The translations under genes and the position numbers were made by a program. Positions 1-64,000 of a stretch of DNA of 64,000 bases are shown here, piece by piece (position 1 is the stretch's first letter; every line of letters begins with the position of its first letter). The DNA is from Haloarcula laminariae. GTDB lineage: Archaea > Halobacteriota > Halobacteria > Halobacteriales > Haloarculaceae. The notes beneath the pieces were generated by a model. It searched no databases. It had not been told where the DNA came from and saw only the letters and a list, made by a program, of their open reading frames with translations. The stretch covers positions 496,001 to 560,000 of the forward strand of contig NZ_JAMZFY010000001.1 in assembly GCF_025457605.1 (NCBI RefSeq), in the 5' to 3' direction.

Positions 1-2
1 CG

Positions 3-284
3 ACGCTGCTCGGGACCGTCGTCGAGGCGAAGGCGGCGACGCTGCTTGCCGTCGCCGACGTGCCGGGGACCACCTCGGACGCCGCCGTGGTCGGTGCTGA
101 CCCGAGCGCCGAGCGGGCCGAGTTCGCTGGCAGCGCGACCGACGTGGGGTCGGCCGCGCGGGCCTGTGTGCGCGACGCCGTGGTGGCGAGTCTCCGCTCG
201 CGATACGACGACGGGCCGCCCGCGCCGGCCGACGCGACGTACGGCGTCGTCACCGACCGCCAGAGCGATGTTCGTGCCCCCTAA
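3..284 (+). CDS. cbiZ: Adenosylcobinamide amidohydrolase CbiZ, C-terminal part
   Basis: This is the 3' end of a gene that starts before the window; the open frame runs from the first bases to a TAA. The visible 93 residues match the C-terminal part of CbiZ: a conserved EAK near the start, a TTSDAAVVG stretch, a G(S)ATDVG motif and a final helix. CbiZ cleaves the aminopropanol side chain of adenosylcobinamide to salvage cobamides in archaea. The next gene, cobA, begins 9 bases downstream, and cbiP follows, so this is a late corrinoid cluster. Identification rests on the C-terminal third only. Confidence 0.8.
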   Translation, partial: TLLGTVVEAKAATLLAVADVPGTTSDAAVVGADPSAERAEFAGSATDVGSAARACVRDAVVASLRSRYDDGPPAPADATYGVVTDRQSDVRAP

Positions 285-293
285 TCTCCCCCC

Positions 294-944
294 ATGAGCG
301 ACAACACCGCCGGCCCGACAGCGGAGCCCATCCAGCCCAGCGCGCCTGAGGAGTTCGGCCTCGTGCAGGTGTGGTGGGGCGACGGGAAGGGCAAGACGAC
401 CGCGGCGCTGGGGATGGCGACCCGCGCGGTCGGCCACGGCTATCGGGCCCACCTCCTGCAGTTCATGAAAGGCGGGACCGGGACCGTCGAGGACGTCCGG
501 GGCGAGTACAACGCCATCGCGGCGCTGCCGGGCTTTTCCTACGAGAACGCCGGCCACTACGGCTGGCACGGCTTCATGGACGGCAGCGACGACGACGAAC
601 ACACGGCCCGCGCGAAGGGGGCGCTCGACCGGGCCCACGAGATTCTGGCCGCCAGCGCCGAGGCGGACCTGACCCGCCCGCTCGACGCCGACGGCCCGCC
701 CGAAGCCGGCGTCAATATGCTCGTCGTCGACGAGATACTGTACGCCGCGAACCGGGGGCTCGTCGACCCAGAGGACGTGGTCGAACTCATCGAGGCCAAA
801 CCCGACAACGTCGAACTCGTTCTCACAGGCGGTCACGACGCGCCCGAGTACGTCTTCGAGCACGCCGACCTCGTCACCGAGGTCGGGAAGGTGAAACACC
901 CCCTGGACGCGGGTCACTCGGCGCGGAAGGGCACCGAGTACTAG
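294..944 (+). CDS. cobA: Cob(I)alamin adenosyltransferase (CobA/BtuR/CobO family)
   Basis: A 216-residue protein with a P-loop GDGKGKTT at residues 29-36 that follows a VQVWWG strand. This is the signature of CobA-type ATP:corrinoid adenosyltransferases, which attach the 5'-deoxyadenosyl group to Co(I) corrinoids. LVVDEILYA in the middle serves as the Walker B-like strand, and the length is usual. It follows cbiZ by 9 bases and is presumably cotranscribed with it. Its TAG stop overlaps the stop of the convergent gene in the shared palindrome CTAG (941-944). Confidence 0.93.
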   Translation: MSDNTAGPTAEPIQPSAPEEFGLVQVWWGDGKGKTTAALGMATRAVGHGYRAHLLQFMKGGTGTVEDVRGEYNAIAALPGFSYENAGHYGWHGFMDGSDDDEHTARAKGALDRAHEILAASAEADLTRPLDADGPPEAGVNMLVVDEILYAANRGLVDPEDVVELIEAKPDNVELVLTGGHDAPEYVFEHADLVTEVGKVKHPLDAGHSARKGTEY

Positions 945-1213
945 CCCTCGTCGGGCAGCAGCTCCTCGACAATAGTCCTCGCGGCCGCGACGTGTTCGTC
1001 GGCGGCCTCGTCGCCGGTCGATTCGACGTTTGCAAGCAGGTGCCCGACTTTCTCCAGCCGCTCCCGTCGTACCGGCGCGTCCATGTTCCCGTCGGCGACC
1101 TCGCCCGCGATGGCCTCGGCCTCGCCGAGCCAGCGACTCGCGGTGCGCTCGACCGGTCGCTCCGCAGTCGCAGCTAGGTGGTCGTACAGGTCCCGCAGAC
1201 GCGTCTCGTTCAT
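941..1213 (-). CDS. Small acidic haloarchaeal protein of unknown function
   Basis: A 90-residue protein that appears almost entirely helical, starting MNETRLRDLYDHL. I chose the ATG at 1213 because the upstream 15 codons read as low-complexity Arg-rich sequence typical of non-coding haloarchaeal DNA. There is no signal peptide or membrane segment. It lies convergent to cobA and divergent from cbiP, inside the cobalamin cluster, but nothing in it ties it to corrinoid chemistry. Function unknown. Confidence 0.7.
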   Translation of the reverse strand: MNETRLRDLYDHLAATAERPVERTASRWLGEAEAIAGEVADGNMDAPVRRERLEKVGHLLANVESTGDEAADEHVAAARTIVEELLPDEG

Positions 1214-1288
1214 ACGGCAGCCAGACGCGCCGACCCGAAATAACCGCCGCCGAACCACTCATGTCTACGGCGCTCCCAGTCCCGATAG

Positions 1289-2764
1289 ATGGCGACGACT
1301 CTCCTGGTCGCTGGAACTGCTTCACACGTGGGAAAGAGCACGGTAGCGGCCGGGCTCTGTCGCCTGCTCGCCGACCGTGGCGTGTCGGTCGCGCCGTTCA
1401 AGGCCCAGAACATGAGCAACAACGCCCGGGCGACCCCGGGCGGTGAAATCGGCGTCTCCCAGTACGTTCAGGCCCGCGCGGCCCGGGTCGCTCCCTCGAC
1501 CGACCACAACCCCGTCCTGCTCAAGCCCCGCGGCGACGGGGAGTCACAGCTGGTCGTCGACGGGACGGCGGTCGGCAACTACGCCGCCGGGAGCTACTAC
1601 GAGGATCACTGGGCGGATGCGCTGGCCGCGGCCGAGGCCGCTCACGGACGGCTCGCCGCCGACCGCGACGTCGTCGTCGCGGAGGGCGCCGGCTCCATCG
1701 CCGAGATAAATCTCCACCACCGGGACCTCGCGAACGTCGAGACGGCCCGCTTTGCTGACGCCGATATCCTCCTCGTAGCGGACATCGAACGGGGCGGCGT
1801 CTTCGCCTCGCTCGTCGGGACGCTCGAACTCGTCCCCGAGGACATCCGCGAGCGAATCGCCGGCGCCGTCGTCACGAAGTTCCGGGGGGACAGGTCGCTG
1901 CTCGACCCCGGTCTCGACGCCTTCGAGGAGCGAACGGGCGTTCCGGTGGTCGGCGTGCTCCCCTACGACGACCCCGGCCTCCCCGAGGAGGACAGCGTCG
2001 CGCTGCCGCCGGTCGGCGAGCGGGCCGTTCGCGGCGGGGACGACGGCGTGCCGGACGAGCACAGCGTCACCGTCGCGGTCCCGCGGCTCCCGCGCATCTC
2101 GAATTTCACCGACCTCCGGCCCCTCGCCGCCGAGCCCGGGGTCCGCGTCACCTACGTCCCGCCCTCGGCCTCGCTGGCCGACGCCGACGCCGTGGTGTTG
2201 CCAGGCAGCAAGAACACCGTCGACGACCTGCTGGCGCTGCGGGAGGCCGGGTTCGGCGAGCGTCTCCGGGCGTTCGACGGGCCGGTGGTCGGGCTCTGCG
2301 GGGGGTATCAGATGCTCGGCGAGGCGATAACGAACGCTTCCCTCGAAGGAACCGGAAGCCGGGAGCGCGTCGAAGGGCTGGGTCTGCTCCCGGTCCGGAC
2401 GGTCTTCTCGACCGAAAAGACCGTCGACCACGTCGAGCGGCGGCTCGACGGTGTCGGCCCCCTCGCGGGCGCCAGCGGTACCGTCACGGGATACGAAATA
2501 CACATGGGCGAATCGGAGCCGACCGGCGAGGTGATACGCCCCTTCGACGGCGCCGGCGCGGCGACCGCTCACGTGCTCGGGACCTACCTCCACGACCTCT
2601 TCACCAACCGGGCAGCGGTAGATGCCTTCGTGAGAAGTACGTTCGATGCGGCCGGCGTCGAGCGGCTATCGGCGGACAGCGGGCAGCGGTCGGACCCGTA
2701 CGACCGGGCCGCCGCGCTCGTCGAGACACACGTCGACCCGGACCCGCTGCCGGTGAGCTGGTAG
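1289..2764 (+). CDS. cbiP: Adenosylcobyric acid synthase (glutamine-hydrolysing)
   Basis: A 491-residue CbiP/CobQ enzyme that amidates four side chains of adenosylcobyrinic acid a,c-diamide using glutamine and ATP. The N-terminal synthetase domain opens with a P-loop-like [10 protein letters not shown] (residues 9-18) and the diagnostic [10 protein letters not shown]. The C-terminal class I glutamine amidotransferase domain has the nucleophile in [11 protein letters not shown] (Cys337) and a late YLHDLF histidine. Length is normal. Together with cbiZ and cobA it places late de novo synthesis and salvage steps in one locus. Confidence 0.95.
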
Positions 2765-2790
2765 GGTTGTTTTCGCGCCCGTAAGACGGA

Positions 2791-2798
2791 ACTTTATA
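2791..2798 (+). promoter_or_regulatory. TATA-like box for the MinD-type gene
   Basis: CTTTATAT is centred about 29 nt before the ATG at 2824. This spacing predicts a leaderless or near-leaderless transcript and supports that start codon. Confidence 0.6.
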
Positions 2799-2823
2799 TG
2801 CCATCGGCGGGCCACTACCGGTA

Positions 2824-3588
2824 ATGGTCGAAGTGTTCGCTGTCGCCAGCGGCAAGGGTGGAACGGGCAAGACCACCAGCACGGTCGCGCTGGGGATGGC
2901 CCTGTCCGAGCGCTACGACGTCACCGTGGTCGACGCCGACACCGGGATGGCGAACCTGCTCTTTCACGCCGGGCTCTCGGACGCCGAGACGACGCTGCAC
3001 GACGTGCTCGCGGACTCGGCGGCGGTCGAGGCGGCGACCTACGACCGGTTCGGGATGACGGTCGTCCCGTGTGGCACGAGCCTCGACGGCTTCCGCGACG
3101 CCGACCCGGCCCGCCTGCGGGAGGTGGTCGCGCGGCTGGCCGCCGACACGGACGTCATCCTGCTCGACTCCCCACCGGCGCTCGACAGCCGGGCCGCCGT
3201 GCTCCCCGTGGTGATGGCCGACCGGGCGGTCGTCGTCCTCCAGCCGACCATCCCCGCTATCTCGGACGGCCTGAAAGTACAGGAGTACGCGCTCTCCTAC
3301 GACACAGCCGTCGCGGGTATCCTGTTCAACAAGGTCCGGGAGGACGGCGTCGACCGCGTGGCCGAGAAGACCGAGCGCTACTTCGAGGGACCGACGCTCG
3401 GGGCCGTCCCGGAGAGCGAGCGCGCACGCGAGGCCCGCCGGGCCGGTCGGCCGCTGCTGGCCCACGCCCCCGACTGCGAGGCCGCGGCGGCCTACCGGCA
3501 GGCCGCCGACTCGCTCGCCGTCCGGGACGGCGAATCCGGCGAGGTCGCCGACCGGTTCCGAAGCGCGGTCATCCCGGAGCCACCATGA
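2824..3588 (+). CDS. minD: MinD/ParA-family P-loop ATPase
   Basis: A 254-residue deviant Walker A ATPase: KGGTGKTT at residues 11-18 with the signature first Lys, VDADTGMANL as switch I, and LLDSPP as Walker B. These features define MinD/Mrp-type dimerising ATPases that position membrane or surface structures. Its stop overlaps the next gene (ATGA at 3585-3588), so a partner protein is translationally coupled. There is no long C-terminal tail, unlike some haloarchaeal MinD paralogues. The exact cellular cargo cannot be inferred. Confidence 0.85.
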   Translation: MVEVFAVASGKGGTGKTTSTVALGMALSERYDVTVVDADTGMANLLFHAGLSDAETTLHDVLADSAAVEAATYDRFGMTVVPCGTSLDGFRDADPARLREVVARLAADTDVILLDSPPALDSRAAVLPVVMADRAVVVLQPTIPAISDGLKVQEYALSYDTAVAGILFNKVREDGVDRVAEKTERYFEGPTLGAVPESERAREARRAGRPLLAHAPDCEAAAAYRQAADSLAVRDGESGEVADRFRSAVIPEPP

Positions 3589-4130
3589 GGCTCCCGCAGG
3601 GGCGGCTCAGAAAGTCACGGGTCGTCACCGACCCGCGCGAGCCCCTCGCGGAGGTGCTCGACCGCGGGGTGACCGGCTACGCGGTGTTCGAGCCACAGGA
3701 CTCGCTGTTGCTCGACGCCGACGGCCGCGGCGTCGTCACCTTCGCCGACGGCGTGCCGGTGGTCGCCTACCACACCGGCACCGGCAGGGGCGGTCCGCCG
3801 GCGCTGGCCGACCTCGCCGTCCCGGGGCCGTATCACGTCTCCGTCTTCGAACTCGACGCGGCCGACCTCGCGCCGGTCCACGAGGTCGACGACCTCCGCG
3901 TGCCGCCCGGGATGCCCGCCGAGCGGCTGGCCGGTGACCCCGCGCTGGCCGACAGCACCCGCCGTTCCGCCCCCGCCCAGCGGCCGACTGCCCCGGCGGC
4001 CGACGGGGCGGGCGACCACGGCGCTGTCGAGGCGTTTCTGGAAGACGAAGAAAAGATTGCCGCCATCCGGGAACAGGCCAGGGAGGAAGCGAAACAGCGT
4101 GCGGCCGAGTGGAAACTGAACGATACGTAA
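3585..4130 (+). CDS. MinD-coupled protein of unknown function
   Basis: A 181-residue soluble protein whose ATG overlaps the stop of the MinD-type gene. The first 110 residues form a compact alpha/beta region with conserved-looking DPREPLAEVL, VTGYAVFEPQDSLLL and VPVVAYHTG stretches. A Pro/Ala-rich linker follows, and the last 35 residues form a strongly charged helix (FLEDEEKIAAIREQAREEAKQ). The coupling suggests it is the adaptor or effector of the ATPase; this is inferred from position only. Confidence 0.75.
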   Translation: MRLPQGRLRKSRVVTDPREPLAEVLDRGVTGYAVFEPQDSLLLDADGRGVVTFADGVPVVAYHTGTGRGGPPALADLAVPGPYHVSVFELDAADLAPVHEVDDLRVPPGMPAERLAGDPALADSTRRSAPAQRPTAPAADGAGDHGAVEAFLEDEEKIAAIREQAREEAKQRAAEWKLNDT

Positions 4131-4162
4131 TTAACGCTGTGTCCTGTAGTAGCCGCTAACAA

Positions 4163-5344
4163 ATGGGGCGTTCCGTTCCCGCCGTACTCGCCGTGCTCGC
4201 TATCGCCGTCGTCCTGTCCCTCTCGGTCCCCGTCGCTGGCCACGCACAGGACCGGGCCCAGCAGGCCGACGGGTCACAGACGATAATCGAGGTCGACGGG
4301 TCCGGCGACCGGCTGTGGCCCTACACCAGCCGCTCGGAGAGATTCGAGGACCGGACGCTCGTCATCAACGCCATCGTCACCGAGAACCCGAGGACTGCGC
4401 GGGAGATTCTGGGCCAGAACGTCGAGGACGGATGGGACCGGACGCGACCGACCAGACAACCGCTGGGGGCCCAGATAAACCTCGCTCAGACGAACTCGGT
4501 GTCGAGCTGGCGACACGCCCACGGCTCGGTCCGATACACCTACGTCGAGACCGAAGCCGGCGAGGGCCGGTGGCTCGAACAGCGGTACCAGCTCCACGTC
4601 GGGGCGTATCTCGGCTCGCGCCACCACGTCCGGGCCTTTGCCCCTTCGGCGGACTCCTCCTGGACCGCGCTGCAGGCTCACTCGGAGTACTGGGACTGGT
4701 TTCGCCTGCGCCACACCGTCACTGAGATCCGGGGGACCGCTGACATGCTGGAGTCGGAGTTCGAAAACAGCGACGTCGAGGCCGTCGAGCGCCGTCACGA
4801 GCAAAACGCCAGAGGGCTCGACCGCGGCATCGTCGTCGTCGTCGTGAGTGCGCTGCTCCCGGGGCTCGTCGGCATTACCGCCCGGAAGGACTGGGCGGTC
4901 CTCGACGAGGTGCTCTCCCAGCCCGCCACTCGCGACCAGGCGCTGGTCGTGTTCGGGCTGGCGGCCGGGATTCCCCTGGTGGTTCGCGCCCTGGGTATCG
5001 GGCTCGAAGACGCCATCCCGCTGCTCACGCCGAAGCTGTTCGTCGTCATGCTGTACCCGTGTCTCGCCATCGGGCTCCCGGTCGCCGTGGTCTGGTACGC
5101 CGCCGACCTGCCCGGGTGGCTGGCGGCCCCGGCGGCTGCCATCGGGCTCGCGCTGGGTTTCACACTGGAGTTCGCCATGCTCGGGTTCGTTCCCCCGGAC
5201 CGGATACTGCAGCACCGACTGCTCATGACGGCCGCCCTCGGGGCCCTGGCCGCGGGCGGGGGTAACCGACGCTCGGCGTTTACATTCGTCGGCGCCGCTG
5301 TGTGGCTCTGGGGGCTGCTCGCACCGCTCTTCGGGTTCCTGTGA
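4163..5344 (+). CDS. Secreted-domain membrane protein, unknown function
   Basis: A 393-residue protein with a Sec-type signal peptide (residues 1-29, ending near GHAQD). An extracellular domain of about 190 residues rich in Trp/Tyr follows, then an acidic helix and a C-terminal block of five to six hydrophobic segments (about 218-393). It lies downstream of the MinD pair with a 32-base gap. No enzymatic motif is recognisable. The architecture suggests a surface sensor or anchor in the cytoplasmic membrane. Confidence 0.7.
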   Translation: MGRSVPAVLAVLAIAVVLSLSVPVAGHAQDRAQQADGSQTIIEVDGSGDRLWPYTSRSERFEDRTLVINAIVTENPRTAREILGQNVEDGWDRTRPTRQPLGAQINLAQTNSVSSWRHAHGSVRYTYVETEAGEGRWLEQRYQLHVGAYLGSRHHVRAFAPSADSSWTALQAHSEYWDWFRLRHTVTEIRGTADMLESEFENSDVEAVERRHEQNARGLDRGIVVVVVSALLPGLVGITARKDWAVLDEVLSQPATRDQALVVFGLAAGIPLVVRALGIGLEDAIPLLTPKLFVVMLYPCLAIGLPVAVVWYAADLPGWLAAPAAAIGLALGFTLEFAMLGFVPPDRILQHRLLMTAALGALAAGGGNRRSAFTFVGAAVWLWGLLAPLFGFL

Positions 5345-5369
5345 CCGCCCGGCCACAAACACAGGGCTG

Positions 5370-5375
5370 TTATAT
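5370..5375 (+). promoter_or_regulatory. TATA-like box for the solute-binding protein gene
   Basis: TTATAT lies about 26 nt before the ATG at 5398. This argues for that start rather than the in-frame ATG at 5422. Confidence 0.55.
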
Positions 5376-5397
5376 CATGAGCTAAACACCTACAGTA

Positions 5398-7179
5398 ATG
5401 GCGTCTTGCTCCGGTGGTGATATGGGGGTCACCCGTCGGTCCGCACTGGCGGGTCTCTCCGGCGGGCTCGCCGCGATGAGCGGCTGCCTCAGCCGGATAC
5501 GGGCCCTCGTCGGCCGGAGTCAACCGACGACCGTCTCGCTCTCGATAAAGACGCTCCCGGTCGACCAGGACCCGTACGCTATCGCCATCGCCCGGCAGCT
5601 GTCGACCTGGCTGGAAAGTGCCGGCATCCAGGCCAGCATCCAGCCTATCACCGCCGAGGGGCTCTACCGACAGACACTCGTCAACCACGAGTTCGACCTG
5701 TTCGTCGGCCAGTTCCCGGGGACGTTCGACGACCCGGACGCCTTCCACTCGCTGTTGCACTCCACGTACTCGGTCGAGTCGGGGTTACAGAACCCATTCG
5801 GCTACACCAACCTCATGATGGACGACCTGCTGGAGCGACAGCGACGGGAGACCGGCACACAGCGGACAGAAACGGCCACGCGCATCCAGCGACGGCTCGT
5901 GCAGGTGTGTCCCTTCCTGGTACTTGGCTTCCCGAACGTCATCCGGGCCGCACGCACCGACCGGTTCACCGGGTGGAACGGGGTGTTCGACCCGTCGCCG
6001 GTGAACCTCCTGGGCCTGAACCGCACAGCCGAGTCCGCGACGAGGCTCCGGGCGACCACGCCCGACGACAGGTCGATGGCGAACCTCAACCCGCTCATGT
6101 CGAGCTACCGCGGCCCGTCGGACATCACGGACCTGCTGTACGACTCGCTCGCGTACCGCTACCAGGGCACCCTCTACCCGTGGGCGGCGACGAACTGGGA
6201 GTGGACCGGCGAGGACCCGCTCGAACTCGAGGTGACGCTGCGCGAGGACCTCTCCTGGCACGACGACCGACAGCTGACCGCGTCCGACGCCGCCTTCACC
6301 TACCGGCTGTTACAGGACACCTCACTGGAGTCGCTCCCCGAACCGGTCCCGACGTTTCGCTATCGGGGCCGCTCCTCGCTCGTCGACAGCGCGACCGCCG
6401 TCGACGACGTGACGCTCAGGCTCCGGTTTGCCGACTGCAGCCGCCAGACGGCACGCCGGGTGCTCACCGTTCCGCTGTTGCCCCAGCACGTCTGGCGCGA
6501 CCGAACGGACAAGGCGACCGTCAGCGGCGTGGACGTCGGTGTGACGACGACCGACGCGCTCGTGAGTTCGAACATCCCGCCGGTCGGTAGCGGCCCCCTC
6601 CAGTTCACGTCGGTGTCCCAGGACCAGACGCTCGTGCTCGAACGCTTCGAGGACCACTTCCTCGAGACGACAGAGGAGACGGGACTGCCCAGCGCCCTCT
6701 CCGACGGACTGGCCTTCGACGAGTTCGAACTCCGCTTTGTCGGTTCTGACTCCTCGGCGGTCAACCTCGTCGCCGACGGGGAGGCCGACGTGACCGCGCT
6801 GGGCGTGGGGCCGAATCTGACTTCGAGAATCGGCCGCGCCGACGAGGTCTCGTTGAACATCGACCGAAGCGGGGCGTTCTACTTCGTCGGGATAAACACC
6901 CGTCGCCCGCCGCTGACGAACCCGCGGTTCCGCAACACGCTCGCCCGGCTGGTCGACCGCGGGTGGCTGGCCGAGTCGGTGTTCGACGGCTACGTCGACC
7001 CCGCGGTGAGCCCGCTGGCGGGCACCAAGTGGCTCCCCTCGGACCTCGAATGGGAGCGGTCGGACCCGGTCACCGACTTCCTCGGTACCGACGGGACCAT
7101 CGACACGGAGCGTGCCCGCAAAGCGTTCCGCGCCGCCGGCTACCGGTACAATGAACAGGGACGGCTGCTCCAGTCCTGA
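5398..7179 (+). CDS. Family 5 extracellular solute-binding lipoprotein with permuted lobe order
   Basis: A 593-residue exported protein. A twin-arginine motif (RR13-14) and a lipobox ending at Cys30 predict a Tat-exported lipoprotein on the outer face of the membrane. The body resembles the oligopeptide/nickel-binding SBP_bac_5 family, but in swapped order. Residues about 40-200 look like the usual C-terminal lobe (DPYAIAIARQLSTWLE, EFDLFVGQFP, DDPDAFHSLLHS). Residues about 205-593 look like the usual N-terminal and central parts (LLYDSLAYR, DLSWHDDRQLTASDAAFTY, VGSGPLQF, FVGINTRRPP, ending FRAAGY). No permease or ATPase gene is adjacent. The ligand is unknown. Confidence 0.8.
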   Translation: MASCSGGDMGVTRRSALAGLSGGLAAMSGCLSRIRALVGRSQPTTVSLSIKTLPVDQDPYAIAIARQLSTWLESAGIQASIQPITAEGLYRQTLVNHEFDLFVGQFPGTFDDPDAFHSLLHSTYSVESGLQNPFGYTNLMMDDLLERQRRETGTQRTETATRIQRRLVQVCPFLVLGFPNVIRAARTDRFTGWNGVFDPSPVNLLGLNRTAESATRLRATTPDDRSMANLNPLMSSYRGPSDITDLLYDSLAYRYQGTLYPWAATNWEWTGEDPLELEVTLREDLSWHDDRQLTASDAAFTYRLLQDTSLESLPEPVPTFRYRGRSSLVDSATAVDDVTLRLRFADCSRQTARRVLTVPLLPQHVWRDRTDKATVSGVDVGVTTTDALVSSNIPPVGSGPLQFTSVSQDQTLVLERFEDHFLETTEETGLPSALSDGLAFDEFELRFVGSDSSAVNLVADGEADVTALGVGPNLTSRIGRADEVSLNIDRSGAFYFVGINTRRPPLTNPRFRNTLARLVDRGWLAESVFDGYVDPAVSPLAGTKWLPSDLEWERSDPVTDFLGTDGTIDTERARKAFRAAGYRYNEQGRLLQS

Positions 7180-7181
7180 CC

Positions 7182-8012
7182 ATGGGTGTCGTCGCCGTCT
7201 TCCTGGAGGTCGTCGCGGTTCTCTCGCTCATGCTCTCGGTCTCGCTGTCGGTCGTTGTCGGCCCGGACCGACTCCGGAGCGCCGCGGCCGATTTGCCCAC
7301 GCGCCTGCGGATGGCGCTGCAGCCGGTCGGCTTCCTCGTCTTCGTGTTGGTGATAAACAGCTTGGTCCGCAACATCGGCGTCGACATCTCCTGGATAATC
7401 GGGACCAACATCACCCGGTTCATCTACTCGCTCGAAGGGACCGTCGTCGCGACGATACAGTCGCTGGTGCCCGGCTGGCTGACGCTGTATTTCGGCTACG
7501 TCTACGTCTACGGCTACGCGTTCCTGCTGGTCTTCCCGCTGCTCGCGGCGATGCTCGCCGCCGAGCGGCGGTACCTCCGACACACCGCCTTCGCCTACGC
7601 CATCAACTACACCGCCGGGATGTGCTGTTACCTGCTCTTTATCGCCTACGGGCCGCGCAACTACATGCCGGCGCTGGTCGAGCCGCTGCTGTTCGATACC
7701 CTCCCGCGGTTCCAGTTGCTGACCAGCGAGGTCAACGCCAACACCAACGTCTTCCCGTCCCTGCACACCTCGCTGTCGGTGACCGTCGCCCTGCTCGCGA
7801 TACGGGACCACGAGACGTTCCCGAAGTGGACGCCCGTCGCCGTCTTCCTCGCGGTCAGCATCGTCCTCTCGACGATGATTCTGGGCATCCACTGGGCCAC
7901 CGACGTGGTCGCGGGGACCGTCCTCGCGACGTTCAGCGTCTGGGCGGTCTCCTCGGACCGCGTGGCGTCGCTGTACGGCCGCTGGCGGGCACTGTACGAC
8001 CGCTGGCGGTGA
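7182..8012 (+). CDS. PAP2-type membrane phosphatase / inositolphosphotransferase-like
   Basis: A 276-residue polytopic protein with about six to seven hydrophobic segments. PAP2 motifs are visible as YGPRNY, FPSLHTSLS (about 190-198) and GIHWATDVVAG (about 234-244), which supply the two catalytic histidines. The FPSLHTS version of motif 2 is typical of the PAP2_3/AUR1-like branch, which acts on phospholipid headgroups, rather than classical PSGH lipid phosphatases. It starts two bases after the solute-binding protein stop. The substrate cannot be assigned. Confidence 0.8.
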   Translation: MGVVAVFLEVVAVLSLMLSVSLSVVVGPDRLRSAAADLPTRLRMALQPVGFLVFVLVINSLVRNIGVDISWIIGTNITRFIYSLEGTVVATIQSLVPGWLTLYFGYVYVYGYAFLLVFPLLAAMLAAERRYLRHTAFAYAINYTAGMCCYLLFIAYGPRNYMPALVEPLLFDTLPRFQLLTSEVNANTNVFPSLHTSLSVTVALLAIRDHETFPKWTPVAVFLAVSIVLSTMILGIHWATDVVAGTVLATFSVWAVSSDRVASLYGRWRALYDRWR

Positions 8013-8015
8013 CCG

Positions 8016-9641
8016 CTACGCGCTGGTGCGTCGGAAGACGACCACGCCGTCGTTCTCGAAGGCGCGCTCGTAGCGGGGGCTCTCGGCGAACGACGCTTCG
8101 AGGGTGCCGTTGGCTCGCTCGTAGTCGCCCCGGACGGTGTACGGCCCCCTCGGCAGATAGACGTACTCCGGGTCCGCATCGACGGTCGCCATCGCGGCCG
8201 CCGCACAGCTCCGACTCCGGCACTCGGAGCCGTTGACGAAGGCGTTCAGGTGCGCCTCGTAGGTGTCCGGACCGCGCCACTCGGCGCCCCAGGGGGAGAC
8301 GAGGATAGTCCGGTCGGTGTAGACCGGGAACCACTCGGCGGCGTCGCCGAAGACGACGAACGTCGCGTCCGGGTCGGTCTCCTCGGCGGCCCACGCCATC
8401 GCCTTGGTGTCGGCGTCGTCGACGAACTCGGGGGTCGTCTCGTCCGAACCGGCGAACCCGTAGCCGAGCCCGCCCAGGCCGACCAGCGAGAGCACGACGA
8501 GGCCGGCGACGACGACGCGAGCGGCGGCCGGGTCGGGCCGGACCATCCCGCCGTCCGGTCGGTCGGGCGTCCCGGCAGCGGCGCGGCCGAGAGCGCCGTC
8601 GACGAGGGCGACGGCCCCGTCGGCGTACCCCCGCTCGGCCAGCTCGACGGCGGCGGCGACCATCGCGATGGCTCCCACCGCGTAGGTGAACCGGGGCTGT
8701 GCGAAGAGGAGCCAGACGGCGGCTGTCCACGCGCCCACCACCCGGTGTCGCGTCCCCAGCAGTCCAACGGCGGCGGCCATCGGGACGAGCGCGCCGGTCG
8801 GCCCCCACTCGCGCAGGCGGTAGACCACGCCGAACAGCCCGCCGTGGGTGCCTGCGGCACCCGAAAAGACGCCGATGCCGTGATGGCTCACGACGGTCGC
8901 CAGCCACGGCGCCCCCAGCGCCAGGGCGCCGAACCCGACGACCGCGCCCCGGACCAGCCCCCCCGGCGAGCGGTCGTACCCGGCCCAGAAGACGAGGTAG
9001 GTGGCGACGGTGAAGATGGTGTAGGTCGGGTGCGTGTGTGCGACCAGCGCCACCGAGAACAGCCCCGGGAGGACCCACTCGCGGGCCCCGTCGCGGAAGA
9101 TGCGAAGCGCCGCGTAGCTCCCACACAGCGCGAAGACGAAGGCCGGCGCGCGGACGAGGCCGCCGGCGCTGATGTGCCACTCAAGCACCTGGGGGTTCAG
9201 GACCACAAGCAGCGCCGCCGCGGTGCCGGCCCGGCGGTCGCCCACCAGGTCGCGGCCGAGCAGATACGTCGGCACGAGGGCCGCGACGGTCACCAGCGGC
9301 GGGAGATACAGCGCCGTCGCGAACGCGCCCGCCCCGAGGTCCCGCAGTACCGCGAGGGCGTAGAACACGAGCGGGGGGTACGCGAAGGGGACTCCCTCCG
9401 GGCCGTAGTGTGGTATCGTCGCCGGTAGCGCGTAGCCGTTTGCCCGTATGGCGTCGGCGGTCTCGACGTAGAGCCCCGCGCCGTAGGCCGGGTAGTCGTT
9501 CGTCGCGAGGTAGATGGCCACGACGGCCAGGCCGACAAGCAGTGGCCAGCCGAGCCACCGGGCGTCGTCGCTGTCGACGGGCGAGGCCGGCAGCCGCGCT
9601 CGGACGCCCGCCCGCGCTCCGGCGAGATGGGACCCGCTCAT
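8016..9641 (-). CDS. GT-C fold membrane glycosyltransferase (GT39/ArnT-like)
   Basis: A 541-residue protein with about ten to eleven membrane segments, an early acidic luminal loop (YVETADAIRANGY) and a large extracytoplasmic C-terminal domain after residue 390. This is the layout of dolichyl-phosphate-sugar-dependent GT39-like enzymes. The start overlaps the upstream arylsulfotransferase-like gene (ATGA at 9638-9641), so the pair is one operon. It probably modifies a lipid or surface glycan outside the cell. Acceptor and donor are unknown. Confidence 0.75.
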   Translation of the reverse strand: MSGSHLAGARAGVRARLPASPVDSDDARWLGWPLLVGLAVVAIYLATNDYPAYGAGLYVETADAIRANGYALPATIPHYGPEGVPFAYPPLVFYALAVLRDLGAGAFATALYLPPLVTVAALVPTYLLGRDLVGDRRAGTAAALLVVLNPQVLEWHISAGGLVRAPAFVFALCGSYAALRIFRDGAREWVLPGLFSVALVAHTHPTYTIFTVATYLVFWAGYDRSPGGLVRGAVVGFGALALGAPWLATVVSHHGIGVFSGAAGTHGGLFGVVYRLREWGPTGALVPMAAAVGLLGTRHRVVGAWTAAVWLLFAQPRFTYAVGAIAMVAAAVELAERGYADGAVALVDGALGRAAAGTPDRPDGGMVRPDPAAARVVVAGLVVLSLVGLGGLGYGFAGSDETTPEFVDDADTKAMAWAAEETDPDATFVVFGDAAEWFPVYTDRTILVSPWGAEWRGPDTYEAHLNAFVNGSECRSRSCAAAAMATVDADPEYVYLPRGPYTVRGDYERANGTLEASFAESPRYERAFENDGVVVFRRTSA

Positions 9642-11032
9642 CTGTTACGTATCTGCACCGGCCACCGCAAATGCACTTCGAAGGAGCGCCGACGCCACTC
9701 GACGACGGCCCAGACCAGGAGGACGACGACCAGCCCCACGGCGGCCAGCGCTTCGACCGGCCCGACCCACGCCGGTAGCAGGTAGGCGACGCCGTTGACG
9801 AGCGGTTTCGGCAGCAGCGTCGTCGTCTCGCTCACCGCCGAGCGGTTCTCCGCCGACGGCGTCCGGGCGGGCAGCCCGAGCGCCGCCGCGCTCCGGCCGC
9901 CGGCGCTCTCGTCGCCGGTGCCCAGGCGCTCCGATTCGTAGGGGAAGCCGACGGTGCTCGACCAGACGACGCTGCCGTTCCGTGCGACTTCCAGCACGCG
10001 GTCCCCGTTGGAGTCGGTTATCAGGGTGTGGCCGTTCGGGAGCCGGTCGGCGTCCCGGACCCAGGTCAGGCGCTGGTCGCGCCACTCCCAGGACCGCTCC
10101 CAGCTCCCGTTCCGGCGCTGGTACTCGACGACGCGGCCGTTCTCCGAGTCGGCGACCAGCACGGCGGGGCCGCCCCGCTCGGCGGGGATGAAATCGGGGT
10201 TGTGCTGCTCGTACAGCGTGTCGTGGTCCCCGTCGCTGCCCAGGGTCCAGCTCTCCCGCAGCCCGGTCTCGGTGTCGACGAAGACAACCTGGTCGTGGTT
10301 GCGGACGCTGACCATCACCGTCTCCCGGCCGTCGAGTTCGACGTACTCGACGTCGTTGATGTGGGTCCAGTCCTCGGGGTAGGGGCCGCCGCTGCTCGTG
10401 TTGAAATCGGTCTGGGCGTCCCACGACCAGGTGAGCTGTTCGGTCGTGGTGTTGACGACGAACGCGCGGTCCTGGTCGATGTCGGCCACGAGCAGGCGGT
10501 CCTCGCCGATGCGGTCGGCGTCGTGCCACCGCGTCGAGTGTTTCCCCGGCGTGATGCGCGAGTAAACCCGCGTCACGTTGCCGGTGGTCAGGTTCACCCG
10601 CTCGACGCCGTTGCGGGTACAAGCGCTCCCAGAGCTGCAGTCCTCGGGCGCCAGGTGGTCGGCGTAGACGTACTCGACGGTCGCCGCGGTCCCCGCGACC
10701 GGGTCCACGTCCCAGTAGCGCGTGTGGCTCTCGTCGCGGTAGTAGACGCTGCCGTTCGGGGCAAAGGCGACCAGCTCCGCCCGCTTTCGCGGGCCGTCGC
10801 CCACGTCGGTGACAAACGCCGTCGAGTCGGTCGCCACGACGGTGACGTTGTCCCGGGGCGGGACGACCGTGTCGTTCGTTCCGTTGTCCGCCTCGCCGGC
10901 CGAGTCGCTCCGGGCCAGCGACGCGTCCGCCCCGGCCGTCGCGTAGCCGCCGACGAGTATCGCTACACAGCACAGCGCCGCCAGCGCGAACGCCGCTCTG
11001 TACCGGCGTCCCGCAAGCAGTGCGGGGCTCAT
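9638..11032 (-). CDS. Arylsulfotransferase-like beta-propeller membrane protein
   Basis: A 464-residue protein with an N-terminal membrane segment (about 13-33), a large extracellular propeller domain with repeated W-x-W/aspartate blades and several histidines (KHSTRWHDAD, WTHINDVEYV, LYEQHNPDF), and a C-terminal membrane segment (about 425-445). Haloarchaeal proteins of this layout belong to the ASST/arylsulfotransferase-like family. Coupling to a GT39-like transferase suggests that the pair decorates a surface glycan or lipid. Actual sulfotransfer is inferred from family resemblance only. Confidence 0.7.
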   Translation of the reverse strand: MSPALLAGRRYRAAFALAALCCVAILVGGYATAGADASLARSDSAGEADNGTNDTVVPPRDNVTVVATDSTAFVTDVGDGPRKRAELVAFAPNGSVYYRDESHTRYWDVDPVAGTAATVEYVYADHLAPEDCSSGSACTRNGVERVNLTTGNVTRVYSRITPGKHSTRWHDADRIGEDRLLVADIDQDRAFVVNTTTEQLTWSWDAQTDFNTSSGGPYPEDWTHINDVEYVELDGRETVMVSVRNHDQVVFVDTETGLRESWTLGSDGDHDTLYEQHNPDFIPAERGGPAVLVADSENGRVVEYQRRNGSWERSWEWRDQRLTWVRDADRLPNGHTLITDSNGDRVLEVARNGSVVWSSTVGFPYESERLGTGDESAGGRSAAALGLPARTPSAENRSAVSETTTLLPKPLVNGVAYLLPAWVGPVEALAAVGLVVVLLVWAVVEWRRRSFEVHLRWPVQIRNR

Positions 11033-11072
11033 GGCGGTCGCGGCGCCGGTTCTCCCCGTCGTCCGGCCATCG

Positions 11073-11306
11073 TCAGTCGGTCCGGACCGGTATCCACCAC
11101 ACCCGTGAGCGCCCGCCGACCTTCTTGCTGGTGATGTCCGTCTCGGCCTCGAGGTCGTGGAGCTTGTTCAGCGCCGTCCGCCGCGAACAGCCCAGCCGGT
11201 CCGCTATCTCCTTGGCGGTCAGCGGCTCGGCGTAGTCGCCCCGGTCTCTGAACACTTCGATGACGTCCGATTCCGTATACTGGACTTCGCGCCCGGGCGG
11301 TGACAT
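11073..11306 (-). CDS. Small winged-helix DNA-binding protein
   Basis: A 77-residue single-domain HTH protein: LTAKEIADRLGCSRRTALNKLHDLEAE is a clear helix-turn-helix, followed by a short wing (KKVGGRSRVWWIP). It starts at the ATG at 11306 with a conserved-looking SPPGREVQYTESDV lead-in. The stop is 40 bases before the arylsulfotransferase-like gene, so it may regulate or be cotranscribed with that operon. A perfect 7-5-7 palindrome lies upstream at 11479-11497. Confidence 0.8.
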   Translation of the reverse strand: MSPPGREVQYTESDVIEVFRDRGDYAEPLTAKEIADRLGCSRRTALNKLHDLEAETDITSKKVGGRSRVWWIPVRTD

Positions 11307-11623
11307 TGTCGAACCTGTCGGGTGCCGGGTACTTAGTTTTCGCCCGGCCGTCTCGGGTAACGTCCGGTTAAACTGCCGAACGCCGGGCCAGGAGCGTCCT
11401 TTCCTCCGGGGCTATCACGGCGACGCGCCGTGTAGAACCGCGCCCGGACCCACGATGGGACACGGCCGTTGCCGTGGGTGTTACAGCCCCTGTAACATCT
11501 ATCAGCGGATAAGTATAGGCTCCTCCCGCCGCAGGATACTCCCGGGGAGCCCACCCTGGTCCCAACGCTGACTGCTTCGGTCCTCCACAGCCGGTAGCGC
11601 GCCGACGCGCTACCCGTCCCCGT
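11307..11623. other. 317-base intergenic region with two perfect inverted repeats
   Basis: No credible gene was found. The stretch holds CACGGC-CGTT-GCCGTG (11461-11476) immediately followed by TGTTACA-GCCCC-TGTAACA (11479-11497). A TATA-like CTTATC on the minus strand (about 11511-11516) could serve the small HTH gene. Confidence 0.5.
11479..11497. promoter_or_regulatory. Candidate operator TGTTACA-N5-TGTAACA
   Basis: A perfect 7 bp inverted repeat with a 5-base centre, the usual geometry for a dimeric winged-helix regulator. It lies 170-190 bases upstream of the small HTH gene on the minus strand. Binding is inferred from symmetry only. Confidence 0.35.
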
Positions 11624-12439
11624 TTATCCCTCAGTAGCCGTCGTTCCCTCGTCGGACAGCCCGGGAAGCGGAACCGAGCGTTCGCGGTAGCGCTCGAACA
11701 CCTCGCTGGCCCAGTCGTATAGCTCGCCGTCACCGGCTTCGAGTATCGCCTTGAGGTTGTTGCCGTCGTCGTAGGCGATGACACAGCAGCGTTCGTCGTC
11801 GAGGGCGACCCCCAGAGAGAGGGGTGACTCGTGGACGTATATCGTCATCTGGTCGTGGTCCACGCCGAACTGTAGCTCCGATTCGTACCTGGCTTTCGAC
11901 TGTTCCAGCACCGCCGAGTCGATGACGAACTCGATGCGGGTGTCCCCGCTCAGCAGTTCGGCACCGATTTCGTTGAACGGCTGAGCGACCACGGGCGAGA
12001 CGGCGCGCATGTCCCCCTCGACCGCGCCCAGCCACTCGGTGAACCGGCTGAGGGCGGCCAGCGGGCTCCCCCCTTCGCTGACCGTGAGCCGACCGTGTTC
12101 CAGTGCCGCCACCGGCAGGTCGTCGGCGTCCGGTCCCAGATGCGCCGCCAGGGGCCCGAAGCGCCGCGCCCGTGTGACCTCCTCGTGGAGCGCTTCGTAC
12201 TGCTCACAGACCCGCCGCCCGGTCACCGTCGCCCGGTAGTCGCCGTCGTGTTTGACCACCCACTCGCGCTCGCGAAAGCCCGCGAGGATGCGCTGAATCG
12301 TCGTCCGCGTGGCGTCTATCTCCGCACAGAGCTCGTGGGGACGGGCCGGCTCCGCACAGAGCGCGTCGAGGACGGCCCGGCGGTGTGGCGAACCGGTGAG
12401 AAACTGGACGTCCCCGTACACCGCCTGGTCCTGTTGCAT
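11624..12439 (-). CDS. FilR1-like (DUF1724) HTH transcription regulator
   Basis: A 271-residue regulator. The N-terminal winged HTH covers residues 1-85 (SPHRRAVLDALCAEPARPHEL, TRTTIQRILAGFRERE). The middle and C-terminal part (about 115-255) matches the FilR1/DUF1724 domain, with FNEIGAELLSGDTRIEFVID and YVHESPLSLGVALDD typical. I start at the ATG at 12439, because the preceding 76 in-frame codons read as non-coding, and a minus-strand TATA-like sequence at about 12466-12476 fits leaderless initiation. The regulated genes are unknown; the divergent AI-2E transporter is a candidate. Confidence 0.85.
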   Translation of the reverse strand: MQQDQAVYGDVQFLTGSPHRRAVLDALCAEPARPHELCAEIDATRTTIQRILAGFREREWVVKHDGDYRATVTGRRVCEQYEALHEEVTRARRFGPLAAHLGPDADDLPVAALEHGRLTVSEGGSPLAALSRFTEWLGAVEGDMRAVSPVVAQPFNEIGAELLSGDTRIEFVIDSAVLEQSKARYESELQFGVDHDQMTIYVHESPLSLGVALDDERCCVIAYDDGNNLKAILEAGDGELYDWASEVFERYRERSVPLPGLSDEGTTATEG

Positions 12440-12794
12440 CGCTTTGCCCGCCCGTTCGGGAGCCAGGGTTGTTAGTGCCCCGGTTGGCTGTGAGAGTGTC
12501 ACATACTGTGGGAAGAGCCGCTCGGTCGTCCCTTGCCGACGGTAAGGAATCGTTACCGAGGCCAGCGCTCGACTCTCACGATTCACCGCGCCGGTGCTGC
12601 TGCCGTTCGGTCCGGGGAGCCCGCGTGAGCGGGTTCGTCCGCGGCCGCACGAGCCGCCGGCCGGCACTGCTTGCCCCGTTCTCCCGACGCCGACACGGAC
12701 GTGCTTGCACTGGCAGGCGCGCGGGATTACTGTCGGCCGTCACAACTGAGCACACAGTGTCCGAACCGCTCCCGTCCCGTCGCGAGGGCGCGTT
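12440..12794. other. 355-base divergent intergenic region
   Basis: This region separates the FilR1-like regulator from the AI-2E transporter gene. No gene was recognised. It contains a short palindrome TGTGA-GAGTG-TCACA (12489-12503) just upstream of the regulator's TATA-like sequence. The remainder is GC-rich without obvious structure. Confidence 0.4.
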
Positions 12795-13982
12795 GTGAAC
12801 GCACTCTCGCGGAACCGGCTCGGCTGGTGGGGCTACGTCGCCGCTCTTACCGTCATCGTCGTCGTCATCGGGCACAGATTCGTCGGTCTCCTCGCGCTCG
12901 GCCTGTTCGGCTACTACGCGACCAGACCGATATCCGACCGCGTCGGCGAACTGGTAGAGTCGGACGGCCTCGCGGCCGCACTGACGGTCCTGACCGTTCT
13001 CGTCCCGGTGTTTCTCGTCGCCACGTACGCCGGCCTCCAGCTCCTCCAGCAGGTCAGACGCCGGTTCGACCGGGGCGTGGTGGCGATGCTCACCAACCGC
13101 TTTGGCAACGTCGACGCCGTTCCCGCCTGGCTGCCGTCCAGCCCCGAGCGACTCCTGGCGAACCCGCCCTCGCTGGCGCAAGTGACGGAGTTCCTCTCCG
13201 GCTCCCGACTCGAACAGGTCCTCGGATTACTCGGCACCGTCTTCGATGGGCTGTTGCTGGTAGGGCTCGCGACCACGCTCGCCTACGCGCTCCTCCGCTA
13301 CGACGACGCGCTCGCGGGCGTTTTCGCGGCGCTCGTCGGCGGCCAGGAGACGACCGCGTACACCTATGCGCTGGCCGTCGACGACGACCTCGAAGCGATA
13401 TTCTACGGCAACCTCCTGTTCGTCCTCGCGATGGCGGCCATCGCGACGGCGGCGTACGCGGCGACGAACGCGCTCGCCCCGCCGGGGCTCGGCGTCCCGC
13501 TGGTCCTACCCCTTGGCTTTCTCACGGGCATCGCCAGCCTGATTCCGATCATCGTCGGGAAGGTGATCTACCTCCCGGTGGTCGCCTACCTGGGCCTCTC
13601 CGCGCTGGAGAGCGGCCGCGGCCTCGGATTCGTCGCCGGGGTGCTTGTCGCCTACGTCCTCGTGCTCGATATCCTCCCCCAGACCTTCCTCCAGCCCTAC
13701 GTCACCGGCCACCACCTCAACACCATCGTCCTGCTGTTTGCCTACATCCTGGGGCCGATATTCTTCGGCTGGTACGGCTTCTTCCTCATGCCAATCGTCT
13801 TCGTCCTGGTCATCGAAGCGGTCCGTATCGTCCTCCCGGAACTGCTCCACGGTGAGTCGATAGACCCCGCGGCGGACGTGGCCACACAGCTTGGCGCGCC
13901 GGCCGAGGACCTCCACGAGGAGACTACCGACGGCGAGGACGGGGCCGCAAGCGAGGACGGGAGCGGCCCCGCACCGGACTGA
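12795..13982 (+). CDS. AI-2E family transporter (membrane permease)
   Basis: A 395-residue polytopic protein with the AI-2E/PerM layout. Two N-terminal segments come first, then a soluble amphipathic stretch (about 75-135). A block of five to six membrane helices follows, including GVPLVLPLGFLTGIASLIPIIVGK and YILGPIFFGWYGFFLMPIVFVLV, and an acidic tail ends the protein. The start is GTG at 12795. Family members export small signals or ions, and the archaeal substrate is unknown. It is divergent from a FilR1-like regulator. Confidence 0.88.
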   Translation: MNALSRNRLGWWGYVAALTVIVVVIGHRFVGLLALGLFGYYATRPISDRVGELVESDGLAAALTVLTVLVPVFLVATYAGLQLLQQVRRRFDRGVVAMLTNRFGNVDAVPAWLPSSPERLLANPPSLAQVTEFLSGSRLEQVLGLLGTVFDGLLLVGLATTLAYALLRYDDALAGVFAALVGGQETTAYTYALAVDDDLEAIFYGNLLFVLAMAAIATAAYAATNALAPPGLGVPLVLPLGFLTGIASLIPIIVGKVIYLPVVAYLGLSALESGRGLGFVAGVLVAYVLVLDILPQTFLQPYVTGHHLNTIVLLFAYILGPIFFGWYGFFLMPIVFVLVIEAVRIVLPELLHGESIDPAADVATQLGAPAEDLHEETTDGEDGAASEDGSGPAPD

Positions 13983-14147
13983 TACGGTCTCGCCGGCCCC
14001 GGTCGGACGCCCATCGCGACGGCGCGTCCGTGACTACCGGCCCGGCGCTGTTCGAGCGGCTCCCCAGGGGGTCCGCTATCGGCACCGTCCCGCTCCGGAG
14101 CGGCCGGCGACACAGCCCTTTTACTCCGACCGAGTGTTATTGCCTGT

Positions 14148-14354
14148 ATGACAGATACTCCGGCAACCGAGTGGGAGTACGAGACGCTCCGGCCCGCCCG
14201 AGACGCGACGAAGAAGGAAGCCACGGACCCGAAAGCCCGGCTCAACGAACTCGGCGCGGCGGGGTGGGAGCTCGCCGGGACGATAAGCTACGAGGGCGGC
14301 GGGACGAAGTACCTCGTCCTCAAGCGGCCCCGGTCCACGACGCAGTCGGCATGA
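14148..14354 (+). CDS. Small DUF4177-like protein
   Basis: A 68-residue protein with the WEYETL ... LNELGAAGWELAGTI ... KYLVLKRP pattern of DUF4177, a small alpha/beta fold of unknown role. A CTTTTACT box about 27 nt before the ATG fits a leaderless transcript. Its stop overlaps the ATG of the next gene (ATGA, 14351-14354), so the two are translationally coupled. Confidence 0.8.
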   Translation: MTDTPATEWEYETLRPARDATKKEATDPKARLNELGAAGWELAGTISYEGGGTKYLVLKRPRSTTQSA

Positions 14355-15364
14355 GCAACGACGACGTCGGGACGGCGAACACGATGCGCGAGCGGGCGAA
14401 GGCGCCCGGGATTCGGTTCCGAATCCTGCTGGAACTGAACAGGCTCGTCTTCGCCGGCGTTCTCGTCGTCGCCGTCTTCGTTTCCTTCGCCGTGGCCGTG
14501 ACGGTCCTCCCGCCGGGCTTCGCCGCGGTGGTCCGGTCCGGCGACGTGATAGATACGCTGTTTTCCGCCATGATAACCGCCATCGTCACCGGCTCGACGC
14601 TCGTCGTCTCCATCGGCCAGCTCGTCATCTCCCAGGAGGACGGCCCGCTCGGGGACCAGCGCAAGCGGATGAGCGACACGCTCGACTTCCGGGGGTACAC
14701 CGACGAACTACTGGACGAGACGACGCCCGCCGACCCCTCGTCGTTTCTCCGCAGCATCGTCGACCTGACGGCCGAGCGAACCCGCACGCTCCGCGAGGGG
14801 CTCCTCGATACCGGCGACGAACAGCTCCGGACGGAGGCCGAGAAGTTCACCGAGAGCGTCATCAGGAACGCCATGGAAGTGTCCGCCCAGCTGGACGGTG
14901 CGACCTTCGGGACGTTCGACGTGCTGTCTGCCGCCCTGAACTTCAACTACAGCTGGAAGCTCTACCAGGTCGACCGAATCAGCAACGACCACGCCGACGC
15001 CTTAGACGAGACCGACAAGGCGCGGCTCCAGGAGCTGAAGACGGCCTTGGCGATGTTCGGCCCCGCGCGCCAACACATCAAGACGCTGTACTTCCAGTGG
15101 GAGCTCATCACCTTCTCGCAGCTGACGCTGTACCTCGCCGTTCCCGCTCTCGTCGTCGCCGGCGTCATGATGGCCACCGTCGACGCGACGACTGTCACCG
15201 GGTACACGCTCGGCGTCGACAACCTCACCTGGGTTGTCGGAGCCGCCTTCGCGTTCACGCTCGCTCCCTTCCTGCTCTTTGTCGCCTATCTGCTTCGCAT
15301 CCTGACGGTCGCCAAACGGACGCTGGCCATCGGCCCGCTGATTCTCAGGGAGTCACAGCGATAG
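14351..15364 (+). CDS. Four-segment membrane protein of unknown function
   Basis: A 337-residue protein. Two membrane helices near the N terminus (about 35-58 and 72-93) precede a long helical cytoplasmic region of about 150 residues. Two further helices lie near the C terminus (about 260-280 and 290-320). This layout recalls bestrophin-like or DUF4239-type channels, but no diagnostic motif was seen. It is coupled to the preceding DUF4177-like gene. Function unknown. Confidence 0.72.
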   Translation: MSNDDVGTANTMRERAKAPGIRFRILLELNRLVFAGVLVVAVFVSFAVAVTVLPPGFAAVVRSGDVIDTLFSAMITAIVTGSTLVVSIGQLVISQEDGPLGDQRKRMSDTLDFRGYTDELLDETTPADPSSFLRSIVDLTAERTRTLREGLLDTGDEQLRTEAEKFTESVIRNAMEVSAQLDGATFGTFDVLSAALNFNYSWKLYQVDRISNDHADALDETDKARLQELKTALAMFGPARQHIKTLYFQWELITFSQLTLYLAVPALVVAGVMMATVDATTVTGYTLGVDNLTWVVGAAFAFTLAPFLLFVAYLLRILTVAKRTLAIGPLILRESQR

Positions 15365-15402
15365 GCGCCAGAACTGTATTCCCGCCGCTCGAATACGCCC
15401 CT

Positions 15403-15792
15403 ATGCCAATCCAGGTGGAGACGACCGACCGCCTCGACATCGTCGACATCACCGCCGAGGTCGAAAAGCGGGTTCCGGACGGCATCGAACGTGGGCTCTG
15501 TACCGTCTTCGTGCAGCACACGACCGCCGGCGTCGTCGTCAACGAGGCCGAACAACGGCTGCTCGGCGACATCGAGAGCTACTTGCGGGAGCTGGTGCCC
15601 GACGAAGGCGGCTACGCCCACGACGCGCTCGACGGCAACGCCGACTCCCATCTCAGAGCCCTGCTCCTCGACGAGAGTGTCTCGGTGCCGGTCAGGGACG
15701 GCGCGCTCGCACTCGGGACCTGGCAGTCCGTGTTGCTAATCGACTGCGACGGCCCGCGGACGCGCTCGGTGACGGTGACCTGCACGTCGTAA
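15403..15792 (+). CDS. YjbQ/UPF0047 family protein
   Basis: A 129-residue protein with the full YjbQ signature: VFVQHTTAGVVVNEAEQ near residue 38, then YAHDALDGNADSHLRALLLDESVSVPV and GTWQSVLLIDCDGPR. The His/Asp/Glu residues form a conserved metal-like site. Members show weak thiamine-phosphate synthase activity in bacteria, but the physiological role in archaea is unsettled. ATG at 15403 gives the usual family length. Confidence 0.9.
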   Translation: MPIQVETTDRLDIVDITAEVEKRVPDGIERGLCTVFVQHTTAGVVVNEAEQRLLGDIESYLRELVPDEGGYAHDALDGNADSHLRALLLDESVSVPVRDGALALGTWQSVLLIDCDGPRTRSVTVTCTS

Positions 15793-15869
15793 CGCTGTGC
15801 GGACGCTTTCCGGCACGGCGCCGTTCCGGGCGGCTTCTGCCGTGTCCCGAGTGCGCACGCCCCACTACA

Positions 15870-15877
15870 CTTATCTA
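15870..15877 (+). promoter_or_regulatory. TATA-like box for the HpcH/HpaI aldolase gene
   Basis: CTTATCTA is centred about 27 nt before the ATG at 15900, predicting a leaderless mRNA. Confidence 0.6.
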
Positions 15878-15899
15878 TCGACGATACGACATTTGTGAC

Positions 15900-16694
15900 A
15901 TGGCGTCTTCACCGGCGGAAAACGACCTCCCGGCGACACTGCACGAGGGCGACGTCGCTCTGGGGCTTCTCGACACCACGTACAGCCCGACAGTCATGGA
16001 GTTCTGTGGCGAACTCGGTCTCGACTTCGTGTGGCTAGACCTGGAACACGGCGGGCCGGACCCGTGGCATGCGGGCAGCCTCGAACACCTGCTGCTTGCG
16101 GCCGAACGGACGGGTATCGACCCGCTCGTCCGGCTCCCGGACACGGACCCGACGCTCGTCCGGAAGGCGCTGGACCTCGGCGCCAGAAACGTCTTCCTCC
16201 CCCGCGTCGAGAGCTCCGAGGAGGTCCGGCGGGCGGTTCGGTCCGCGCGGTTCCGGTACGACGGCGGGCCGGGCGACCGCGGCCTCGCGGCCCCGCGGGC
16301 CAGGCGCTGGGGGCTCGCGGAGGAGTACGTCGAGCGGGAGGACGAACAGACGCTCGTCGGCGTGACGATTGAGAACAGCCAGTCCGTCGAGGCCATCGAC
16401 GAGATTCTCGACGTGCCGGAACTGGGCTTCGTCTTCATCGGCCCGTTTGACCTGTCGGTGTCGCTCGGCCATCCGGGCGAACTCGACCACCCGGACGTCG
16501 AGGCCGCCATCGAAACGGTCCGCTCGGCCGCCATCGACGCCGGCGTCCCCGTCGGTGGCCTCGGCTTCGGGATGGACGACGTCAACGAGAAGGCCGAAAA
16601 CGGCTACCAGATTCTCCACCTCGGCAGCACGACCGGGGCACTCCAGACGGCGATCAACGGCTGGCTCGACGCGTTCGAGGGCGACCGGTCCTGA
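15900..16694 (+). CDS. HpcH/HpaI family class II aldolase/lyase
   Basis: A 264-residue TIM-barrel enzyme of the HpcH/HpaI family. It has GLLDTTYSPTVMEFCGELGLDFVWLDLEHG at the N terminus with the metal-side acidic residues and His, LVRLPDTDP with the conserved Arg, and a metal-binding Glu in VTIENSQSVE followed by GPFDLSVSLG with the second acidic ligand. Members cleave 2-keto-3-deoxy or hydroxy acids to pyruvate and an aldehyde. It stands alone, so the substrate is open. Confidence 0.88.
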   Translation: MASSPAENDLPATLHEGDVALGLLDTTYSPTVMEFCGELGLDFVWLDLEHGGPDPWHAGSLEHLLLAAERTGIDPLVRLPDTDPTLVRKALDLGARNVFLPRVESSEEVRRAVRSARFRYDGGPGDRGLAAPRARRWGLAEEYVEREDEQTLVGVTIENSQSVEAIDEILDVPELGFVFIGPFDLSVSLGHPGELDHPDVEAAIETVRSAAIDAGVPVGGLGFGMDDVNEKAENGYQILHLGSTTGALQTAINGWLDAFEGDRS

Positions 16695-16750
16695 CGTGGG
16701 TGCAACGTCGGAGTCTCGCGACGCGGGGTCGCCTTGCCCCCGAGGGTCGG

Positions 16751-17287
16751 TCACCCACCAACGGCTTCGACCACCACTGTCACCGCCGTCTCCCCCCGTT
16801 CGCTCGTCGTGGTCACGTCGAACCCGACCGCCAGGACGTGCGTTCGGTCGGTGCGCTCCTGGACGACGACCCCGCGGTCCACGCTACAGTTCCCGAACTC
16901 CCGGCCCGGTCCGCCCGGACAGTTCGCCGACTGCCAGGCGCGGGCCGCCGTCGCGTTGTAGCGTATCTCGGTGACGGTGCCCCGCTCCATCTCGCCGGTC
17001 CGGAGACGCGAGCGGACCGGTTCGAGGGCGTCTCGCAGCGCCGTCACCGCCGCGGTTCGGTCGGCCCACGCGTACCTTCGGGGCACGGACGCGCTCTCCT
17101 GCTCCACGGCACGGCCGAGGACGCGGACCGTGTCGTCCGTCGGGTCGTCGACGGCGCCCGCCGCGCGGACATCGTCGTGGTAGCCAAGCTGGAGGTACGC
17201 CAGCACCACCGGTGCGAGCGCGACGGCGACCAGTACCGCCGCGACGAGCACCAGCTGGCCCCGCTCGCTCCCGTTCACGCGTACCAC
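16751..17287 (-). CDS. Pilin-like protein of the type IV pilus operon (DUF7261-like)
   Basis: A 178-residue protein with a short charged leader and a class III signal pattern (SERG/QLVLVAA), followed by one membrane helix and an extracellular domain with a Cys pair (SANCPGG, FGNCSVD). It is the last gene of the seven-gene pilus operon. Its first bases overlap the preceding pilin gene by 13. Prepilin peptidase cleavage is predicted before Gln. DUF assignment is from memory. Confidence 0.75.
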   Translation of the reverse strand: MVRVNGSERGQLVLVAAVLVAVALAPVVLAYLQLGYHDDVRAAGAVDDPTDDTVRVLGRAVEQESASVPRRYAWADRTAAVTALRDALEPVRSRLRTGEMERGTVTEIRYNATAARAWQSANCPGGPGREFGNCSVDRGVVVQERTDRTHVLAVGFDVTTTSERGETAVTVVVEAVGG

Positions 17288-17679
17288 ACCTCGATTCGGA
17301 CCGTTCCCGACCCCGTGGGTACCGTCGCCGTCCCCGTCGTCGTCCGACGCGGGACCGGCGTTCCGACCGAGCCGTGGGGCGTCTCGACGCTGAACAGGAC
17401 GTTCGCCGGAAGGATACGCTCGACGCGCCGCTCCAGGTCCCCGCGCTCGCGGTCGAACGCGCGCTCGCTGCGTACGACCTCCCGGAGCCGGCTCGTCCCG
17501 TTGTGTCTGGCCGGGTCGGTCTGGAGGATGGTCGCGGTGTCCTCCGCGTAGGCCGACAGCTGTGGCCCCCGCGTGTCCGGGGCCGGCGTCGCCAGCGCGA
17601 AACCAAGCGTGACACCCAGAATCAGTGTTGCCCCAAGCGCCACCTCGACGAGCGACAGCGGGAGCTGCGCCCTAGGCAT
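17275..17679 (-). CDS. Pilin-like protein of the type IV pilus operon (DUF7262-like)
   Basis: A 134-residue protein with a very short leader (MPRA/QLPLSLVEVALG) that looks like a class III prepilin signal with Glu near position +8. One membrane helix and a small extracytoplasmic domain ending in a beta-rich VRIEVWYA segment follow. It overlaps both neighbours in the operon (8 and 13 bases), so its synthesis depends on translation of the upstream pilin genes. Confidence 0.75.
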   Translation of the reverse strand: MPRAQLPLSLVEVALGATLILGVTLGFALATPAPDTRGPQLSAYAEDTATILQTDPARHNGTSRLREVVRSERAFDRERGDLERRVERILPANVLFSVETPHGSVGTPVPRRTTTGTATVPTGSGTVRIEVWYA

Positions 17680-18352
17680 CGACAGTCACCGACAGTGTGG
17701 TCTTCGTCGTCCGCGGCGTCTCGTAGGCTATCTCGACTGCGCCGGACCTGAGTCGCCCCGGCGTCTGGAGCGCGATACGCGTCGTCCTGTACGGCGTCAA
17801 CCCTATCTCGAAGGTCCCCCGGAGGCCGCTGTCGTTGTGCAGGCGGACCTGCCCGTTGACCCGCATCGTCCGGACTGCAGTTCCGTTGCCAGGCGAGAAC
17901 GTGACGGTCGCACCCGTGGCCCGGCGCGGCAGCGTGACCCGCCTGCTTTCGGGCTCGACGGTCCGCGTCTCCGTCCGCGCGACGAGGACGAGCCGGTGAA
18001 TCGTCGTCCCACCCGCCGCTTCGCCGGTCGTCGCGACGCTGTCACCACCGAGTCGGACCGCGACGGCGTAGCTCTCGGTCGCTGGCGCCGCCTCGTGGAG
18101 CGCCGCCCCGTCGAACGCGTCGACCCGTGACCCGTTCAGGACGTTCGCCCGCTGGGCGACGGGGCCGTCAGCGGCGACGAGCCGGTCGGCCGTGGCTGTG
18201 GCCACCCGCCGCTCGTTGGGCGTTCGCTCGGCGCCCGCGATAGCCGAGTCGGCAAGCCCCAGTCCCAGTGCGGTCACCAGCGTCAGCAACACCAGCGCCA
18301 CGGCGACGGCGGGCAGGGTCGTCTGTGCCCGAACCGAAGTCGGCGGTCTCAT
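17672..18352 (-). CDS. Pilin-like protein of the type IV pilus operon (DUF7263-like)
   Basis: A 226-residue protein starting at the ATG at 18352, which overlaps the stop of the interrupted pilin gene (ATGA, 18349-18352). The leader SVRA/QTTLPAVAVAL fits a class III signal, followed by one membrane helix and a beta-rich extracellular domain. Expression is expected to suffer from the insertion 380 bases upstream unless a promoter within or at the edge of the element drives it. Confidence 0.75.
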   Translation of the reverse strand: MRPPTSVRAQTTLPAVAVALVLLTLVTALGLGLADSAIAGAERTPNERRVATATADRLVAADGPVAQRANVLNGSRVDAFDGAALHEAAPATESYAVAVRLGGDSVATTGEAAGGTTIHRLVLVARTETRTVEPESRRVTLPRRATGATVTFSPGNGTAVRTMRVNGQVRLHNDSGLRGTFEIGLTPYRTTRIALQTPGRLRSGAVEIAYETPRTTKTTLSVTVDA

Positions 18353-18737
18353 CCGCGTCCCTCCAGCCTGATAGTCACGTTTTCCCGCGACCCGCTGGCG
18401 GTGACAACTGTCTCGGCGCCGCTCTCCCACGTTCCCGTGACGTTGCTGACCCGGTCGGGGACCATCGGACGCGCCCGGCCGCCGACCGCCTCGTCAGGGT
18501 GCTCCAGTACCAGATGGGTCCCGTTGGCCCGGATGCGGTAGCCGGCCCCGTCGATGGTCGCCGGGATATCCACCCGGCGACTGGCTGCCACGTGTCGGCC
18601 CCGCGGTGGGACCGCCCGCTCGACCTCGGCGCTCGCCTCGGCCAGCACGCGTTCGCCCAGTTCCGCTCCCACCGCCCCCTGATAGGCCGGGACCGAACCA
18701 CCGTACAGCACCGTCGTCAGTAGCGTGATGTACAGCA
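18349..18737 (-). pseudogene. 3' part of interrupted pilin gene (DUF7266-like)
   Basis: This segment encodes residues from codon 20 or 21 to the end of a 148-residue pilin-like protein: the second half of its membrane helix (LYITLLTTVLYGG) and the whole extracellular domain. The 5' part is at 21885-22034, beyond an inserted element. Immediately before the junction the element contributes an in-frame TAG and then a TTG that could act as an alternative start codon. Any product made from it would lack the prepilin signal. If the element is excised through the 9 bp core, both parts join in frame. Confidence 0.88.
18729..18737. repeat. Left attachment core of the integrated element
   Basis: TGTACAGCA, identical to the copy at 21968-21976. 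Outside it, the host side reads GTGA and the element side reads ACTAAC. It marks the left recombination junction. Confidence 0.82.
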
Positions 18738-18799
18738 ACTAACTGATTCAGTATTAACAACGCAAACACTAAGGAGCCACCGTGAGACGTAACAGATAG

Positions 18800-19309
18800 A
18801 TGGCAGAGAAAACCACCGTCGCCTTTCGGATTGATGAGTCGGTCAAAGAGGAATGGGAAGACGCCGCCGAAGGTCCGGAGTATGACAGTCTAAGCCACTT
18901 GATACGGCTTTCTGTCCAACGGGAGATAACAGACACAGAGACGGCCCCACGCACCGAACAGGCCAACACAGGAACCGTCGAGAACAGCGAAATGTTACAG
19001 TCCCTCAATCGGCTTGAGAAGGTCACAGGAGAAATTCAGGAGGGAGTTGAAGCCTTTAGCCGAGAACGGAAGTCGGAAGAAATGTATGACCTAAAACAAG
19101 TCCTGCTTGAAGTGTTGCCCACCGCTCCCGGAACATATGCCCCCGGACCTAACGAACCCGAACCGGATAGTGTCGGTCAGAAGCCCCGCGAAGTTGCAGG
19201 CCGTATCGGAGCTGATACCAGCGACGTTTCCGACGCTCTCGAAGGCTTGGCTAACGGGGTTGGAATGGTTCGGTCGTCTAATGGCTACTACTGGAAGGCA
19301 GCGGAATGA
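18800..19309 (+). CDS. Ribbon-helix-helix DNA-binding protein coupled to the integrase
   Basis: A 169-residue protein. Residues 1-45 (TTVAFRIDESVKEEWEDAAEG, YDSLSHLIRLSVQREI) match a ribbon-helix-helix fold. A linker and a coiled-coil-like stretch (about 60-95) follow. The C-terminal region about 125-169 (REVAGRIGADTSDVSDALEGLANGVGMVRSSNGYYW) resembles a winged helix. Its stop overlaps the integrase ATG (19306-19309). By position it could act as recombination directionality factor or integrase repressor; this is inference. An AAGGAG sequence precedes the start by about 25 bases. Confidence 0.8.
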   Translation: MAEKTTVAFRIDESVKEEWEDAAEGPEYDSLSHLIRLSVQREITDTETAPRTEQANTGTVENSEMLQSLNRLEKVTGEIQEGVEAFSRERKSEEMYDLKQVLLEVLPTAPGTYAPGPNEPEPDSVGQKPREVAGRIGADTSDVSDALEGLANGVGMVRSSNGYYWKAAE

Positions 19310-20328
19310 ACACAGATACCCTACTCACCGAGTTTCGTAGCAGGCAGGAAACCAAGAAGGCAGACAGTTCCGCCCGTTCCTACACCCACACAGCAAAGGT
19401 ATGGGCTGATTGGTTGGCAGAACCCGGCGCAAAAGACTTCGACCACAACAGTCGAGAACGTCCCTCTAAGGAACTGTGGGAAGGTACAACCGGCGATTTA
19501 CAGGTATTCCTTCGGCAACAGTTACAGAGTGGTCTAACCGGCGGAACTGTCCAAAATCGGCGGTGGCATATCGCTATCCTGTATGACGAACTGGAAGAAA
19601 TGAAACGAGAGGGTGGTTACGGTATCCCCGACTTCGAGAATCCGGTAGAAGACCTTGATGTGTCTGATTGGCAGACATTGAAAGAAAAGCCGAGAAAAGT
19701 CCAAGAGAACAAAGGTCTAATCTACTTAGAGCCACAGAACGTTGAGAAATTATATGAGAATGCACCATCTCCGACGTTACGGAATGAGTTGATTATCCGT
19801 CTACTCTACCAGACCGGCCTTCGACGTGGAGAACTGTCAGAAACGCGCTTAGGAGACGTAAATACCGATGAGCGGGCAATCAAAGTTCACGCTGAAAAGA
19901 CCCACACAGACCGAACTGTATATTATCAACCGTCGCTGGATTCCCTCATAACGCGGTGGGTGAATGTCAAACGGAAATCACTCTCGACAGCAGGAAGCGA
20001 GTACCTGTTTCCGACGTACAAGACTGACCAAATCAAGCCAGCACAAATCGGGCTTATTGTCCGGAAAGCCGCCGAAGCCGCCGGGTTACAATCTGTCCTT
20101 TACACAGACTCATCGGGACAAAAGCAGATGAAGATAACCGCCCATATCCTTCGGCATAGTTTCGCAGTTCAATCCGTCAAAAATGGACTGGACACTCGGC
20201 GGTTACAAATGCTAATGGGTCACGCAAAAATCAGTACGACAGAAGACTACCTCCAATTTGCTAACGACGACCTCAAAGACGCAGTTCGGAAATCCGGGGC
20301 TGGTTCAGAGTCGATTCCTTCCTCCTAA
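19306..20328 (+). CDS. int: Tyrosine recombinase / site-specific integrase
   Basis: A 340-residue integrase. The N-terminal SAM-like core-binding domain (about 20-120) has the RSYTHTAKVWADWL pattern, and the C-terminal catalytic domain is complete: Arg173 (TGLRRGEL), Lys198 (HAEKTH), His280-x-x-Arg283 (HILRHSF), His306 (GHAKIS) and the nucleophile Tyr315 (TEDYLQF). With no residue missing it should be active. It lies inside the element that splits the pilin gene and is translationally coupled to the RHH protein. Codon use is AT-richer than in the host genes. Confidence 0.95.
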   Translation: MNTDTLLTEFRSRQETKKADSSARSYTHTAKVWADWLAEPGAKDFDHNSRERPSKELWEGTTGDLQVFLRQQLQSGLTGGTVQNRRWHIAILYDELEEMKREGGYGIPDFENPVEDLDVSDWQTLKEKPRKVQENKGLIYLEPQNVEKLYENAPSPTLRNELIIRLLYQTGLRRGELSETRLGDVNTDERAIKVHAEKTHTDRTVYYQPSLDSLITRWVNVKRKSLSTAGSEYLFPTYKTDQIKPAQIGLIVRKAAEAAGLQSVLYTDSSGQKQMKITAHILRHSFAVQSVKNGLDTRRLQMLMGHAKISTTEDYLQFANDDLKDAVRKSGAGSESIPSS

Positions 20329-20443
20329 TCAGGGGGTAAAGTCCGAGAAATGCCCTTCCACGTACTTCTGCAGGGGGCGGCACTACGCACCGGAAGCCGC
20401 CAAAGAGTTAATGTCGACACTTTAAGACCTTAGACGTAAGTAA

Positions 20444-20734
20444 ATGGCTTCTAAATGGCTTTGTGTGTCTGAAAGCACAATCGGAATACCCGACGCTGTC
20501 GCCACAGAATCACTCTCCTACGCAGAAACCGACATGACCCTTCGGGAGATAGCCACCGACCTACAGGAAGCGCACAGAGAACTTGACGAATACTACAGTG
20601 GCTCACTGGTGCTTGCTCAGAATCTCAAAGAGCTACGCCACTGTGCCGAAGCCGAAGGGAATACCGAACTTGTCGAGACTACCCGCAAGCTGGAACAGTC
20701 AGCTATGGCCGTGGTAGAACGTAGCAGAGAATAG
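20444..20734 (+). CDS. Unknown element-encoded 96-residue protein
   Basis: A small acidic helical protein (DMTLREIATDLQEAHRELDEYYSG, LVLAQNLKELRHCAEAEGNTELVETTRKLEQ), probably a helical hairpin or dimerising coiled coil. A CTTTAAG box about 23 nt before the ATG suggests its own leaderless transcript. A start further inside, at the ATG of DMTLRE, is possible. No family was recognised. Confidence 0.6.
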   Translation: MASKWLCVSESTIGIPDAVATESLSYAETDMTLREIATDLQEAHRELDEYYSGSLVLAQNLKELRHCAEAEGNTELVETTRKLEQSAMAVVERSRE

Positions 20735-20966
20735 CAACCGTCTCAGAATCGCCACAGTTGTCATAGCGTCGTATCTCACCAACTCGATTTTGAGAGGATG
20801 GCTGGGTCATGGACAGAGAAAGAGTTTCCACAGCCGCAAGCAGTCTGTCTCATACACCTCAGAAGCTATTACACATCGACCTTTCCCACCCACCTCCACG
20901 TTCCGGGACTCTACGCACCGCCCGTCCGGGCTTTCGCCACCACACAGCAACATATCGCCCACAAAA

Positions 20967-20974
20967 CTATTTAC
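20967..20974 (+). promoter_or_regulatory. TATA-like box for the last gene of the element
   Basis: CTATTTAC is centred 27 nt before the ATG at 20998. This is ideal leaderless spacing and the best support that the 106-residue frame is real. Confidence 0.6.
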
Positions 20975-20997
20975 ACCGTCTCTGAGTATGATGATTC

Positions 20998-21318
20998 ATG
21001 CCAGAGATGGGTAAACGGTATGAGGGTTCTGTTGATGATTTTAGCAACGCGGGGAATCCAATTATTGAACCGGGTATGGGTGCGAAAAGAACAGTCGTAG
21101 TGGACCGCGATAATCACGAGATTGAAATCGGAGATAGGATTTCGTTCACTATCGAAGAAGAAAATTATGACCACTACAAGGCGGAACTTCTCGGCCACCG
21201 TAGCGTTACGTCTGGCTATGATACTCCGCCAAACATACCGATTCACCATGATGGGAAGTCTGTAGGTTCAACCAGAAGTGAATCTGATGCCTCAAAACCA
21301 GTAGAAGACCGCAAATAG
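20998..21318 (+). CDS. Element-encoded 106-residue protein, possible TRAM/OB-like fold
   Basis: A small protein with the pattern GKRYEGSVDDFSNAGNPIIEPG ... IEIGDRISFTIEEE ... YKAELLG. The spacing of strands and glycines recalls the small haloarchaeal TRAM-domain proteins that bind RNA, but it is truncated or diverged and lacks the usual arginine-rich end. The last 30 residues are polar and probably disordered. The function in the element is unknown, and the TRAM resemblance is tentative. Confidence 0.6.
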   Translation: MPEMGKRYEGSVDDFSNAGNPIIEPGMGAKRTVVVDRDNHEIEIGDRISFTIEEENYDHYKAELLGHRSVTSGYDTPPNIPIHHDGKSVGSTRSESDASKPVEDRK

Positions 21319-21884
21319 GCGTCAATTCACAATCTGACTGTCAACCCTGTTTTCTCTCTCTCCTTTCCCTTCCCCCTGTAGTCCCCTTTCCTTTCCCTCT
21401 CAAAGAAAGACATTCAAACTCTCCCTATCCTATCCCCTGTAGTCCCCTTTCCTTTCCCTCTCTCTTTTCGAAGTTATCACGCCCTTCGGTTGTAATGATA
21501 ACACAGGATTAGAATTACAATCGGGTTCCGCGAGCTTTAGCGCATGGAGTGGCTGAATACGCTCCTCGCTTCGATGGATTAAAACGGCTTAGAGGCTCTT
21601 TAGATGGCTAATGTGGTGTCTCTCCATGCACTCTGGTACACTATTCCCCAACAACCTGAAAATCGGCGGCTTAGCTCACTTTCTCTGGAAGCTCTTAGAC
21701 AGCCGTGAGTGGGGTTAGAAACGATTTGAATTTTTGACGGCCCAGGGTACTTACAAACCAATCAAGCTAAGCACGGGCGAACTGAGGTGGCTTAAATCGC
21801 CTATTGTTTATATGGCGCTTCAATAACTGAGCATTTGGGAAAATTCTGGCTATATTTCGCCAATTTGTGAGAGAAAGTCACTTA
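21319..21884. other. Non-coding tail of the integrated element
   Basis: About 570 bases without a credible gene on either strand. It contains a pyrimidine-rich tract with two perfect 29 bp repeats (21373-21462) and an inverted repeat TTGTAAT ... ATTACAA (about 21489-21520). A distant GCATGGAG/CTCCATGC pair (about 21542 and 21623) and an AT-rich stretch near the right end are also present. It could hold an origin, integrase arm sites or a non-coding RNA. Confidence 0.5.
21373..21462. repeat. Two 29 bp perfect direct repeats
   Basis: Copies at 21373-21401 and 21434-21462, each beginning CCCCTGTAGTCCCC and ending TTTCCCTCTC, are 61 bases apart start to start. The strand is almost entirely pyrimidine apart from GTAG. 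Two copies only and a 32-base spacer do not make a CRISPR. They resemble iterons or recombinase/accessory protein arm sites. Confidence 0.8.
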
Positions 21885-22034
21885 CTATGTGCGTATGTGG
21901 GGGTGTACCAATGTTTTAACCCCCTCCACAGGCTTGTGTTTGCGCTGTACATACTCAAAAGCTGTGTTGTACAGCATCACGACGGAGAGCGAAAGCAGCT
22001 TCTCGACGACCGTGCTGAGCCCGCGGTTATCCAC
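21885..22034 (-). pseudogene. 5' part of interrupted pilin gene (DUF7266-like)
   Basis: The frame starts at GTG 22034, overlapping the TAA of the preceding gene. It encodes codons 1-22 of the pilin-like protein (MDNRG/LSTVVEKLLSLSVVMLY), including its class III signal and half the membrane helix. It then reads through the core into 27 element-encoded residues before a TAG at 21885. The chimeric 49-residue product would be a signal-bearing stub. Joining codon 22 to the ATC codon at 18729-18727 restores a continuous 148-codon gene. Confidence 0.85.
21968..21976. repeat. Right attachment core of the integrated element
   Basis: TGTACAGCA, identical to the left core. The host side continues TCACGACG. 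On the element side an inverted copy GCTGTACA lies at 21944-21951, 16 bases away, which may be an additional integrase binding arm. Confidence 0.82.
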
Positions 22035-22740
22035 CGTTCACCTCCGTGTTCGTCCGGTGGTAGACCAGCTGTAGCTCCTGTTGCCCCTCGACGCTCGCGA
22101 CGACGCTCGGCACGCCGTCGCCGTCGATGTCCCGTTCAGTCGTCGCCAGGCCACGCTCGCGCAGCCGTCTGCCGAGTGCGTCCGGCGTCGCCGTCTCCAT
22201 CGCGATGCGGTAGTCGGCCCGCGGGAGCGCCGTCCGGTCGTGGGTCACGTTGGTCCGCAGCCGGGCAGTGACGCCGCCGCTGCCGCCGACCGTCACGCCG
22301 CGTGCGCCCAGCGTGACGACACCCACGAGCAGTGTTTCGTTGTCCCGCGTCACAGTCATCGGCGGCCCCCGAACCAGCCACGCCCTGCCGGGGGCACCCC
22401 GAGCGATGGCCCCGCCGACGAGGCTGACGCGGTTCGCCCCCGACTTGTAGACGAGCCCGCCGATTTCGACCTCCCGTCGGACGCCGCTGGCGTTCAGTAC
22501 CCGGAGCTCCCGGTCCACCGTGGTCACCCGCCCCTCGCTGAACCTGACCCGCACGCGGTTCGACCCGGTCTGTTCGACGGGGCGAAACTCGCTGTCGAGG
22601 GCGTTTGCGACCCGGCGTTCGTCGGCCGTCGCCGTCTGTCCGTCGATGATGCCCCCGACCACCGTGGTCAGCCCGCCGAGCGCGACGGTCGTGATACCGA
22701 GCAGGAGGACGATGCCGACGACGTGGGACTGCCCCCTCAC
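22027..22740 (-). CDS. Pilin-like protein of the type IV pilus operon (DUF7289-like)
   Basis: A 237-residue protein starting at GTG 22740 (VRG/QSHVVGIVLLLGITTVALGG), a clear class III signal followed by one membrane helix, then a beta-rich extracellular domain (VRVRFSEGRVTTVDRELRVLN, GLVYKSGANRVSLVGGAI). The start overlaps the stop of the T2SSF gene (GTGA). I rejected a longer upstream extension, which is the antisense-like reading of the T2SSF gene. Confidence 0.82.
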   Translation of the reverse strand: MRGQSHVVGIVLLLGITTVALGGLTTVVGGIIDGQTATADERRVANALDSEFRPVEQTGSNRVRVRFSEGRVTTVDRELRVLNASGVRREVEIGGLVYKSGANRVSLVGGAIARGAPGRAWLVRGPPMTVTRDNETLLVGVVTLGARGVTVGGSGGVTARLRTNVTHDRTALPRADYRIAMETATPDALGRRLRERGLATTERDIDGDGVPSVVASVEGQQELQLVYHRTNTEVNGG

Positions 22741-24626
22741 AGCAACCCGACCCCCGCGTAGACGGCGTAGGCCGCGAGCACGAGCGCGCCCGAGTGCAGT
22801 AACGCCTCGTAGAACCCCCGGCTCGCCGTGCCGGCGAACCAGCCCGAGGCGAGCATCGTCGCCTGTGTCACGACGTAGAAGCGATACCGCTCCCTGGCGG
22901 GGTCGATGGCCGTCGGGTCGAAGGCGATCGTCTGACTGCCGGCCACCGTCGAGAGCTGGGCGAACTCCGAGAGGACGTAGACGTTCATCGCGACGGTGAT
23001 GCCGACCACCAGCAGCGCTGTGGTCCAGCCGACGGCGACGTAGACGAGCAGGGCCGACCGGAGCGATTTGCGCTGGTGGTAGAGCCGACCGATCTCGGTC
23101 TGTAACGTCTCGAAGACGTCTTCCGCGTCGCTGCCCGCGTCCAGCGCCCCGACGACCAGCCCGATGGTCTGTTCGGCCATCGGCGTCCCGACGCGGTCGA
23201 CGAACTGGTCCAGGGCCGCCGCCCGGCGGTCGTCGGCGGCGTCGCTGGGGCTGTCGGCGAGCGAGAGGGTGAAGGACAGCGCCTCCACGTCCCCGGCCAG
23301 CGCGCCCAGCTGTACCTCCTCGGCGACCCGGCGCACGGCCTCCGGGAACGGACGCCCGAGCGCGACGTGGCCCGCGACGGCGTGGACGAAGTCCTGAATC
23401 TCGCGGTCTTTCGCGTCGTCGCGGCGCGCACGGCTCAGGGCTACGAGCCCGACGGGCAGGCTGATGCCGGCATACGCCAGCAGCACGACGTTGACGGGCC
23501 GGTAACCCAGCCACCAGAGCCCGCCGACGAGCGCCAGTCCGAGAGGGAGACACACGGCCAGTGCGCTCGCGGGGTTCGACGTGACCGTCCGGAGGACGCC
23601 GACGACGCTCTCGGGCCGCCGGTAACTCGGTGCAGCGGTGTTTCGCGGCCGCAGGCCAGCGACGACGAACGCGGCGACGAGCCCGGTCCCCAGCACGAAC
23701 ACGGCGCTGCTGTAGACGACGACCGAGCGGACGGAGGTCGTCCCCAGCGGTGTCGCGACGGGCGCCGAGAGCCGCGGCGCGAGCACGCCCATCACCGTGA
23801 CGATGAGGACGACCAGCGCCGGCACCACGAGCAGGACGACGAACAGCTCGGCCAGCAGTTCGAGATAGCCGGTCGCCCGTTCGTGTCGACGGCTCTGCTC
23901 GTGTGAGAGCAGCCGCCCCTCCATCTCCAGATACCCCTCCAGCGCGTCCGCGCTCTGGTTGGCGTGTTCGCGGAACTTCAACAGGAACGGCGCCAGCAAG
24001 TCACGGGACGGCGTCTCGCTCGCTATCTGTTCGAGGCCGACGTCGAGGCTCCCGGTCAGGGTCCCGCGGTTGAGCGCCCGGCGGAACTCCACAGCCGTCT
24101 CGCCGTAGGCCTCCTGCCGTGCGACGGCCCGCAGCATCTCCGTTCGGTCGTGGGTCCCCGAGGCGAGCACGCGGAGGTATCTGACGGCCCCGGGTAGGGT
24201 CGTGGCAATGTCGGCCGCGCGGGCCCGGGCGACCCACGAGAGGTAGCGGTTGCCAATCGCCAGGACGAGCCAGCGCGAGCCGATACCGACCCCGACAGCT
24301 AGTACCAGTGCGACGACCAGCCGGGAGACGGGCGGCAACGCCAGCCGGTTGAGGACCGGCATGCTCTGGCTCAGCATCGTGACGAGGCGGTCGAACGTAC
24401 TCGCGGGCAGCGCCAGCGCCAGCATCCCGGTCGCCAGGCTCGCGACGACGAGTGCGAGCCACGCCAGCCCGTACACCCGCGCGAGATACAGCCCGAACCC
24501 GGTGTCCGGATGGGCCGCCCGGTAGCGCTCCCTGGTCGTCGTGTGGCGGTCGTCGTCCGTGTGATGGGCAAAGAGCGCGTACAGCCCGCGGTCGACCAGC
24601 CCGAGGCGCCAGCGTTCAGTCGTCAT
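22737..24626 (-). CDS. Type II secretion system F family membrane protein (double T2SSF, PilC/TadC-like)
   Basis: A 629-residue platform protein of an archaeal pilus machine. It has two T2SSF domains: one in the first half (TLPGAVRYLRVLASGTHDRTEMLRAVAR ... FLLKFREHANQSADALEGYLEME) and one in the second (IQDFVHAVAGHVALGRPFPEAVRRVAEE). About eight to nine membrane helices sit between and after them. Its start overlaps the ATPase stop by 11 bases. It anchors pilin assembly to the ATPase. Confidence 0.9.
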   Translation of the reverse strand: MTTERWRLGLVDRGLYALFAHHTDDDRHTTTRERYRAAHPDTGFGLYLARVYGLAWLALVVASLATGMLALALPASTFDRLVTMLSQSMPVLNRLALPPVSRLVVALVLAVGVGIGSRWLVLAIGNRYLSWVARARAADIATTLPGAVRYLRVLASGTHDRTEMLRAVARQEAYGETAVEFRRALNRGTLTGSLDVGLEQIASETPSRDLLAPFLLKFREHANQSADALEGYLEMEGRLLSHEQSRRHERATGYLELLAELFVVLLVVPALVVLIVTVMGVLAPRLSAPVATPLGTTSVRSVVVYSSAVFVLGTGLVAAFVVAGLRPRNTAAPSYRRPESVVGVLRTVTSNPASALAVCLPLGLALVGGLWWLGYRPVNVVLLAYAGISLPVGLVALSRARRDDAKDREIQDFVHAVAGHVALGRPFPEAVRRVAEEVQLGALAGDVEALSFTLSLADSPSDAADDRRAAALDQFVDRVGTPMAEQTIGLVVGALDAGSDAEDVFETLQTEIGRLYHQRKSLRSALLVYVAVGWTTALLVVGITVAMNVYVLSEFAQLSTVAGSQTIAFDPTAIDPARERYRFYVVTQATMLASGWFAGTASRGFYEALLHSGALVLAAYAVYAGVGLL

Positions 24627-26835
24627 CGGTCTCTACCTCCAGATGAACGGGCTCCCGGTCGCCGGCCCGCCGGCGGAGCCGCTCGACCGTCGCGGCCTCG
24701 TTGGTCTCCAGGTCGGCCAGGACGCCGAACAGCTCCCGGAAGTCCGTAAGCCCCTCCCTGACGAGATACTGCACGTACCTGTGGCGTCGGTGGAAGGTCT
24801 CCTCGACGGTCTCGGCCGGTTCGTCCCGCAGCGTCGCCAGGCGGTCGAACATGCCCGTCTCGACGCGGCGACGGTCGTCGCCCAGCTGCGGATGGTCGTA
24901 CCCGAGGTCGAACGACCCGTCGGGGCGGCGCCGACAGAGCGTGTTGTAGTGAATCGTCTCCCCGTCTTTCTCGATGGTTCCGCTCCGGTCTCCCTCGCGT
25001 GGCTCGTCCAGGAACTCGACGACCTCGCCGACGTAGCGCTCGCCGCCAACGTGGCGCGGGAAGACGACGACGTCGATTTCGGTCAACAGGTAGGTCGGCA
25101 CGCCCTTCTCGATGATGCGGTTGACGAGCGTCTCGATGTCCGCAGCGTGGGTCGTTCCCAACACGCCGTGGCCGGTGTTCAGCGTCTCGGCGAAGGTCTC
25201 GAAGGAGGCCCGCGTGTTTATCTCGGCGATGACCTCGACGTCGGGGTTTAGATAGTTGCACTGCGTCATGAGGTCGGCCATCGTCACCCGGCGGTGGTCG
25301 CGCTCGTGGTCCCGGGTGGTCAGCGAGACGCCCGTCTCGTGGGGAATCTGCACCTCTCGGGACCCCTCGTCGATACTGATTGGGCGGTCCCGATACGGGA
25401 TGAACGGCATGTGGGCGTTCATCAGCGTCGTCTTGCCGGCGCCGGTCGGCCCCGAGAAGAGGACGACGCCGTGGGACTCGTACAGCAGCCACAGCAGCGC
25501 GACCAGCTCCGTCGGTATCGACTCCCGTTGGACGAGGTCGACGGGCGTCATGGCGTCGGCCGACTGCTTGCGGATGGAGATGTGCGGGCCGTCCTCGCTG
25601 ATGGTGGGCAGGGCGACCGCACAGCGGATGGTCTCCTCGGCGTCGTGGACGCCCTCGCCCTCGGGGTCGATGTTGACCTTCGCGCTCGGGTTCGAGGCGT
25701 TGAGTTCGGTGCCGTCGTCGGCCGCCAGTTGGGTGACGACGTTGACGAAGGCAGATTCGTCCTCGAAGGAGAGGTTCGTCGGGACGCGCCCGTCGTGGCC
25801 CAGGTCCGCCCTCGGCAACACCTTCACGCGCTCGCCGACGCGGTTCGCCTCGATGTCCTCCAGCGTGGGGTCGCGGATGGGGATGGTGAGCTTGCCGTAT
25901 CCGACGAGGTCCCGGAGCACGTAGTACAGCAGGTCGTCGAGGCGGTCGTCGGCGAAGCGCTGGTCCAGGGGCGGCACCGCTAAATCCAGCTCCGCGAGCG
26001 CGGACCGCAGCCGGTAGGCAACCGCATCGACCCACTCGGTGGTGTTGCGGACAGTCAACTGGCGGGCGAGCAGCGACGCGGCCCGGTCCCGGACGAAGGC
26101 CACGCGGTCCTCGACGACCCCCTCGACGCTGGTCTCCCACACTCGCTCCTTGCAGGCCCTGATGAGCTCCTCGTCGCCGGGCAGCCGGTCCGGTTCGCGG
26201 ACGGCGTACTTCGTGGTGAAGGGGTCGCTGCCAAGCAGGTGTTCCCGGTAGACGATGACCGGTATCTCGAACCCCTGGAAAGCGACGGTGTGGCGCTCGA
26301 CGCGCTCGCTGGCGAAGCGCTCGATGTAGTCGGGGCTCTCCAGGCTCGTGGCGGCCGGCGCGTAGTCCTCGGTGTGGACGACGACGCTGTCTTCGGTCAC
26401 GTCGGCGACGTCGATGCGGTCGTCAAGCGCGTAGGGAGTCAACTCGCCCAGACAGGCCAGCGAGCACAGCGCGTGATAGGCGACGCGCCGGCGCCCCGCC
26501 GGCGAGCAGTCGATCAGCCGGTCGATGACCCGGCGGTGTTTCGGGTCGAAGCCGCCGGCCATCCGCTCGACGGCCCCCTCCCTGGTGCGTGGCCGCTCGA
26601 TGTTCGCGCCGTCGAAGTGTGACCTGACGGTCGCGAGCGCCTCTCGGTCGCTCGGCGAGAGCACCGGCTCGCGGACCTCGTACCGGAAGCCGTCGGCCTG
26701 GCGCACTGTCACGACGACGCCCGGGTACACCTCGTCCTGTTCGCGCACGTCGGGCGCGTACCACGCGTCGGGGTCGTCCGGCGGGACCGGGGCGGGAACG
26801 GTCGGCCGCCGGTTCTCAGTCGCTTGCCCACTCAT
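24616..26835 (-). CDS. Type II/IV secretion system ATPase (pilus assembly)
   Basis: A 739-residue assembly ATPase of the archaeal PilB/VirB11 group with a long N-terminal domain. Visible motifs are Walker A FSGPTGAGKTT, the Asp-box region ISIDEGSREVQIPHE, Walker B-like DVEVIAEINTRASFETFAETLNTGHGVLGTTHA, and a C-terminal helical region. I start at ATG 26835 (MSGQATENRR) because a TTTAAG box lies 27-30 nt upstream. It leads the seven-gene minus-strand operon. No prepilin peptidase is encoded in this window. Confidence 0.93.
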   Translation of the reverse strand: MSGQATENRRPTVPAPVPPDDPDAWYAPDVREQDEVYPGVVVTVRQADGFRYEVREPVLSPSDREALATVRSHFDGANIERPRTREGAVERMAGGFDPKHRRVIDRLIDCSPAGRRRVAYHALCSLACLGELTPYALDDRIDVADVTEDSVVVHTEDYAPAATSLESPDYIERFASERVERHTVAFQGFEIPVIVYREHLLGSDPFTTKYAVREPDRLPGDEELIRACKERVWETSVEGVVEDRVAFVRDRAASLLARQLTVRNTTEWVDAVAYRLRSALAELDLAVPPLDQRFADDRLDDLLYYVLRDLVGYGKLTIPIRDPTLEDIEANRVGERVKVLPRADLGHDGRVPTNLSFEDESAFVNVVTQLAADDGTELNASNPSAKVNIDPEGEGVHDAEETIRCAVALPTISEDGPHISIRKQSADAMTPVDLVQRESIPTELVALLWLLYESHGVVLFSGPTGAGKTTLMNAHMPFIPYRDRPISIDEGSREVQIPHETGVSLTTRDHERDHRRVTMADLMTQCNYLNPDVEVIAEINTRASFETFAETLNTGHGVLGTTHAADIETLVNRIIEKGVPTYLLTEIDVVVFPRHVGGERYVGEVVEFLDEPREGDRSGTIEKDGETIHYNTLCRRRPDGSFDLGYDHPQLGDDRRRVETGMFDRLATLRDEPAETVEETFHRRHRYVQYLVREGLTDFRELFGVLADLETNEAATVERLRRRAGDREPVHLEVETDDD

Positions 26836-26861
26836 CTGGCGGATTTGGGCGACTAACTGCA

Positions 26862-26867
26862 CTTAAA
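26862..26867 (-). promoter_or_regulatory. TATA-like box of the pilus operon
   Basis: TTTAAG on the minus strand is centred about 30 nt before the ATPase ATG at 26835. It predicts one leaderless transcript for the whole overlapping gene set. Confidence 0.6.
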
Positions 26868-26964
26868 TTTTTGCTATCCATAGTTGAACTAACCTACTAG
26901 AGAGAAATCCGTATTCGGGGCCGACGGATATCGGCTGCCCGAGCCGCCTTACACTCGGCAGTAG

Positions 26965-26971
26965 TTTTTAG
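26965..26971 (+). promoter_or_regulatory. TATA-like box of trpB
   Basis: TTTTTAG is centred 30 nt before the trpB ATG at 26998, consistent with near-leaderless initiation. Confidence 0.55.
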
Positions 26972-26997
26972 CGCCCCGGTGTGTCACTGGGAGACGT

Positions 26998-28167
26998 ATG
27001 TCTTCACCCGGCGAATTCGAGGAGTTCGGTGGTCGACACGTCCCGGAACCGCTCGAAGAACCATTGGCAGAACTCGCTGCGGCGTTTGACGAACTCAAAG
27101 ACGACCCGGACTTTCGCGAGGAGTTCGAGTACCTGCTCGAACACTTCGCGGGTCGGCCGACACCGGTGTTTTACGCCGAGACGCTCTCCGAGCGCTACGA
27201 CGCGGACATCTACTTCAAACACGAGGACCTGCTGCACGGCGGCGCCCACAAGCTCAACAACACGCTCGGACAGGGACTACTGGCCAAGAAGGCCGGCAAG
27301 GAGCGCCTCATCGCCGAGACGGGGGCCGGCCAGCACGGCACCGCGACGGCGATGGTCGGCGCCTTGCTGGACATCGACACGACGGTGTACATGGGCCGGA
27401 AGGACATCGGCCGCCAGCGGATGAACGTCTTCAGGATGCGGCTGATGGGCGCCGACGTCGTGCCTGTCTCCCGGGGTAACGAAGGGTTGGCAGAGGCCGT
27501 CGACGCCGCGATGGAGGACCTCGTCGAGAACACCGAGGAGACACACTATCTGGTCGGGAGCGCCGTCGGACCGGACCCGTTCCCGCGGATGGTCCGGGAG
27601 TTCCAGTCGGTCATCGGTCGCGAGGCCCGCGAGCAGATACAGGAGATGCACGGCGACCTGCCCGACGCCTGTGTCGCCGCCGTCGGCGGGGGGTCGAACT
27701 CCATCGGACTCTTTCACGCGTTCAAAGACGACGACGTGGCCCTCTACGGGGCCGAACCCGCGGGGAAGGGACTGGAGTCGGGACAGCACTCGGCGGCGCT
27801 CACAGCGACGGAACAGGACGACCCGCAGGTATTCCAGGGGATGAAGACGAAGATGATAGACGAGGAGACGGAGAACCACTCGGTCAGCGCCGGGCTGGAC
27901 TACCCGGCGGTCGGTCCGGAACACGCCGCCCTCCAGTCGCTGGGGCGTGCCGAGTACCACGGCATCACCGACGAGGAGGCGCTGGCGGCGTTCCGCGAAC
28001 TCAGCGAGGCGGAGGGTATCATCCCCGCACTGGAGCCGAGCCACGCCATCGCGCTCGCCATCAAACTCGCCGAGGAGGACCGTCACGACACTATCCTCGT
28101 GAACCTCTGTGGCCGCGGGGACAAGGACATGGAGACTGCGGCGGAGAAGTTCGACCTGTCCCCGTAA
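26998..28167 (+). CDS. trpB: Tryptophan synthase beta chain
   Basis: A 389-residue PLP enzyme that condenses indole with serine. The PLP lysine lies in [12 protein letters not shown], followed by [26 protein letters not shown], the phosphate loop GGGSNSIG, and a late NLCGRGDKD. It stands alone here, with no trpA or trpC nearby, so it may be a second TrpB or a stand-alone indole scavenger. The last ten codons and downstream sequence are repeated in degraded form at 39361-39490. Confidence 0.95.
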
Positions 28168-28265
28168 CCTATCCCGGGATGCGCTGGCGGCGCTCACTGT
28201 CGTATCGGAGCGACGCGGCGACGAAAACGGCGCCGAGGCCGGCGACTTCCAGCGGCCACGTATGC
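28141..28265. repeat. Left copy of a diverged direct repeat bounding an 11.2 kb block
   Basis: This covers the trpB 3' end and the following stretch. It aligns in the same orientation with 39361-39490. Shared runs include GAGAAGTTCGACCTGT, CTGTCGTATCGG and GACGCGGCGACGAAA. Both copies keep the TAG stop of the convergent membrane-protein frame at the same relative place. Confidence 0.82.
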
Positions 28266-28267
28266 AC
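28169..28267 (-). pseudogene. C-terminal remnant of a membrane-protein gene
   Basis: A minus-strand stretch encodes HTWPLEVAGLGAVFVAASLRYDSE and a TAG stop, closely matching the C terminus of the intact 200-residue protein at 39393-39995 (HTWPQSVAG ... VAFVAASHRYDSQ). The length difference is an in-frame 6-base gap, so divergence happened while coding. Nothing upstream of about 28268 matches; the unrelated PAP2 gene follows. Confidence 0.8.
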
Positions 28268-28274
28268 ACCGTCG

Positions 28275-28859
28275 TTACGGGTTCCCACCTCGTTCAGCCG
28301 CCTCGCGTATGCGTCGTTCCAGCGCGCCCACATCCGCTCGGGCCAGGAGCCGCTCGGCCAGCAGGAACGCAGCGATACCGATTGCGACGCCGACGACGGT
28401 GTCGGTGAGGTAGTGGGTCCCGAGGTAGACACGGGAGAACGCGACGGCTGATGCGAGCGCGGCGACGACGCCCGCGGGGAGCACGTCAGAGCGGCGCGCT
28501 GTCATCGCGTACACGGTGACGGCGGCGGCGTGGCCCGACGGAAACGACGAGGCGACCGTCTCGGAGCCCTCGGTCAGACAGACCGGCTGTGGCGGATAGG
28601 GCCGTTGAATCGTCAGCATGAGCGTCCCGACGACGGCGCCCGACAGCGCCAGCGCGACCAGCGCGTGGCGGTATTCCTCGTCCCAGCCGGCGAGATAGCA
28701 CAGGCCGACGAAGACGAGCGCCGCTGTCGCGGAGCCCAGCCCCGTCGCCGAGGTCAGTAGCTTGGTTGCGAGCGGGCTCCGCAGCGCGACGATACGCTCC
28801 ATCGCGACGGCATCGAGTTGCACCAGCGCATCGAGCAGGTCGGCCAAGAGGTGGTCCAT
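28275..28859 (-). CDS. PAP2-family membrane phosphatase
   Basis: A 194-residue membrane protein with five hydrophobic segments and the three PAP2 motifs: IQRPYPP, SSFPSGHAAAV and SRVYLGTHYLTD. It probably dephosphorylates a polyisoprenyl or lipid phosphate at the outer face of the membrane. ATG at 28859 (MDHLLADLLDAL) was chosen because the upstream reading is non-coding in character. It is the outermost gene on the left side of the 11.2 kb block. Confidence 0.85.
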   Translation of the reverse strand: MDHLLADLLDALVQLDAVAMERIVALRSPLATKLLTSATGLGSATAALVFVGLCYLAGWDEEYRHALVALALSGAVVGTLMLTIQRPYPPQPVCLTEGSETVASSFPSGHAAAVTVYAMTARRSDVLPAGVVAALASAVAFSRVYLGTHYLTDTVVGVAIGIAAFLLAERLLARADVGALERRIREAAERGGNP

Positions 28860-28924
28860 CGAGGGGTACCCAATGGTAGCCACTGTGGCGGTATAGCTGC
28901 TCTGTGCGCGGCCGGCTCGACGCA

Positions 28925-29404
28925 CTAGTGGCGCCAGCCACGGAGCGGTGACCGTCCGCGGCGCCACGCCAGCAGGGCGGCTCCGACCACCGCCAGCCAG
29001 AACGCCGCTTCGAGGTAGAACGACGGCGAACCGACGTAGTACAGGAAAAACGACCCCGGCGGGAGTGCGAGCGGGTCGGCCGGGACGGCCAGCGGCCAGG
29101 CCAGAAACAGCACGTCGCCCGGCCGACCGTTGAGGACGACGTGGACGGCATCGAGGACGAGATGCAGGGCCCAGCCGACCGCCAGCGCGAGGCCCGCTCG
29201 TCCGGTCAGTGCGACCGGTATCGTGACGACGACAAGGAGCGCCGAGTGGCCGACGGAGTGGTACAGCTCCGTGATGCCGACCATCGCCAGGGGCTTGTCG
29301 ACCACGTCCGGGAGGGCCGTCCCGACCACCAGCCACAGCGGCGACAGCCGCGATACCCGGCCTCCCACCGCCGCCGCCGCGAGCAGGTGGGTCGGGAAGA
29401 GCAT
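28925..29404 (-). CDS. Metal-dependent hydrolase-like membrane protein (DUF457/YdjM-like)
   Basis: A 159-residue protein with four to five hydrophobic segments and conserved metal-type residues: FPTHLLAAAAVGG (His), LPDVVDKPL (Asp), YHSVGHSALL (His pair) and LHLVLDAVH. This is the pattern of the small YdjM/DUF457 membrane family annotated as metal-dependent hydrolases. The start at ATG 29404 (MLFPTHLL) fits the family. Substrate unknown. Confidence 0.75.
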   Translation of the reverse strand: MLFPTHLLAAAAVGGRVSRLSPLWLVVGTALPDVVDKPLAMVGITELYHSVGHSALLVVVTIPVALTGRAGLALAVGWALHLVLDAVHVVLNGRPGDVLFLAWPLAVPADPLALPPGSFFLYYVGSPSFYLEAAFWLAVVGAALLAWRRGRSPLRGWRH

Positions 29405-29465
29405 GGCGCGATATAGGGCGCCGCGATACATCAACGCTGGCTGTCACGGCCCCGCGACCGCGCGT

Positions 29466-30329
29466 CTACTCGTGATCGGTATCGGAGTCAGGCGGGTCGG
29501 CAGCCCAATTTGTCGTGACCGACGACCCGGGGTCGACGTCGGCGACGAACCGCATTGTCGCGACGTTCGCCCCGAGGCCGAGATAGCCGCCGGCGAGTAC
29601 GCCGACGAGAGCGCCGAGAAACGGGATATTGACCACGACTGCGGTCGCGAACGGCGAGACGACCAGGACGAACAGGGCGAAGCCGACGGCGTAGGCGGCG
29701 TACGGACCGCCCTGCACCGCCAGCGTATAGGACTGCCGGGCCGCGGCGACCAGCCCGGTGTCCCGGAGCACGAGCAGATACGGCGTCGCGTAGAACAGGT
29801 AGCTAACGACGACGGAGACGACCAGTCCCAGTAGCAGGACCGGCAGGGCCGCCACGCCGATGTCGCCGGTGATACTCCCGAGTCCGAAGACGCCGAGAGC
29901 AGCGGGAACCGCTACGAGATACGGCAGGGCCGTCAGGACGAGAAACGGCAGGAAGTAGCGGCGGCTGTTCGCGACGAACTGATAGGGCTCGCGGTCGAGG
30001 GCGTTCCGGATACTCCCGAAGTACCCGGCCGTGAGCGCGGTCTGGGCCACCACCAGCACGGGAACCGTCACGAACGCGAGCGGGAGCAACTGAACCGGCG
30101 CCCCCGCGTTCACCGAGACGCCGGAACTGGGGACGGTCACGAACTGCCAGACGGTGACGACCGAGAGCGGCAAGCCGGACCTGACCCCGAGATGGACACT
30201 GTCGAAGGCGACGATGGACTGTAGCTTCTCCACGTCTAGGAGCGCAAACAGCACCGGAACGACCGCGAGCGCCGCGTGTTCGCCGGCCCGGGCCAGCCCG
30301 TCGGCTATCCGGGCGCGAAAGTCCGGCAT
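29466..30329 (-). CDS. Polytopic membrane protein, unknown function
   Basis: A 287-residue protein with about six membrane helices, resembling the haloarchaeal DUF4013/DUF7544-type membrane proteins (RNALDREPYQFVANSRRYFLPFLVL; SYTLAVQGGPYAAYAVG). It has an acidic C-terminal tail. No catalytic motif was seen. It follows CDP-alcohol and PAP2-type lipid genes on the same strand. Confidence 0.7.
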   Translation of the reverse strand: MPDFRARIADGLARAGEHAALAVVPVLFALLDVEKLQSIVAFDSVHLGVRSGLPLSVVTVWQFVTVPSSGVSVNAGAPVQLLPLAFVTVPVLVVAQTALTAGYFGSIRNALDREPYQFVANSRRYFLPFLVLTALPYLVAVPAALGVFGLGSITGDIGVAALPVLLLGLVVSVVVSYLFYATPYLLVLRDTGLVAAARQSYTLAVQGGPYAAYAVGFALFVLVVSPFATAVVVNIPFLGALVGVLAGGYLGLGANVATMRFVADVDPGSSVTTNWAADPPDSDTDHE

Positions 30330-30543
30330 CAACGCCACCCAGCGGTCCGCTGTGGGATGGGTCGAGAGGGCGGGTCCCGGACTGGAAGCGGTTGCCGCTT
30401 CGACTGCTGGGACTCACGACTACCGCTTCGACGTGGGGCGCTGTGGAGGGGCATCGCTGCTGTTTTGGCATTGCGTGTTCCCCGAAATAAACCCTCGTGG
30501 GTCACGTAGCCCCGGTGTTCACTTCCAACCACCGACACGACCG

Positions 30544-31311
30544 TCATTCGTACGGCAGCCGGCCGCTCACGTACAGAAAGTCCCTCGCAAACACCGCGAG
30601 CGACGGAGCGAGGACGGCGGGCGCGACGGCGAAGACGAGGCCGCTCGGCACGGCTGGAACGAGTGCGACGGTGATGAAGGTCATCTGGACGCCGGCGAGG
30701 TACTTCCCGAGGTCGCTGTCGGGGCTGTCGTGTATCGGCCGGCCGCGGTGTCGTCGGTAGCGGATACCGGCCAGATAGACGTACCGGGCGGCCGAGAGCG
30801 CGAGGTACCAGACGGGCAGTTGGTTCCACAGGACCGCGACGAGGGGGGCGACGACGAACCCGAAGGTGTCGACGGCCATGTCCAGCCGCTCGCCGAGGTC
30901 GGTCTCCTCGCCGACCGAGCGGGCGACGACGCCGTCGAGTTTGTCCAGGGCGACGCCGACGCCGTAACACACCGCCGGCACCCAGGCGAGCGTCGTCGAC
31001 GCGGGGACGACGACGAAGCCGGCGACGACAGCGTAGAGCCCGCCCCGGAGCAGCGTGAGGGCGTTTGCGAGTCCGAACACGTGCCGGTAGGGCGAGCCCA
31101 CTATCCGGTTCACGTCGAGACCGCGGCCGGCGAGCCAGAACTGCCCGGCCCAGCACAGCCCCGCGACGGCCGCCGGGTTGACCCTCCAGCGGGTCATCTC
31201 GTCGGGCGGGAACGCGAGGCCGACGACGGCGCCCAGACAGAGCGCGCCCACCACCGGGAGGCCGACCCGGAGGCCGACGAGCGTCGACCGGTCACTCCGA
31301 CGGCCGGCCAT
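30544..31311 (-). CDS. CDP-alcohol phosphatidyltransferase family protein
   Basis: A 255-residue membrane enzyme with a perfect CDP-alcohol motif: D123-x2-D126-G127-x2-A130-R131-x8-G140-x3-D144-x3-D148. About six membrane helices are visible. Such enzymes swap CMP of a CDP-lipid or CDP-alcohol for an alcohol headgroup in archaeal polar lipid synthesis. The exact headgroup is not readable. Confidence 0.9.
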   Translation of the reverse strand: MAGRRSDRSTLVGLRVGLPVVGALCLGAVVGLAFPPDEMTRWRVNPAAVAGLCWAGQFWLAGRGLDVNRIVGSPYRHVFGLANALTLLRGGLYAVVAGFVVVPASTTLAWVPAVCYGVGVALDKLDGVVARSVGEETDLGERLDMAVDTFGFVVAPLVAVLWNQLPVWYLALSAARYVYLAGIRYRRHRGRPIHDSPDSDLGKYLAGVQMTFITVALVPAVPSGLVFAVAPAVLAPSLAVFARDFLYVSGRLPYE

Positions 31312-31467
31312 CGACGCCCCCCGGCTCGTCCCGGCGCAGTCTCGCGGTCCCCGGCGTCTGTCGACTGCCGGTCGTCGTGCTCGTCGCGTACATATCGGCG
31401 TTCGACCCCGTCTTGCGGCCGCCCTCGCTTAAGCGGACGCCCAAACCAGTTGGTTTCGCCCGCACTG

Positions 31468-31851
31468 TCACCGCAACAGCGCGATCAGGACGCCCACCAG
31501 CACGACCTGTGCGAGCTTGTCGACGGCGCCCAGCGTCCCCACGTCGGCCGGGAAGGACTTCCCGAGCGAGACGAAGTTGACGTAGTACCACAGCAGTATC
31601 TGGACGAGGGTAAAGGGGATGCCGACGGCGTACACCGCTCGTCGCCGGTAGTCGAGCAGGACGAGGGCGACGGCGCCCAGAAAGCCCAGGCCGGCCAGGA
31701 CGAAGCTGACGCCCATCGCCGAGGGGAGCATCCGGACGCCCAACAGGAGGTGGACCGCAGCCGACACGACGGCGGCGACGATACCGAGCCAGTGCAGCCC
31801 GGTCAGCGACGATACGTCGACGGACAGTCCCCGGGAGTCGGCCGTTGCCAT
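31468..31851 (-). CDS. Four-helix small membrane protein (DUF7475-like)
   Basis: A 127-residue protein made almost wholly of four membrane helices (LHWLGIVAAVVSAAVHLLLG, VSFVLAGLGFLGAVALVLL, AVYAVGIPFTLVQILLWYYV, LAQVVLVGVLIALL). This type is widespread in haloarchaea without known function. It lies between the CDP-alcohol gene and the dehydrogenase fusion. The family name is from memory. Confidence 0.72.
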   Translation of the reverse strand: MATADSRGLSVDVSSLTGLHWLGIVAAVVSAAVHLLLGVRMLPSAMGVSFVLAGLGFLGAVALVLLDYRRRAVYAVGIPFTLVQILLWYYVNFVSLGKSFPADVGTLGAVDKLAQVVLVGVLIALLR

Positions 31852-31913
31852 ACGCTAACGTGGGCCTTCCCGACCATAATACTGGGGCCGACTCACTGCT
31901 CGGCGCCACTGAC

Positions 31914-33893
31914 TCACCGCTCGAAGTTCGGGTCCCGAAGCGCGTCGACGCGGGCGAGCTCCGCGGCCGATAGCCGCTCGCCGGCGGCGGCGAGGTTCGA
32001 AACGACGTGTTCGCTCGTCGTGCTCGACGGGATGGGGACCACTCCTCGTATCACGTTCCACGCGAGGACGACCCCGGCCGGCGAAATACCGTGTGTGTCG
32101 GCGATGTCGACCAGTACCGGCTCCTCGAGCAGTCCGGGCGCCGACAGCGGCGAGTGGGCGACGACCCGGATACCCCGGTCGTGACAGAAGGCGACGAGGT
32201 CTGACTGTGGCAGGTACGGGTGGCGCTCGACCTGGACGAGCGCCGGGCGCACCGTTCCGGTCTCCAGAATCGTCGCCAGTTGCGCCCGCGAGACGTTACA
32301 GGCTCCGAGCGTGCGGGCCAGGCCCCGGTCGTGAACCGCTTCCAGGTTCGCCCACGCCTCTTCCAGGGGGACATCGGCCGTCTCGATATCGCCGCCGTCG
32401 CCCTCGGGGAACGTCAGGGCCTCTTGGCGGTCGACGGGTTTCTCCGCCAGTCGCTCAAGCGGTCCGCGGTGGGCCCACGCGTCAGGCCAGTGCAAGGCGT
32501 AGCAGTCGAAGGCGTCGAGGCCGAGTTCGTCGAGGCTCCCGCGACACGCAGTCAGCATGTGCTCGCGGCGGTGGTTCGTGCGCCAGGGTTTCCCGAGGAC
32601 GAACAGGCTCTCCCGGTCGGCGGTCCCCGGAGCGGTCAGCAGGTCGCCGATGCGGTGTTCGTTCCCGTACAGCTCGGCGCTGTCGAGCAGGCGATAGCCC
32701 GCGTCCAGCGCCGCCGCGATAGAGTCTACCCGGTCGACGTACTCGCCGTCGCGGTAGCGCGAACAGCCGAAGCCGAGGGGCGGCAGACGCAGCGAATTCG
32801 GGCCGGCCGTCCCCGCCTGTGTGTCTCCCGACGCCGGCCGAACCACCGGCGCTGGCATCGGGTCGCTCGTCGCGCCGAAGTCGTCGACGCTGACCGGCCC
32901 GCCCGCCTCGGCGGCCCGCTCGACGGCGTTGCAGACGGCGACGACGTGGGCACCCCGTCTCCCGGTCGCCCGCGAGGGGCTGCCTGCCCTGACGCTCTCT
33001 GCCAGCGCTTCGACGGCGTCGACGTATCTGTAGGGACGGGTCGGCGTCTGTGCGGGGACATCGGTGTACTCCCGGCCGACCCGGCCGAACCGGAGCGCGT
33101 CGGGGCTGTCGCTCATCGCGCCCGTCCCTTCGAGGTAGAGCGAGCCGTCGTCACCGTGGAGCTCCAGCCCGTAGAACTCCCGGCTGCGGTGGGGCGCGTA
33201 GAAGCTCGCGGTCAGCCGGACGACCGGCCCGGCGGCAAAGGACAGTGTCGCCTCGACGTGGCTCGGTACCGACGGTCGCTGTGGCTCCCGGTCCGGCCAG
33301 GGGTCGAGCGCGTCGGCGACGCGGACCCGCTGGACCGGGCCGAACCAGGCGACCAGCAGGGCCAGCGGGTAGACGCCGCCGTCGTACAGCGGTCCGATAT
33401 CGAGGAAGGAGTCGGGGCGGTCGTGCCAGTCGGTGACCCGGCCGACGTGGGCGTGGGCGTAGCCGAGTCGAACGGGGCCGAGCCGTCCGTCGGCGAGCAG
33501 CCGGGCCGCCCGGCGCTGGGTGGGGGCCTGCGGTGTGCCCGGCGCACAGCCCAGCGCGAGGTCCCGCTCGCCGGCCAGCGCGAGTAACTCCCTGGCGGTG
33601 TCGGCCGAAAGGGCCAGCGGCTTCTGGGAGTAGACGTGTCGACCCGCCTCCAGCGCTGTGCGGGTCACCGGCGCGTGGGCGGCGTGGCTCGTCAGGTTCA
33701 CGACCAGGGGCGCCTCACTGGCGGCCAACGCCGCGTCGAGGTCGGTAAAAGCGGGGCAGTCGTGGGCCTCGGCGAGGTCCCCGGCGCGCTCGCCGTCGAG
33801 GTCACAGACGCCCGAAAGCGAGAGCGGACTCCCCGCGAGACCGGCCGCGTACTCCGCCGCTATCGCGCCGGCGCCGACGAACAGACAGTGCAC
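31914..33893 (-). CDS. Gfo/Idh/MocA dehydrogenase fused to an aldo-keto reductase
   Basis: A 659-residue two-domain protein. Residues 1-340 form a Gfo/Idh/MocA-type dehydrogenase: Rossmann GAGAIAAEY (7-15), SQKP with Lys91-Pro92, DIGPLYDGGVYP. Residues about 365-659 form an aldo-keto reductase with the full tetrad Asp404, Tyr409, Lys435 and His468 and a late VPIPSSTTSEH for NADPH. The junction is a short Pro/Gly-rich linker. Two NAD(P)-dependent redox sites in one chain suggest sequential or internal hydride transfer on a sugar-like substrate. Confidence 0.88.
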   Translation of the reverse strand: MHCLFVGAGAIAAEYAAGLAGSPLSLSGVCDLDGERAGDLAEAHDCPAFTDLDAALAASEAPLVVNLTSHAAHAPVTRTALEAGRHVYSQKPLALSADTARELLALAGERDLALGCAPGTPQAPTQRRAARLLADGRLGPVRLGYAHAHVGRVTDWHDRPDSFLDIGPLYDGGVYPLALLVAWFGPVQRVRVADALDPWPDREPQRPSVPSHVEATLSFAAGPVVRLTASFYAPHRSREFYGLELHGDDGSLYLEGTGAMSDSPDALRFGRVGREYTDVPAQTPTRPYRYVDAVEALAESVRAGSPSRATGRRGAHVVAVCNAVERAAEAGGPVSVDDFGATSDPMPAPVVRPASGDTQAGTAGPNSLRLPPLGFGCSRYRDGEYVDRVDSIAAALDAGYRLLDSAELYGNEHRIGDLLTAPGTADRESLFVLGKPWRTNHRREHMLTACRGSLDELGLDAFDCYALHWPDAWAHRGPLERLAEKPVDRQEALTFPEGDGGDIETADVPLEEAWANLEAVHDRGLARTLGACNVSRAQLATILETGTVRPALVQVERHPYLPQSDLVAFCHDRGIRVVAHSPLSAPGLLEEPVLVDIADTHGISPAGVVLAWNVIRGVVPIPSSTTSEHVVSNLAAAGERLSAAELARVDALRDPNFER

Positions 33894-33981
33894 ACGGGAA
33901 CGGGGTGCGGGAGGTACATAGCTCCCTCGCCGATGGAACTTTTTCCGCGTGTACCCAACGACGACCGTGAGAGAACCGGGG

Positions 33982-34851
33982 ATGAGTCGGCTCGGAACGG
34001 CCTACTTGCGGCTGCTCCAGGCAGTCGGCCGTCGGCTCGATTACGGCGCGAACGTCTTCGACCGCGAATGGGACGTGCTCGTGGTGCTCGACGCCTGCCG
34101 GGCCGACCTGCTCCGGTCGGTCGCCCCCGAGACCGACTTCCTCGACGCCGTCGAGACCGTCCGCTCGGTCGGTAGCTCCTCCTCCGAGTGGCTCGAGAAC
34201 ACCTTTCCCGACCGCCCGGAGACCGGGCGGACGGTGATGGTCACCGGCAACACCTGGACCGACCGGTATCTGGACGCCGAGGCCTTCGCCGCGCTGGACG
34301 AGGTCTGGAAGTACGCCTGGGACGACGAGCTGGGGACCGTGCCGGCGGCGGCGGTCACCGACCGCGCCATCGCCGCCGCGCGCGAACGTGACCCGGACCG
34401 GCTGGTCGTCCACTACATGCAACCCCACCACCCGTTCGTCCCCGACCCGATAGACGGCGACGACGGTATCGCCCGGACTGGCAGTCACAGCAACAGTGCG
34501 AACCCGTGGGTGTCGCTGCGACAGGGGGAACTGACGACAGCGCGCGTCCGGACCGCCTACGAGGCGAACCTCCGGTACGTGCTGGCGGAGGTGTCTGCCC
34601 TGGTCGAGAACGTCGACGGTCGCGTCGCCGTCACGGCCGACCACGGCAATCTCTTCGGCGAGTGGGGGCTGTACGGCCACCCGATGCAGACGCCCGTCCC
34701 GGCGCTGCTGGCCGTTCCGTGGGCCGAGACGACCGGTATCGACTGCGAGAGTCGGACGCCGTCGCTCGAACCGCCCGAGACACTGCCCGTCTCGCGGGTG
34801 TACGGCGCCGACTCCGACCGCGACCGGCTCGACGCGCTGGGGTATCTGTGA
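33982..34851 (+). CDS. Alkaline-phosphatase-superfamily (sulfatase-like) protein
   Basis: A 289-residue protein: WDVLVVLDACRADLL supplies the metal/nucleophile region typical of haloarchaeal sulfatase-like hydrolases. VHYMQPHHPF and VAVTADHGNLFGEWGLYGHP supply the metal-binding His/Asp residues. It is short for a sulfatase. The start is uncertain: ATG 33982 is given, but a GTG at 33967 lies at leaderless distance from an AACTTTTT box and is possible. It may act on phosphate or sulfate esters of glycans. It is divergent from the fusion dehydrogenase. Confidence 0.8.
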   Translation: MSRLGTAYLRLLQAVGRRLDYGANVFDREWDVLVVLDACRADLLRSVAPETDFLDAVETVRSVGSSSSEWLENTFPDRPETGRTVMVTGNTWTDRYLDAEAFAALDEVWKYAWDDELGTVPAAAVTDRAIAAARERDPDRLVVHYMQPHHPFVPDPIDGDDGIARTGSHSNSANPWVSLRQGELTTARVRTAYEANLRYVLAEVSALVENVDGRVAVTADHGNLFGEWGLYGHPMQTPVPALLAVPWAETTGIDCESRTPSLEPPETLPVSRVYGADSDRDRLDALGYL

Positions 34852-35052
34852 CCGCTCGCTCGGCGAGGCCGTCGACCCGTTGCGTTCGACCCATCGAGGG
34901 TTGAACCAATCGCGCTACCGGTCGACCACGCGTACCTTTTTACCGGATTAGCCCTGCATCTCGGACGTGCGTTCCCAGCGACGACGAGACGGCCGCCGTG
35001 TCGGCCCCGCACCAGCGGGCACTACCGCACCACAGCCACGACGGACGGACCG

Positions 35053-36036
35053 ATGACAGGCCGGGCGCTGTACTTCACCGGCGACGAATCCGTGGCGGTC
35101 CGTGAGCAACCCATCTCCGACCCCGGCCCCGGACAGGTCCGCGTCCGGACTGAGCGGTCGGGTATCAGCCCCGGGACGGAGCTGCTGGTGTACCGAGGCG
35201 ACGTCTCGTCGGAGCTACCGACCGACGAGACGATAGACGCCCTCGAAGGAACCTTCTCGTACCCGCTGCAGTACGGCTACGCCGCCGTCGGCCGCGTCAC
35301 CGACGTGGGGGCGGGCGTCGACGACGAGTGGCTGGACCGGCGCGTCTTCGCCTTTAACCCCCACGAGAGTCACTTCCTCGCCGACCCGGAGACGCTCGTC
35401 CCGACGACGCTCTCGCCCGAGCAGGCGGTGTTCATCCCGAACGCCGAGGCGGCCGCGAACTTCGTGATGGACGGCCGCCCGCGCTTTGGCGCCCGCGTCG
35501 CGGTGTTCGGTCAGGGGCCGGTCGGACTGTTGACGACCGCCCTGCTCGCCGAGTTCCCGCTGTCGTGTCTCGTCGCTGTCGACCCCTGTGGCGCCCGGCG
35601 GGACCTCTCGCGGTCGCTCGGTGCCGACCGCGCGCTCGCCCCCGACGAACTCGACGAGATAGACGAGGTCGACATGGCCATCGAACTGTCGGGCAACCCG
35701 ACGGCACTCGACGACGCCATCGACGTGACCGCCTATGCGGGTCAGGTCCTCGTCGGCTCGTGGTACGGGACGAAAGATGTCAACCTCGGCCTCGGCGACG
35801 CCTATCACCGGAGCCACATCCGCATCCGTTCCAGTCAGGTGAGCCGCATCGACCCCGACCACGCCGACCGCTGGGACAAGGACCGCCGCCTCGACGCGGT
35901 GCGTGCCTGGCTGGCCGAGACCGACCTCTCGGCGCTGCACACCCACGCGTTCGACGTGTCCCGCGCCACGGAAGCGTACCGACTGCTGGACGAACGGCCC
36001 GACGACGCGGTCCAGGTGACGCTTACGTACGACTGA
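35053..36036 (+). CDS. MDR-family dehydrogenase lacking the catalytic zinc ligand (BchC-like)
   Basis: A 327-residue medium-chain dehydrogenase. The N-terminal GroES-like part has SGISPGTELLVYRG, in which the usual catalytic-zinc Cys position is Ser/Ile-like. The Rossmann region has VAVFGQGPVGLL. The SGISPGTE motif resembles the BchC/threonine-dehydrogenase-related branch. It starts a plus-strand run with a PTPS-family enzyme, a GT4 transferase, a methyltransferase and GTP cyclohydrolase III. Probably a carbonyl or side-chain reductase; substrate unknown. Confidence 0.85.
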   Translation: MTGRALYFTGDESVAVREQPISDPGPGQVRVRTERSGISPGTELLVYRGDVSSELPTDETIDALEGTFSYPLQYGYAAVGRVTDVGAGVDDEWLDRRVFAFNPHESHFLADPETLVPTTLSPEQAVFIPNAEAAANFVMDGRPRFGARVAVFGQGPVGLLTTALLAEFPLSCLVAVDPCGARRDLSRSLGADRALAPDELDEIDEVDMAIELSGNPTALDDAIDVTAYAGQVLVGSWYGTKDVNLGLGDAYHRSHIRIRSSQVSRIDPDHADRWDKDRRLDAVRAWLAETDLSALHTHAFDVSRATEAYRLLDERPDDAVQVTLTYD

Positions 36037-36085
36037 AGCCGTCACATCCTCCGGATTTAGGTGGCCAGCGCCCGTCAGTTCGCGC

Positions 36086-36463
36086 ATGTATTCGACCACA
36101 GTGCTGACCGATTTCGTCGCACAGCACTACCTCACCGTCCCGGACCCCGGCCCCGAGGGGGAGCCACACTCACACCACTACGAGGTGGAACTGTGCTTTC
36201 GCGGGCCGGAGCTCAACGAGTACGACTACCTCGTCGACATCGACGATGCGGAGGCGGCGCTGTCGGCTATCGAGGCGCGCTACCGCGATGCGATGCTCAA
36301 CGACCTCCCGGAGTTCGAGGCGTCCAACCCGAGCGTCGAGCGGTTCGCCCGCGTCATCTTCCAGCGGGCGACCGACGCCGTCACCGACGACACCGTCACC
36401 GAACTCGCGGTGACCGTTTGGGAGGACGACGAGGCCGCCGCGAGCTACGACGCCGTCGTATGA
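36086..36463 (+). CDS. 6-pyruvoyl-tetrahydropterin synthase family enzyme with Glu replacing the catalytic Cys
   Basis: A 125-residue T-fold protein. Zinc ligands are His14, His28 and His30 (HSH). The Cys of the usual C-x3-H-x-H motif is Glu24, as in the PTPS-III type that makes 6-hydroxymethyl-dihydropterin from dihydroneopterin triphosphate in some organisms. NPSVERFA near residue 81 and VWED near 111 supply the substrate-anchoring acidic residues. It sits three genes before GTP cyclohydrolase III. Precise product unknown. Confidence 0.85.
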   Translation: MYSTTVLTDFVAQHYLTVPDPGPEGEPHSHHYEVELCFRGPELNEYDYLVDIDDAEAALSAIEARYRDAMLNDLPEFEASNPSVERFARVIFQRATDAVTDDTVTELAVTVWEDDEAAASYDAVV

Positions 36464-36542
36464 TACGGCGCCGTGTAGATTGGCACCGGACAGCACCGAC
36501 TCCCGGGTCGGTGCGTACCGACACATCGCCACACCGGTGCGC

Positions 36543-37613
36543 ATGAGAGTCGGGCTGACGCTGTACGGGGACCTCACGGACCGTTCCGGTGGGTTTCGCT
36601 ATGACCGACAGCTCGTGGCGGGGCTTCGCCGGGCCGGGGACACCGTCGAGGTGGTCGAGCTCCCCTGGCGTGACTACGGCCGGGGGCTGCTCGACAACGG
36701 CTCGCGCGCCCTCCGGCGGCGACTCGACGTGGACGTGGACGTGATGCTCCAGGACGAACTGGCCCACCCGTCGCTCGTCAGGACGAACCGCCACCTCTCC
36801 TATCCGGTCGTCAGCGTCGTCCACCACCTGCGGGCGAGCGAACCGCGGCCACTCAGCCCGCTCTACGGGGCTGTCGAACGCCGCTACCTCGACACCGTCG
36901 ACGGCGTCGTCTGCAACAGCACGACCACCCAGTCCGTTGTCACCGACCTCGGCGTCGACGCCGCGTCGACGGTCGTGGCGCCGCCGGCCGGCGACCGCTT
37001 GGACCCCGACATCGACCCGACGCGAATCGACTCCCGGGCGCATGCGGGCCCGCTCCGGCTGGTCTTCGTCGGCAACATCGAACGCCGAAAGGGACTGGAC
37101 ACGCTCGTCGACGGGCTCGCGGCCGCCGACGCCGAGACCGAACTCACGGTCGTGGGCCGGCCGGTCGACGAGCGGTACGCCCAGTCGGTCCGGTCGCGGG
37201 TGCACGAAGCGGGGCTCGACGACCGTGTGGCCTTTGCCGGCCGCCTGTCCGACGACGCGCTGGCTTCGACCCTCGAAGACGGCCACGCCATCGCAGTTCC
37301 GTCCCGGTACGAGGGGTTCGGTATCGTCTATCTGGAGGGGATGAGTTTCGGGCTGGCCGCGCTCGCCTCGCGGGCCGGCGGCGCGAGCGACGTCGTCACC
37401 GGCGGCGAGACGGGCGTGCTCGTCGACCCCGACGACCCGGCCGCCGTCGCCGCGGCCATCGAGACGCTGGCGGCCGACCGCGACGGGCTGGCCGCGATGG
37501 GGCGCGCGGCCAGACGCCGCTACGAGGCCCAACCCGACTGGGACGAGACGACCGCACGGGTCCGCGGGCTGCTCGCCGACGTTGCAGGCGCCGACCCGGA
37601 GGTGGTCGCGTGA
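36543..37613 (+). CDS. GT4-family glycosyltransferase
   Basis: A 356-residue GT-B enzyme, starting at ATG 36543 (MRVGLTLYG). The C-terminal nucleotide-sugar half has LVFVGNIERRKGLDTLVDGL, VPSRYEGFGIVYLEGMSFGLAALAS with the E-x7-E motif, and a GETGVLVDPDDP loop. It overlaps the following gene by four bases (GTGA). Cytosolic, using NDP-sugar. Its position among pterin-type genes raises the possibility of a glycosylated pterin acceptor, which is an inference. Confidence 0.9.
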   Translation: MRVGLTLYGDLTDRSGGFRYDRQLVAGLRRAGDTVEVVELPWRDYGRGLLDNGSRALRRRLDVDVDVMLQDELAHPSLVRTNRHLSYPVVSVVHHLRASEPRPLSPLYGAVERRYLDTVDGVVCNSTTTQSVVTDLGVDAASTVVAPPAGDRLDPDIDPTRIDSRAHAGPLRLVFVGNIERRKGLDTLVDGLAAADAETELTVVGRPVDERYAQSVRSRVHEAGLDDRVAFAGRLSDDALASTLEDGHAIAVPSRYEGFGIVYLEGMSFGLAALASRAGGASDVVTGGETGVLVDPDDPAAVAAAIETLAADRDGLAAMGRAARRRYEAQPDWDETTARVRGLLADVAGADPEVVA

Positions 37614-38533
37614 CCGGCTCGTTCCAGCGCTATCTCCGCGCGAAACGCACCGTCGACGACCGCGCGCTCGACCGTCGGCTGGTCGACTCGCTCCGTACGG
37701 AACTGGCGGCCCGCGCCGCGGAGTCCGCCGGCCCGCTTCGGGTCCTCGAAATCGGGGCCGGCATCGGAACGATGCTGACTCGGTTTCTCGACTGGGACGT
37801 CCTCCCGGAGGGTGACGTCGAGTACGTCGCACTGGACGTACAGACGGAGAACGTGGCGGCGATGCGTGACTATCTCGCCGAGTGGGCCGCCGAGCGGTCC
37901 GTCACCGTCGCCGGCGACGAGCAGCTCAGGCTCGACGACGGGACTCGCCTGGTGACGGTCCATCCAGTCGTCGCCGACGCGCTCGACTACGCCGACGACC
38001 ATGACGCGGTAGACCGCGGCGGTCGTCGAGCCGAGGCCGACTACGACCTCCTCGTCGGGGCGGCGCTGCTCGACATCCTCGACCGCGAGGCGCTGGGAGC
38101 GCTCCTCGGTACTGTGACTCCCGGCGGGCTGTACTACTTCCCCCTCACCTTCGACGGCGCGACGCGGTTCCGGCCGCCCCACCCGGCCGACGGCGACGTG
38201 GAGCGCCGGTATCACGACCACATGGACGCGAAACCGGCCGGGGACAGCCGGGCGGGCGGGGACGTCCTCGACCGGCTCCACCGCCTCGACGGGGTGACGC
38301 TGCTCGGGGCGGCCGGTTCCGACTGGGTCGTCAGACCCGTCGATGGGGCCTACCCAGGCGACGAGGCGTACTTCCTCCGACACATCCTCGACACCGTCGA
38401 GGGGGCGGTCGGTGAACTGGGCGGCGTCGACGGGCTCGACGACTGGCTGGCGACCCGCCGCGAGCAGGTCGCGGCCGGCGAACTGTTGTACGTGACCCAC
38501 CAGCTCGACTTTCTGGGCAGGGTCGAGCCGTGA
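37610..38533 (+). CDS. SAM-dependent methyltransferase-like protein
   Basis: A 307-residue protein, GTG start coupled to the glycosyltransferase. Motif I is VLEIGAGIGTM (about 43-53), followed by YVALDVQTEN and DLLVGAALLDILDR as motif IV-like. The C-terminal third is a long helical segment (EAYFLRHILDTVEGAVGEL). It may methylate the product of the neighbouring glycosyltransferase. Confidence 0.8.
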   Translation: MTGSFQRYLRAKRTVDDRALDRRLVDSLRTELAARAAESAGPLRVLEIGAGIGTMLTRFLDWDVLPEGDVEYVALDVQTENVAAMRDYLAEWAAERSVTVAGDEQLRLDDGTRLVTVHPVVADALDYADDHDAVDRGGRRAEADYDLLVGAALLDILDREALGALLGTVTPGGLYYFPLTFDGATRFRPPHPADGDVERRYHDHMDAKPAGDSRAGGDVLDRLHRLDGVTLLGAAGSDWVVRPVDGAYPGDEAYFLRHILDTVEGAVGELGGVDGLDDWLATRREQVAAGELLYVTHQLDFLGRVEP

Positions 38534-38594
38534 GTCAGCGGTGGCTCTGACCGTTTCCCAAACACCGATAGGAGCCGACTCCTGAACTCCCCAC

Positions 38595-39356
38595 GTGACG
38601 AACACGCAGGTCTCCCTGATTCAGATAGACAACTACGGGCCGTGGACGACTACGCCCGAACCCCGCCGCGAGGTCGACCTCCAGACGCTGCAGTCGCGTC
38701 TCTTTGCCGACGTCGCCCAGCTGGTCGGCGCCCACGAGGGGTACGCCTTCTTCGGCCGGTTCGACAACATGGTGGCTGTTACGAACGGACTTGACCGCAC
38801 GGAACACGAGCGAATCCAGACGTCGCTCGGGAACCGGTATCCGGTGACCTCCAGCGTGAGCATCGCGACCGGGGAGACGCCGGCCGACGCGCTCGCGACC
38901 GCCTCGCGTCGCCTGCAGGACTCCGGAAGCGCCCAGGACAGCAGCCGGCGCGAAGTCCTCCGCGGTGAGACACTCGCCGACGCCGACCGGACTGACTCCG
39001 ACGTCCAGATCGCCCACTTCGACGTCGACGACGCGACCGGAAAGTACACCGACAAGCTCAACGAGTTCGACACGTTCATCCGGATAGAGCAGGGGTACGC
39101 GGAGCTGATGAAACACATGCGCGGGGCCCACGATTCCCTCTCCTTCTTCGTCGGCGGCGACAACGTCATCGCCGCCTGCTCCGGGATGGACGAAGCGGGC
39201 TACCGCGAGGCAATCGACCACGTCCGAGAGGCCGCCGACGTCGAGCTGAAAGTCGGCGTCGGCCGGGCCCGGACGCCACAGGAGGCCGGCATGACCGCGA
39301 AACACGAGCTCGAGCGCTGCCGAGCGGACGGAACGGCCGTCGAACTCGGCTGGTGA
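38595..39356 (+). CDS. arfA: GTP cyclohydrolase III (archaeal type)
   Basis: A 253-residue enzyme that opens the GTP imidazole ring to a formamidopyrimidine phosphate in archaeal riboflavin/F420 synthesis. It has two nucleotide-cyclase-like repeats: VSLIQIDNYGPWTTTPEPRR with YAFFGRFDNMVAVTNG, and AHFDVDDATGKY with LSFFVGGDNVIAACSG. Start is GTG at 38595. Its stop is followed within five bases by the trpB remnant, the right boundary of the 11.2 kb block. Confidence 0.92.
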   Translation: MTNTQVSLIQIDNYGPWTTTPEPRREVDLQTLQSRLFADVAQLVGAHEGYAFFGRFDNMVAVTNGLDRTEHERIQTSLGNRYPVTSSVSIATGETPADALATASRRLQDSGSAQDSSRREVLRGETLADADRTDSDVQIAHFDVDDATGKYTDKLNEFDTFIRIEQGYAELMKHMRGAHDSLSFFVGGDNVIAACSGMDEAGYREAIDHVREAADVELKVGVGRARTPQEAGMTAKHELERCRADGTAVELGW

Positions 39357-39360
39357 GGCC

Positions 39361-39392
39361 GCCGGCAGAGAAGTTCGACCTGTCTCCGTGGC
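39361..39392 (+). pseudogene. Remnant of the trpB 3' end
   Basis: This encodes AEKFDLSP in frame, matching the last residues of trpB, then runs on without the TAA. No other trpB sequence precedes it; the GTP cyclohydrolase gene ends directly upstream. Confidence 0.75.
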
Positions 39393-39490
39393 CTACCGAG
39401 GGACGGCGCTTCGCTGGCTGTCGTATCGGTGAGACGCGGCGACGAAAGCGACGCCGAGCACCAGGCCGGCGACCGACTGGGGCCACGTGT
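39361..39490. repeat. Right copy of the diverged direct repeat
   Basis: Same orientation as 28141-28265. In this copy the trpB stop is replaced by TGG, so AEKFDLSP continues as nonsense, while the convergent membrane-protein C terminus is intact. The copies differ by many substitutions and a 6-base indel, so the event is not recent. Confidence 0.82.
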
Positions 39491-39995
39491 GCGCGCCGGC
39501 GAGGGGACGCGCAAACACCATCCCGAGCGCGACGAGGGCCAGCGGGGCGAAACGCCTGTCGACGCGTACCAGATACCCCGCGGGGACCACCGCGTAGAGG
39601 ACGTGCGTGGAGATGTCCCAGAACGGCGTGATGAGAAGGTGGGGGACGGTCACGCCGACGAGCAGCGCCGAGAAGACGGGGACGTGGCTGCCCCACTCGA
39701 AGCGCCGCCAGCCGAGCCAGATAACCAGGATACCGACGCCGAGCCCGAGGCTCCCGGTCGCGTCCGGAGCCCACGCTGGGGCGCTTTCGAAGAGCACCGG
39801 CACGCCCTCGTAGATGGCCAGCCCGACGGCCCACCCCAGCGCCAGGACGCCGAACCGAGCGCCGAGGCCGACGGGCGAGCGGTCGGTCAGGCCGTACCAC
39901 TCGTAGCCGATGAGACACGCTCCACAGAGGAGGACGAACAGCTCCGGCGCGAACACGTCAGAATAGAGCCGCGCTGTGTCGGTGAGCATATCCAC
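39393..39995 (-). CDS. Six-helix membrane protein, unknown function
   Basis: A 200-residue protein made of six to seven hydrophobic segments (FAPELFVLLCGACLIGYEWYG; LGVGILVIWLGW; VPVFSALLVGVTVPHLLITPFWDISTHVLYAVVPAGYLV), ending HTWPQSVAG ... AASHRYDSQ. His and Asp in the fourth segment are notable. Its C terminus is duplicated as a remnant behind trpB, so its ancestral place was probably convergent to trpB. Function unknown. Confidence 0.75.
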   Translation of the reverse strand: MDMLTDTARLYSDVFAPELFVLLCGACLIGYEWYGLTDRSPVGLGARFGVLALGWAVGLAIYEGVPVLFESAPAWAPDATGSLGLGVGILVIWLGWRRFEWGSHVPVFSALLVGVTVPHLLITPFWDISTHVLYAVVPAGYLVRVDRRFAPLALVALGMVFARPLAGAHTWPQSVAGLVLGVAFVAASHRYDSQRSAVPR

Positions 39996-40103
39996 AGGGC
40001 CGACGGAGCGGTTGAGTGTATTTCGGTTCGCCGCCGCCCGGCCCCTATGACGGGCGCGGGTCAGTCCGACGTTGTCCCGGCGTCGCTCGTCACGCCGGCT
40101 GTC

Positions 40104-40619
40104 TCACCAGCTGACTTCGAACTCCGTCTCGTCGCCCGCTTCGGTGGTCGAGACGCGCGCGTAGTCCGCGCCGAAGTGCTGTGCCGTCCCCTTTATCAGC
40201 CCGCTCTCCCAGGTCGGCGGGTAGGGCGTCGTCGAGACGACCCGAGCCGTCGTCTCACCGGTCGATTCGAACGCGTAGTCGCCCGGCGCGCGGCGGTGTT
40301 CGGTGTCGTAGAGGTCGGCCAGCTGGGCGAGGCCGTCGCTCGGCGACTCCGAGGCGGCCGGCCAGTCGACGAACCGCGGCGTGGACTCGCCGACTTTTTC
40401 GAGCGCGTTCTCCCCCGCGTTCTCCTCGACGGCGACGAGGACGCGGCGGAACTTCGCGAGGGGATACCACTCCTCGGGCCGTGGGTCGGGCCGCTCGATG
40501 CCCTCCTCGTCCAGCATGTCCCGCATGCGGTTCTGGAAGACGGACATCACGCCGTCGATACACACCTGTACCATCTCGCCGCGGACGTCGCCGTCGGGTT
40601 CCGTCGTTGATATCGTCAT
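40104..40619 (-). CDS. Unknown protein coupled to the rhodanese
   Basis: A 171-residue soluble protein whose ATG overlaps the stop of the upstream sulfurtransferase gene (ATGA, 40619 region). It has CIDGVMSVFQNRMRDML, EEWYPLAKFRRVLVAVEE and a beta-rich C-terminal half with TTPYPPTWESGLIKGTAQHFGADYARV. The late part resembles the 4-vinyl-reductase/heme-NO-like ligand-binding architecture of DUF2378-type proteins, but I am not certain. Coupling suggests that it works with the rhodanese. Confidence 0.72.
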   Translation of the reverse strand: MTISTTEPDGDVRGEMVQVCIDGVMSVFQNRMRDMLDEEGIERPDPRPEEWYPLAKFRRVLVAVEENAGENALEKVGESTPRFVDWPAASESPSDGLAQLADLYDTEHRRAPGDYAFESTGETTARVVSTTPYPPTWESGLIKGTAQHFGADYARVSTTEAGDETEFEVSW

Positions 40620-41512
40620 CAGTTATCGCCTCCCTGCGGGGTCGGTTTGTCGACCGATGCGACGGGCGCGTCCGGGTCGGCGGCCCACTCGGTCCACGAG
40701 CCGTCGTAGTTGGCCGCGTCGAGACCGAGTAGCTCCGAGAGGACGAACCACGTGACCGAGGAGCGCTCGCCGATGCGACAGTAGGCTATCGCCCGCTCGT
40801 CCCGGTCGATGAAGTCGCCGTATATCTCCCGCAGCTCGTCGACGTGCTTGAACGTCCCGTCGGCGTTGACCGCCTGTCCCCACGGGATGTTCGACGCCGA
40901 CGGGATGTGTCCCTCCCGGTCGGTCGTGTTCGGAATCTCCGCCGGGGGTTTGTCGCCCCGGTACTCCTGTGGATTCCGAACGTCGACTATCGGACCGTCG
41001 TCTTCGCTGGCCGCCATGACCTCGTCCTTGTACGCGCGGACCTCGTCGTTGGTCCCGTCTATCGAGTACTCCTGGGCCGGATACGACACCGCCTCCTGTG
41101 ACGTCTCGTACCCCTCCAGGTCCCAGTAGCGGCGGCCGCCGTCGAGCAGCGCGACGTTCTCGTGGCCGTAGTATTTCAGCACCCAGTACGCGTGGCCCGC
41201 GAACCAGTTCGCCTGGTCGCCGTAGACGACGACCGTCGTCTCGGGCGTGATTCCGAGGTCACCGAACAGCGACTCAGCTTCGTCGACGGGCACGACGTTG
41301 CCGCCGAGCCCGTCGATGATGTCGGACTCCCAGTCGATCTGTACCGCACCCGGGATGTGCCAGTCCTCGTACTGTTCCGGGTCCATGTCGACCTCGACGA
41401 GACGGTACGACGGGTCGCCGCTCTCGAACCGGTCGAGGTGCTCTCTCACCCATTCGGCGGAGCGCACCGCGTCGTTGTTCTTGTAGAGTGACACATTCTT
41501 ATAAGGTGCCAT
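40619..41512 (-). CDS. tssA: Thiosulfate sulfurtransferase (two-domain rhodanese)
   Basis: A 297-residue protein with tandem rhodanese domains. The second carries the active-site loop CRIGERSS with Cys245. The first is inactive, with Asp99 in the equivalent loop (VVYGDQANW). It moves sulfane sulfur from thiosulfate to an acceptor. DVRNPQEYRGD and HIPSASNIPWG are typical. The first ATG is followed by an in-frame GTG at 41494, which could be the true start given the nearby TATA-like sequences. Confidence 0.93.
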   Translation of the reverse strand: MAPYKNVSLYKNNDAVRSAEWVREHLDRFESGDPSYRLVEVDMDPEQYEDWHIPGAVQIDWESDIIDGLGGNVVPVDEAESLFGDLGITPETTVVVYGDQANWFAGHAYWVLKYYGHENVALLDGGRRYWDLEGYETSQEAVSYPAQEYSIDGTNDEVRAYKDEVMAASEDDGPIVDVRNPQEYRGDKPPAEIPNTTDREGHIPSASNIPWGQAVNADGTFKHVDELREIYGDFIDRDERAIAYCRIGERSSVTWFVLSELLGLDAANYDGSWTEWAADPDAPVASVDKPTPQGGDN

Positions 41513-41649
41513 GCGGACTTTAATCGTTTGTCAATTCCAGTGAATAATATCTCGTATCACATTATACGCGTATGTTTTCCGGGGGTACCACCACCCGCGC
41601 GAACGCCAGACGCCGGTCGTCGAGGACGCCACCGGCGGCCAAGGCGTGA

Positions 41650-42675
41650 CTACCCCTGACTGCGCTCGCCGACCTTCACGAGCTGCTTGCCGATGTTCTC
41701 GCCCTCGAAGAGGCCGAGGAAGGCGTCGGGGGCCGCGTCCAGCCCCTCGGTGACGGTCTCCTCGTACCCGAGGTCGCCGCGCCGGATGTACCCCGCGAGC
41801 CGTTCCATGGCGTGGCCCCACCGGTCCTGGTAGTCGCCGACAAGAAAGCCCTGGACCGTCGCGCGGGTCTGGATGAGCTGGCTCAGCTTCCGCGGCCCGG
41901 TCGGCTGTTCGGTGGCGTTGTACAGCGAAATCTGCCCGCAGACCGCCACCCGGGCGTTCCGGTTCAGCTGTCCCCAGACGGCGTCGGTGATGGGGCCGCC
42001 GACGTTGTCGAAGTAGCCGTCGACGCCGTCGGGACAGGCCTCCGCGAAAGCTGCGCCGAGGTCTTCGGTCGTCTTGTAGTTCACTGCGGCGTCGAAGCCG
42101 AGCTCGTCGGTGAGCCAGTCGCACTTGCTGTCGCTGCCGGCGACGCCGACGACGCGGGCACCGGCGAGGGATGCGACCTGGCCCGTGACGGAGCCGACGG
42201 CACCGGCGGCCGCGGAGACGACGACGGTGTCGCCGGGGTCGGGGTCGACGACGTCGGTCATCCCGAAGTAGCCGGTGATGCCGGGCATCCCCAGCACGCC
42301 CAGCGCGGTCGAGACGGGCGCCAGGTCGGGGTCGACCGGGCGCAGCTCGTCGCCGTCGGCGACGGCGTGGTCGGCCCACAGCAGGTTTCCGGTGACCACG
42401 TCGCCCGGCTCGAACCCGTCGTGGTTCGACTCGGCGACCTCGCCGACGACGCCGGCCTCCATGGGCTCGCCCACGCCCCAGGGCTCGGCGTAGGACTCGG
42501 CGTCGCGCATCCGGCCGCGCATGTACGGGTCGACCGAGAGATACAGCGTCCGGACCAGCACCTCGCCGGGGCCGGGGTCGGGGCGGTCGACGGTCACCAG
42601 CTCGAAGTTCTCCGCCGTCGGTTCGCCGGTCGGTCGGCTCGCGAGTCGCCACTGTCTGGTTTGGTCGTCAGTCAC
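41650..42675 (-). CDS. NADP-dependent oxidoreductase (CurA/YncB, leukotriene B4 dehydrogenase-like)
   Basis: A 341-residue zinc-free MDR enzyme, starting at GTG 42675 (VTDDQTRQWRLASRP). Family markers: LYLSVDPYMRGRM, VVVSAAAGAVGSVTGQVASLAGARVVG, DGYFDNVGGPITDAV and CGQISLYN. It reduces the double bond of enones or quinone-like substrates with NADPH. It is monocistronic between a rhodanese pair and a PQQ-propeller lipoprotein gene. Confidence 0.92.
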   Translation of the reverse strand: MTDDQTRQWRLASRPTGEPTAENFELVTVDRPDPGPGEVLVRTLYLSVDPYMRGRMRDAESYAEPWGVGEPMEAGVVGEVAESNHDGFEPGDVVTGNLLWADHAVADGDELRPVDPDLAPVSTALGVLGMPGITGYFGMTDVVDPDPGDTVVVSAAAGAVGSVTGQVASLAGARVVGVAGSDSKCDWLTDELGFDAAVNYKTTEDLGAAFAEACPDGVDGYFDNVGGPITDAVWGQLNRNARVAVCGQISLYNATEQPTGPRKLSQLIQTRATVQGFLVGDYQDRWGHAMERLAGYIRRGDLGYEETVTEGLDAAPDAFLGLFEGENIGKQLVKVGERSQG

Positions 42676-42746
42676 AGTAGATTCTCGGGCTCGCGAGGGG
42701 TCAAGGTTTGCTTCCCGGTACCCCGCCGCCCGGGTCGGCGACCGGC

Positions 42747-43982
42747 TCAGCCGGCGATGGCGTACAGCCGCTCGGCCGGGAAAAACGCCACGTTGTCGCC
42801 GATGACCGGTGCGGCGCCGCGGGCGCTGTTGCGCTGGCGGGTCCCGTAGGTCCACTCGGTGCTCCCGTCGTCGGCGGCCCGACAGCTGAGCTGCCCGACG
42901 CCGAACAGGTAGATGAAGCCGTCGGCGATGACGGGCGTCCCCTCGATTCCCATCTCGACGGTGTAGCGGTGCTGGCCCCCCGTGAGGCTCAGCGCCGTCA
43001 GTCCCCTGTCGGCGACGGCGTAGATGGTGTCGTCGGTCACTGCGGGGGGGTCGGTCACCGCCGGCGACTCCTGGTTGCCGTACGTCTCGACCTCGCTGCT
43101 CCACAGTTCGGTCCCGTCGTCGCGGTCGAACGCGCGGACGGCCGTCCCGGAGCCGACGACGACCCGGTCCCCGGCGACCGTCGCCGGCGTCGTCACGCCG
43201 TGGTCGGCGCTCCAGACCGTCTCGCCGGTGGTCGCGTCGAACGCCTGCAGCGAGTTCCCGCCCGCGTAGACGGTGTCTCCGGCGGCGGCGGGCGTCACCG
43301 GTTCCGCGTCGGCGTCCACCGGCGCCCCCCAGCTGAGCGCCCCGTCGGCGGCCGAGAGGGCGTACAGGTTGGGCCCCCCGTCCCCGGTGCCGACAGCGTA
43401 GACCGTGTCGTCGTCGACGGTGACACCCGACCGGACCGGGCGGTCGAAGGTCCACCGCTCGGTACCCGTATCGGCGTCCAGCCCGACCAGCGTGTCGCCG
43501 ACGGTCGCCAGCACGTTCCCGCCGGTCACGGCGGTGGGGCCGGCGCCGTTCGTCCCCCGATACATCGTCGCCCACTGTCTGGTCCCGTCGACGGCGTCCA
43601 GCGCGTAGACGAACGTCTCCCGGGTGCCGTCGCCGTCGATGCGGCCCTCAGTCAGATAGAGTCGCCCGTCGCGCAGCGACGGCGACCCCATCCGGTGTCC
43701 GGGGACGAACCCCGACTGCCCGAACTCGAACAGCGACGTGATGGCGCCCGTCGGGCCCGACACGTCCGGGACGGTCCCGGTGTTCGCTGCGTCGTACTGG
43801 TACTGGGGGTACGTGCTCTCGACGGTCTCCGGTATCTGAATGCTCGCGCCTTCCACGGCCGTTCCGGTCGTGTTGTTACCGTTCTGGCCGGTGTCGGAGT
43901 CGAGAAACCCCGGGCAGCCGGCGACCGCCCCAGCCGCGACGCTACCCGCCGCTGCGAGAAACGAGCGCCGGCGACTGTCCAT
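42747..43982 (-). CDS. PQQ-like beta-propeller Tat lipoprotein
   Basis: A 411-residue exported protein: twin-arginine SRRRSF near the N terminus, lipobox ending at Cys in VAGC, an Asn/Gly/Thr-rich linker, then seven propeller blades with VYALDAVDGTRQW, LVGLDADTGTERW and LQAFDATTGETVW repeats. Such proteins scaffold outer membrane-face complexes or bind a quinone cofactor. The catalytic calcium/PQQ residues of dehydrogenases are not evident. Confidence 0.87.
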   Translation of the reverse strand: MDSRRRSFLAAAGSVAAGAVAGCPGFLDSDTGQNGNNTTGTAVEGASIQIPETVESTYPQYQYDAANTGTVPDVSGPTGAITSLFEFGQSGFVPGHRMGSPSLRDGRLYLTEGRIDGDGTRETFVYALDAVDGTRQWATMYRGTNGAGPTAVTGGNVLATVGDTLVGLDADTGTERWTFDRPVRSGVTVDDDTVYAVGTGDGGPNLYALSAADGALSWGAPVDADAEPVTPAAAGDTVYAGGNSLQAFDATTGETVWSADHGVTTPATVAGDRVVVGSGTAVRAFDRDDGTELWSSEVETYGNQESPAVTDPPAVTDDTIYAVADRGLTALSLTGGQHRYTVEMGIEGTPVIADGFIYLFGVGQLSCRAADDGSTEWTYGTRQRNSARGAAPVIGDNVAFFPAERLYAIAG

Positions 43983-44168
43983 ATTCCGACAGCTACGCCG
44001 ACAGATAAAAACACTTCGTCCTGTTCACGCCCCGACAGACATCGCGGTAGGGCGCCCTTACGGACCCGCCGCCGCGGCAGTAGGCGTCCGGTACGAACTG
44101 ACCACTGTCCGCCGGCGCGCCTGCCGCCGTCCGACAGACGTTTGGTCGGGTCGGCCCAACCCCGAGCG

Positions 44169-44714
44169 ATGGCACCCAGAGAAGCGCTCCGGGAACTACT
44201 GACGTGTGACGCGTCGGCGTTTCCGTCGGCCGCGCGGTCGTTCCTCGCGGCCCACGGCGGCGACCCCGGGCGCGTCGACCGCGCCGAGGGGGACCTCCGG
44301 GCGCTCCTCGACCTCCCGCCGGCCGCGGTGGCGTCGCTGTCGGCCCACGAGCGCGAGTACTGCCGGCGGCTGTGGGTACTCGACGACGCGCCCCTCGGCA
44401 TCACGCTCGCGGGCCCGGTCTATCAGGACAACCCGGTCGTCTACGTCACCCGGACATTCCGCGAGCTGACGGGCTATGCGCTGTCGGACGTCCGGGGCGA
44501 GAACCTCCGCCTGCTCCAGGGCCCCGATACAGAGCCCGAAGCCGTCGACGCGCTGTCCGAGGCCGTCGAAATCTGGGAGCCGGTGACCGTCGAGCTGTGG
44601 AACTACCGCGCCGACGGGAGCCGCTTTCGCAACCGCGTCTCGCTGGTCCCGCTCCCGGACGACGACGGGATGCTCGCGAACTGGGCGGGGCTGCAGGAAC
44701 GCGTCGACCGGTAA
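44169..44714 (+). CDS. LOV-like PAS protein lacking the photoactive cysteine
   Basis: A 181-residue protein. Residues 1-65 are a haloarchaeal N-terminal helical extension. Residues 70-181 form a PAS domain with LOV signatures: DNPVVYVTRTFRELTGY, GENLRLLQGPDT (111-122) and VELWNYRADGSRFRN. The flavin-contact Asn112, Arg114 and Gln117 are kept, but the adduct-forming Cys of the NCRFLQ motif is Leu113. ATG 44169. It is a single-domain sensor without an output domain; the partner is unknown. Confidence 0.85.
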   Translation: MAPREALRELLTCDASAFPSAARSFLAAHGGDPGRVDRAEGDLRALLDLPPAAVASLSAHEREYCRRLWVLDDAPLGITLAGPVYQDNPVVYVTRTFRELTGYALSDVRGENLRLLQGPDTEPEAVDALSEAVEIWEPVTVELWNYRADGSRFRNRVSLVPLPDDDGMLANWAGLQERVDR

Positions 44715-44750
44715 CGACGGCGTTTTGCGCCGGCCGCTCTAGGTCACCCC

Positions 44751-45209
44751 ATGAGCGACGGCAACGGCTCGCGGCGTGGGGCCTTCGGCCCCTCGCTGTC
44801 GCTGTACTTCGACGCGAGCGTCCACTACGGGCCCGACAACGCGACGCCGACCTCGGCCGCCGTGGGCTTTCTCGTCGAGAGTGGGGCGACGACGCACATC
44901 GAGCGCTCGATGGCCGTCGACGCGTTCGTCTCCAGTACGCATCTGGAGTACCGGGCGCTGCTGGAAGCGGTGCGGGCGGTCGCCGCGACCGACGACCGGG
45001 TCGCCTCGGTGCACGTCCACGGCGACGCCGACGCCGTAATCCGCGCGGTCGACCCCGACCGCCCGGCGACGCCCGAGGACCGGGTCTGCCGGCGGCGGGT
45101 CGCGTCGATTCGCGAGGCCGTCGAGCCGATTCCGGTCGTCACGTACCGGGCCGTCGGCCGCGACGAGAACGAGCGGGCCCACCGACTCGCCCGTGCCGGA
45201 CATCGGTGA
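44751..45209 (+). CDS. RNase H-like (type 1) protein
   Basis: A 152-residue RNase HI-fold protein: SLYFDAS (first Asp), STHLEYRALLEAV (Glu) and HVHGDADAVIRAV (Asp). A C-terminal RDENERAHRLARAG holds His where the fourth acidic residue of RNase HI normally sits. The last substitution leaves activity possible, but it is atypical. It lies 36 bases after the LOV-like gene and 39 before a lipid kinase gene. It may remove RNA from hybrids. Confidence 0.85.
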   Translation: MSDGNGSRRGAFGPSLSLYFDASVHYGPDNATPTSAAVGFLVESGATTHIERSMAVDAFVSSTHLEYRALLEAVRAVAATDDRVASVHVHGDADAVIRAVDPDRPATPEDRVCRRRVASIREAVEPIPVVTYRAVGRDENERAHRLARAGHR

Positions 45210-45248
45210 GCCCGTGGTGATAAGTACGCGAGACCACTGCGTCCCGGT

Positions 45249-46151
45249 ATGCAAGTCGGCTCCCGACGGGCTATCCTCAACCCCGCGAGCGGCGACGGGG
45301 ACCACGCAGATTCCGTCGAGCGCCTGCTCTCGGCCCGGGGTTTCGCCGTCTCCCGCACCGAGGGGCCGGGCGACGCGCTGGAACTCGGCCGCGCGGCCGG
45401 CGAGGCGGGCGCCGCCGAGGTCGCCGTCGCGGGCGGCGACGGGACGGTCAACGAGGTCCTCCGGGGACTGGCCCGGGCCGACCACCTCGACGCGGTGACC
45501 CTGTCGGTGGTCCCCGTCGGGACCGCGAACCTGCTGGCGGGCACTATCGGTATCGACGACAGAACGCGGGGCATCGAGGTCGCCGACACCGGCGACGTTC
45601 GGACCGTCGACGTCGGCGTCGCGGGCGAGGAACCGTTCCTCGTCTCCTGTATCGCGGGACTGCCCGCCGAGGCCAGCCTGGCGGCCTCCAGCGAGCTGAA
45701 AGCCCGGTTCGGGACGCTGGCGTTTCTGGTCACGGGGGCACAGGAGGCCCTCGAGTTCGACGGGCTGGACATCACGATAGAGGCCGTCGGCGAGGACGGG
45801 CCCGTCACCTGGTCCGGCCCGGCGACCTGTCTGCTCGTCGGCAACGCCCGGAAGTTCGTGGAACGGGGCGGCCAGGCCGACATGGAGGACGGCCTGCTTG
45901 ACGTCGCTATCGTCGAGCGGATGCCGACCGGCAATCTGGTCGCAGAGGCAATCGGCCACCGGCTGCTGGCGACCGACACGGAGGGGGTCACCCACGTCCG
46001 CGCGACGGAGCTGTCCGTCGACGGCCACGGCGAACCGGTGACGTTCAGCCGGGACGGCGAGGTCACCGACCACGAGCGGCTGGACATCGGCGTGCGCGAA
46101 CGCACGCTCGACCTCAGAGTCGGGCCGAGCTACGACCCCGACCCGCGGTGA
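45249..46151 (+). CDS. Diacylglycerol kinase family lipid kinase
   Basis: A 300-residue DAGK-catalytic protein: AILNPASGDGDH, AVAGGDGTVNEVLRGL (ATP-binding GGDGT), VPVGTANLLAGTIGI, and a C-terminal beta domain with DMEDGLLDVAIVERM. Members phosphorylate diacylglycerol, sphingosine or, in archaea, diether or unknown lipids. Tat or Sec signals are absent, so the protein is cytosolic at the membrane. The acceptor lipid is not readable. Confidence 0.92.
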   Translation: MQVGSRRAILNPASGDGDHADSVERLLSARGFAVSRTEGPGDALELGRAAGEAGAAEVAVAGGDGTVNEVLRGLARADHLDAVTLSVVPVGTANLLAGTIGIDDRTRGIEVADTGDVRTVDVGVAGEEPFLVSCIAGLPAEASLAASSELKARFGTLAFLVTGAQEALEFDGLDITIEAVGEDGPVTWSGPATCLLVGNARKFVERGGQADMEDGLLDVAIVERMPTGNLVAEAIGHRLLATDTEGVTHVRATELSVDGHGEPVTFSRDGEVTDHERLDIGVRERTLDLRVGPSYDPDPR

Positions 46152-46279
46152 CACACCCCACCGACTGACCGGTCTAGACGGCGGCTACCGCGCGTTACGG
46201 ACCGCAAGACACTTTGTTTCGCCTCCGGGGGTCCGGTACAACCAGAAGATTCAGTATCGCATATCCAGTGAAGGGCCGT

Positions 46280-46366
46280 ATGAACGATTCGTGCAGCGCC
46301 GGGCGGCGGAACTCGCCGTTTCGTCGCGTCATCGGTTCTCCTCGCTACCGGCCGGAGGTACGCTAG
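46280..46366 (+). CDS. Possible 28-residue leader ORF before the sulfatase gene
   Basis: ATG 46280 opens a 28-codon basic frame (MNDSCSAGRR ...) whose TAG ends exactly where the sulfatase ATG begins. An AT-rich GATTCAGTAT stretch about 27 nt upstream could drive a leaderless transcript starting here. Stop-start contact would couple translation. It could equally be an unused frame; no homologue is known to me. Confidence 0.35.
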   Translation: MNDSCSAGRRNSPFRRVIGSPRYRPEVR

Positions 46367-47785
46367 ATGCCGGCCGACGCTGACAACGTCGTCCTCGTCA
46401 CTATCGACTCCCTGCGTCGGGACGCTCTGGGAGGCGAGGACAGCGTCTCCCCGGTGCTCGACGACCTCGCCGACCGCGGGGTCACCTTCGAGAACGCGAT
46501 AGCCCAGGGCAACTGGACGCCCTTCTCCTTCCCGTCCATCCACGGCTCCCGGCCGGTATTCGACGAGGGGCCGGACATCGGCGTGGCCTCGACGCCCACG
46601 CTGGCCGAACAGGTCTCGGAGGCCGGGCTGGCGACGGGCGGGTTCAACGCCGCCAACGGGTTCCTGACCGACCACTGGGGGTACGACCGGGGGTTCGACG
46701 AGTTCGAGCCGTTCGTCGACGGCAGCGGCTTCCTCGCCAGGCATCCGACCATCCAGGGGTGGGTCCAGCTCGGGACCTCCCCGTTCCGGCGGGCCGCGGG
46801 CGTCCTCGGCGGCGGCGACGACGACCGGCCGGTCGCCGACGCCTCGCGGATGGGGGAGCTGGAGGACCACGCGACGGAGTTCCTGGAGACGACCGACGAC
46901 GGCTTCTTCCTGTGGGTCCACTATATGGACACACACACCCCCTACGTCCCGGCCCCGCGGCATCTCCGGGAAGTGTCTGACACCCACTTCGGGCTGTTCC
47001 GGATGCTGGGCTCGCACTTCCGGACCGGGATGGGATGGGACGTCGACGAGCGGACGCTGGGGACGCTCCGGACGCTGTACGACGGGACCGTCAGGCAGGT
47101 CGACGCGAGCGTCGGCCGGCTGCTCTCGACCCTGGAGGCCGAGGGGCTGGCCGACGACACCGCCGTCGTCGTCGCGGGCGACCACGGCGAGGAGTTCCTC
47201 GACCACGGGCACCTCTCGCATTACCCCAAGCTCTACCGCGAACTCATCGACGTGCCGCTCTTCGTCACCCACCCGGACGGCGAGTCCGGGACGGTCCACC
47301 AGCCCGTCGGCCTCGACGTGATTCCACCGACGGTGTGTGACCTGCTGGGCGTCGGGGCGGCCGACGCGTGGGAGGGCCGGAGCGTCGCCCCGGCCCTCGA
47401 CGGCGAGGAACTCGACGAACGCGGCCCCGTCGTCTCGGTCGCCGTGCGCGGCGAGAGCGTGAACACCCAGCCGATTCCCCGCCACCGCGAGGACGGCGAG
47501 CTGCTCGTCAGCGCCCGCGACGCCCGCTGGACGTACATCGAACACACCGAGTCGGGCCACCGCGAGCTGTACGACCGGCGGAACGACCCCGACGAACACC
47601 GCGACCTCTGTGCCGACGACAGCGACGGCGAGGCCCCGCCTCCCGTCCTCGACCGGCTCTCCGCGGCCGTCAGCGACCACGTCGAACGCCTCGATTCGGC
47701 GCCCCAGGACGGGGCACAGGACCGCCAGTCCGGCGGCGAATCCGACGAGATAACGGCACGTTTAAAAGCGCTCGGGTATAAATAA
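46367..47785 (+). CDS. Sulfatase / alkaline-phosphatase-superfamily hydrolase
   Basis: A 472-residue protein: VVLVTIDSLRRDALG (metal Asp), NWTPFSFPSIHGS at the usual nucleophile site with Ser/Thr instead of formylglycine-forming Cys, WVHYMDTHTPYVP, and VVVAGDHGEEFLDHGHLSH (metal Asp/His). The C terminus is acidic and ends in ARLKALGYK. It lacks a signal peptide, so it acts in the cytoplasm or belongs to a glycan-phosphate transferase subgroup. It is followed six bases later by a GtrA-like gene. Confidence 0.88.
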   Translation: MPADADNVVLVTIDSLRRDALGGEDSVSPVLDDLADRGVTFENAIAQGNWTPFSFPSIHGSRPVFDEGPDIGVASTPTLAEQVSEAGLATGGFNAANGFLTDHWGYDRGFDEFEPFVDGSGFLARHPTIQGWVQLGTSPFRRAAGVLGGGDDDRPVADASRMGELEDHATEFLETTDDGFFLWVHYMDTHTPYVPAPRHLREVSDTHFGLFRMLGSHFRTGMGWDVDERTLGTLRTLYDGTVRQVDASVGRLLSTLEAEGLADDTAVVVAGDHGEEFLDHGHLSHYPKLYRELIDVPLFVTHPDGESGTVHQPVGLDVIPPTVCDLLGVGAADAWEGRSVAPALDGEELDERGPVVSVAVRGESVNTQPIPRHREDGELLVSARDARWTYIEHTESGHRELYDRRNDPDEHRDLCADDSDGEAPPPVLDRLSAAVSDHVERLDSAPQDGAQDRQSGGESDEITARLKALGYK

Positions 47786-47791
47786 GGGACC

Positions 47792-48202
47792 ATGTCGTTT
47801 GGCGTCGCCACGTCGCCGCGACGAGAGCGGCTCGTTCGGTTCTTCCTCGTGGGCTGTACGGCCGCGAGTATCCAGCTCGCGCTCCTGTGGCTGTTCGTCG
47901 ACCTCGGCGGCGTGAACTACCTCGTCGGTGCCTTCGTCGCCATCGAGATAACCATCCTGTTCCAGTACGTGCTCAACAACGCCTGGACCTTCCACCGGTC
48001 GCGGCACACGTCGATGCGCGAGTACGCTATCGGGCTGGGCAAGACCAACCTCGTCCGGGGGACGGCCATCCCGCTCCAGCTCGGTCTCCTCTACGTGCTG
48101 GTGACCCTGGGAACCGCCGAGTACCTGGTCGGCAACGCCGTCGCCATCTGTGTGACCGGGCTGTACCGGTACGCGCTCGATTCGGCCTGGACGTGGAGCT
48201 AG
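47792..48202 (+). CDS. GtrA-like membrane protein
   Basis: A 136-residue four-helix membrane protein with the GtrA pattern: RFFLVGCTAASIQLALLWLF, FVAIEITILFQYVLNNAWTFHRS, and a final GLYRYALDSAWTW. GtrA-type proteins help flip polyprenyl-phosphate-linked sugars or are otherwise involved in surface polysaccharide synthesis. Immediate pairing with the sulfatase-family gene suggests a surface glycan role. Confidence 0.9.
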   Translation: MSFGVATSPRRERLVRFFLVGCTAASIQLALLWLFVDLGGVNYLVGAFVAIEITILFQYVLNNAWTFHRSRHTSMREYAIGLGKTNLVRGTAIPLQLGLLYVLVTLGTAEYLVGNAVAICVTGLYRYALDSAWTWS

Positions 48203-48362
48203 GCGTCGGTCCCGGGCGTATGGCGCCTGTCAGTATCGAGCCGATAGCCGGCGGTAGCTCCGGCGACCGGCCGCTGTGGGTCCCGCGTCGACCTGTCGGT
48301 TGGTACCGAGTCTCTCGCCCAATCGAAACGCCTAAACACCAGACGGCGAAACTCAGACACGA

Positions 48363-48447
48363 GCCGAGGTAGCCTAGCCTGGCCAAGGCGGTTGCCTCGA
48401 AAGCAACTGTCCTCACGGACTCAGGAGTTCAAATCTCCTCCTCGGCG
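48363..48447 (+). tRNA. tRNA-Ser(CGA)
   Basis: An 85-nt cloverleaf: acceptor stem GCCGAGG (48363-48369) pairs with CCTCGGC (48440-48446). The anticodon stem GTTGC/GCAAC encloses loop CTCGAAA with anticodon CGA (48398-48400). A long variable arm (TGTCCTCACGGACT region) is typical of serine, and the T arm is AGGAG-TTCAAAT-CTCCT. It decodes UCG. No intron is seen and CCA is not encoded. Confidence 0.96.
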
Positions 48448-48516
48448 TCTCACTGACACACCTCACCAGCGACGCGACTCGGCGGCCGGCTACGACACAT
48501 CGGGGCCAAGCCGGCG

Positions 48517-50379
48517 TCAGACGCCGGCGACGAGGAAGATGAGGACGCTGACGGCCATCACCGCCAGCACGAACGCCGCCGCGAGCGCGCCGCCCAGCGA
48601 CACCATCGCGTTGGCCGTCGAGGCCAGCGTCTCAGTGCGGTCGTTGCCGAAGACGGTCACTTCGGCCCGCTCGCTCGCCATCCCGGCCTCGACCGGTTCG
48701 AGGTCCGCGATGGCGTCTTCGACCAGCCCCGTGATTCGGTCGATTACCTCCGCGTCGGGGATGGCCCCGCCGACCTGGTTCTCGGCCTCCATCGTGTTGA
48801 CGATGTGCGTGTCGCTCGTCATCACTTCCACCGCGTCCACGCCGTCGATGGCGTCGAGAATCGCCTCTCGCAGCCCCGGCTCCATGTTGTTCCCGTCGAC
48901 GAGGACGTAGGCCGTCCGGTGGTCGCCGACCTCGAAGACGGCGACCCGGATGCCGAGCGGCCCGATGCCCTCCTCCGGGGCCCACGGGGTCTCCGCCCAG
49001 GCGACGCCACAGCGGAGCTGCCCCCGCTCGGCGCTGGCGAGAGTCTCGCTGAGCTCGCCCGCCCCCTGTATCATGTCGAACGAGCGCCGGCTCCCGGGGA
49101 CGACGTGGCCCAGGTCCTCGCCCTCCAGCCCGTCGTTGCAGTTGTGGGCGTCGACCAGCAACACGTCCGCCAGCCCGCCGCTGCGGGCCTCGGCCATCGC
49201 GGAGAGCCCGACCGCGTAGTCCACGTCGTCGGCACACCCCGGCGCGTACGTGTTGACGACCATCGCATCCTCGCCGAAGGCCTGTCCCAGCAGGGTCGCC
49301 TCGCCCTCCTCGTGGCGGTGGCCCGCCGTCGCCTCGGCGGTGTAGTCGATGTTCTCGAAGGCGGTGTCGGCGGCCTCCAGGATGGTGTCGACCTCGCTCT
49401 CGGTGACGAGGTTGAAGTCGTGGCCGGCGGTGGCGTGTGGCGGGAAGGCCACCCCGTCAGCGACCTCGGCGACCCGCTTGGGGAGGTTGCCGCCGCCGAT
49501 TTCCCCCATCGGTCCCGGGTGTATCATCGGCAGGACGAACCGGGCCTTCTCCTCGCCGTCGGGCCGCCGGACCGCGAGGACGGTGACGGGGACGATGGCC
49601 TCCTCGCCGATGTCCTCGAAGAACGTCTCCAGCTCGTCCGACCCCTCCGCGAGGTAGCCGACGAACCCCCGAAGGAAGTCCAGCGCGGAGACGCCCAGTG
49701 AGGAGCGCCACGGCCGGTCGATGGCGACCAGGAACACCCAGACGGCCCCCGCATAGAGCAGGCAGATGACCGCAAGCAGGACGAAATCGGCCGGGATGAA
49801 CCCCTGCAGCGCCGGGGGCGCCTGCTCCTGGCGGGACAGGATGTCCGTGAGCTGTGGGTTGTCAAGGATGTACGTCGTCGCGCCCCCGTACACCGCCAGC
49901 ATCCCGGCTGCGGCGGCGGTCTGGACGCTCGCCGGCACGACCGCGCGCAGGAAGCTGTACCGGGAGACCGCGAGCAGGATGAGCAGGCGGAACGCGAAGA
50001 TGGAGGCCAGGGCGACCAGCAGTACGTCGAAGACGAAGTTCGCGCCGAGCCGGGCGCTGACGAGCGCTATGACGCCTGCCACGGTCAGGAAGGCGATGGT
50101 GACGAGCTCGCAGACGAGCGCGAGCAGCGAGGCCCGGTTGGGGGTGAGCTGGCCGCCTATCCGCCGGTCGACCCAGGGCGTCACCGCCCCCGCGATGGCC
50201 GTCGGGAGCCCGATGAAGAAGACCCCCTGCCAGGCGTCGTCCAGCACGAACCGCGAGTCGAAGGCCGCGACGCCGGTCAGGGCCGCGATGAACAGGGCGA
50301 AGGCGAGACTGGCGTACCAGTTCGGCGCCCGGAAGATGAACCGGGAGAGGCTCGCAAGATTTCCCTGTGTGGCAGTCAT
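48517..50379 (-). CDS. DUF2070 family archaeal membrane protein
   Basis: A 620-residue protein. The N-terminal third holds about six to seven membrane helices. The rest is a large cytoplasmic domain with several conserved His/Asp motifs (MIHPGPMGEIGGGNLPKRV, ATAGHDFNLVTE, LVDAHNCNDGLEGED, TSDTHIVNTM), and a final helix closes the protein. This is the archaea-wide DUF2070 layout. Metal-binding-like residues suggest a hydrolase, but no function is established. A TATA-like TTTATGTAG lies about 28 nt before the ATG. Confidence 0.92.
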   Translation of the reverse strand: MTATQGNLASLSRFIFRAPNWYASLAFALFIAALTGVAAFDSRFVLDDAWQGVFFIGLPTAIAGAVTPWVDRRIGGQLTPNRASLLALVCELVTIAFLTVAGVIALVSARLGANFVFDVLLVALASIFAFRLLILLAVSRYSFLRAVVPASVQTAAAAGMLAVYGGATTYILDNPQLTDILSRQEQAPPALQGFIPADFVLLAVICLLYAGAVWVFLVAIDRPWRSSLGVSALDFLRGFVGYLAEGSDELETFFEDIGEEAIVPVTVLAVRRPDGEEKARFVLPMIHPGPMGEIGGGNLPKRVAEVADGVAFPPHATAGHDFNLVTESEVDTILEAADTAFENIDYTAEATAGHRHEEGEATLLGQAFGEDAMVVNTYAPGCADDVDYAVGLSAMAEARSGGLADVLLVDAHNCNDGLEGEDLGHVVPGSRRSFDMIQGAGELSETLASAERGQLRCGVAWAETPWAPEEGIGPLGIRVAVFEVGDHRTAYVLVDGNNMEPGLREAILDAIDGVDAVEVMTSDTHIVNTMEAENQVGGAIPDAEVIDRITGLVEDAIADLEPVEAGMASERAEVTVFGNDRTETLASTANAMVSLGGALAAAFVLAVMAVSVLIFLVAGV

Positions 50380-50401
50380 TTATTCATCACATCCAGTCAT
50401 A

Positions 50402-50410
50402 CTACATAAA
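50402..50410 (-). promoter_or_regulatory. TATA-like box of the DUF2070 gene
   Basis: TTTATGTAG on the minus strand is centred about 28 nt before the ATG at 50379. Confidence 0.55.
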
Positions 50411-50509
50411 TCCAGCCGCTCCGACGGGGACTTTACAGCGCATGGTGTCGCCCGTCCGGGCGTCGCTGACTGCGGGACGACGACGGTCCGACGGGACCAC
50501 GGCATCGGC

Positions 50510-51079
50510 CTACTGCCGGGGCGCAGACTGCTGGTCACAGACCGCGAGGAAGTTCTCGAAGACGGCCTCGCCCTCTTCGGTGTGGGCGACCTCCGGATGC
50601 CACTGGACGCCGAACAGGTTCCGGTCGGTGTCGCTCATCGCCTCGACCCCGCAGACGTCCGAGGTCGCGGTGCGGGCAAAGCCCTCGGGCACTTCCTTGA
50701 CCTCGTCCGCGTGGCTCGCCCAGACGCGGGTCTCCGGGGCGAGCGAGCCGATAAGGGGGTCCTCGTCGTCGAGAATCTCGACGGTCACGTCGGCGTAGCC
50801 GCCGTACTCGCCGCCCCCGACCGTCCCGCCGAGCTGGTCGGCGATGAGTTGCATCCCCAGACAGATGCCAAGCACCGGCACGTCCAGGTCGAGGTAGTCG
50901 GGGCAGTTGCCGATGTCGTCCATGTCCGGGCCGCCCGAGAGGACGACGCCGTCCGCGTCGATGTCTTCGGGCGGCGTGTCGTTGTCAAGCAGCTCCACGT
51001 CGACGCCCATGTCCCGGAGCGCCCGCTGCTCCAGGTGGGTGAACTGGCCGTGGTTGTCGATGACGGCGATGTGAGTCAT
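50510..51079 (-). CDS. guaAA: GMP synthase subunit A (glutamine amidotransferase)
   Basis: A 189-residue class I amidotransferase: nucleophile Cys73 in GICLGMQL, catalytic His-x-Glu in VQWHPEV, and the archaeal split-GMP-synthase pattern (VIDNHGQFTHLEQRALRDMG). It supplies ammonia to the separate ATP-pyrophosphatase subunit. GATATATAGG about 30 nt upstream is a good TATA box. The subunit B gene is not in this window. Confidence 0.95.
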   Translation of the reverse strand: MTHIAVIDNHGQFTHLEQRALRDMGVDVELLDNDTPPEDIDADGVVLSGGPDMDDIGNCPDYLDLDVPVLGICLGMQLIADQLGGTVGGGEYGGYADVTVEILDDEDPLIGSLAPETRVWASHADEVKEVPEGFARTATSDVCGVEAMSDTDRNLFGVQWHPEVAHTEEGEAVFENFLAVCDQQSAPRQ

Positions 51080-51131
51080 TGGTAGCCGAGAGGCTAGCTG
51101 GGCCTATATATCTCCTGATAGCTTCCCGGTG

Positions 51132-51944
51132 TCAGCGCTGGGTCGCCGACTGTCCGGCGCCCGTCTTCTCGATGAGCGGGTGTCGCGCCTCGTCGACCGT
51201 GATGTCGTCGAGGCCCGAGAGTCCGGCGAGCCGCGCCGTCCGGAGAAAGCCCAGCTCCTCGACCGCGTCGGGCGAGACCGTGAGCACGTGTGCGACCAGC
51301 CGGTCGATACCCAGGCGCTTCGCGGCGAGCGCGCGGTGGTGGCCGTCGATAATCAGCGTCTTGGGCCCGTAAGCGACGACGATGGGCGGCTCCGCGAGCC
51401 CGTTCCGGAGCTCGTACTTCCGGCCCTCCAGCTCGTCGGCGTGTACCTCCCGCTGTGTCGGAATCAGCCCGGCGACCTCGACTTCCCGCTCGGCCACGTC
51501 GATGGCGGTGTCGTACGACTGTTCGAGCATCTCGCGGGTACTCCGGACCTTCGACGGCGTCGTGCGCTCTATCTGGCTCCTGACGGCGTCGCCGTTCGAG
51601 AAGACGCCGAGCAGTTCCCCGTCGTCGCCGACGACCGGGAGCGACTGCTGGCCCGCCCGGAAGATGACGCGGGAGGCGTTTTTCACCGACATCCCCGGGC
51701 GGAGGACGACCGGGTCCGGTCGCATGTGTCCCTCGACGCGCTCGTCCCCGGCGACCTCCACGAGGTCTATCGCGCCGACACAGCCCAGCAGCCGCCCCTC
51801 GCTGTCGGCCACCGGGAGGTCGCCGTACTGTCTCGCCGCCTTGAGTCGGTCGACCACGTCCGTCACCCACGCGTCCGGGCTGACGGGCTCCACGTCGGTC
51901 ATGTACGACTCGACGCGGACCTCGTCGACCGCCATCTGCGTCAT
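51132..51944 (-). CDS. CBS-pair plus ParB-like domain protein (candidate free-serine kinase type)
   Basis: A 270-residue protein. Residues 10-125 form two CBS motifs (MTDVEPVSPDAWVTDVVDRL; MRPDPVVLRPGMSVKNASRVIFR), an adenosyl-ligand sensor. Residues 155-250 form a ParB/Srx-fold domain with PPIVVAYGPKTLIIDGHHRALAAKRLG. Archaeal proteins of this architecture include the ADP-dependent serine kinase SerK of Thermococcus. The GHHRALAAKRLG loop is consistent with phosphotransfer. Kinase activity here is an inference. Confidence 0.82.
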   Translation of the reverse strand: MTQMAVDEVRVESYMTDVEPVSPDAWVTDVVDRLKAARQYGDLPVADSEGRLLGCVGAIDLVEVAGDERVEGHMRPDPVVLRPGMSVKNASRVIFRAGQQSLPVVGDDGELLGVFSNGDAVRSQIERTTPSKVRSTREMLEQSYDTAIDVAEREVEVAGLIPTQREVHADELEGRKYELRNGLAEPPIVVAYGPKTLIIDGHHRALAAKRLGIDRLVAHVLTVSPDAVEELGFLRTARLAGLSGLDDITVDEARHPLIEKTGAGQSATQR

Positions 51945-52063
51945 GGACTCCCATAGTCCCGGGACCGTCTTAACATCTTTTTACCACGATTGATGGGGAC
52001 CGTCCGGCCATCGGCAGCCGATTGCCCGTCCTGCAGGTGTGACCGTCCGGCTGTGGGCCGGTC

Positions 52064-52612
52064 CTACGCGTCGTCGTACCGGTCGGCGGCCGAGGTAAAG
52101 CCCAGCTCCGAGCGCTCCTGGCTCTTCCGCCCCTCCTTGGCGGCGACGGCCTCCGGGTCCGGCCCCGCGTCGTCGTCGATTCGCGCCCAGGAGTTGTGGA
52201 CCTTCGCGTGACACCACCGACAGAGGAAGACCGTTATCTCGTGGGCGAGCTCCGCCCCGTCGGCCGACTCGCTGTACGACAGATGGTGTTCCTCCAGCAG
52301 CGGCCGGGAGTCGTCGTGGGCGTTGCGGCGCTCTTCGAGCCCACAGCGGCGGCACTCGCGGTCGCGGTTCCGACGGCGGAAGTGGGGACAGTCGGCCCAC
52401 TCCCAGTCGGCCTCGTCCGGGTCGCCGTCGGGGCCGACCGCGGCCGGACAGCGGAACGCCTCGGCGCTGCGCTCGTTCGCGAAGTCGGGGTCGTGGTGGC
52501 CGTGTTCGCGCGCCCACCGGCACTTCCCCTCGTCGGTCACGAAGTCACACCGGTCGACGTGGTCGTAGGGGTCGGAGACGCCGACCGAGGTCCCGCCGGG
52601 TGCCTTCTCCAT
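52064..52612 (-). CDS. HNH-type zinc protein
   Basis: A 182-residue protein, ATG 52612. The HNH region has CRRCGLEE (zinc Cys pair), LLEEHHLSYSE (His-His), then LCRWCHAKVHNSW (second Cys pair and His). An N-terminal Cys/His cluster (HVDRCDFV ... KCRWAREHGHH) may bind another zinc. Such haloarchaeal proteins may be nucleases or DNA-binding remnants. There is no partner methylase nearby, so a restriction role is not supported. Confidence 0.8.
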   Translation of the reverse strand: MEKAPGGTSVGVSDPYDHVDRCDFVTDEGKCRWAREHGHHDPDFANERSAEAFRCPAAVGPDGDPDEADWEWADCPHFRRRNRDRECRRCGLEERRNAHDDSRPLLEEHHLSYSESADGAELAHEITVFLCRWCHAKVHNSWARIDDDAGPDPEAVAAKEGRKSQERSELGFTSAADRYDDA

Positions 52613-52820
52613 ACCTGGGGTGGGACCTACGACCACCTGAATCTGTCCGTCGACGCGGTATCCACTTAGCTCGGTACGCGCTCGAACGCGTTCCCGAAGC
52701 GGTACCCCGCTCTGCGTACCGAGCACGGCGCTATCGCCCGCGAAAACGCCGTGTAAATCACTATAGCTCTCACCCTCCGTCCGACGGAACGCTTACGTGG
52801 TGACGTACCCACGCGAGCGT

Positions 52821-53186
52821 ATGCGCGTCGTCCACGACCCTGAGGGGGCAAGCCGCGTCCTCGCCACCAACGTCCACACGGCCGACTCGATGCTGTCAAA
52901 GTCCAAGGGGCTGATGTTCCGCCGGTCGATTCCCGACGATTACGCGCTCGTCTTCCGGTTCGAGCCGTCGTGGCCCTTCGGCGCGGTTCGGCGCCGGCTC
53001 ATCCACATGCTGTTCGTCAGGTTCCCGACCGACGTGGTCTGGCTGGCCGACGGCGAGGTCCGCAAGGCCAGGACGATGCACCCGTGGCGCTCGATAGACT
53101 ACGCCCAGGCCGACACCGTCATCGAGTTCCCGGCCGGGACCGCCGACGGCGTCGAGGTGGGCGATACGGTGGTCGTGGAGTCCTGA
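52821..53186 (+). CDS. DUF192 family protein
   Basis: A 121-residue protein with the DUF192 pattern: TADSMLSKSKGLMFRRSIPDDYALVF, FVRFPTDVVWLADGEV and IEFPAGTADGVEVGD. ATG 52821 was chosen over an upstream in-frame GTG because it begins at the conserved region. The fold is a small beta barrel often linked to secretion in bacteria; here it appears cytosolic. Function unknown. Confidence 0.9.
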   Translation: MRVVHDPEGASRVLATNVHTADSMLSKSKGLMFRRSIPDDYALVFRFEPSWPFGAVRRRLIHMLFVRFPTDVVWLADGEVRKARTMHPWRSIDYAQADTVIEFPAGTADGVEVGDTVVVES

Positions 53187-53298
53187 GGCCGTCGCCGTCC
53201 CGGAGGCGGCCGTGTCCAGTCGCCGACGTGCCTACGAGACGGCCCGTCGAGGCGCTTCCAACAGACTAAAGACCATGAACGTCCCAGTACTCTCCACT

Positions 53299-53370
53299 AT
53301 GTCGGAACACCCGACGGAGGATAGAGGAAGTCGCCGCGAGGCGGCTGGGTGTGAAATTCGCCCCGAGTGA
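53299..53370 (+). promoter_or_regulatory. Structured leader with short ORF before the LeuA/CimA gene
   Basis: A leader ORF (ATG 53299, or 53275 for a 31-codon version) ends at TGA 53370, 17 bases before the synthase GTG. The RNA contains two perfect or near-perfect hairpins: GTCGG-AACAC-CCGAC (53301-53315) and AGTCGCC-GCGA-GGCGGCT (53329-53346) with a GNRA loop. A CTAAAGA box at about 53265 predicts a start near 53295. The arrangement suggests attenuation or coupled translation. The peptide is not Leu-rich. Confidence 0.45.
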
Positions 53371-53386
53371 TGGAAGTGACCTTTCT

Positions 53387-54931
53387 GTGAGCCACCACAC
53401 ACTGTTCGGGGACCATCCAGCGACGCGTCCCCTCGACGAGGTAGACGACGTACAGTTCCTTGATACGACGCTGCGCGACGGCGAGCAGGCCCCTGGCGTC
53501 TCGCTGACGCCCGACGACAAGGCCGCCATCGCCCGCAAGCTCGACGCCACCGACATCGACGTCATCGAGGCCGGCAGCGCCTGTACCGGCCCCGGCGAGC
53601 GCGAGACCATCTCCCGGGTCGCCGAGCTGGACCTCGATGCGACGGTGACGAGCTTCTGTCGCGGCATCCGGAACGACATCGACCTCGCCCTGGAGTGTGA
53701 CGTCGACGGCATCGACCTCGTCGTCCCGGCGAGCGACCGCCACGTCGAGGACAAGGTCGGCACCTCCCGCGAGGACAACGTCCAGTCGACGGTCGAACTC
53801 GTCGAGTACGCCAAGGACCACGGCCTGTGGGTCGAGGTCATCGGCGAGGACGGCTCCCGGGCGGACCTCGACTACCTCGAAGAGCTGCTCGCGGCGTCCC
53901 TGGACGCCGGCGCGGACCGCATCTGCTGGGCCGACACCGTCGGCCACGCGACGCCGGACCGCGCGCTGGAATGCGTCTCCCGGCTCTCGGAGCTGGGGCC
54001 GGTCAGCACCCACACCCACGACGACCTGGGCCTGGCCGTGATGAACGCCCTCGTCTCCGTGGCCGCGGGCGCGGACCTGGTCCACGGGACCATCAACGGC
54101 ATCGGCGAACGCGCGGGCAACGTCGCCCTCGAAGAGGTCGCCATCGCCCTGGATCACGGCTACGGCGTCGAGTCGATGGACCTGACCGAGGTGTACGACC
54201 TCGCGAAGCTCATCGCCAACCGGACGGGCATCCAGCTTGCGCCCAACAAGGCCGTCGTCGGCCAGAACGCCTTCACCCACGAGTCGGGCATCCACACCGA
54301 CGGCACCCTCAAGGACGACGCGATGTACGAGCCCTACCCGCCCGAGAAGGTGGGCCGCGAGCGCCGCCTCGCGCTCGGGAAACACGCCGGCCGGGCCGGC
54401 GTCGAGGCCGCCCTGGAGGAACACGACGTCGAGGCGACCGACGACCAGATTGACGACATCGTCGGCCGCGTCAAGGAGCTGGGCGACCGCGGGAAGCGCG
54501 TGACCGACGCCGACCTACTCACTATCGCCGACGAGGTCACGGGACAGGCCGGGGACCGCCGCGTCGAACTGCTGAGCCTGACGGCGGTGTCGGGGTCGGA
54601 CACGCCGACCGCGAGCGTGCGCCTCTCGGTCGACGACGAGGAGCGCAAGGCCGCGGCCGTCGGCTCCGGCCCGGTCGACGCCGCCATGAACGCCACCGAG
54701 GACGCCCTCTCCCACACCGCGAACGCCACGCTGGAGGACTACCACGTCGACGCCATCACCGGCGGCACGGACGCCCTCGTCACCGTGGAAATCGAGATGT
54801 CCCGCGGGGACGACAGCGTCGCCGTCTCGGCGAGTGACTCGGACATCACGCGGGCCTCGGTGCGAGCGATGGTCGACGCGATGGACCGGCTCGTCTCCGA
54901 CGATAGCGACCGGCTCGTCGCCGACGACTAG
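53387..54931 (+). CDS. leuA: 2-isopropylmalate / citramalate synthase family enzyme
   Basis: A 514-residue enzyme when started at GTG 53387 (GTG 53351 in frame is possible). The TIM-barrel has DTTLRDGEQAPGVSLT (metal and catalytic Arg-Asp), HTHDDLGLAVMNALVSVAAGAD (metal His pair), INGIGERAGN, and HESGIHTDG from the regulatory side. The C-terminal allosteric domain spans about 385-514. LeuA (2-oxoisovalerate) and CimA (pyruvate) cannot be separated by eye. No ilv or leu genes flank it. Confidence 0.9.
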   Translation: MSHHTLFGDHPATRPLDEVDDVQFLDTTLRDGEQAPGVSLTPDDKAAIARKLDATDIDVIEAGSACTGPGERETISRVAELDLDATVTSFCRGIRNDIDLALECDVDGIDLVVPASDRHVEDKVGTSREDNVQSTVELVEYAKDHGLWVEVIGEDGSRADLDYLEELLAASLDAGADRICWADTVGHATPDRALECVSRLSELGPVSTHTHDDLGLAVMNALVSVAAGADLVHGTINGIGERAGNVALEEVAIALDHGYGVESMDLTEVYDLAKLIANRTGIQLAPNKAVVGQNAFTHESGIHTDGTLKDDAMYEPYPPEKVGRERRLALGKHAGRAGVEAALEEHDVEATDDQIDDIVGRVKELGDRGKRVTDADLLTIADEVTGQAGDRRVELLSLTAVSGSDTPTASVRLSVDDEERKAAAVGSGPVDAAMNATEDALSHTANATLEDYHVDAITGGTDALVTVEIEMSRGDDSVAVSASDSDITRASVRAMVDAMDRLVSDDSDRLVADD

Positions 54932-55028
54932 CGGGTCCCCTGTTCGCGGACCGCTGTGCCGGCCCGGGGACGGACCCGGCCGTACTGTACAGCCGCAGTG
55001 GCAGCAGAAACCGGTCGTTTCTCGCCGT

Positions 55029-55319
55029 CTATACGCGCACTTCGGCAGCCGCGGGGGTCTCGTGGACCTGCTCGACGTGTAGCTGCCGCTCGGCGGTCAC
55101 TTCGACGTGACAGCCCGCCATGACGAACTGGACCGTGCCACAGGCGTCCTGCCCGCCGCCGGTAAACAGCGCGTCCAGCGCGTCCGGGTCGATACAGTCG
55201 TAGAGCCGTTCGTCCAGGTCGAGGGGGTCGACGCCGTTCTCCTCCGCGACGGCGACGACGACGGCGTGACTCAGCGCTTCCGATTCGGGGACGTGTTTAT
55301 CGTTAAATCCACTTGTCAT
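55029..55319 (-). CDS. HalOD1 (haloarchaeal output domain 1) protein
   Basis: A 96-residue stand-alone HalOD1 domain: SHAVVVAVAEENGVDPLDLDERLYDCIDPDALDALF, then GTVQFVMAGCHVEVTAERQLHV. The family is restricted to haloarchaea and occurs as a signalling output with response regulators; a lone copy may dimerise with them. A 20 bp perfect palindrome lies just upstream of its promoter region. A Bat-type regulator gene precedes it on the same strand. Confidence 0.85.
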   Translation of the reverse strand: MTSGFNDKHVPESEALSHAVVVAVAEENGVDPLDLDERLYDCIDPDALDALFTGGGQDACGTVQFVMAGCHVEVTAERQLHVEQVHETPAAAEVRV

Positions 55320-55367
55320 TGTTCAAACTCGCTGCTTCCTCTTACTGACGGGACGACAAAGCCCGTT

Positions 55368-55387
55368 GTGGCTACCCAGGTAGCCAC
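55368..55387. promoter_or_regulatory. 20 bp perfect palindrome upstream of the HalOD1 gene
   Basis: GTGGCTACC-CA-GGTAGCCAC, a 9 bp inverted repeat with a 2-base centre. It is 49-68 bases upstream of the HalOD1 ATG on the minus strand and 57-76 bases past the Bat-type gene stop. The position directly upstream of a TATA region suits an operator. As an RNA hairpin it could instead terminate the Bat-type transcript, but no T-run follows. Confidence 0.6.
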
Positions 55388-55443
55388 GGCCGCGCGGCGA
55401 CGCTACGTGTATAGGAGCGTGGCTTGTTACCACGCGGGGTCCG

Positions 55444-57447
55444 TTACTCGTCGTCGAAAACCAGCGCGAGGAGCTTCCGCTGTGCGACTCTAAGGTGACG
55501 GTTCACCGTCGGCTGTGCGACGCCGAGCATCTCGGCGACGCCCTCGCCGGTCGTCTCCCGGGGCCACTCGAAGAAGCCGCTGGCGTAGGCCGTCCGCAGC
55601 GCTTCGAGCTGGCGGTCGGTCAGCGCCCCTTCCAGCGCGCCGCGTATTCCGTCTTCGGCCCGGTCCGTCGCGGGCTGGTGGCGCCGGGCGGTCAGCTGCA
55701 CGTCGACACAGCTGTCCCCCAGCCGGTCGACGAAGGTGCGAACGTCGGCGTCGGCGGCGAGGGTGACCATCACCGTCGCCGCTTCGCCCGTGACGGAGAC
55801 CGCATCGAGCCGCCCGCCGTGACGGACCACCTGGCCGGCGACCGTCGGCTCGTCGACGAGCAGTTCGTACTGGTCCCCGTCCGCGACGGCGACCAGCGAG
55901 TCGACCTGCGGAATCGCTTCGACGGCGTCGGCGACGGCCTCGCCGCCGACCCCGGGCACCGAGACGAAGAGCCGCGTCGTCGTCCCGTCGACCGGAATCA
56001 CCTCTGTGCAGTCCACGGTCGCGCCGAGCGCGGCCGCCAGCCGTCCCAGCGGCTCGTCCGGCGCTTTGACGGTCAGCTCCAGTTCGACGCCCGCGCCGGC
56101 GGCCAGGCGGCTGCGCCGCTCCCGGTCGCGGATGGCCACCGCGACGCTGGCGCCGAGCTCGGTGAACACCGACGCGAGCGAGTCGTCCCACTCGACCGGG
56201 TGGTCGGCGTAGGCCGTCAGGGTCCCGTAGCTGACGCCGTCGGCGCGCAGCGGGACGCTGATTGCCGCCTGGAAGTCCCGGGCGATGGCCGCCCTGGGCC
56301 AGTGTCGGTCCCCGATGGCTTCGGCCACGGCGTCGACGGCCGTCACCCGGTTCGAGGCCGCCGTCTGGACGGCCGGCGGGGCGTGACCGTCGCCGGCCGA
56401 GAGCGAGACGGCCTCCAGATAGTCCGACCCGGACCCCGCCCAGGCCCGCGGCTCGACGCCGTCGTCCCCGGCGCGGCCGATCCAGGCAAAGGACAGCCAC
56501 GACGACTCCGTCAGGGCCGCACAGACCCCCTGCTCGACGTCGGAGACGGTGTCGGCGTCGACGAGGACCCGGTGGACGCGACGGACCGCCGACAGCGTCC
56601 GCTCCAGTTCGGTGAGCCGCTCGGCTTGCTCGCGGTAGCTCTCTGCCTGCTCCCGGAGCGTCGACTCCCGGTCGACCCGTTCCAGTGCGGTGCGGGCGCT
56701 CCCGGCGAGGCGCTCGCTTCGCCCCTCCCGCTCGCGTCCGAGCGCCGGGGTCCCGCCCGCCGCGGTGTGGAGGACGCCGTACTCGCCCAGCGGATAGTAC
56801 CGGTCCCCCCCATCGAGCCCCGCGGGCGTCCCCGACAGAAACACCTCCCGGACGACGCCGTCGTCGTCGCCGTTGACCGCCGTCCGCGAGTCCTCGCCGG
56901 CGGCGCCGCTGACGCCGGCCGGCCACAGGACGTTCTGACAGGAGTTGAACAGATACACCGTCGCGCCGGCAAACCCCAGCACGTCGGTCGCCGTCTCGAC
57001 GATACGGGTGGCGACGGCCTCCTCGGTCTCGGCGGCAAACAGGGCCTGTGTCGACGCCTGCAGCGCCGTCAGCACCGACTCGTCCCCGACCTGGCGCTCC
57101 CGGCCGAGACAGAGCAGGTGTGGCCCGCGGCGGTCGAAGCCGAACTCCGTCCACCGGTCGGGCGCTTCGCCGGTCCGGACCGTCACGTACTCGCCGGGTT
57201 CGTCCGCGTTTCTTTCGACCGCCTCACGGGTCAACGCCGGAACGACCGACGTGAGCGGGTCGCCGACGACCGAACTGCCGGTCCCGGCGAGCGCCTCGAA
57301 CGCCTCGTTCGCCGCCACGACAGTCAGCGATCCGTCCAGCACGGCCGCCGGTTCCGACAGCCGTGTTATCAGGAGGTCTAGTAGCCGCCCCGGCGACTCC
57401 TGTTCCGTGGCCTGGTCGACTCGCCGCTTCCCACCCGAGTTCTCCAT
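55444..57447 (-). CDS. Bat-type PAS/GAF/HTH_10 transcription regulator
   Basis: A 667-residue multi-domain regulator, ATG 57447. A PAS domain (about 20-115) comes first, then GAF 1 (about 130-265, with a Cys-Gln-Asn in YLFNSCQNVLWP). A coiled coil with three EQAE repeats leads to GAF 2 (about 295-450), a bacterio-opsin-activator domain (about 455-600), and a C-terminal HTH_10 (LTDRQLEALRTAYASGFFEWPRETTGEGVAEMLGVAQPTVNRHL). It probably senses a small ligand or redox and regulates nearby genes such as the HalOD1 gene. Confidence 0.92.
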   Translation of the reverse strand: MENSGGKRRVDQATEQESPGRLLDLLITRLSEPAAVLDGSLTVVAANEAFEALAGTGSSVVGDPLTSVVPALTREAVERNADEPGEYVTVRTGEAPDRWTEFGFDRRGPHLLCLGRERQVGDESVLTALQASTQALFAAETEEAVATRIVETATDVLGFAGATVYLFNSCQNVLWPAGVSGAAGEDSRTAVNGDDDGVVREVFLSGTPAGLDGGDRYYPLGEYGVLHTAAGGTPALGREREGRSERLAGSARTALERVDRESTLREQAESYREQAERLTELERTLSAVRRVHRVLVDADTVSDVEQGVCAALTESSWLSFAWIGRAGDDGVEPRAWAGSGSDYLEAVSLSAGDGHAPPAVQTAASNRVTAVDAVAEAIGDRHWPRAAIARDFQAAISVPLRADGVSYGTLTAYADHPVEWDDSLASVFTELGASVAVAIRDRERRSRLAAGAGVELELTVKAPDEPLGRLAAALGATVDCTEVIPVDGTTTRLFVSVPGVGGEAVADAVEAIPQVDSLVAVADGDQYELLVDEPTVAGQVVRHGGRLDAVSVTGEAATVMVTLAADADVRTFVDRLGDSCVDVQLTARRHQPATDRAEDGIRGALEGALTDRQLEALRTAYASGFFEWPRETTGEGVAEMLGVAQPTVNRHLRVAQRKLLALVFDDE

Positions 57448-57556
57448 ATAGAACTGTCTGGGAGCTGAACCGTCGAAAGCGTAGTCCCGGTGTCGGCACC
57501 AGCTACGTACCAGCCGCCTGCCGTGCCCTGTCCGACCCCCGTGGCCCCGTCGCCGC

Positions 57557-58000
57557 CTACAGCTCCTCGTCGGCGTCGAACTCCTCCGGCGAGCGGCCGG
57601 CCGCGTCGACCACCTCGTCGGAGACAACCAGCGGGCAGTCCACCCGCAGGGCGATGGCGATGCCGTCGGAGGGTCTGGCGTCGAAGACCATCTCCTTGCG
57701 ACGGTCTTCGAGGTACTGCTCGGTGTCTATCTTCGCGTAGAAGGTCCCGTCGCTGAGGTCGTCGATGCGGACACGGTCGATGGCGCCGCCGAACTCCGCG
57801 ACCATCTCGACCAGCAGGTCGTGGGTCAGGGGCCGCTCGAAGGGCTCGCCGTCGATGGCCAGCTGCATCGACTGGGCCTGGTCGCTGCTGACGAATATCG
57901 GGACGATTTCGCCGCGCGCACGCAGCAGTACCACCGGCGTCCCCTCCCCGTCCTCGCTGACGCCGACGCCGACCCCCTCGACCGTGGCCTCGTGTTCCAT
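57557..58000 (-). CDS. Bifunctional nuclease domain (DUF151) protein
   Basis: A 147-residue protein, ATG 58000. BFN family markers: VVLLRARGEIVPIFVSSDQAQSMQLAIDGEPFERPLTHDLLVEMV, and FDARPSDGIAIALRVDCPLVVSDEVVDAAG. The acidic C-terminal tail is typical of halophiles. Homologues show DNase/RNase activity in plants and have structures in Thermotoga; the archaeal role is unknown. Confidence 0.92.
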   Translation of the reverse strand: MEHEATVEGVGVGVSEDGEGTPVVLLRARGEIVPIFVSSDQAQSMQLAIDGEPFERPLTHDLLVEMVAEFGGAIDRVRIDDLSDGTFYAKIDTEQYLEDRRKEMVFDARPSDGIAIALRVDCPLVVSDEVVDAAGRSPEEFDADEEL

Positions 58001-58074
58001 ACGATATGGTTCGGCGCGGGGCATGAAAAACTAGCCCGCTGTCGTTTTACCGGACGGGCACGTCAGTCGACGCC

Positions 58075-58362
58075 GTGACCGACGACGGCTATCTCGTCGC
58101 CGTGAAACCGTCCGCACGCCGGGTGAGCGCGCGGGTCGGGCAGTGGGTCAACCGCGAGGGGACCACCCGGCGGTTCGACTCGAAGCCGCTGGCCCGCGAG
58201 TGGGCGCGGGCCTGCAGTACCGGGCCGGCGACGGTGTGGGTTCAGGACGCCCCCGCGTGGGCCGACACCGACGCCGACGGCTATCTGGTCGGCCGACGCT
58301 TCCGCGAGGCGGGCCCCGACCGGCCGGGCCGGCAGGCGACCATCGCCGACGCGGACGAGTGA
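58075..58362 (+). CDS. Small haloarchaeal protein, unknown function
   Basis: A 95-residue protein, GTG 58075: DGYLVAVKPSARRVSARVGQWVNREGTTRRFDSKPLAREWARACS ... WVQDAPAWADTDADGYLVG. The fold looks like a small alpha/beta domain with a repeated DGYLV element at each end. It is probably a common haloarchaeal DUF; I do not recognise a role. Confidence 0.7.
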   Translation: MTDDGYLVAVKPSARRVSARVGQWVNREGTTRRFDSKPLAREWARACSTGPATVWVQDAPAWADTDADGYLVGRRFREAGPDRPGRQATIADADE

Positions 58363-58410
58363 GCTCCCGCGTAGCGCGATACTTTTGCCCGTGGCGTCCC
58401 CACTCCCGGT

Positions 58411-58689
58411 ATGGACGACACCGCCGAGTCCGGGCTCGATACGCCCGCCGACGAGCGGACGACGGGTGACCTCCTCCAGGACGACGACAGCTTCGTCGAG
58501 GGGATGAATCGGTGGCGGGCCACGAAGTACATCGCCCCGTTCGTCGCTATCGGCCTGTTCGACCTCGTTCTCCTGCTGGGCTGGGGACTGGACCCGCTGT
58601 GGGGATTTATGATACTGCCCCCGATTCTGTTCGTCAGCGTCCTCGGCTGGATCGCGTTCAGAACCGGCTTCGCGAGCGACCGGGTCTGA
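58411..58689 (+). CDS. Two-helix small membrane protein
   Basis: A 92-residue protein: a 45-residue acidic N-terminal tail, then two membrane helices (IAPFVAIGLFDLVLLLGWGL; GFMILPPILFVSVLGWIAF). It resembles many haloarchaeal two-helix proteins of unknown function. No partner is evident. Confidence 0.7.
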   Translation: MDDTAESGLDTPADERTTGDLLQDDDSFVEGMNRWRATKYIAPFVAIGLFDLVLLLGWGLDPLWGFMILPPILFVSVLGWIAFRTGFASDRV

Positions 58690-58710
58690 CGGCCGAAAAC
58701 GGCGGCGCCG

Positions 58711-58947
58711 TCAGTCCTCGAACAGCTCGTCGACGGCACCGCGCGCGGCCAGCGCCGCGTCGTCGGCGACTCGCTCCTCGTCGGCGCTCGCGTCGGGCGC
58801 CTTGACGTACACGTCCACGTCGAGGACGCCCTCCTCGAAGGTCACGGTCACGTCGTAGTCGTCGATATCGCCTACGCTGAGACGGGCAAAAATGACGTTC
58901 TCGGCCGCGTCGGCGGCCGTCTCAACGACCTCGTCGTCGCTCGTCAT
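58711..58947 (-). CDS. DUF3194 protein downstream of prefoldin beta
   Basis: A 78-residue protein, ATG 58947, five bases after the prefoldin beta stop: AADAAENVIFARLSVGDIDDYDVTVTFEEGVLDVDVYVKAPD. DUF3194 proteins typically lie next to pfdB in archaea, so this is a conserved pair. It may help prefoldin or a linked chaperone task. Confidence 0.88.
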   Translation of the reverse strand: MTSDDEVVETAADAAENVIFARLSVGDIDDYDVTVTFEEGVLDVDVYVKAPDASADEERVADDAALAARGAVDELFED

Positions 58948-58951
58948 CGCC

Positions 58952-59326
58952 TTACGCGCCGGCGCCGGGGCCGCCTGCGGGGCCGCCACCGAGCATCTGC
59001 TGGAGCTCGCTCTGGAGCTCTTCGAACTGCTCCTGGACGCGCTCTTCCTGCTTTTCGAGGGTCTCGACGCGGACTTCGAGGTTGCTGACCTTCTCTTCGA
59101 GGTCCTCGCGGGCCTCGCCGAGCTCGGTCTTGACGAGCAGCTCGCCGACCTCGCGGTACATCGTGGTGTCGGCGTCGACGTCGTCGAGCTCGTCCAGCGC
59201 CGTCTTGGAGTCCTGCAGCGTCGACTCGGCCTGCTGTTTCTGTGTCGCGACCTGCTGTGCGGTCTCCTGAAGGTCCTGTAGCTCCTCGAGCTTCTCCTGT
59301 GCTTCCGGCGGAAGGTTACCCTGCAT
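58952..59326 (-). CDS. pfdB: Prefoldin subunit beta
   Basis: A 124-residue protein with two long coiled coils flanking a beta hairpin: [47 protein letters not shown], then [31 protein letters not shown] and a Gly-rich tail. It forms the hexameric chaperone with the alpha subunit, delivering unfolded proteins to the thermosome. The alpha subunit gene is not in view. Confidence 0.95.
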
Positions 59327-59495
59327 ACTCGCTCGGTCGGGGTCCGGAGTGTTAAACCCACGCTTTCATGACTGTCGGCGCCGGGTTGCGGGAGGAGCTC
59401 GAATTCGGATTTATCACGTCTCTAACGGCCGATTTTGGGGCGGTATCGGATGCGGTCGAACCCCGTCTCCACCCGTCCTTCTGGCTGTACCGACC

Positions 59496-60008
59496 CTACT
59501 CAGTGACCTCACCCACCGCCCGCTCGCGCAGCTCCCCGGTCAGGTGCATCCCGTGCTGGTCGATGCGTCGGACGATGCGCTTTGCCTGTGTCGGACTCAG
59601 GTACTTGTCCTCGATGGCCGCGCGGACGACGACGCCGAAGCTGCTTGTCACCTCTGCACCGAGGCCCTGTGCGGTGCGGCGGACGGTACGGTCCTCCGAG
59701 ACGACGGCGACCGCCGAGCGGTCCCGCCGGTCCCGATGGGCGAGGACGCCAGCGAGGACCGTCTCGGCCGCGCCGATGTCTTTGTCGCCCAGCACCGACC
59801 GCGCCCGCTCGACGCGGCTCTCGTCGACGCTCGTCTCGACCCCGCTGTCGAGGTACTCCGCGAGGTTCGTGGCCGCGGGTTCGACGTCTACGGCGTCGGC
59901 CACTGGTCCGGGGACGACGACGTCGCCGTCGAACGCGTCGAGCAGGGCGAGCTCGCCGACCTGGCCCAGGCTGTACGCGGCTGTCGGACCGACGTAGATG
60001 CGCGTCAT
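59496..60008 (-). CDS. PIN-domain-like protein (toxin-like partner)
   Basis: A 170-residue protein that opens TRIYVGPTAAYSLGQVGELALLDAFDGDVVVP and has GDKDIGAAETVLAGVLAHRDRRDRSAVAVVSEDRTVRRTAQGLG, matching the PIN/DUF3368-type nuclease fold with acidic residues (D75-x2, E80, D105). The first Asp of a canonical PIN motif is replaced by Gly-Pro, so nuclease function is uncertain. Its ATG overlaps the stop of the RHH protein gene (60005-60008), a typical antitoxin-toxin order. Confidence 0.75.
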   Translation of the reverse strand: MTRIYVGPTAAYSLGQVGELALLDAFDGDVVVPGPVADAVDVEPAATNLAEYLDSGVETSVDESRVERARSVLGDKDIGAAETVLAGVLAHRDRRDRSAVAVVSEDRTVRRTAQGLGAEVTSSFGVVVRAAIEDKYLSPTQAKRIVRRIDQHGMHLTGELRERAVGEVTE

Positions 60009-60307
60009 AGCTCCGCGGCGGTGTCGGCGTCAAGCTCCAGGTCCGACAGCTGGAGCTGTGTCGTCAGGTTGCGCTCGCGGGACACGTCCAGCCACTCGGC
60101 GATAGAGCAGTCCGCTATCTGTGCGGCCTCCGCGGCGGAGACGTCGCCGGACTGGTACCGCTCGACCGCGACCCGCACGCGGAGCGTCTCCAGTCCCTCG
60201 CCGAGGGCCTTCCGGATGGTCGTCGACCGGTCCTCCGACAGCAGGGCCGCCACCTCGTCCAGCTCCGCCTTCTCCTCGCTCCCGAGTCGCGCGCTGATAG
60301 TGGGCAT
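60005..60307 (-). CDS. Ribbon-helix-helix / UPF0175-like antitoxin-like protein
   Basis: A 100-residue protein: ISARLGSEEKAELDEVAALLSEDRSTTIRKALGEGLETLRVRVAVERY as an RHH-type DNA-binding region, then SAAEAAQIADCSIAEWLDVSRERN, the UPF0175-like helical region. It precedes and overlaps the PIN-like gene. A TTTACGATAAC box 26 nt upstream of the ATG fits leaderless transcription. It probably autoregulates the pair. Confidence 0.8.
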   Translation of the reverse strand: MPTISARLGSEEKAELDEVAALLSEDRSTTIRKALGEGLETLRVRVAVERYQSGDVSAAEAAQIADCSIAEWLDVSRERNLTTQLQLSDLELDADTAAEL

Positions 60308-60498
60308 CGTATACGCCGCAGGTTATCGTAAACGCACATCAATGTAGGGGCCGCCCCTCGGCGGATGTGTCTCCGGGCGCCCACGCCGGCAGTTGGGGGC
60401 CGTCATGGGGAAATCCACGAGTAGAAGAACGTCCAGAATAGGGTAGTATAAATAAACATTCAGTTGGTAATATGGCCTTTCACCGTCTGAACAGTCGG

Positions 60499-60506
60499 TA
60501 TATTTA
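60499..60506 (+). promoter_or_regulatory. TATA-like box for the small zinc protein gene
   Basis: TATATTTA is centred 29 nt before the ATG at 60532. This supports that start rather than the upstream in-frame ATG at 60472. Confidence 0.6.
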
Positions 60507-60531
60507 TGAGATATTGCGATACCTATCCAGT

Positions 60532-60669
60532 ATGTCCAGCACGAACCAAACGACTGGCAACCTGCCGCTGAACTGCACGGAGTGCAACGAGACCGTCCGA
60601 AAGACCCCGCAGGGCACCTACGTCTGTACCGGCTGCGGGCGAACCGCCACCGGCCGGCCGGTCAGATAG
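60532..60669 (+). CDS. Small zinc-finger protein (two CxxC knuckles)
   Basis: A 45-residue protein with LNCTECNETV and YVCTGCGRTA, giving a four-Cys zinc site of the small CPxCG-related type common in haloarchaea. Leaderless start at 60532. Such micro-proteins often regulate metabolism or motility; its role here is unknown. It lies 63 bases before the pantoate kinase gene. Confidence 0.78.
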   Translation: MSSTNQTTGNLPLNCTECNETVRKTPQGTYVCTGCGRTATGRPVR

Positions 60670-60732
60670 CGCCGTCCAGCGGCGCGCTGTCGAACCGCCA
60701 GCCCTTAGCCCCGCGGCCTCCCAGGGGGGCCA

Positions 60733-61563
60733 ATGAGCGACGACGCACGGGCGTTCGTGCCGGGCCACGTGACCGGGTTTTTCACCGTGGACCGGGACGA
60801 GGACCCGACGAAGACGGGCTCCCGGGGCGGCGGTATCGCGCTCTCGGACGGCGTCTCGGTGACGGTCGAGCGGGCCGAGGAAACGGCGATAGCGCTCGAC
60901 GGCGAGCGAGTCGAGATGGGCGCCGTCGAGCGCGTGCTCTCGGCCCTGCGTGCGGAGGCGCGGGTCACGGCCGAGACGCCGCTGCCGCTGGGCGCCGGCT
61001 TCGGCGTCTCCGGGGGGATGGCGCTGGGCACGGCGCTGGCGGCCAACGCCGCGCTGGACCGCGGGCTCTCGTACAACGAACTCGTGACTATCGCCCACGG
61101 CGCGGAGGTCCAGGCCGGCACGGGGCTCGGCGACGTGGTCGCACAGGCGCGGGGCGGGGTCCCGCTGCGGCTGGAGCCGGGCGGCCCACAGCACAACTAC
61201 GTCGACGCCGTCCCCGAGCGAGCCCGCGTGGAGTACTACACCCTGGGGGAGCTGTCGACGCCGGACGTGGTCGGCGGCGACACCGAGGCGCTGACGACCG
61301 CCGGCGAGCGCGCGCTATCGATGGCGGTCAAGGAGCCGACGCTCCCGACCGTCATGCGGGCCGCCCGGCAGTTCTCCCGGGAGGCGGAGCTACTCACCGA
61401 GGACGTCGAAGCGGTCGTCACGGACGTCGTCGAGGCCGGCGGCGACGCGGCGATGGCGATGCTGGGCGAGACGGTGTTCGCGCTCGGAACCGGGCTGACG
61501 GACGCGGGCTACGACGCCCGCTCGTGTGCCGTCTACCCCGCCGGCGCGACAGTCGAGGAGTAG
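60733..61563 (+). CDS. Pantoate kinase
   Basis: A 276-residue GHMP-family kinase. VPGHVTGFFTV at the N terminus, TPLPLGAGFGVSGGMALGTALAAN as the ATP-binding GHMP motif, HGAEVQAGTGLGDVVAQARGG, and a C-terminal small domain. It phosphorylates pantoate in the archaeal route to CoA, before the ligase encoded just downstream. Confidence 0.93.
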   Translation: MSDDARAFVPGHVTGFFTVDRDEDPTKTGSRGGGIALSDGVSVTVERAEETAIALDGERVEMGAVERVLSALRAEARVTAETPLPLGAGFGVSGGMALGTALAANAALDRGLSYNELVTIAHGAEVQAGTGLGDVVAQARGGVPLRLEPGGPQHNYVDAVPERARVEYYTLGELSTPDVVGGDTEALTTAGERALSMAVKEPTLPTVMRAARQFSREAELLTEDVEAVVTDVVEAGGDAAMAMLGETVFALGTGLTDAGYDARSCAVYPAGATVEE

Positions 61564-61693
61564 GGGACACCTTGGCGGGGCAGTTCGCCGTCGTCTCTGG
61601 TAGCGGGCGACCGCCGCCGCGCCCTCGGCTGGTATGCTACGTCATGCCGTGGGGACCGAGGGCTTTTCTACACGTGCATACAGAAGGAAGTAT

Positions 61694-62437
61694 ATGAGCG
61701 ACGACGTCGACGTGCCCGAGAGCCACCCGCGGTACGAGTCGCTGCTGACTCGCCACCGCATCGAGGCGGGCGTTGATATGGGTATCACTTCCCGACAGGG
61801 GCTCATCGCACAGGGGCGGGGCGAAGCGTACGACTACCTGCTGGGCGAGGAGACCATCGACAGCGCCGACCGGGCCGAGCGGGCCGCTGCCGCCTATCTC
61901 CTCTCGGCGGACCACGCTGTCATCTCGGTCAACGGCAACGCCGCGGCGCTCGTCCCCGGCGAACTGGTCGCGCTGAGCGAGGCGACCGGGGCCGACCTCG
62001 AAGTGAACCTGTTCAACCGGACCGAGGAGCGCATCGAGCGCATCGCCGACCACCTCCGCGAACACGGCGCCGAGGCAGTGAAGGGGCTGACCGCCGACGG
62101 CCGGATTCCGGGGCTGGACCACGAGCGCGCGAAGGTCGACGCCGACGGCATCGGCGACGCCGACGTGGTGCTGGTCCCCCTGGAGGACGGTGACCGCGCC
62201 GAGGCCCTCGGCGAGATGGGCAAGACCGAACTCGTGGTCGACCTCAACCCCCTCTCGCGGTCGGCGCAGGTGGCGACGGTGCCTATCGTCGACAACATCA
62301 TCCGCGCCATCCCGGGCATCACCGAGCACGCCCGTGACCTCCGGGGCGACCCCGACGGCCAGCAGGCGGCCATCGATGGCTTCGACGCCGAGACGGCCCT
62401 GACCGACGCCGAGGCGGCGATTCGCGGGGACTCCTGA
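61694..62437 (+). CDS. 4-phosphopantoate--beta-alanine ligase
   Basis: A 247-residue phosphopantothenate synthetase, ATG 61694. Markers: ESHPRYESLLTRHRIEAGVDMGITSRQGLIAQGRGEAYDYLLGE, SVNGNAAALVPGELVAL, LEVNLFNRTEERI, and VDLNPLSRSAQVATVPIVDNIIRAIP. With the pantoate kinase 130 bases upstream it supplies phosphopantothenate for CoA. A CTTTTCTAC stretch about 30 nt upstream may act as promoter. Confidence 0.95.
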   Translation: MSDDVDVPESHPRYESLLTRHRIEAGVDMGITSRQGLIAQGRGEAYDYLLGEETIDSADRAERAAAAYLLSADHAVISVNGNAAALVPGELVALSEATGADLEVNLFNRTEERIERIADHLREHGAEAVKGLTADGRIPGLDHERAKVDADGIGDADVVLVPLEDGDRAEALGEMGKTELVVDLNPLSRSAQVATVPIVDNIIRAIPGITEHARDLRGDPDGQQAAIDGFDAETALTDAEAAIRGDS

Positions 62438-62438
62438 G

Positions 62439-64000
62439 ATGGGGCTTTCCCCGTACATCTACGCCGACCGCCGGCTCCCCGACGAGGCGACGGTCCGTGA
62501 GACGCTGGCCGACCGAGCGCTGACGAAGTTCGGCGACGACGAGCGGCTGGAGCGGCTCCACCGGGTGTTTTACCCGGTCTTCCGCGTCGAGTACCGCTAC
62601 GAGACCGGCGAGGGGAAGCTGTTCGGCACCGAGGAGCGGACGGCCGCCGCGTTGCTCGACGGGCTGTGGGAGGACAACGACGACGCGCTGGCCCGGTACA
62701 CCGACGGTACCGACGACCTCGTGCGCCGAGCGACCGGCGACTACGACTTCGGCGCCGACAGGCCGACGCTCGGCCGCTCGGTGCTCATGCAGTTCCAGGT
62801 GCCGACCGACGAGGCCGAGTCCCTGCTCCCCCGGCGCATCGAGGAGTACCGAAAGCAGCGGGGCAACACGGCGAACGTCTTCCTGCGGAAGCTCCGGGAG
62901 TCCTACGGCCTGCCGGGCGATTTCGACCCCGACGGGTTCGACGCGGTCACCGATATCGAGCGCTGTTACCTGCCGTTCTGGCTGGCAGAGTTCCACGGCC
63001 CCCGTTCCGACGATGTCGCGCTGGTCGCCCTCCGGGACCCCGGGGCGCCGGCCGACGAGCTGCGCCGGCACGGCTGGCTTTCGACCTTCGTCAGCGAACA
63101 GCCCCGGCGGCTGGCCGCCTTCGGCTACGAGGCCGACCCCGACCGCGTCGAGCGGGCGATTCGCGAACGCATCGGGCAGTCGGACGAGGGCGCTGCTGGC
63201 GGGAGCGGCGATAGCGACACGGGTGGCGAGCCGACGCGAGGGGAGTCCTCGGACGCGCCGACTATCAACCGCCAGGGGTCCGACGACGGCCGACCGGAGG
63301 ACGAACCGGCGGTCGTCCAGCCCGACGGCGTCGAGATGCAGGCCGAGAGCGTCGTCGAGCCGAACCCCGACCGGAGCTTCGCCGACGTGGGCGGGATGAG
63401 CGAGCTGCTGGACACGCTCAACCACAAGGTCGTCCGCCCGCTGGCAGACCCCGAGGCCTTCGAGGAGTACGGCATCGGCGTCGTCAACGGCGTCCTGCTG
63501 CACGGGCCGCCGGGCTGTGGGAAGACCCACGTCGCCGGCGCGCTGGCCGGCGAGATAGACCACGCCCTCGTCGAGGTCGGCCCCGCCGACGTGACGAGCA
63601 AGTACATGGGCGAACCGGCACAGAAGGTCGAGGAGCTGTTCGACATCGCGCGGGCCAACGCCCCCTGCGTCCTGTTCATCGACGAGATAGACGGCATCGC
63701 CGGCGACCGCGACGGCGACTCCAACATGAACTCGAGCGAGCAACAGCTGGTCAATCAGCTCCTGACCGAGCTTGAGGGCATCGCCGAGGAGGACGTGGTC
63801 GTCGTCGGCGCGACGAACCTCGTCGAGGACGTCGACGGCGCCATCCGCCGGTCGGGCCGCTTCGACGAGCGCGTCGAGGTGCCCCCGCCCGACGCCGAGG
63901 CCCGCCGGGCGATTCTCAAGCTCCACCTGGCCGGCCGGCCCACCGCCGAGGACCTCGCCCTCGAACCCGTCGTCGAGGCGACGGCGGGCTACGCCGCCAG
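62439..64000 (+). CDS. CDC48-like AAA ATPase (partial, runs off the window)
   Basis: The open frame starts at ATG 62439, two bases after the ligase TGA, and continues past base 64000. Visible: a 270-residue N-terminal domain without known motifs, an acidic linker (about 248-300), then an AAA module with SFADVGGM, Walker A GPPGCGKTHVA (about residue 355), Walker B CVLFIDEIDGIAGDRDG, and RSGRFDERVEVPPP. It resembles archaeal CDC48/PAN-type unfoldases. Whether there is a second AAA domain cannot be seen. Confidence 0.85.
   Translation, partial: MGLSPYIYADRRLPDEATVRETLADRALTKFGDDERLERLHRVFYPVFRVEYRYETGEGKLFGTEERTAAALLDGLWEDNDDALARYTDGTDDLVRRATGDYDFGADRPTLGRSVLMQFQVPTDEAESLLPRRIEEYRKQRGNTANVFLRKLRESYGLPGDFDPDGFDAVTDIERCYLPFWLAEFHGPRSDDVALVALRDPGAPADELRRHGWLSTFVSEQPRRLAAFGYEADPDRVERAIRERIGQSDEGAAGGSGDSDTGGEPTRGESSDAPTINRQGSDDGRPEDEPAVVQPDGVEMQAESVVEPNPDRSFADVGGMSELLDTLNHKVVRPLADPEAFEEYGIGVVNGVLLHGPPGCGKTHVAGALAGEIDHALVEVGPADVTSKYMGEPAQKVEELFDIARANAPCVLFIDEIDGIAGDRDGDSNMNSSEQQLVNQLLTELEGIAEEDVVVVGATNLVEDVDGAIRRSGRFDERVEVPPPDAEARRAILKLHLAGRPTAEDLALEPVVEATAGYAA

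Follow-up and report, generated by a model that had tools for sequence, protein, structure and literature searches.

Tyrosine recombinases of archaea were surveyed in a 2021 review, in which att sites inside protein genes are treated as untested and the question is raised whether such sites are dyad-symmetric (PMC8371274, section 19). The small partners encoded with the SNJ2-type integrases are Orf2, a coiled coil, and Orf3, a MarR-like winged helix, and similarity to this type is judged by 30% identity over 60% of the length (PMC8371274). The nine related sites in six genes that we describe here answer the question of the review at the sequence level, since they consist of loose inverted half-sites around a 7-bp overlap and, except in the window, lack full symmetry.

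The window (the whole 64,000-nucleotide stretch of DNA analysed) holds a genuine insertion in a pilin-like gene. The 9-bp direct repeats TGTACAGCA, located at 18729-18737 and 21968-21976, enclose DNA with a G+C content of 45-55% versus about 70% in the surrounding DNA, and the rejoined flanks encode a DUF7266 type IV pilin-like protein starting with MDNRGLSTVVEKLLSLSVVMLYITLL. The insertion is real because 28 homologues of this gene in the genus are unbroken at the insertion point, and direct repeats together with a restored, unbroken target mark a site-specific integrative element. Rejoining the flanks gives the attB site CGTGATGTACAGCATCACG (CGTGATGCTGTACATCACG on the pilin strand), which is a perfect palindrome of 7 + 5 + 7 nucleotides, and rejoining the element ends gives the predicted circular junction GTTGTACAGCAAC with a 4 + 5 + 4 dyad about the same centre. 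The perfect 7-bp inverted repeat with its 5-nt centre and the 4-bp inverted repeat of the junction had both been claimed in a preliminary description of this DNA, and both were seen again here. We consider it very probable that the insertion represents a 3.2-kb integrative element from a small haloarchaeal family, which has a symmetric 69-bp attP and whose target would be set by a 7-bp overlap and degenerate half-sites.

The organisation of the element is given in Table 1. Its integrase matches PF00589 over residues 141-317 with 109.6 bits (cut-off 27.1), and the active-site series R...K...HxxR...H...Y is recognisable in the motifs TGLRRGE, AEKTH, HILRH, MGHA, and the Y in TTExYL, which are invariant in the close alignment. 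Judged by these motifs, the catalytic domain is intact, and the enzyme may be active at present; its AlphaFold model is of low confidence (pLDDT 36). The ORF1 product combines an N-terminus with an RHH-like pattern (a pattern only), a coiled coil, and a C-terminal winged helix; the C-terminal part was modelled at a pLDDT of about 70-80 (best winged-helix Z 9.3), and a PDB sequence search with the ORF1 profile returned two weak matches only. Its sequence and model make ORF1 the obvious candidate partner of the integrase.

Table 1. Features of the integrative element and its flanks (window positions)
Feature	Position	Strand	Remark
DUF7266 pilin-like gene, C-terminal part	18349..18738	-	PF23928, 4e-44
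Host left half of attB, CGTGAT on + (ATCACG outward from overlap)	18724..18729		
Left copy of 7-bp overlap, GTACAGC (pilin strand GCTGTAC, conserved Leu-Tyr codons)	18730..18736		
attP right half, AACTAACTGATTC, 13 nt from overlap to arm	18737..18749		same length in 9/9 elements
Left inverted arm, AGTATTAACAACGCAAAC	18750..18767		also possible TATA region of the ORF1-int operon
ORF1, 169 aa	18800..19309	+	directly before int in 9/9 elements
int, tyrosine recombinase (PF00589), 340 aa, predicted intact	19306..20328	+	
Small cargo ORF, 96 aa	20444..20734	+	in four elements; weak ArnB_C match below cut-off
Small cargo ORF, 106 aa	20998..21318	+	also in L035
Right inverted arm, GTTTGCGCTGTACATACT	21938..21955		15/18 versus left arm
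attP left half, CAAAAGCTGTGTT, 13 nt from arm to overlap	21956..21968		end TGTGTT in 6/9 elements
Right copy of 7-bp overlap, GTACAGC	21969..21975		
DUF7266 pilin-like gene, N-terminal part (MDNRGLSTVVEKLLSLSVVM..)	21976..22034	-	reads into the element, then stop
Host right half of attB, ATCACG	21976..21981		

Two further details of the element can be mentioned. A non-coding 44-nt direct repeat (21358-21401 and 21419-21462, core CCCTGTAGTCCCCTTTCCTTTCCCTCTC, spacing 61) is accompanied by similar stretches near the right end of the L010 element and apparently also in L034. At 18736-18738 on the minus strand, the GTT of the attP half and the G of the overlap form an in-frame TTG before the downstream gene fragment, as also happens in L034, L035, and L101; this might permit translation of the C-terminal part or might be a coincidence.

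A search for relatives in several hundred genomes of the class and in a named genome collection yielded eight related elements with integrases 54-89% identical to that of the window: L010 (Halovenus salina), L011 (Haloarcula argentinensis), and L033, L095, L034, L035, L036, and L101, which come from haloarchaeal genomes of the same order. The elements are 2.7-4.8 kb long, and all nine share the arrangement of ORF1, int directly after it, and then variable cargo. The cargo of L033, L095, and L101 includes in each case a gene whose product combines a helix-turn-helix with a region like that of HNH endonucleases (weak PF13392 match); L033 also carries an M48-peptidase-like membrane protein, and another membrane protein is common to L010 and L036.

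The right end of each of the nine elements carries an 18-bp sequence near GTTTGCGTTGTTAATACT, which recurs in inverted orientation at the left end. These inverted arms, invariant at 10 of the 18 positions across the 18 copies, are the most conserved part of attP, and neither they nor the ORF1 partner appear in the preliminary description. They occur only at the element ends and are absent from attB, as expected of the arm-type sites that we predict them to be. The geometry of attP is alike in 9/9 elements, comprising an 18-bp arm, 13 nt, a 7-bp overlap, 13 nt, and the inverted 18-bp arm; as exactly 13 nt separate the 7-mer from either arm when the arms are taken as fixed, the circular attP is a 69-bp imperfect palindrome.

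A different function of the arms has to be considered, namely that ORF1 or basal transcription factors bind them as operators or promoters, in which case their symmetric placement around the crossover would be secondary. The left arm contains TATTAA/TATAAA about 32 nt upstream of the ORF1 start, and ORF1 with its RHH-like and winged-helix parts resembles a DNA-binding protein. However, the inverted copy at the far end has no conserved gene to drive, and its distance to the overlap is exactly equal in all nine elements, so that we hold this explanation to be rather unlikely. Because attB lacks the arms, and because in attP they mirror each other across the crossover, we favour a role in recombination for them: they would probably recruit the N-terminal domain of the integrase, or ORF1, and set the direction of the reaction.

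No relatives were found in viral contigs by integrase, and since the 27 matches to the arm pattern in these contigs lie without a related integrase, they are probably due to chance. In plasmids there was no DNA match to the element, and only distant integrases were present. Distant integrases (about 38-43% identity; L037, L102-L105) were left out because they lack the arms.

Symmetry alone would be a weak argument. In the window host DNA, seven pairs at a fixed 5-nt centre have a chance of 2.7e-4, whereas a perfect 7-bp repeat of any spacer length from 3 to 9 nt that starts at most 4 nt from a given site has a chance of 1.3%, and the 4-pair symmetry of attP one of 0.9%. Moreover, attB and attP are not independent at the inner TG..CA pairs, because these sit in the shared 9 bp. 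An alternative is that the attB palindrome is a chance product of conserved codons (V-V/M-L-Y-I-T) that says nothing about the integrase. The value of 1.3% speaks for it, and so does the fact that the symmetry follows from codons conserved before the insertion: the flanks match at 5/6 pairs in the four nearest relatives and at 1-4/6 elsewhere in the genus. This explanation is unlikely, however, since no more than 0.02% of random host sites fit the half-sites as well as the window attB does when the consensus is taken from other targets only.

The half-site fit was scored with a position weight matrix (PWM) built from attP half-sites, leaving out all elements of the scored attB's target. The six independent attBs reach 26.2, the null being -56 (sd 12); none of 20,000 random sets attained this score, and still none did when the window element was dropped. 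The score peaks at the true centre, where the best other shift within 25 nt gives -4.6, and at a gap of 7 nt, where the best of the other gaps among 4-11 gives 7.1 and gap 6 is poor. Read outward, the half-site is approximately (A/T)AC(N)C (WACNC), mostly AACAC or AACTC in attP, and the window attB looks palindromic because ATCAC, present on both sides, makes a good half-site pair. The consensus is loose, since some half-sites are poor (the left half at the ATPase site; L011).

These data allow the proposals of the preliminary description to be re-evaluated. The centre it gave is that of the 7-bp overlap and proves correct, the half-site score peaking there. Paired core binding, which it derived from symmetry, is supported in the form of two inverted half-sites (by the PWM, the centre, and the gap), while perfect symmetry is not needed; the crossover, placed by it inside the 9-bp TGCTGTACA, is predicted from sequence to fall in GCTGTAC within these 9 bp, with an overlap of 7 bp and not 5 or 9. 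The further claim that the integrase needs perfect dyad symmetry in attB, and that this explains the choice of the codon stretch, could not be sustained. It agrees with the window attB, symmetric at 6/6 flank pairs, and with the six independent attBs, which show 20/36 dyad matches versus 10.1 for random sites (p ~0.001), or 14/30 versus 8.4 with the window excluded (p ~0.02); but two loose half-sites would give such a group excess anyway, and the half-site score separates the true sites far better. Outside the window, the flank dyad amounts to four of the six pairs in L010 and L036, two in L011, L033, L095, L035, and L101, and none in L034, and to 1-3/6 in the 30 unbroken ATPase genes from the genus of L033 and L095. 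Related integrases with the same attP geometry thus use asymmetric sites (0-4/6), an outcome that the preliminary description itself had named as speaking against it. As a strict rule, the need for a perfect dyad is already contradicted, and we regard it as very unlikely. In addition, a pattern search showed the exact GTACAGC at no fewer than four further places on the chromosome with flanks that equal or surpass those of attB (by a simple mismatch count), so that the half-site rule names no unique target. The symmetry of attB supports paired core half-sites, of which it may be taken as a sign, perfect symmetry being a bonus and not a rule.

The 7-bp overlap is identical at attL and attR in 9/9 elements (63/63 positions), and identity of this kind, combined with unlike flanks of attB and attP, is the hallmark of exchange by a tyrosine recombinase. 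The overlaps are GTACAGC (window), TCTCGAA (L010), CAACAAC (L011), TTACCTC (L033), CTACCTC (L095), CTGACAC (L034), CTGGCAC (L035 and L101), and TCCCTGG (L036); these eight sequences represent six independent sites because two sites occur in two synonymous variants each. Integration of the Tn916 kind, which needs little homology and would make the overlaps coupling sequences taken from the targets, fits the eight different overlaps among nine related elements and their tracking of host synonymous variants (TTACCTC/CTACCTC; CTGACAC/CTGGCAC), but is most improbable, since heterologous coupling would leave unlike overlaps at attL and attR after replication.

At each of the six independent targets, all of them protein genes, a long reading frame reappears when the flanks are rejoined. 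Besides the pilin-like gene, these encode a membrane protein with a zinc ribbon (L010), a secreted protein that is beta-propeller-like by eye (L011), a pilus ATPase, hit at NYLNPD (L033 and L095), and a flavin oxidoreductase resembling old yellow enzyme, hit at PMCQYS (L034, L035, and L101); in L036 the site lies in the final codons of a gene read as menB. The last two identities were judged from sequence. Only L036 restores its target: the element end supplies CACTATTAA (left end, reverse-complement orientation, ~7390-7422), by which the menB-like C-terminus EYPWHY is kept, and in all other cases the gene is cut. A stop codon supplied by the overlap of L034 was considered and rejected, because the triplet, read on the coding strand, is a synonymous Cys codon. 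Conservation was examined for two of the genes, and in both the overlap lies on strongly conserved codons, Leu-Tyr in the pilin family and Tyr-Leu in the ATPase, and the 30 pilus ATPase genes in the genus of L033 and L095 are unbroken at the site. Since the pilus ATPase gene of the window itself has an intact NYLNPD site (25238-25257, minus strand), the targets of the relatives include two genes of one pilus-type locus. In the pilus ATPase genes of G153 and G356, the match ends at query residue 76-79, which perhaps reflects another insertion or a diverged end.

Integration probably follows the course known from other tyrosine recombinases. We suggest that two integrase subunits would bind the attP half-sites and two others the loosely similar half-sites of attB; strand exchange would occur at either edge of the 7-bp overlap, whose sequence has to be the same in attP and attB. 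The target would then be defined by overlap identity and two degenerate half-sites, here at the conserved Leu-Tyr codons of the pilin-like gene. One possible way to change the overlap between targets is integration at a near-match followed by excision. We incline, by a modest measure, to the view that these elements form a family of minimal haloarchaeal integrative elements not described before, whose arm-core-arm attP is fully symmetric. New targets would be reached by an exchange of the 7-bp overlap alone, with half-sites and arms kept almost constant, and in this way the elements would colonise conserved codons of unrelated protein genes. No earlier description of the family was found in the literature searched, the coverage of which was incomplete (few subscription papers). 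With its compact 69-bp attP and short attB, this is an integration system for haloarchaea that can be tested and might be re-targeted.

The suicidal integrases of the SSV type are likewise archaeal tyrosine recombinases with inverted repeats around the overlap in their sites, but here the integrase gene is not split by integration; int is intact inside the element in 9/9 cases, and this identity was rejected. The SNJ2-type integrases (pleolipovirus SNJ2, HHPV4) are also haloarchaeal and encoded in an operon with a small partner. However, they target the 3' end of tRNA genes, while the elements described here target protein genes, and no recognisable virus structural genes were found in the window element. 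Alignment of the window integrase with that of HHPV4, which is about 71% identical to the SNJ2 enzyme, gave nothing significant (best E 0.089 over 26 residues), and the SNJ2-type identity was rejected by this comparison.

The archaeal XerA/dif system shows some likeness: the closest solved catalytic domains (4a8e, 5hxy) are those of XerA/XerD, and XerA is the closest NCBIfam model. However, the window integrase scores 138 bits against the XerA equivalog cut-off of 220, and dif has an 11-6-11 structure without arms, in contrast to the 7-bp overlap, the arms, and the mobile-element context observed here. The identity with XerA was rejected because of the score below the NCBIfam cut-off and the gap preference (7 best, 6 poor).

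With the lambda-type integrases the system shares an overlap of 7 bp, core sites that are inverted and loose in both attB and attP, and further conserved sequences, the putative arm sites, confined to attP. It differs in that attP is 69 bp long with one inverted arm per side at equal distance, as opposed to the asymmetric array of about 240 bp in lambda, and in that the putative partner is ORF1 instead of Xis/IHF/Fis. We propose, on these likenesses of the sites, that the window integrase works like the lambda-type enzymes with a compact symmetric attP.
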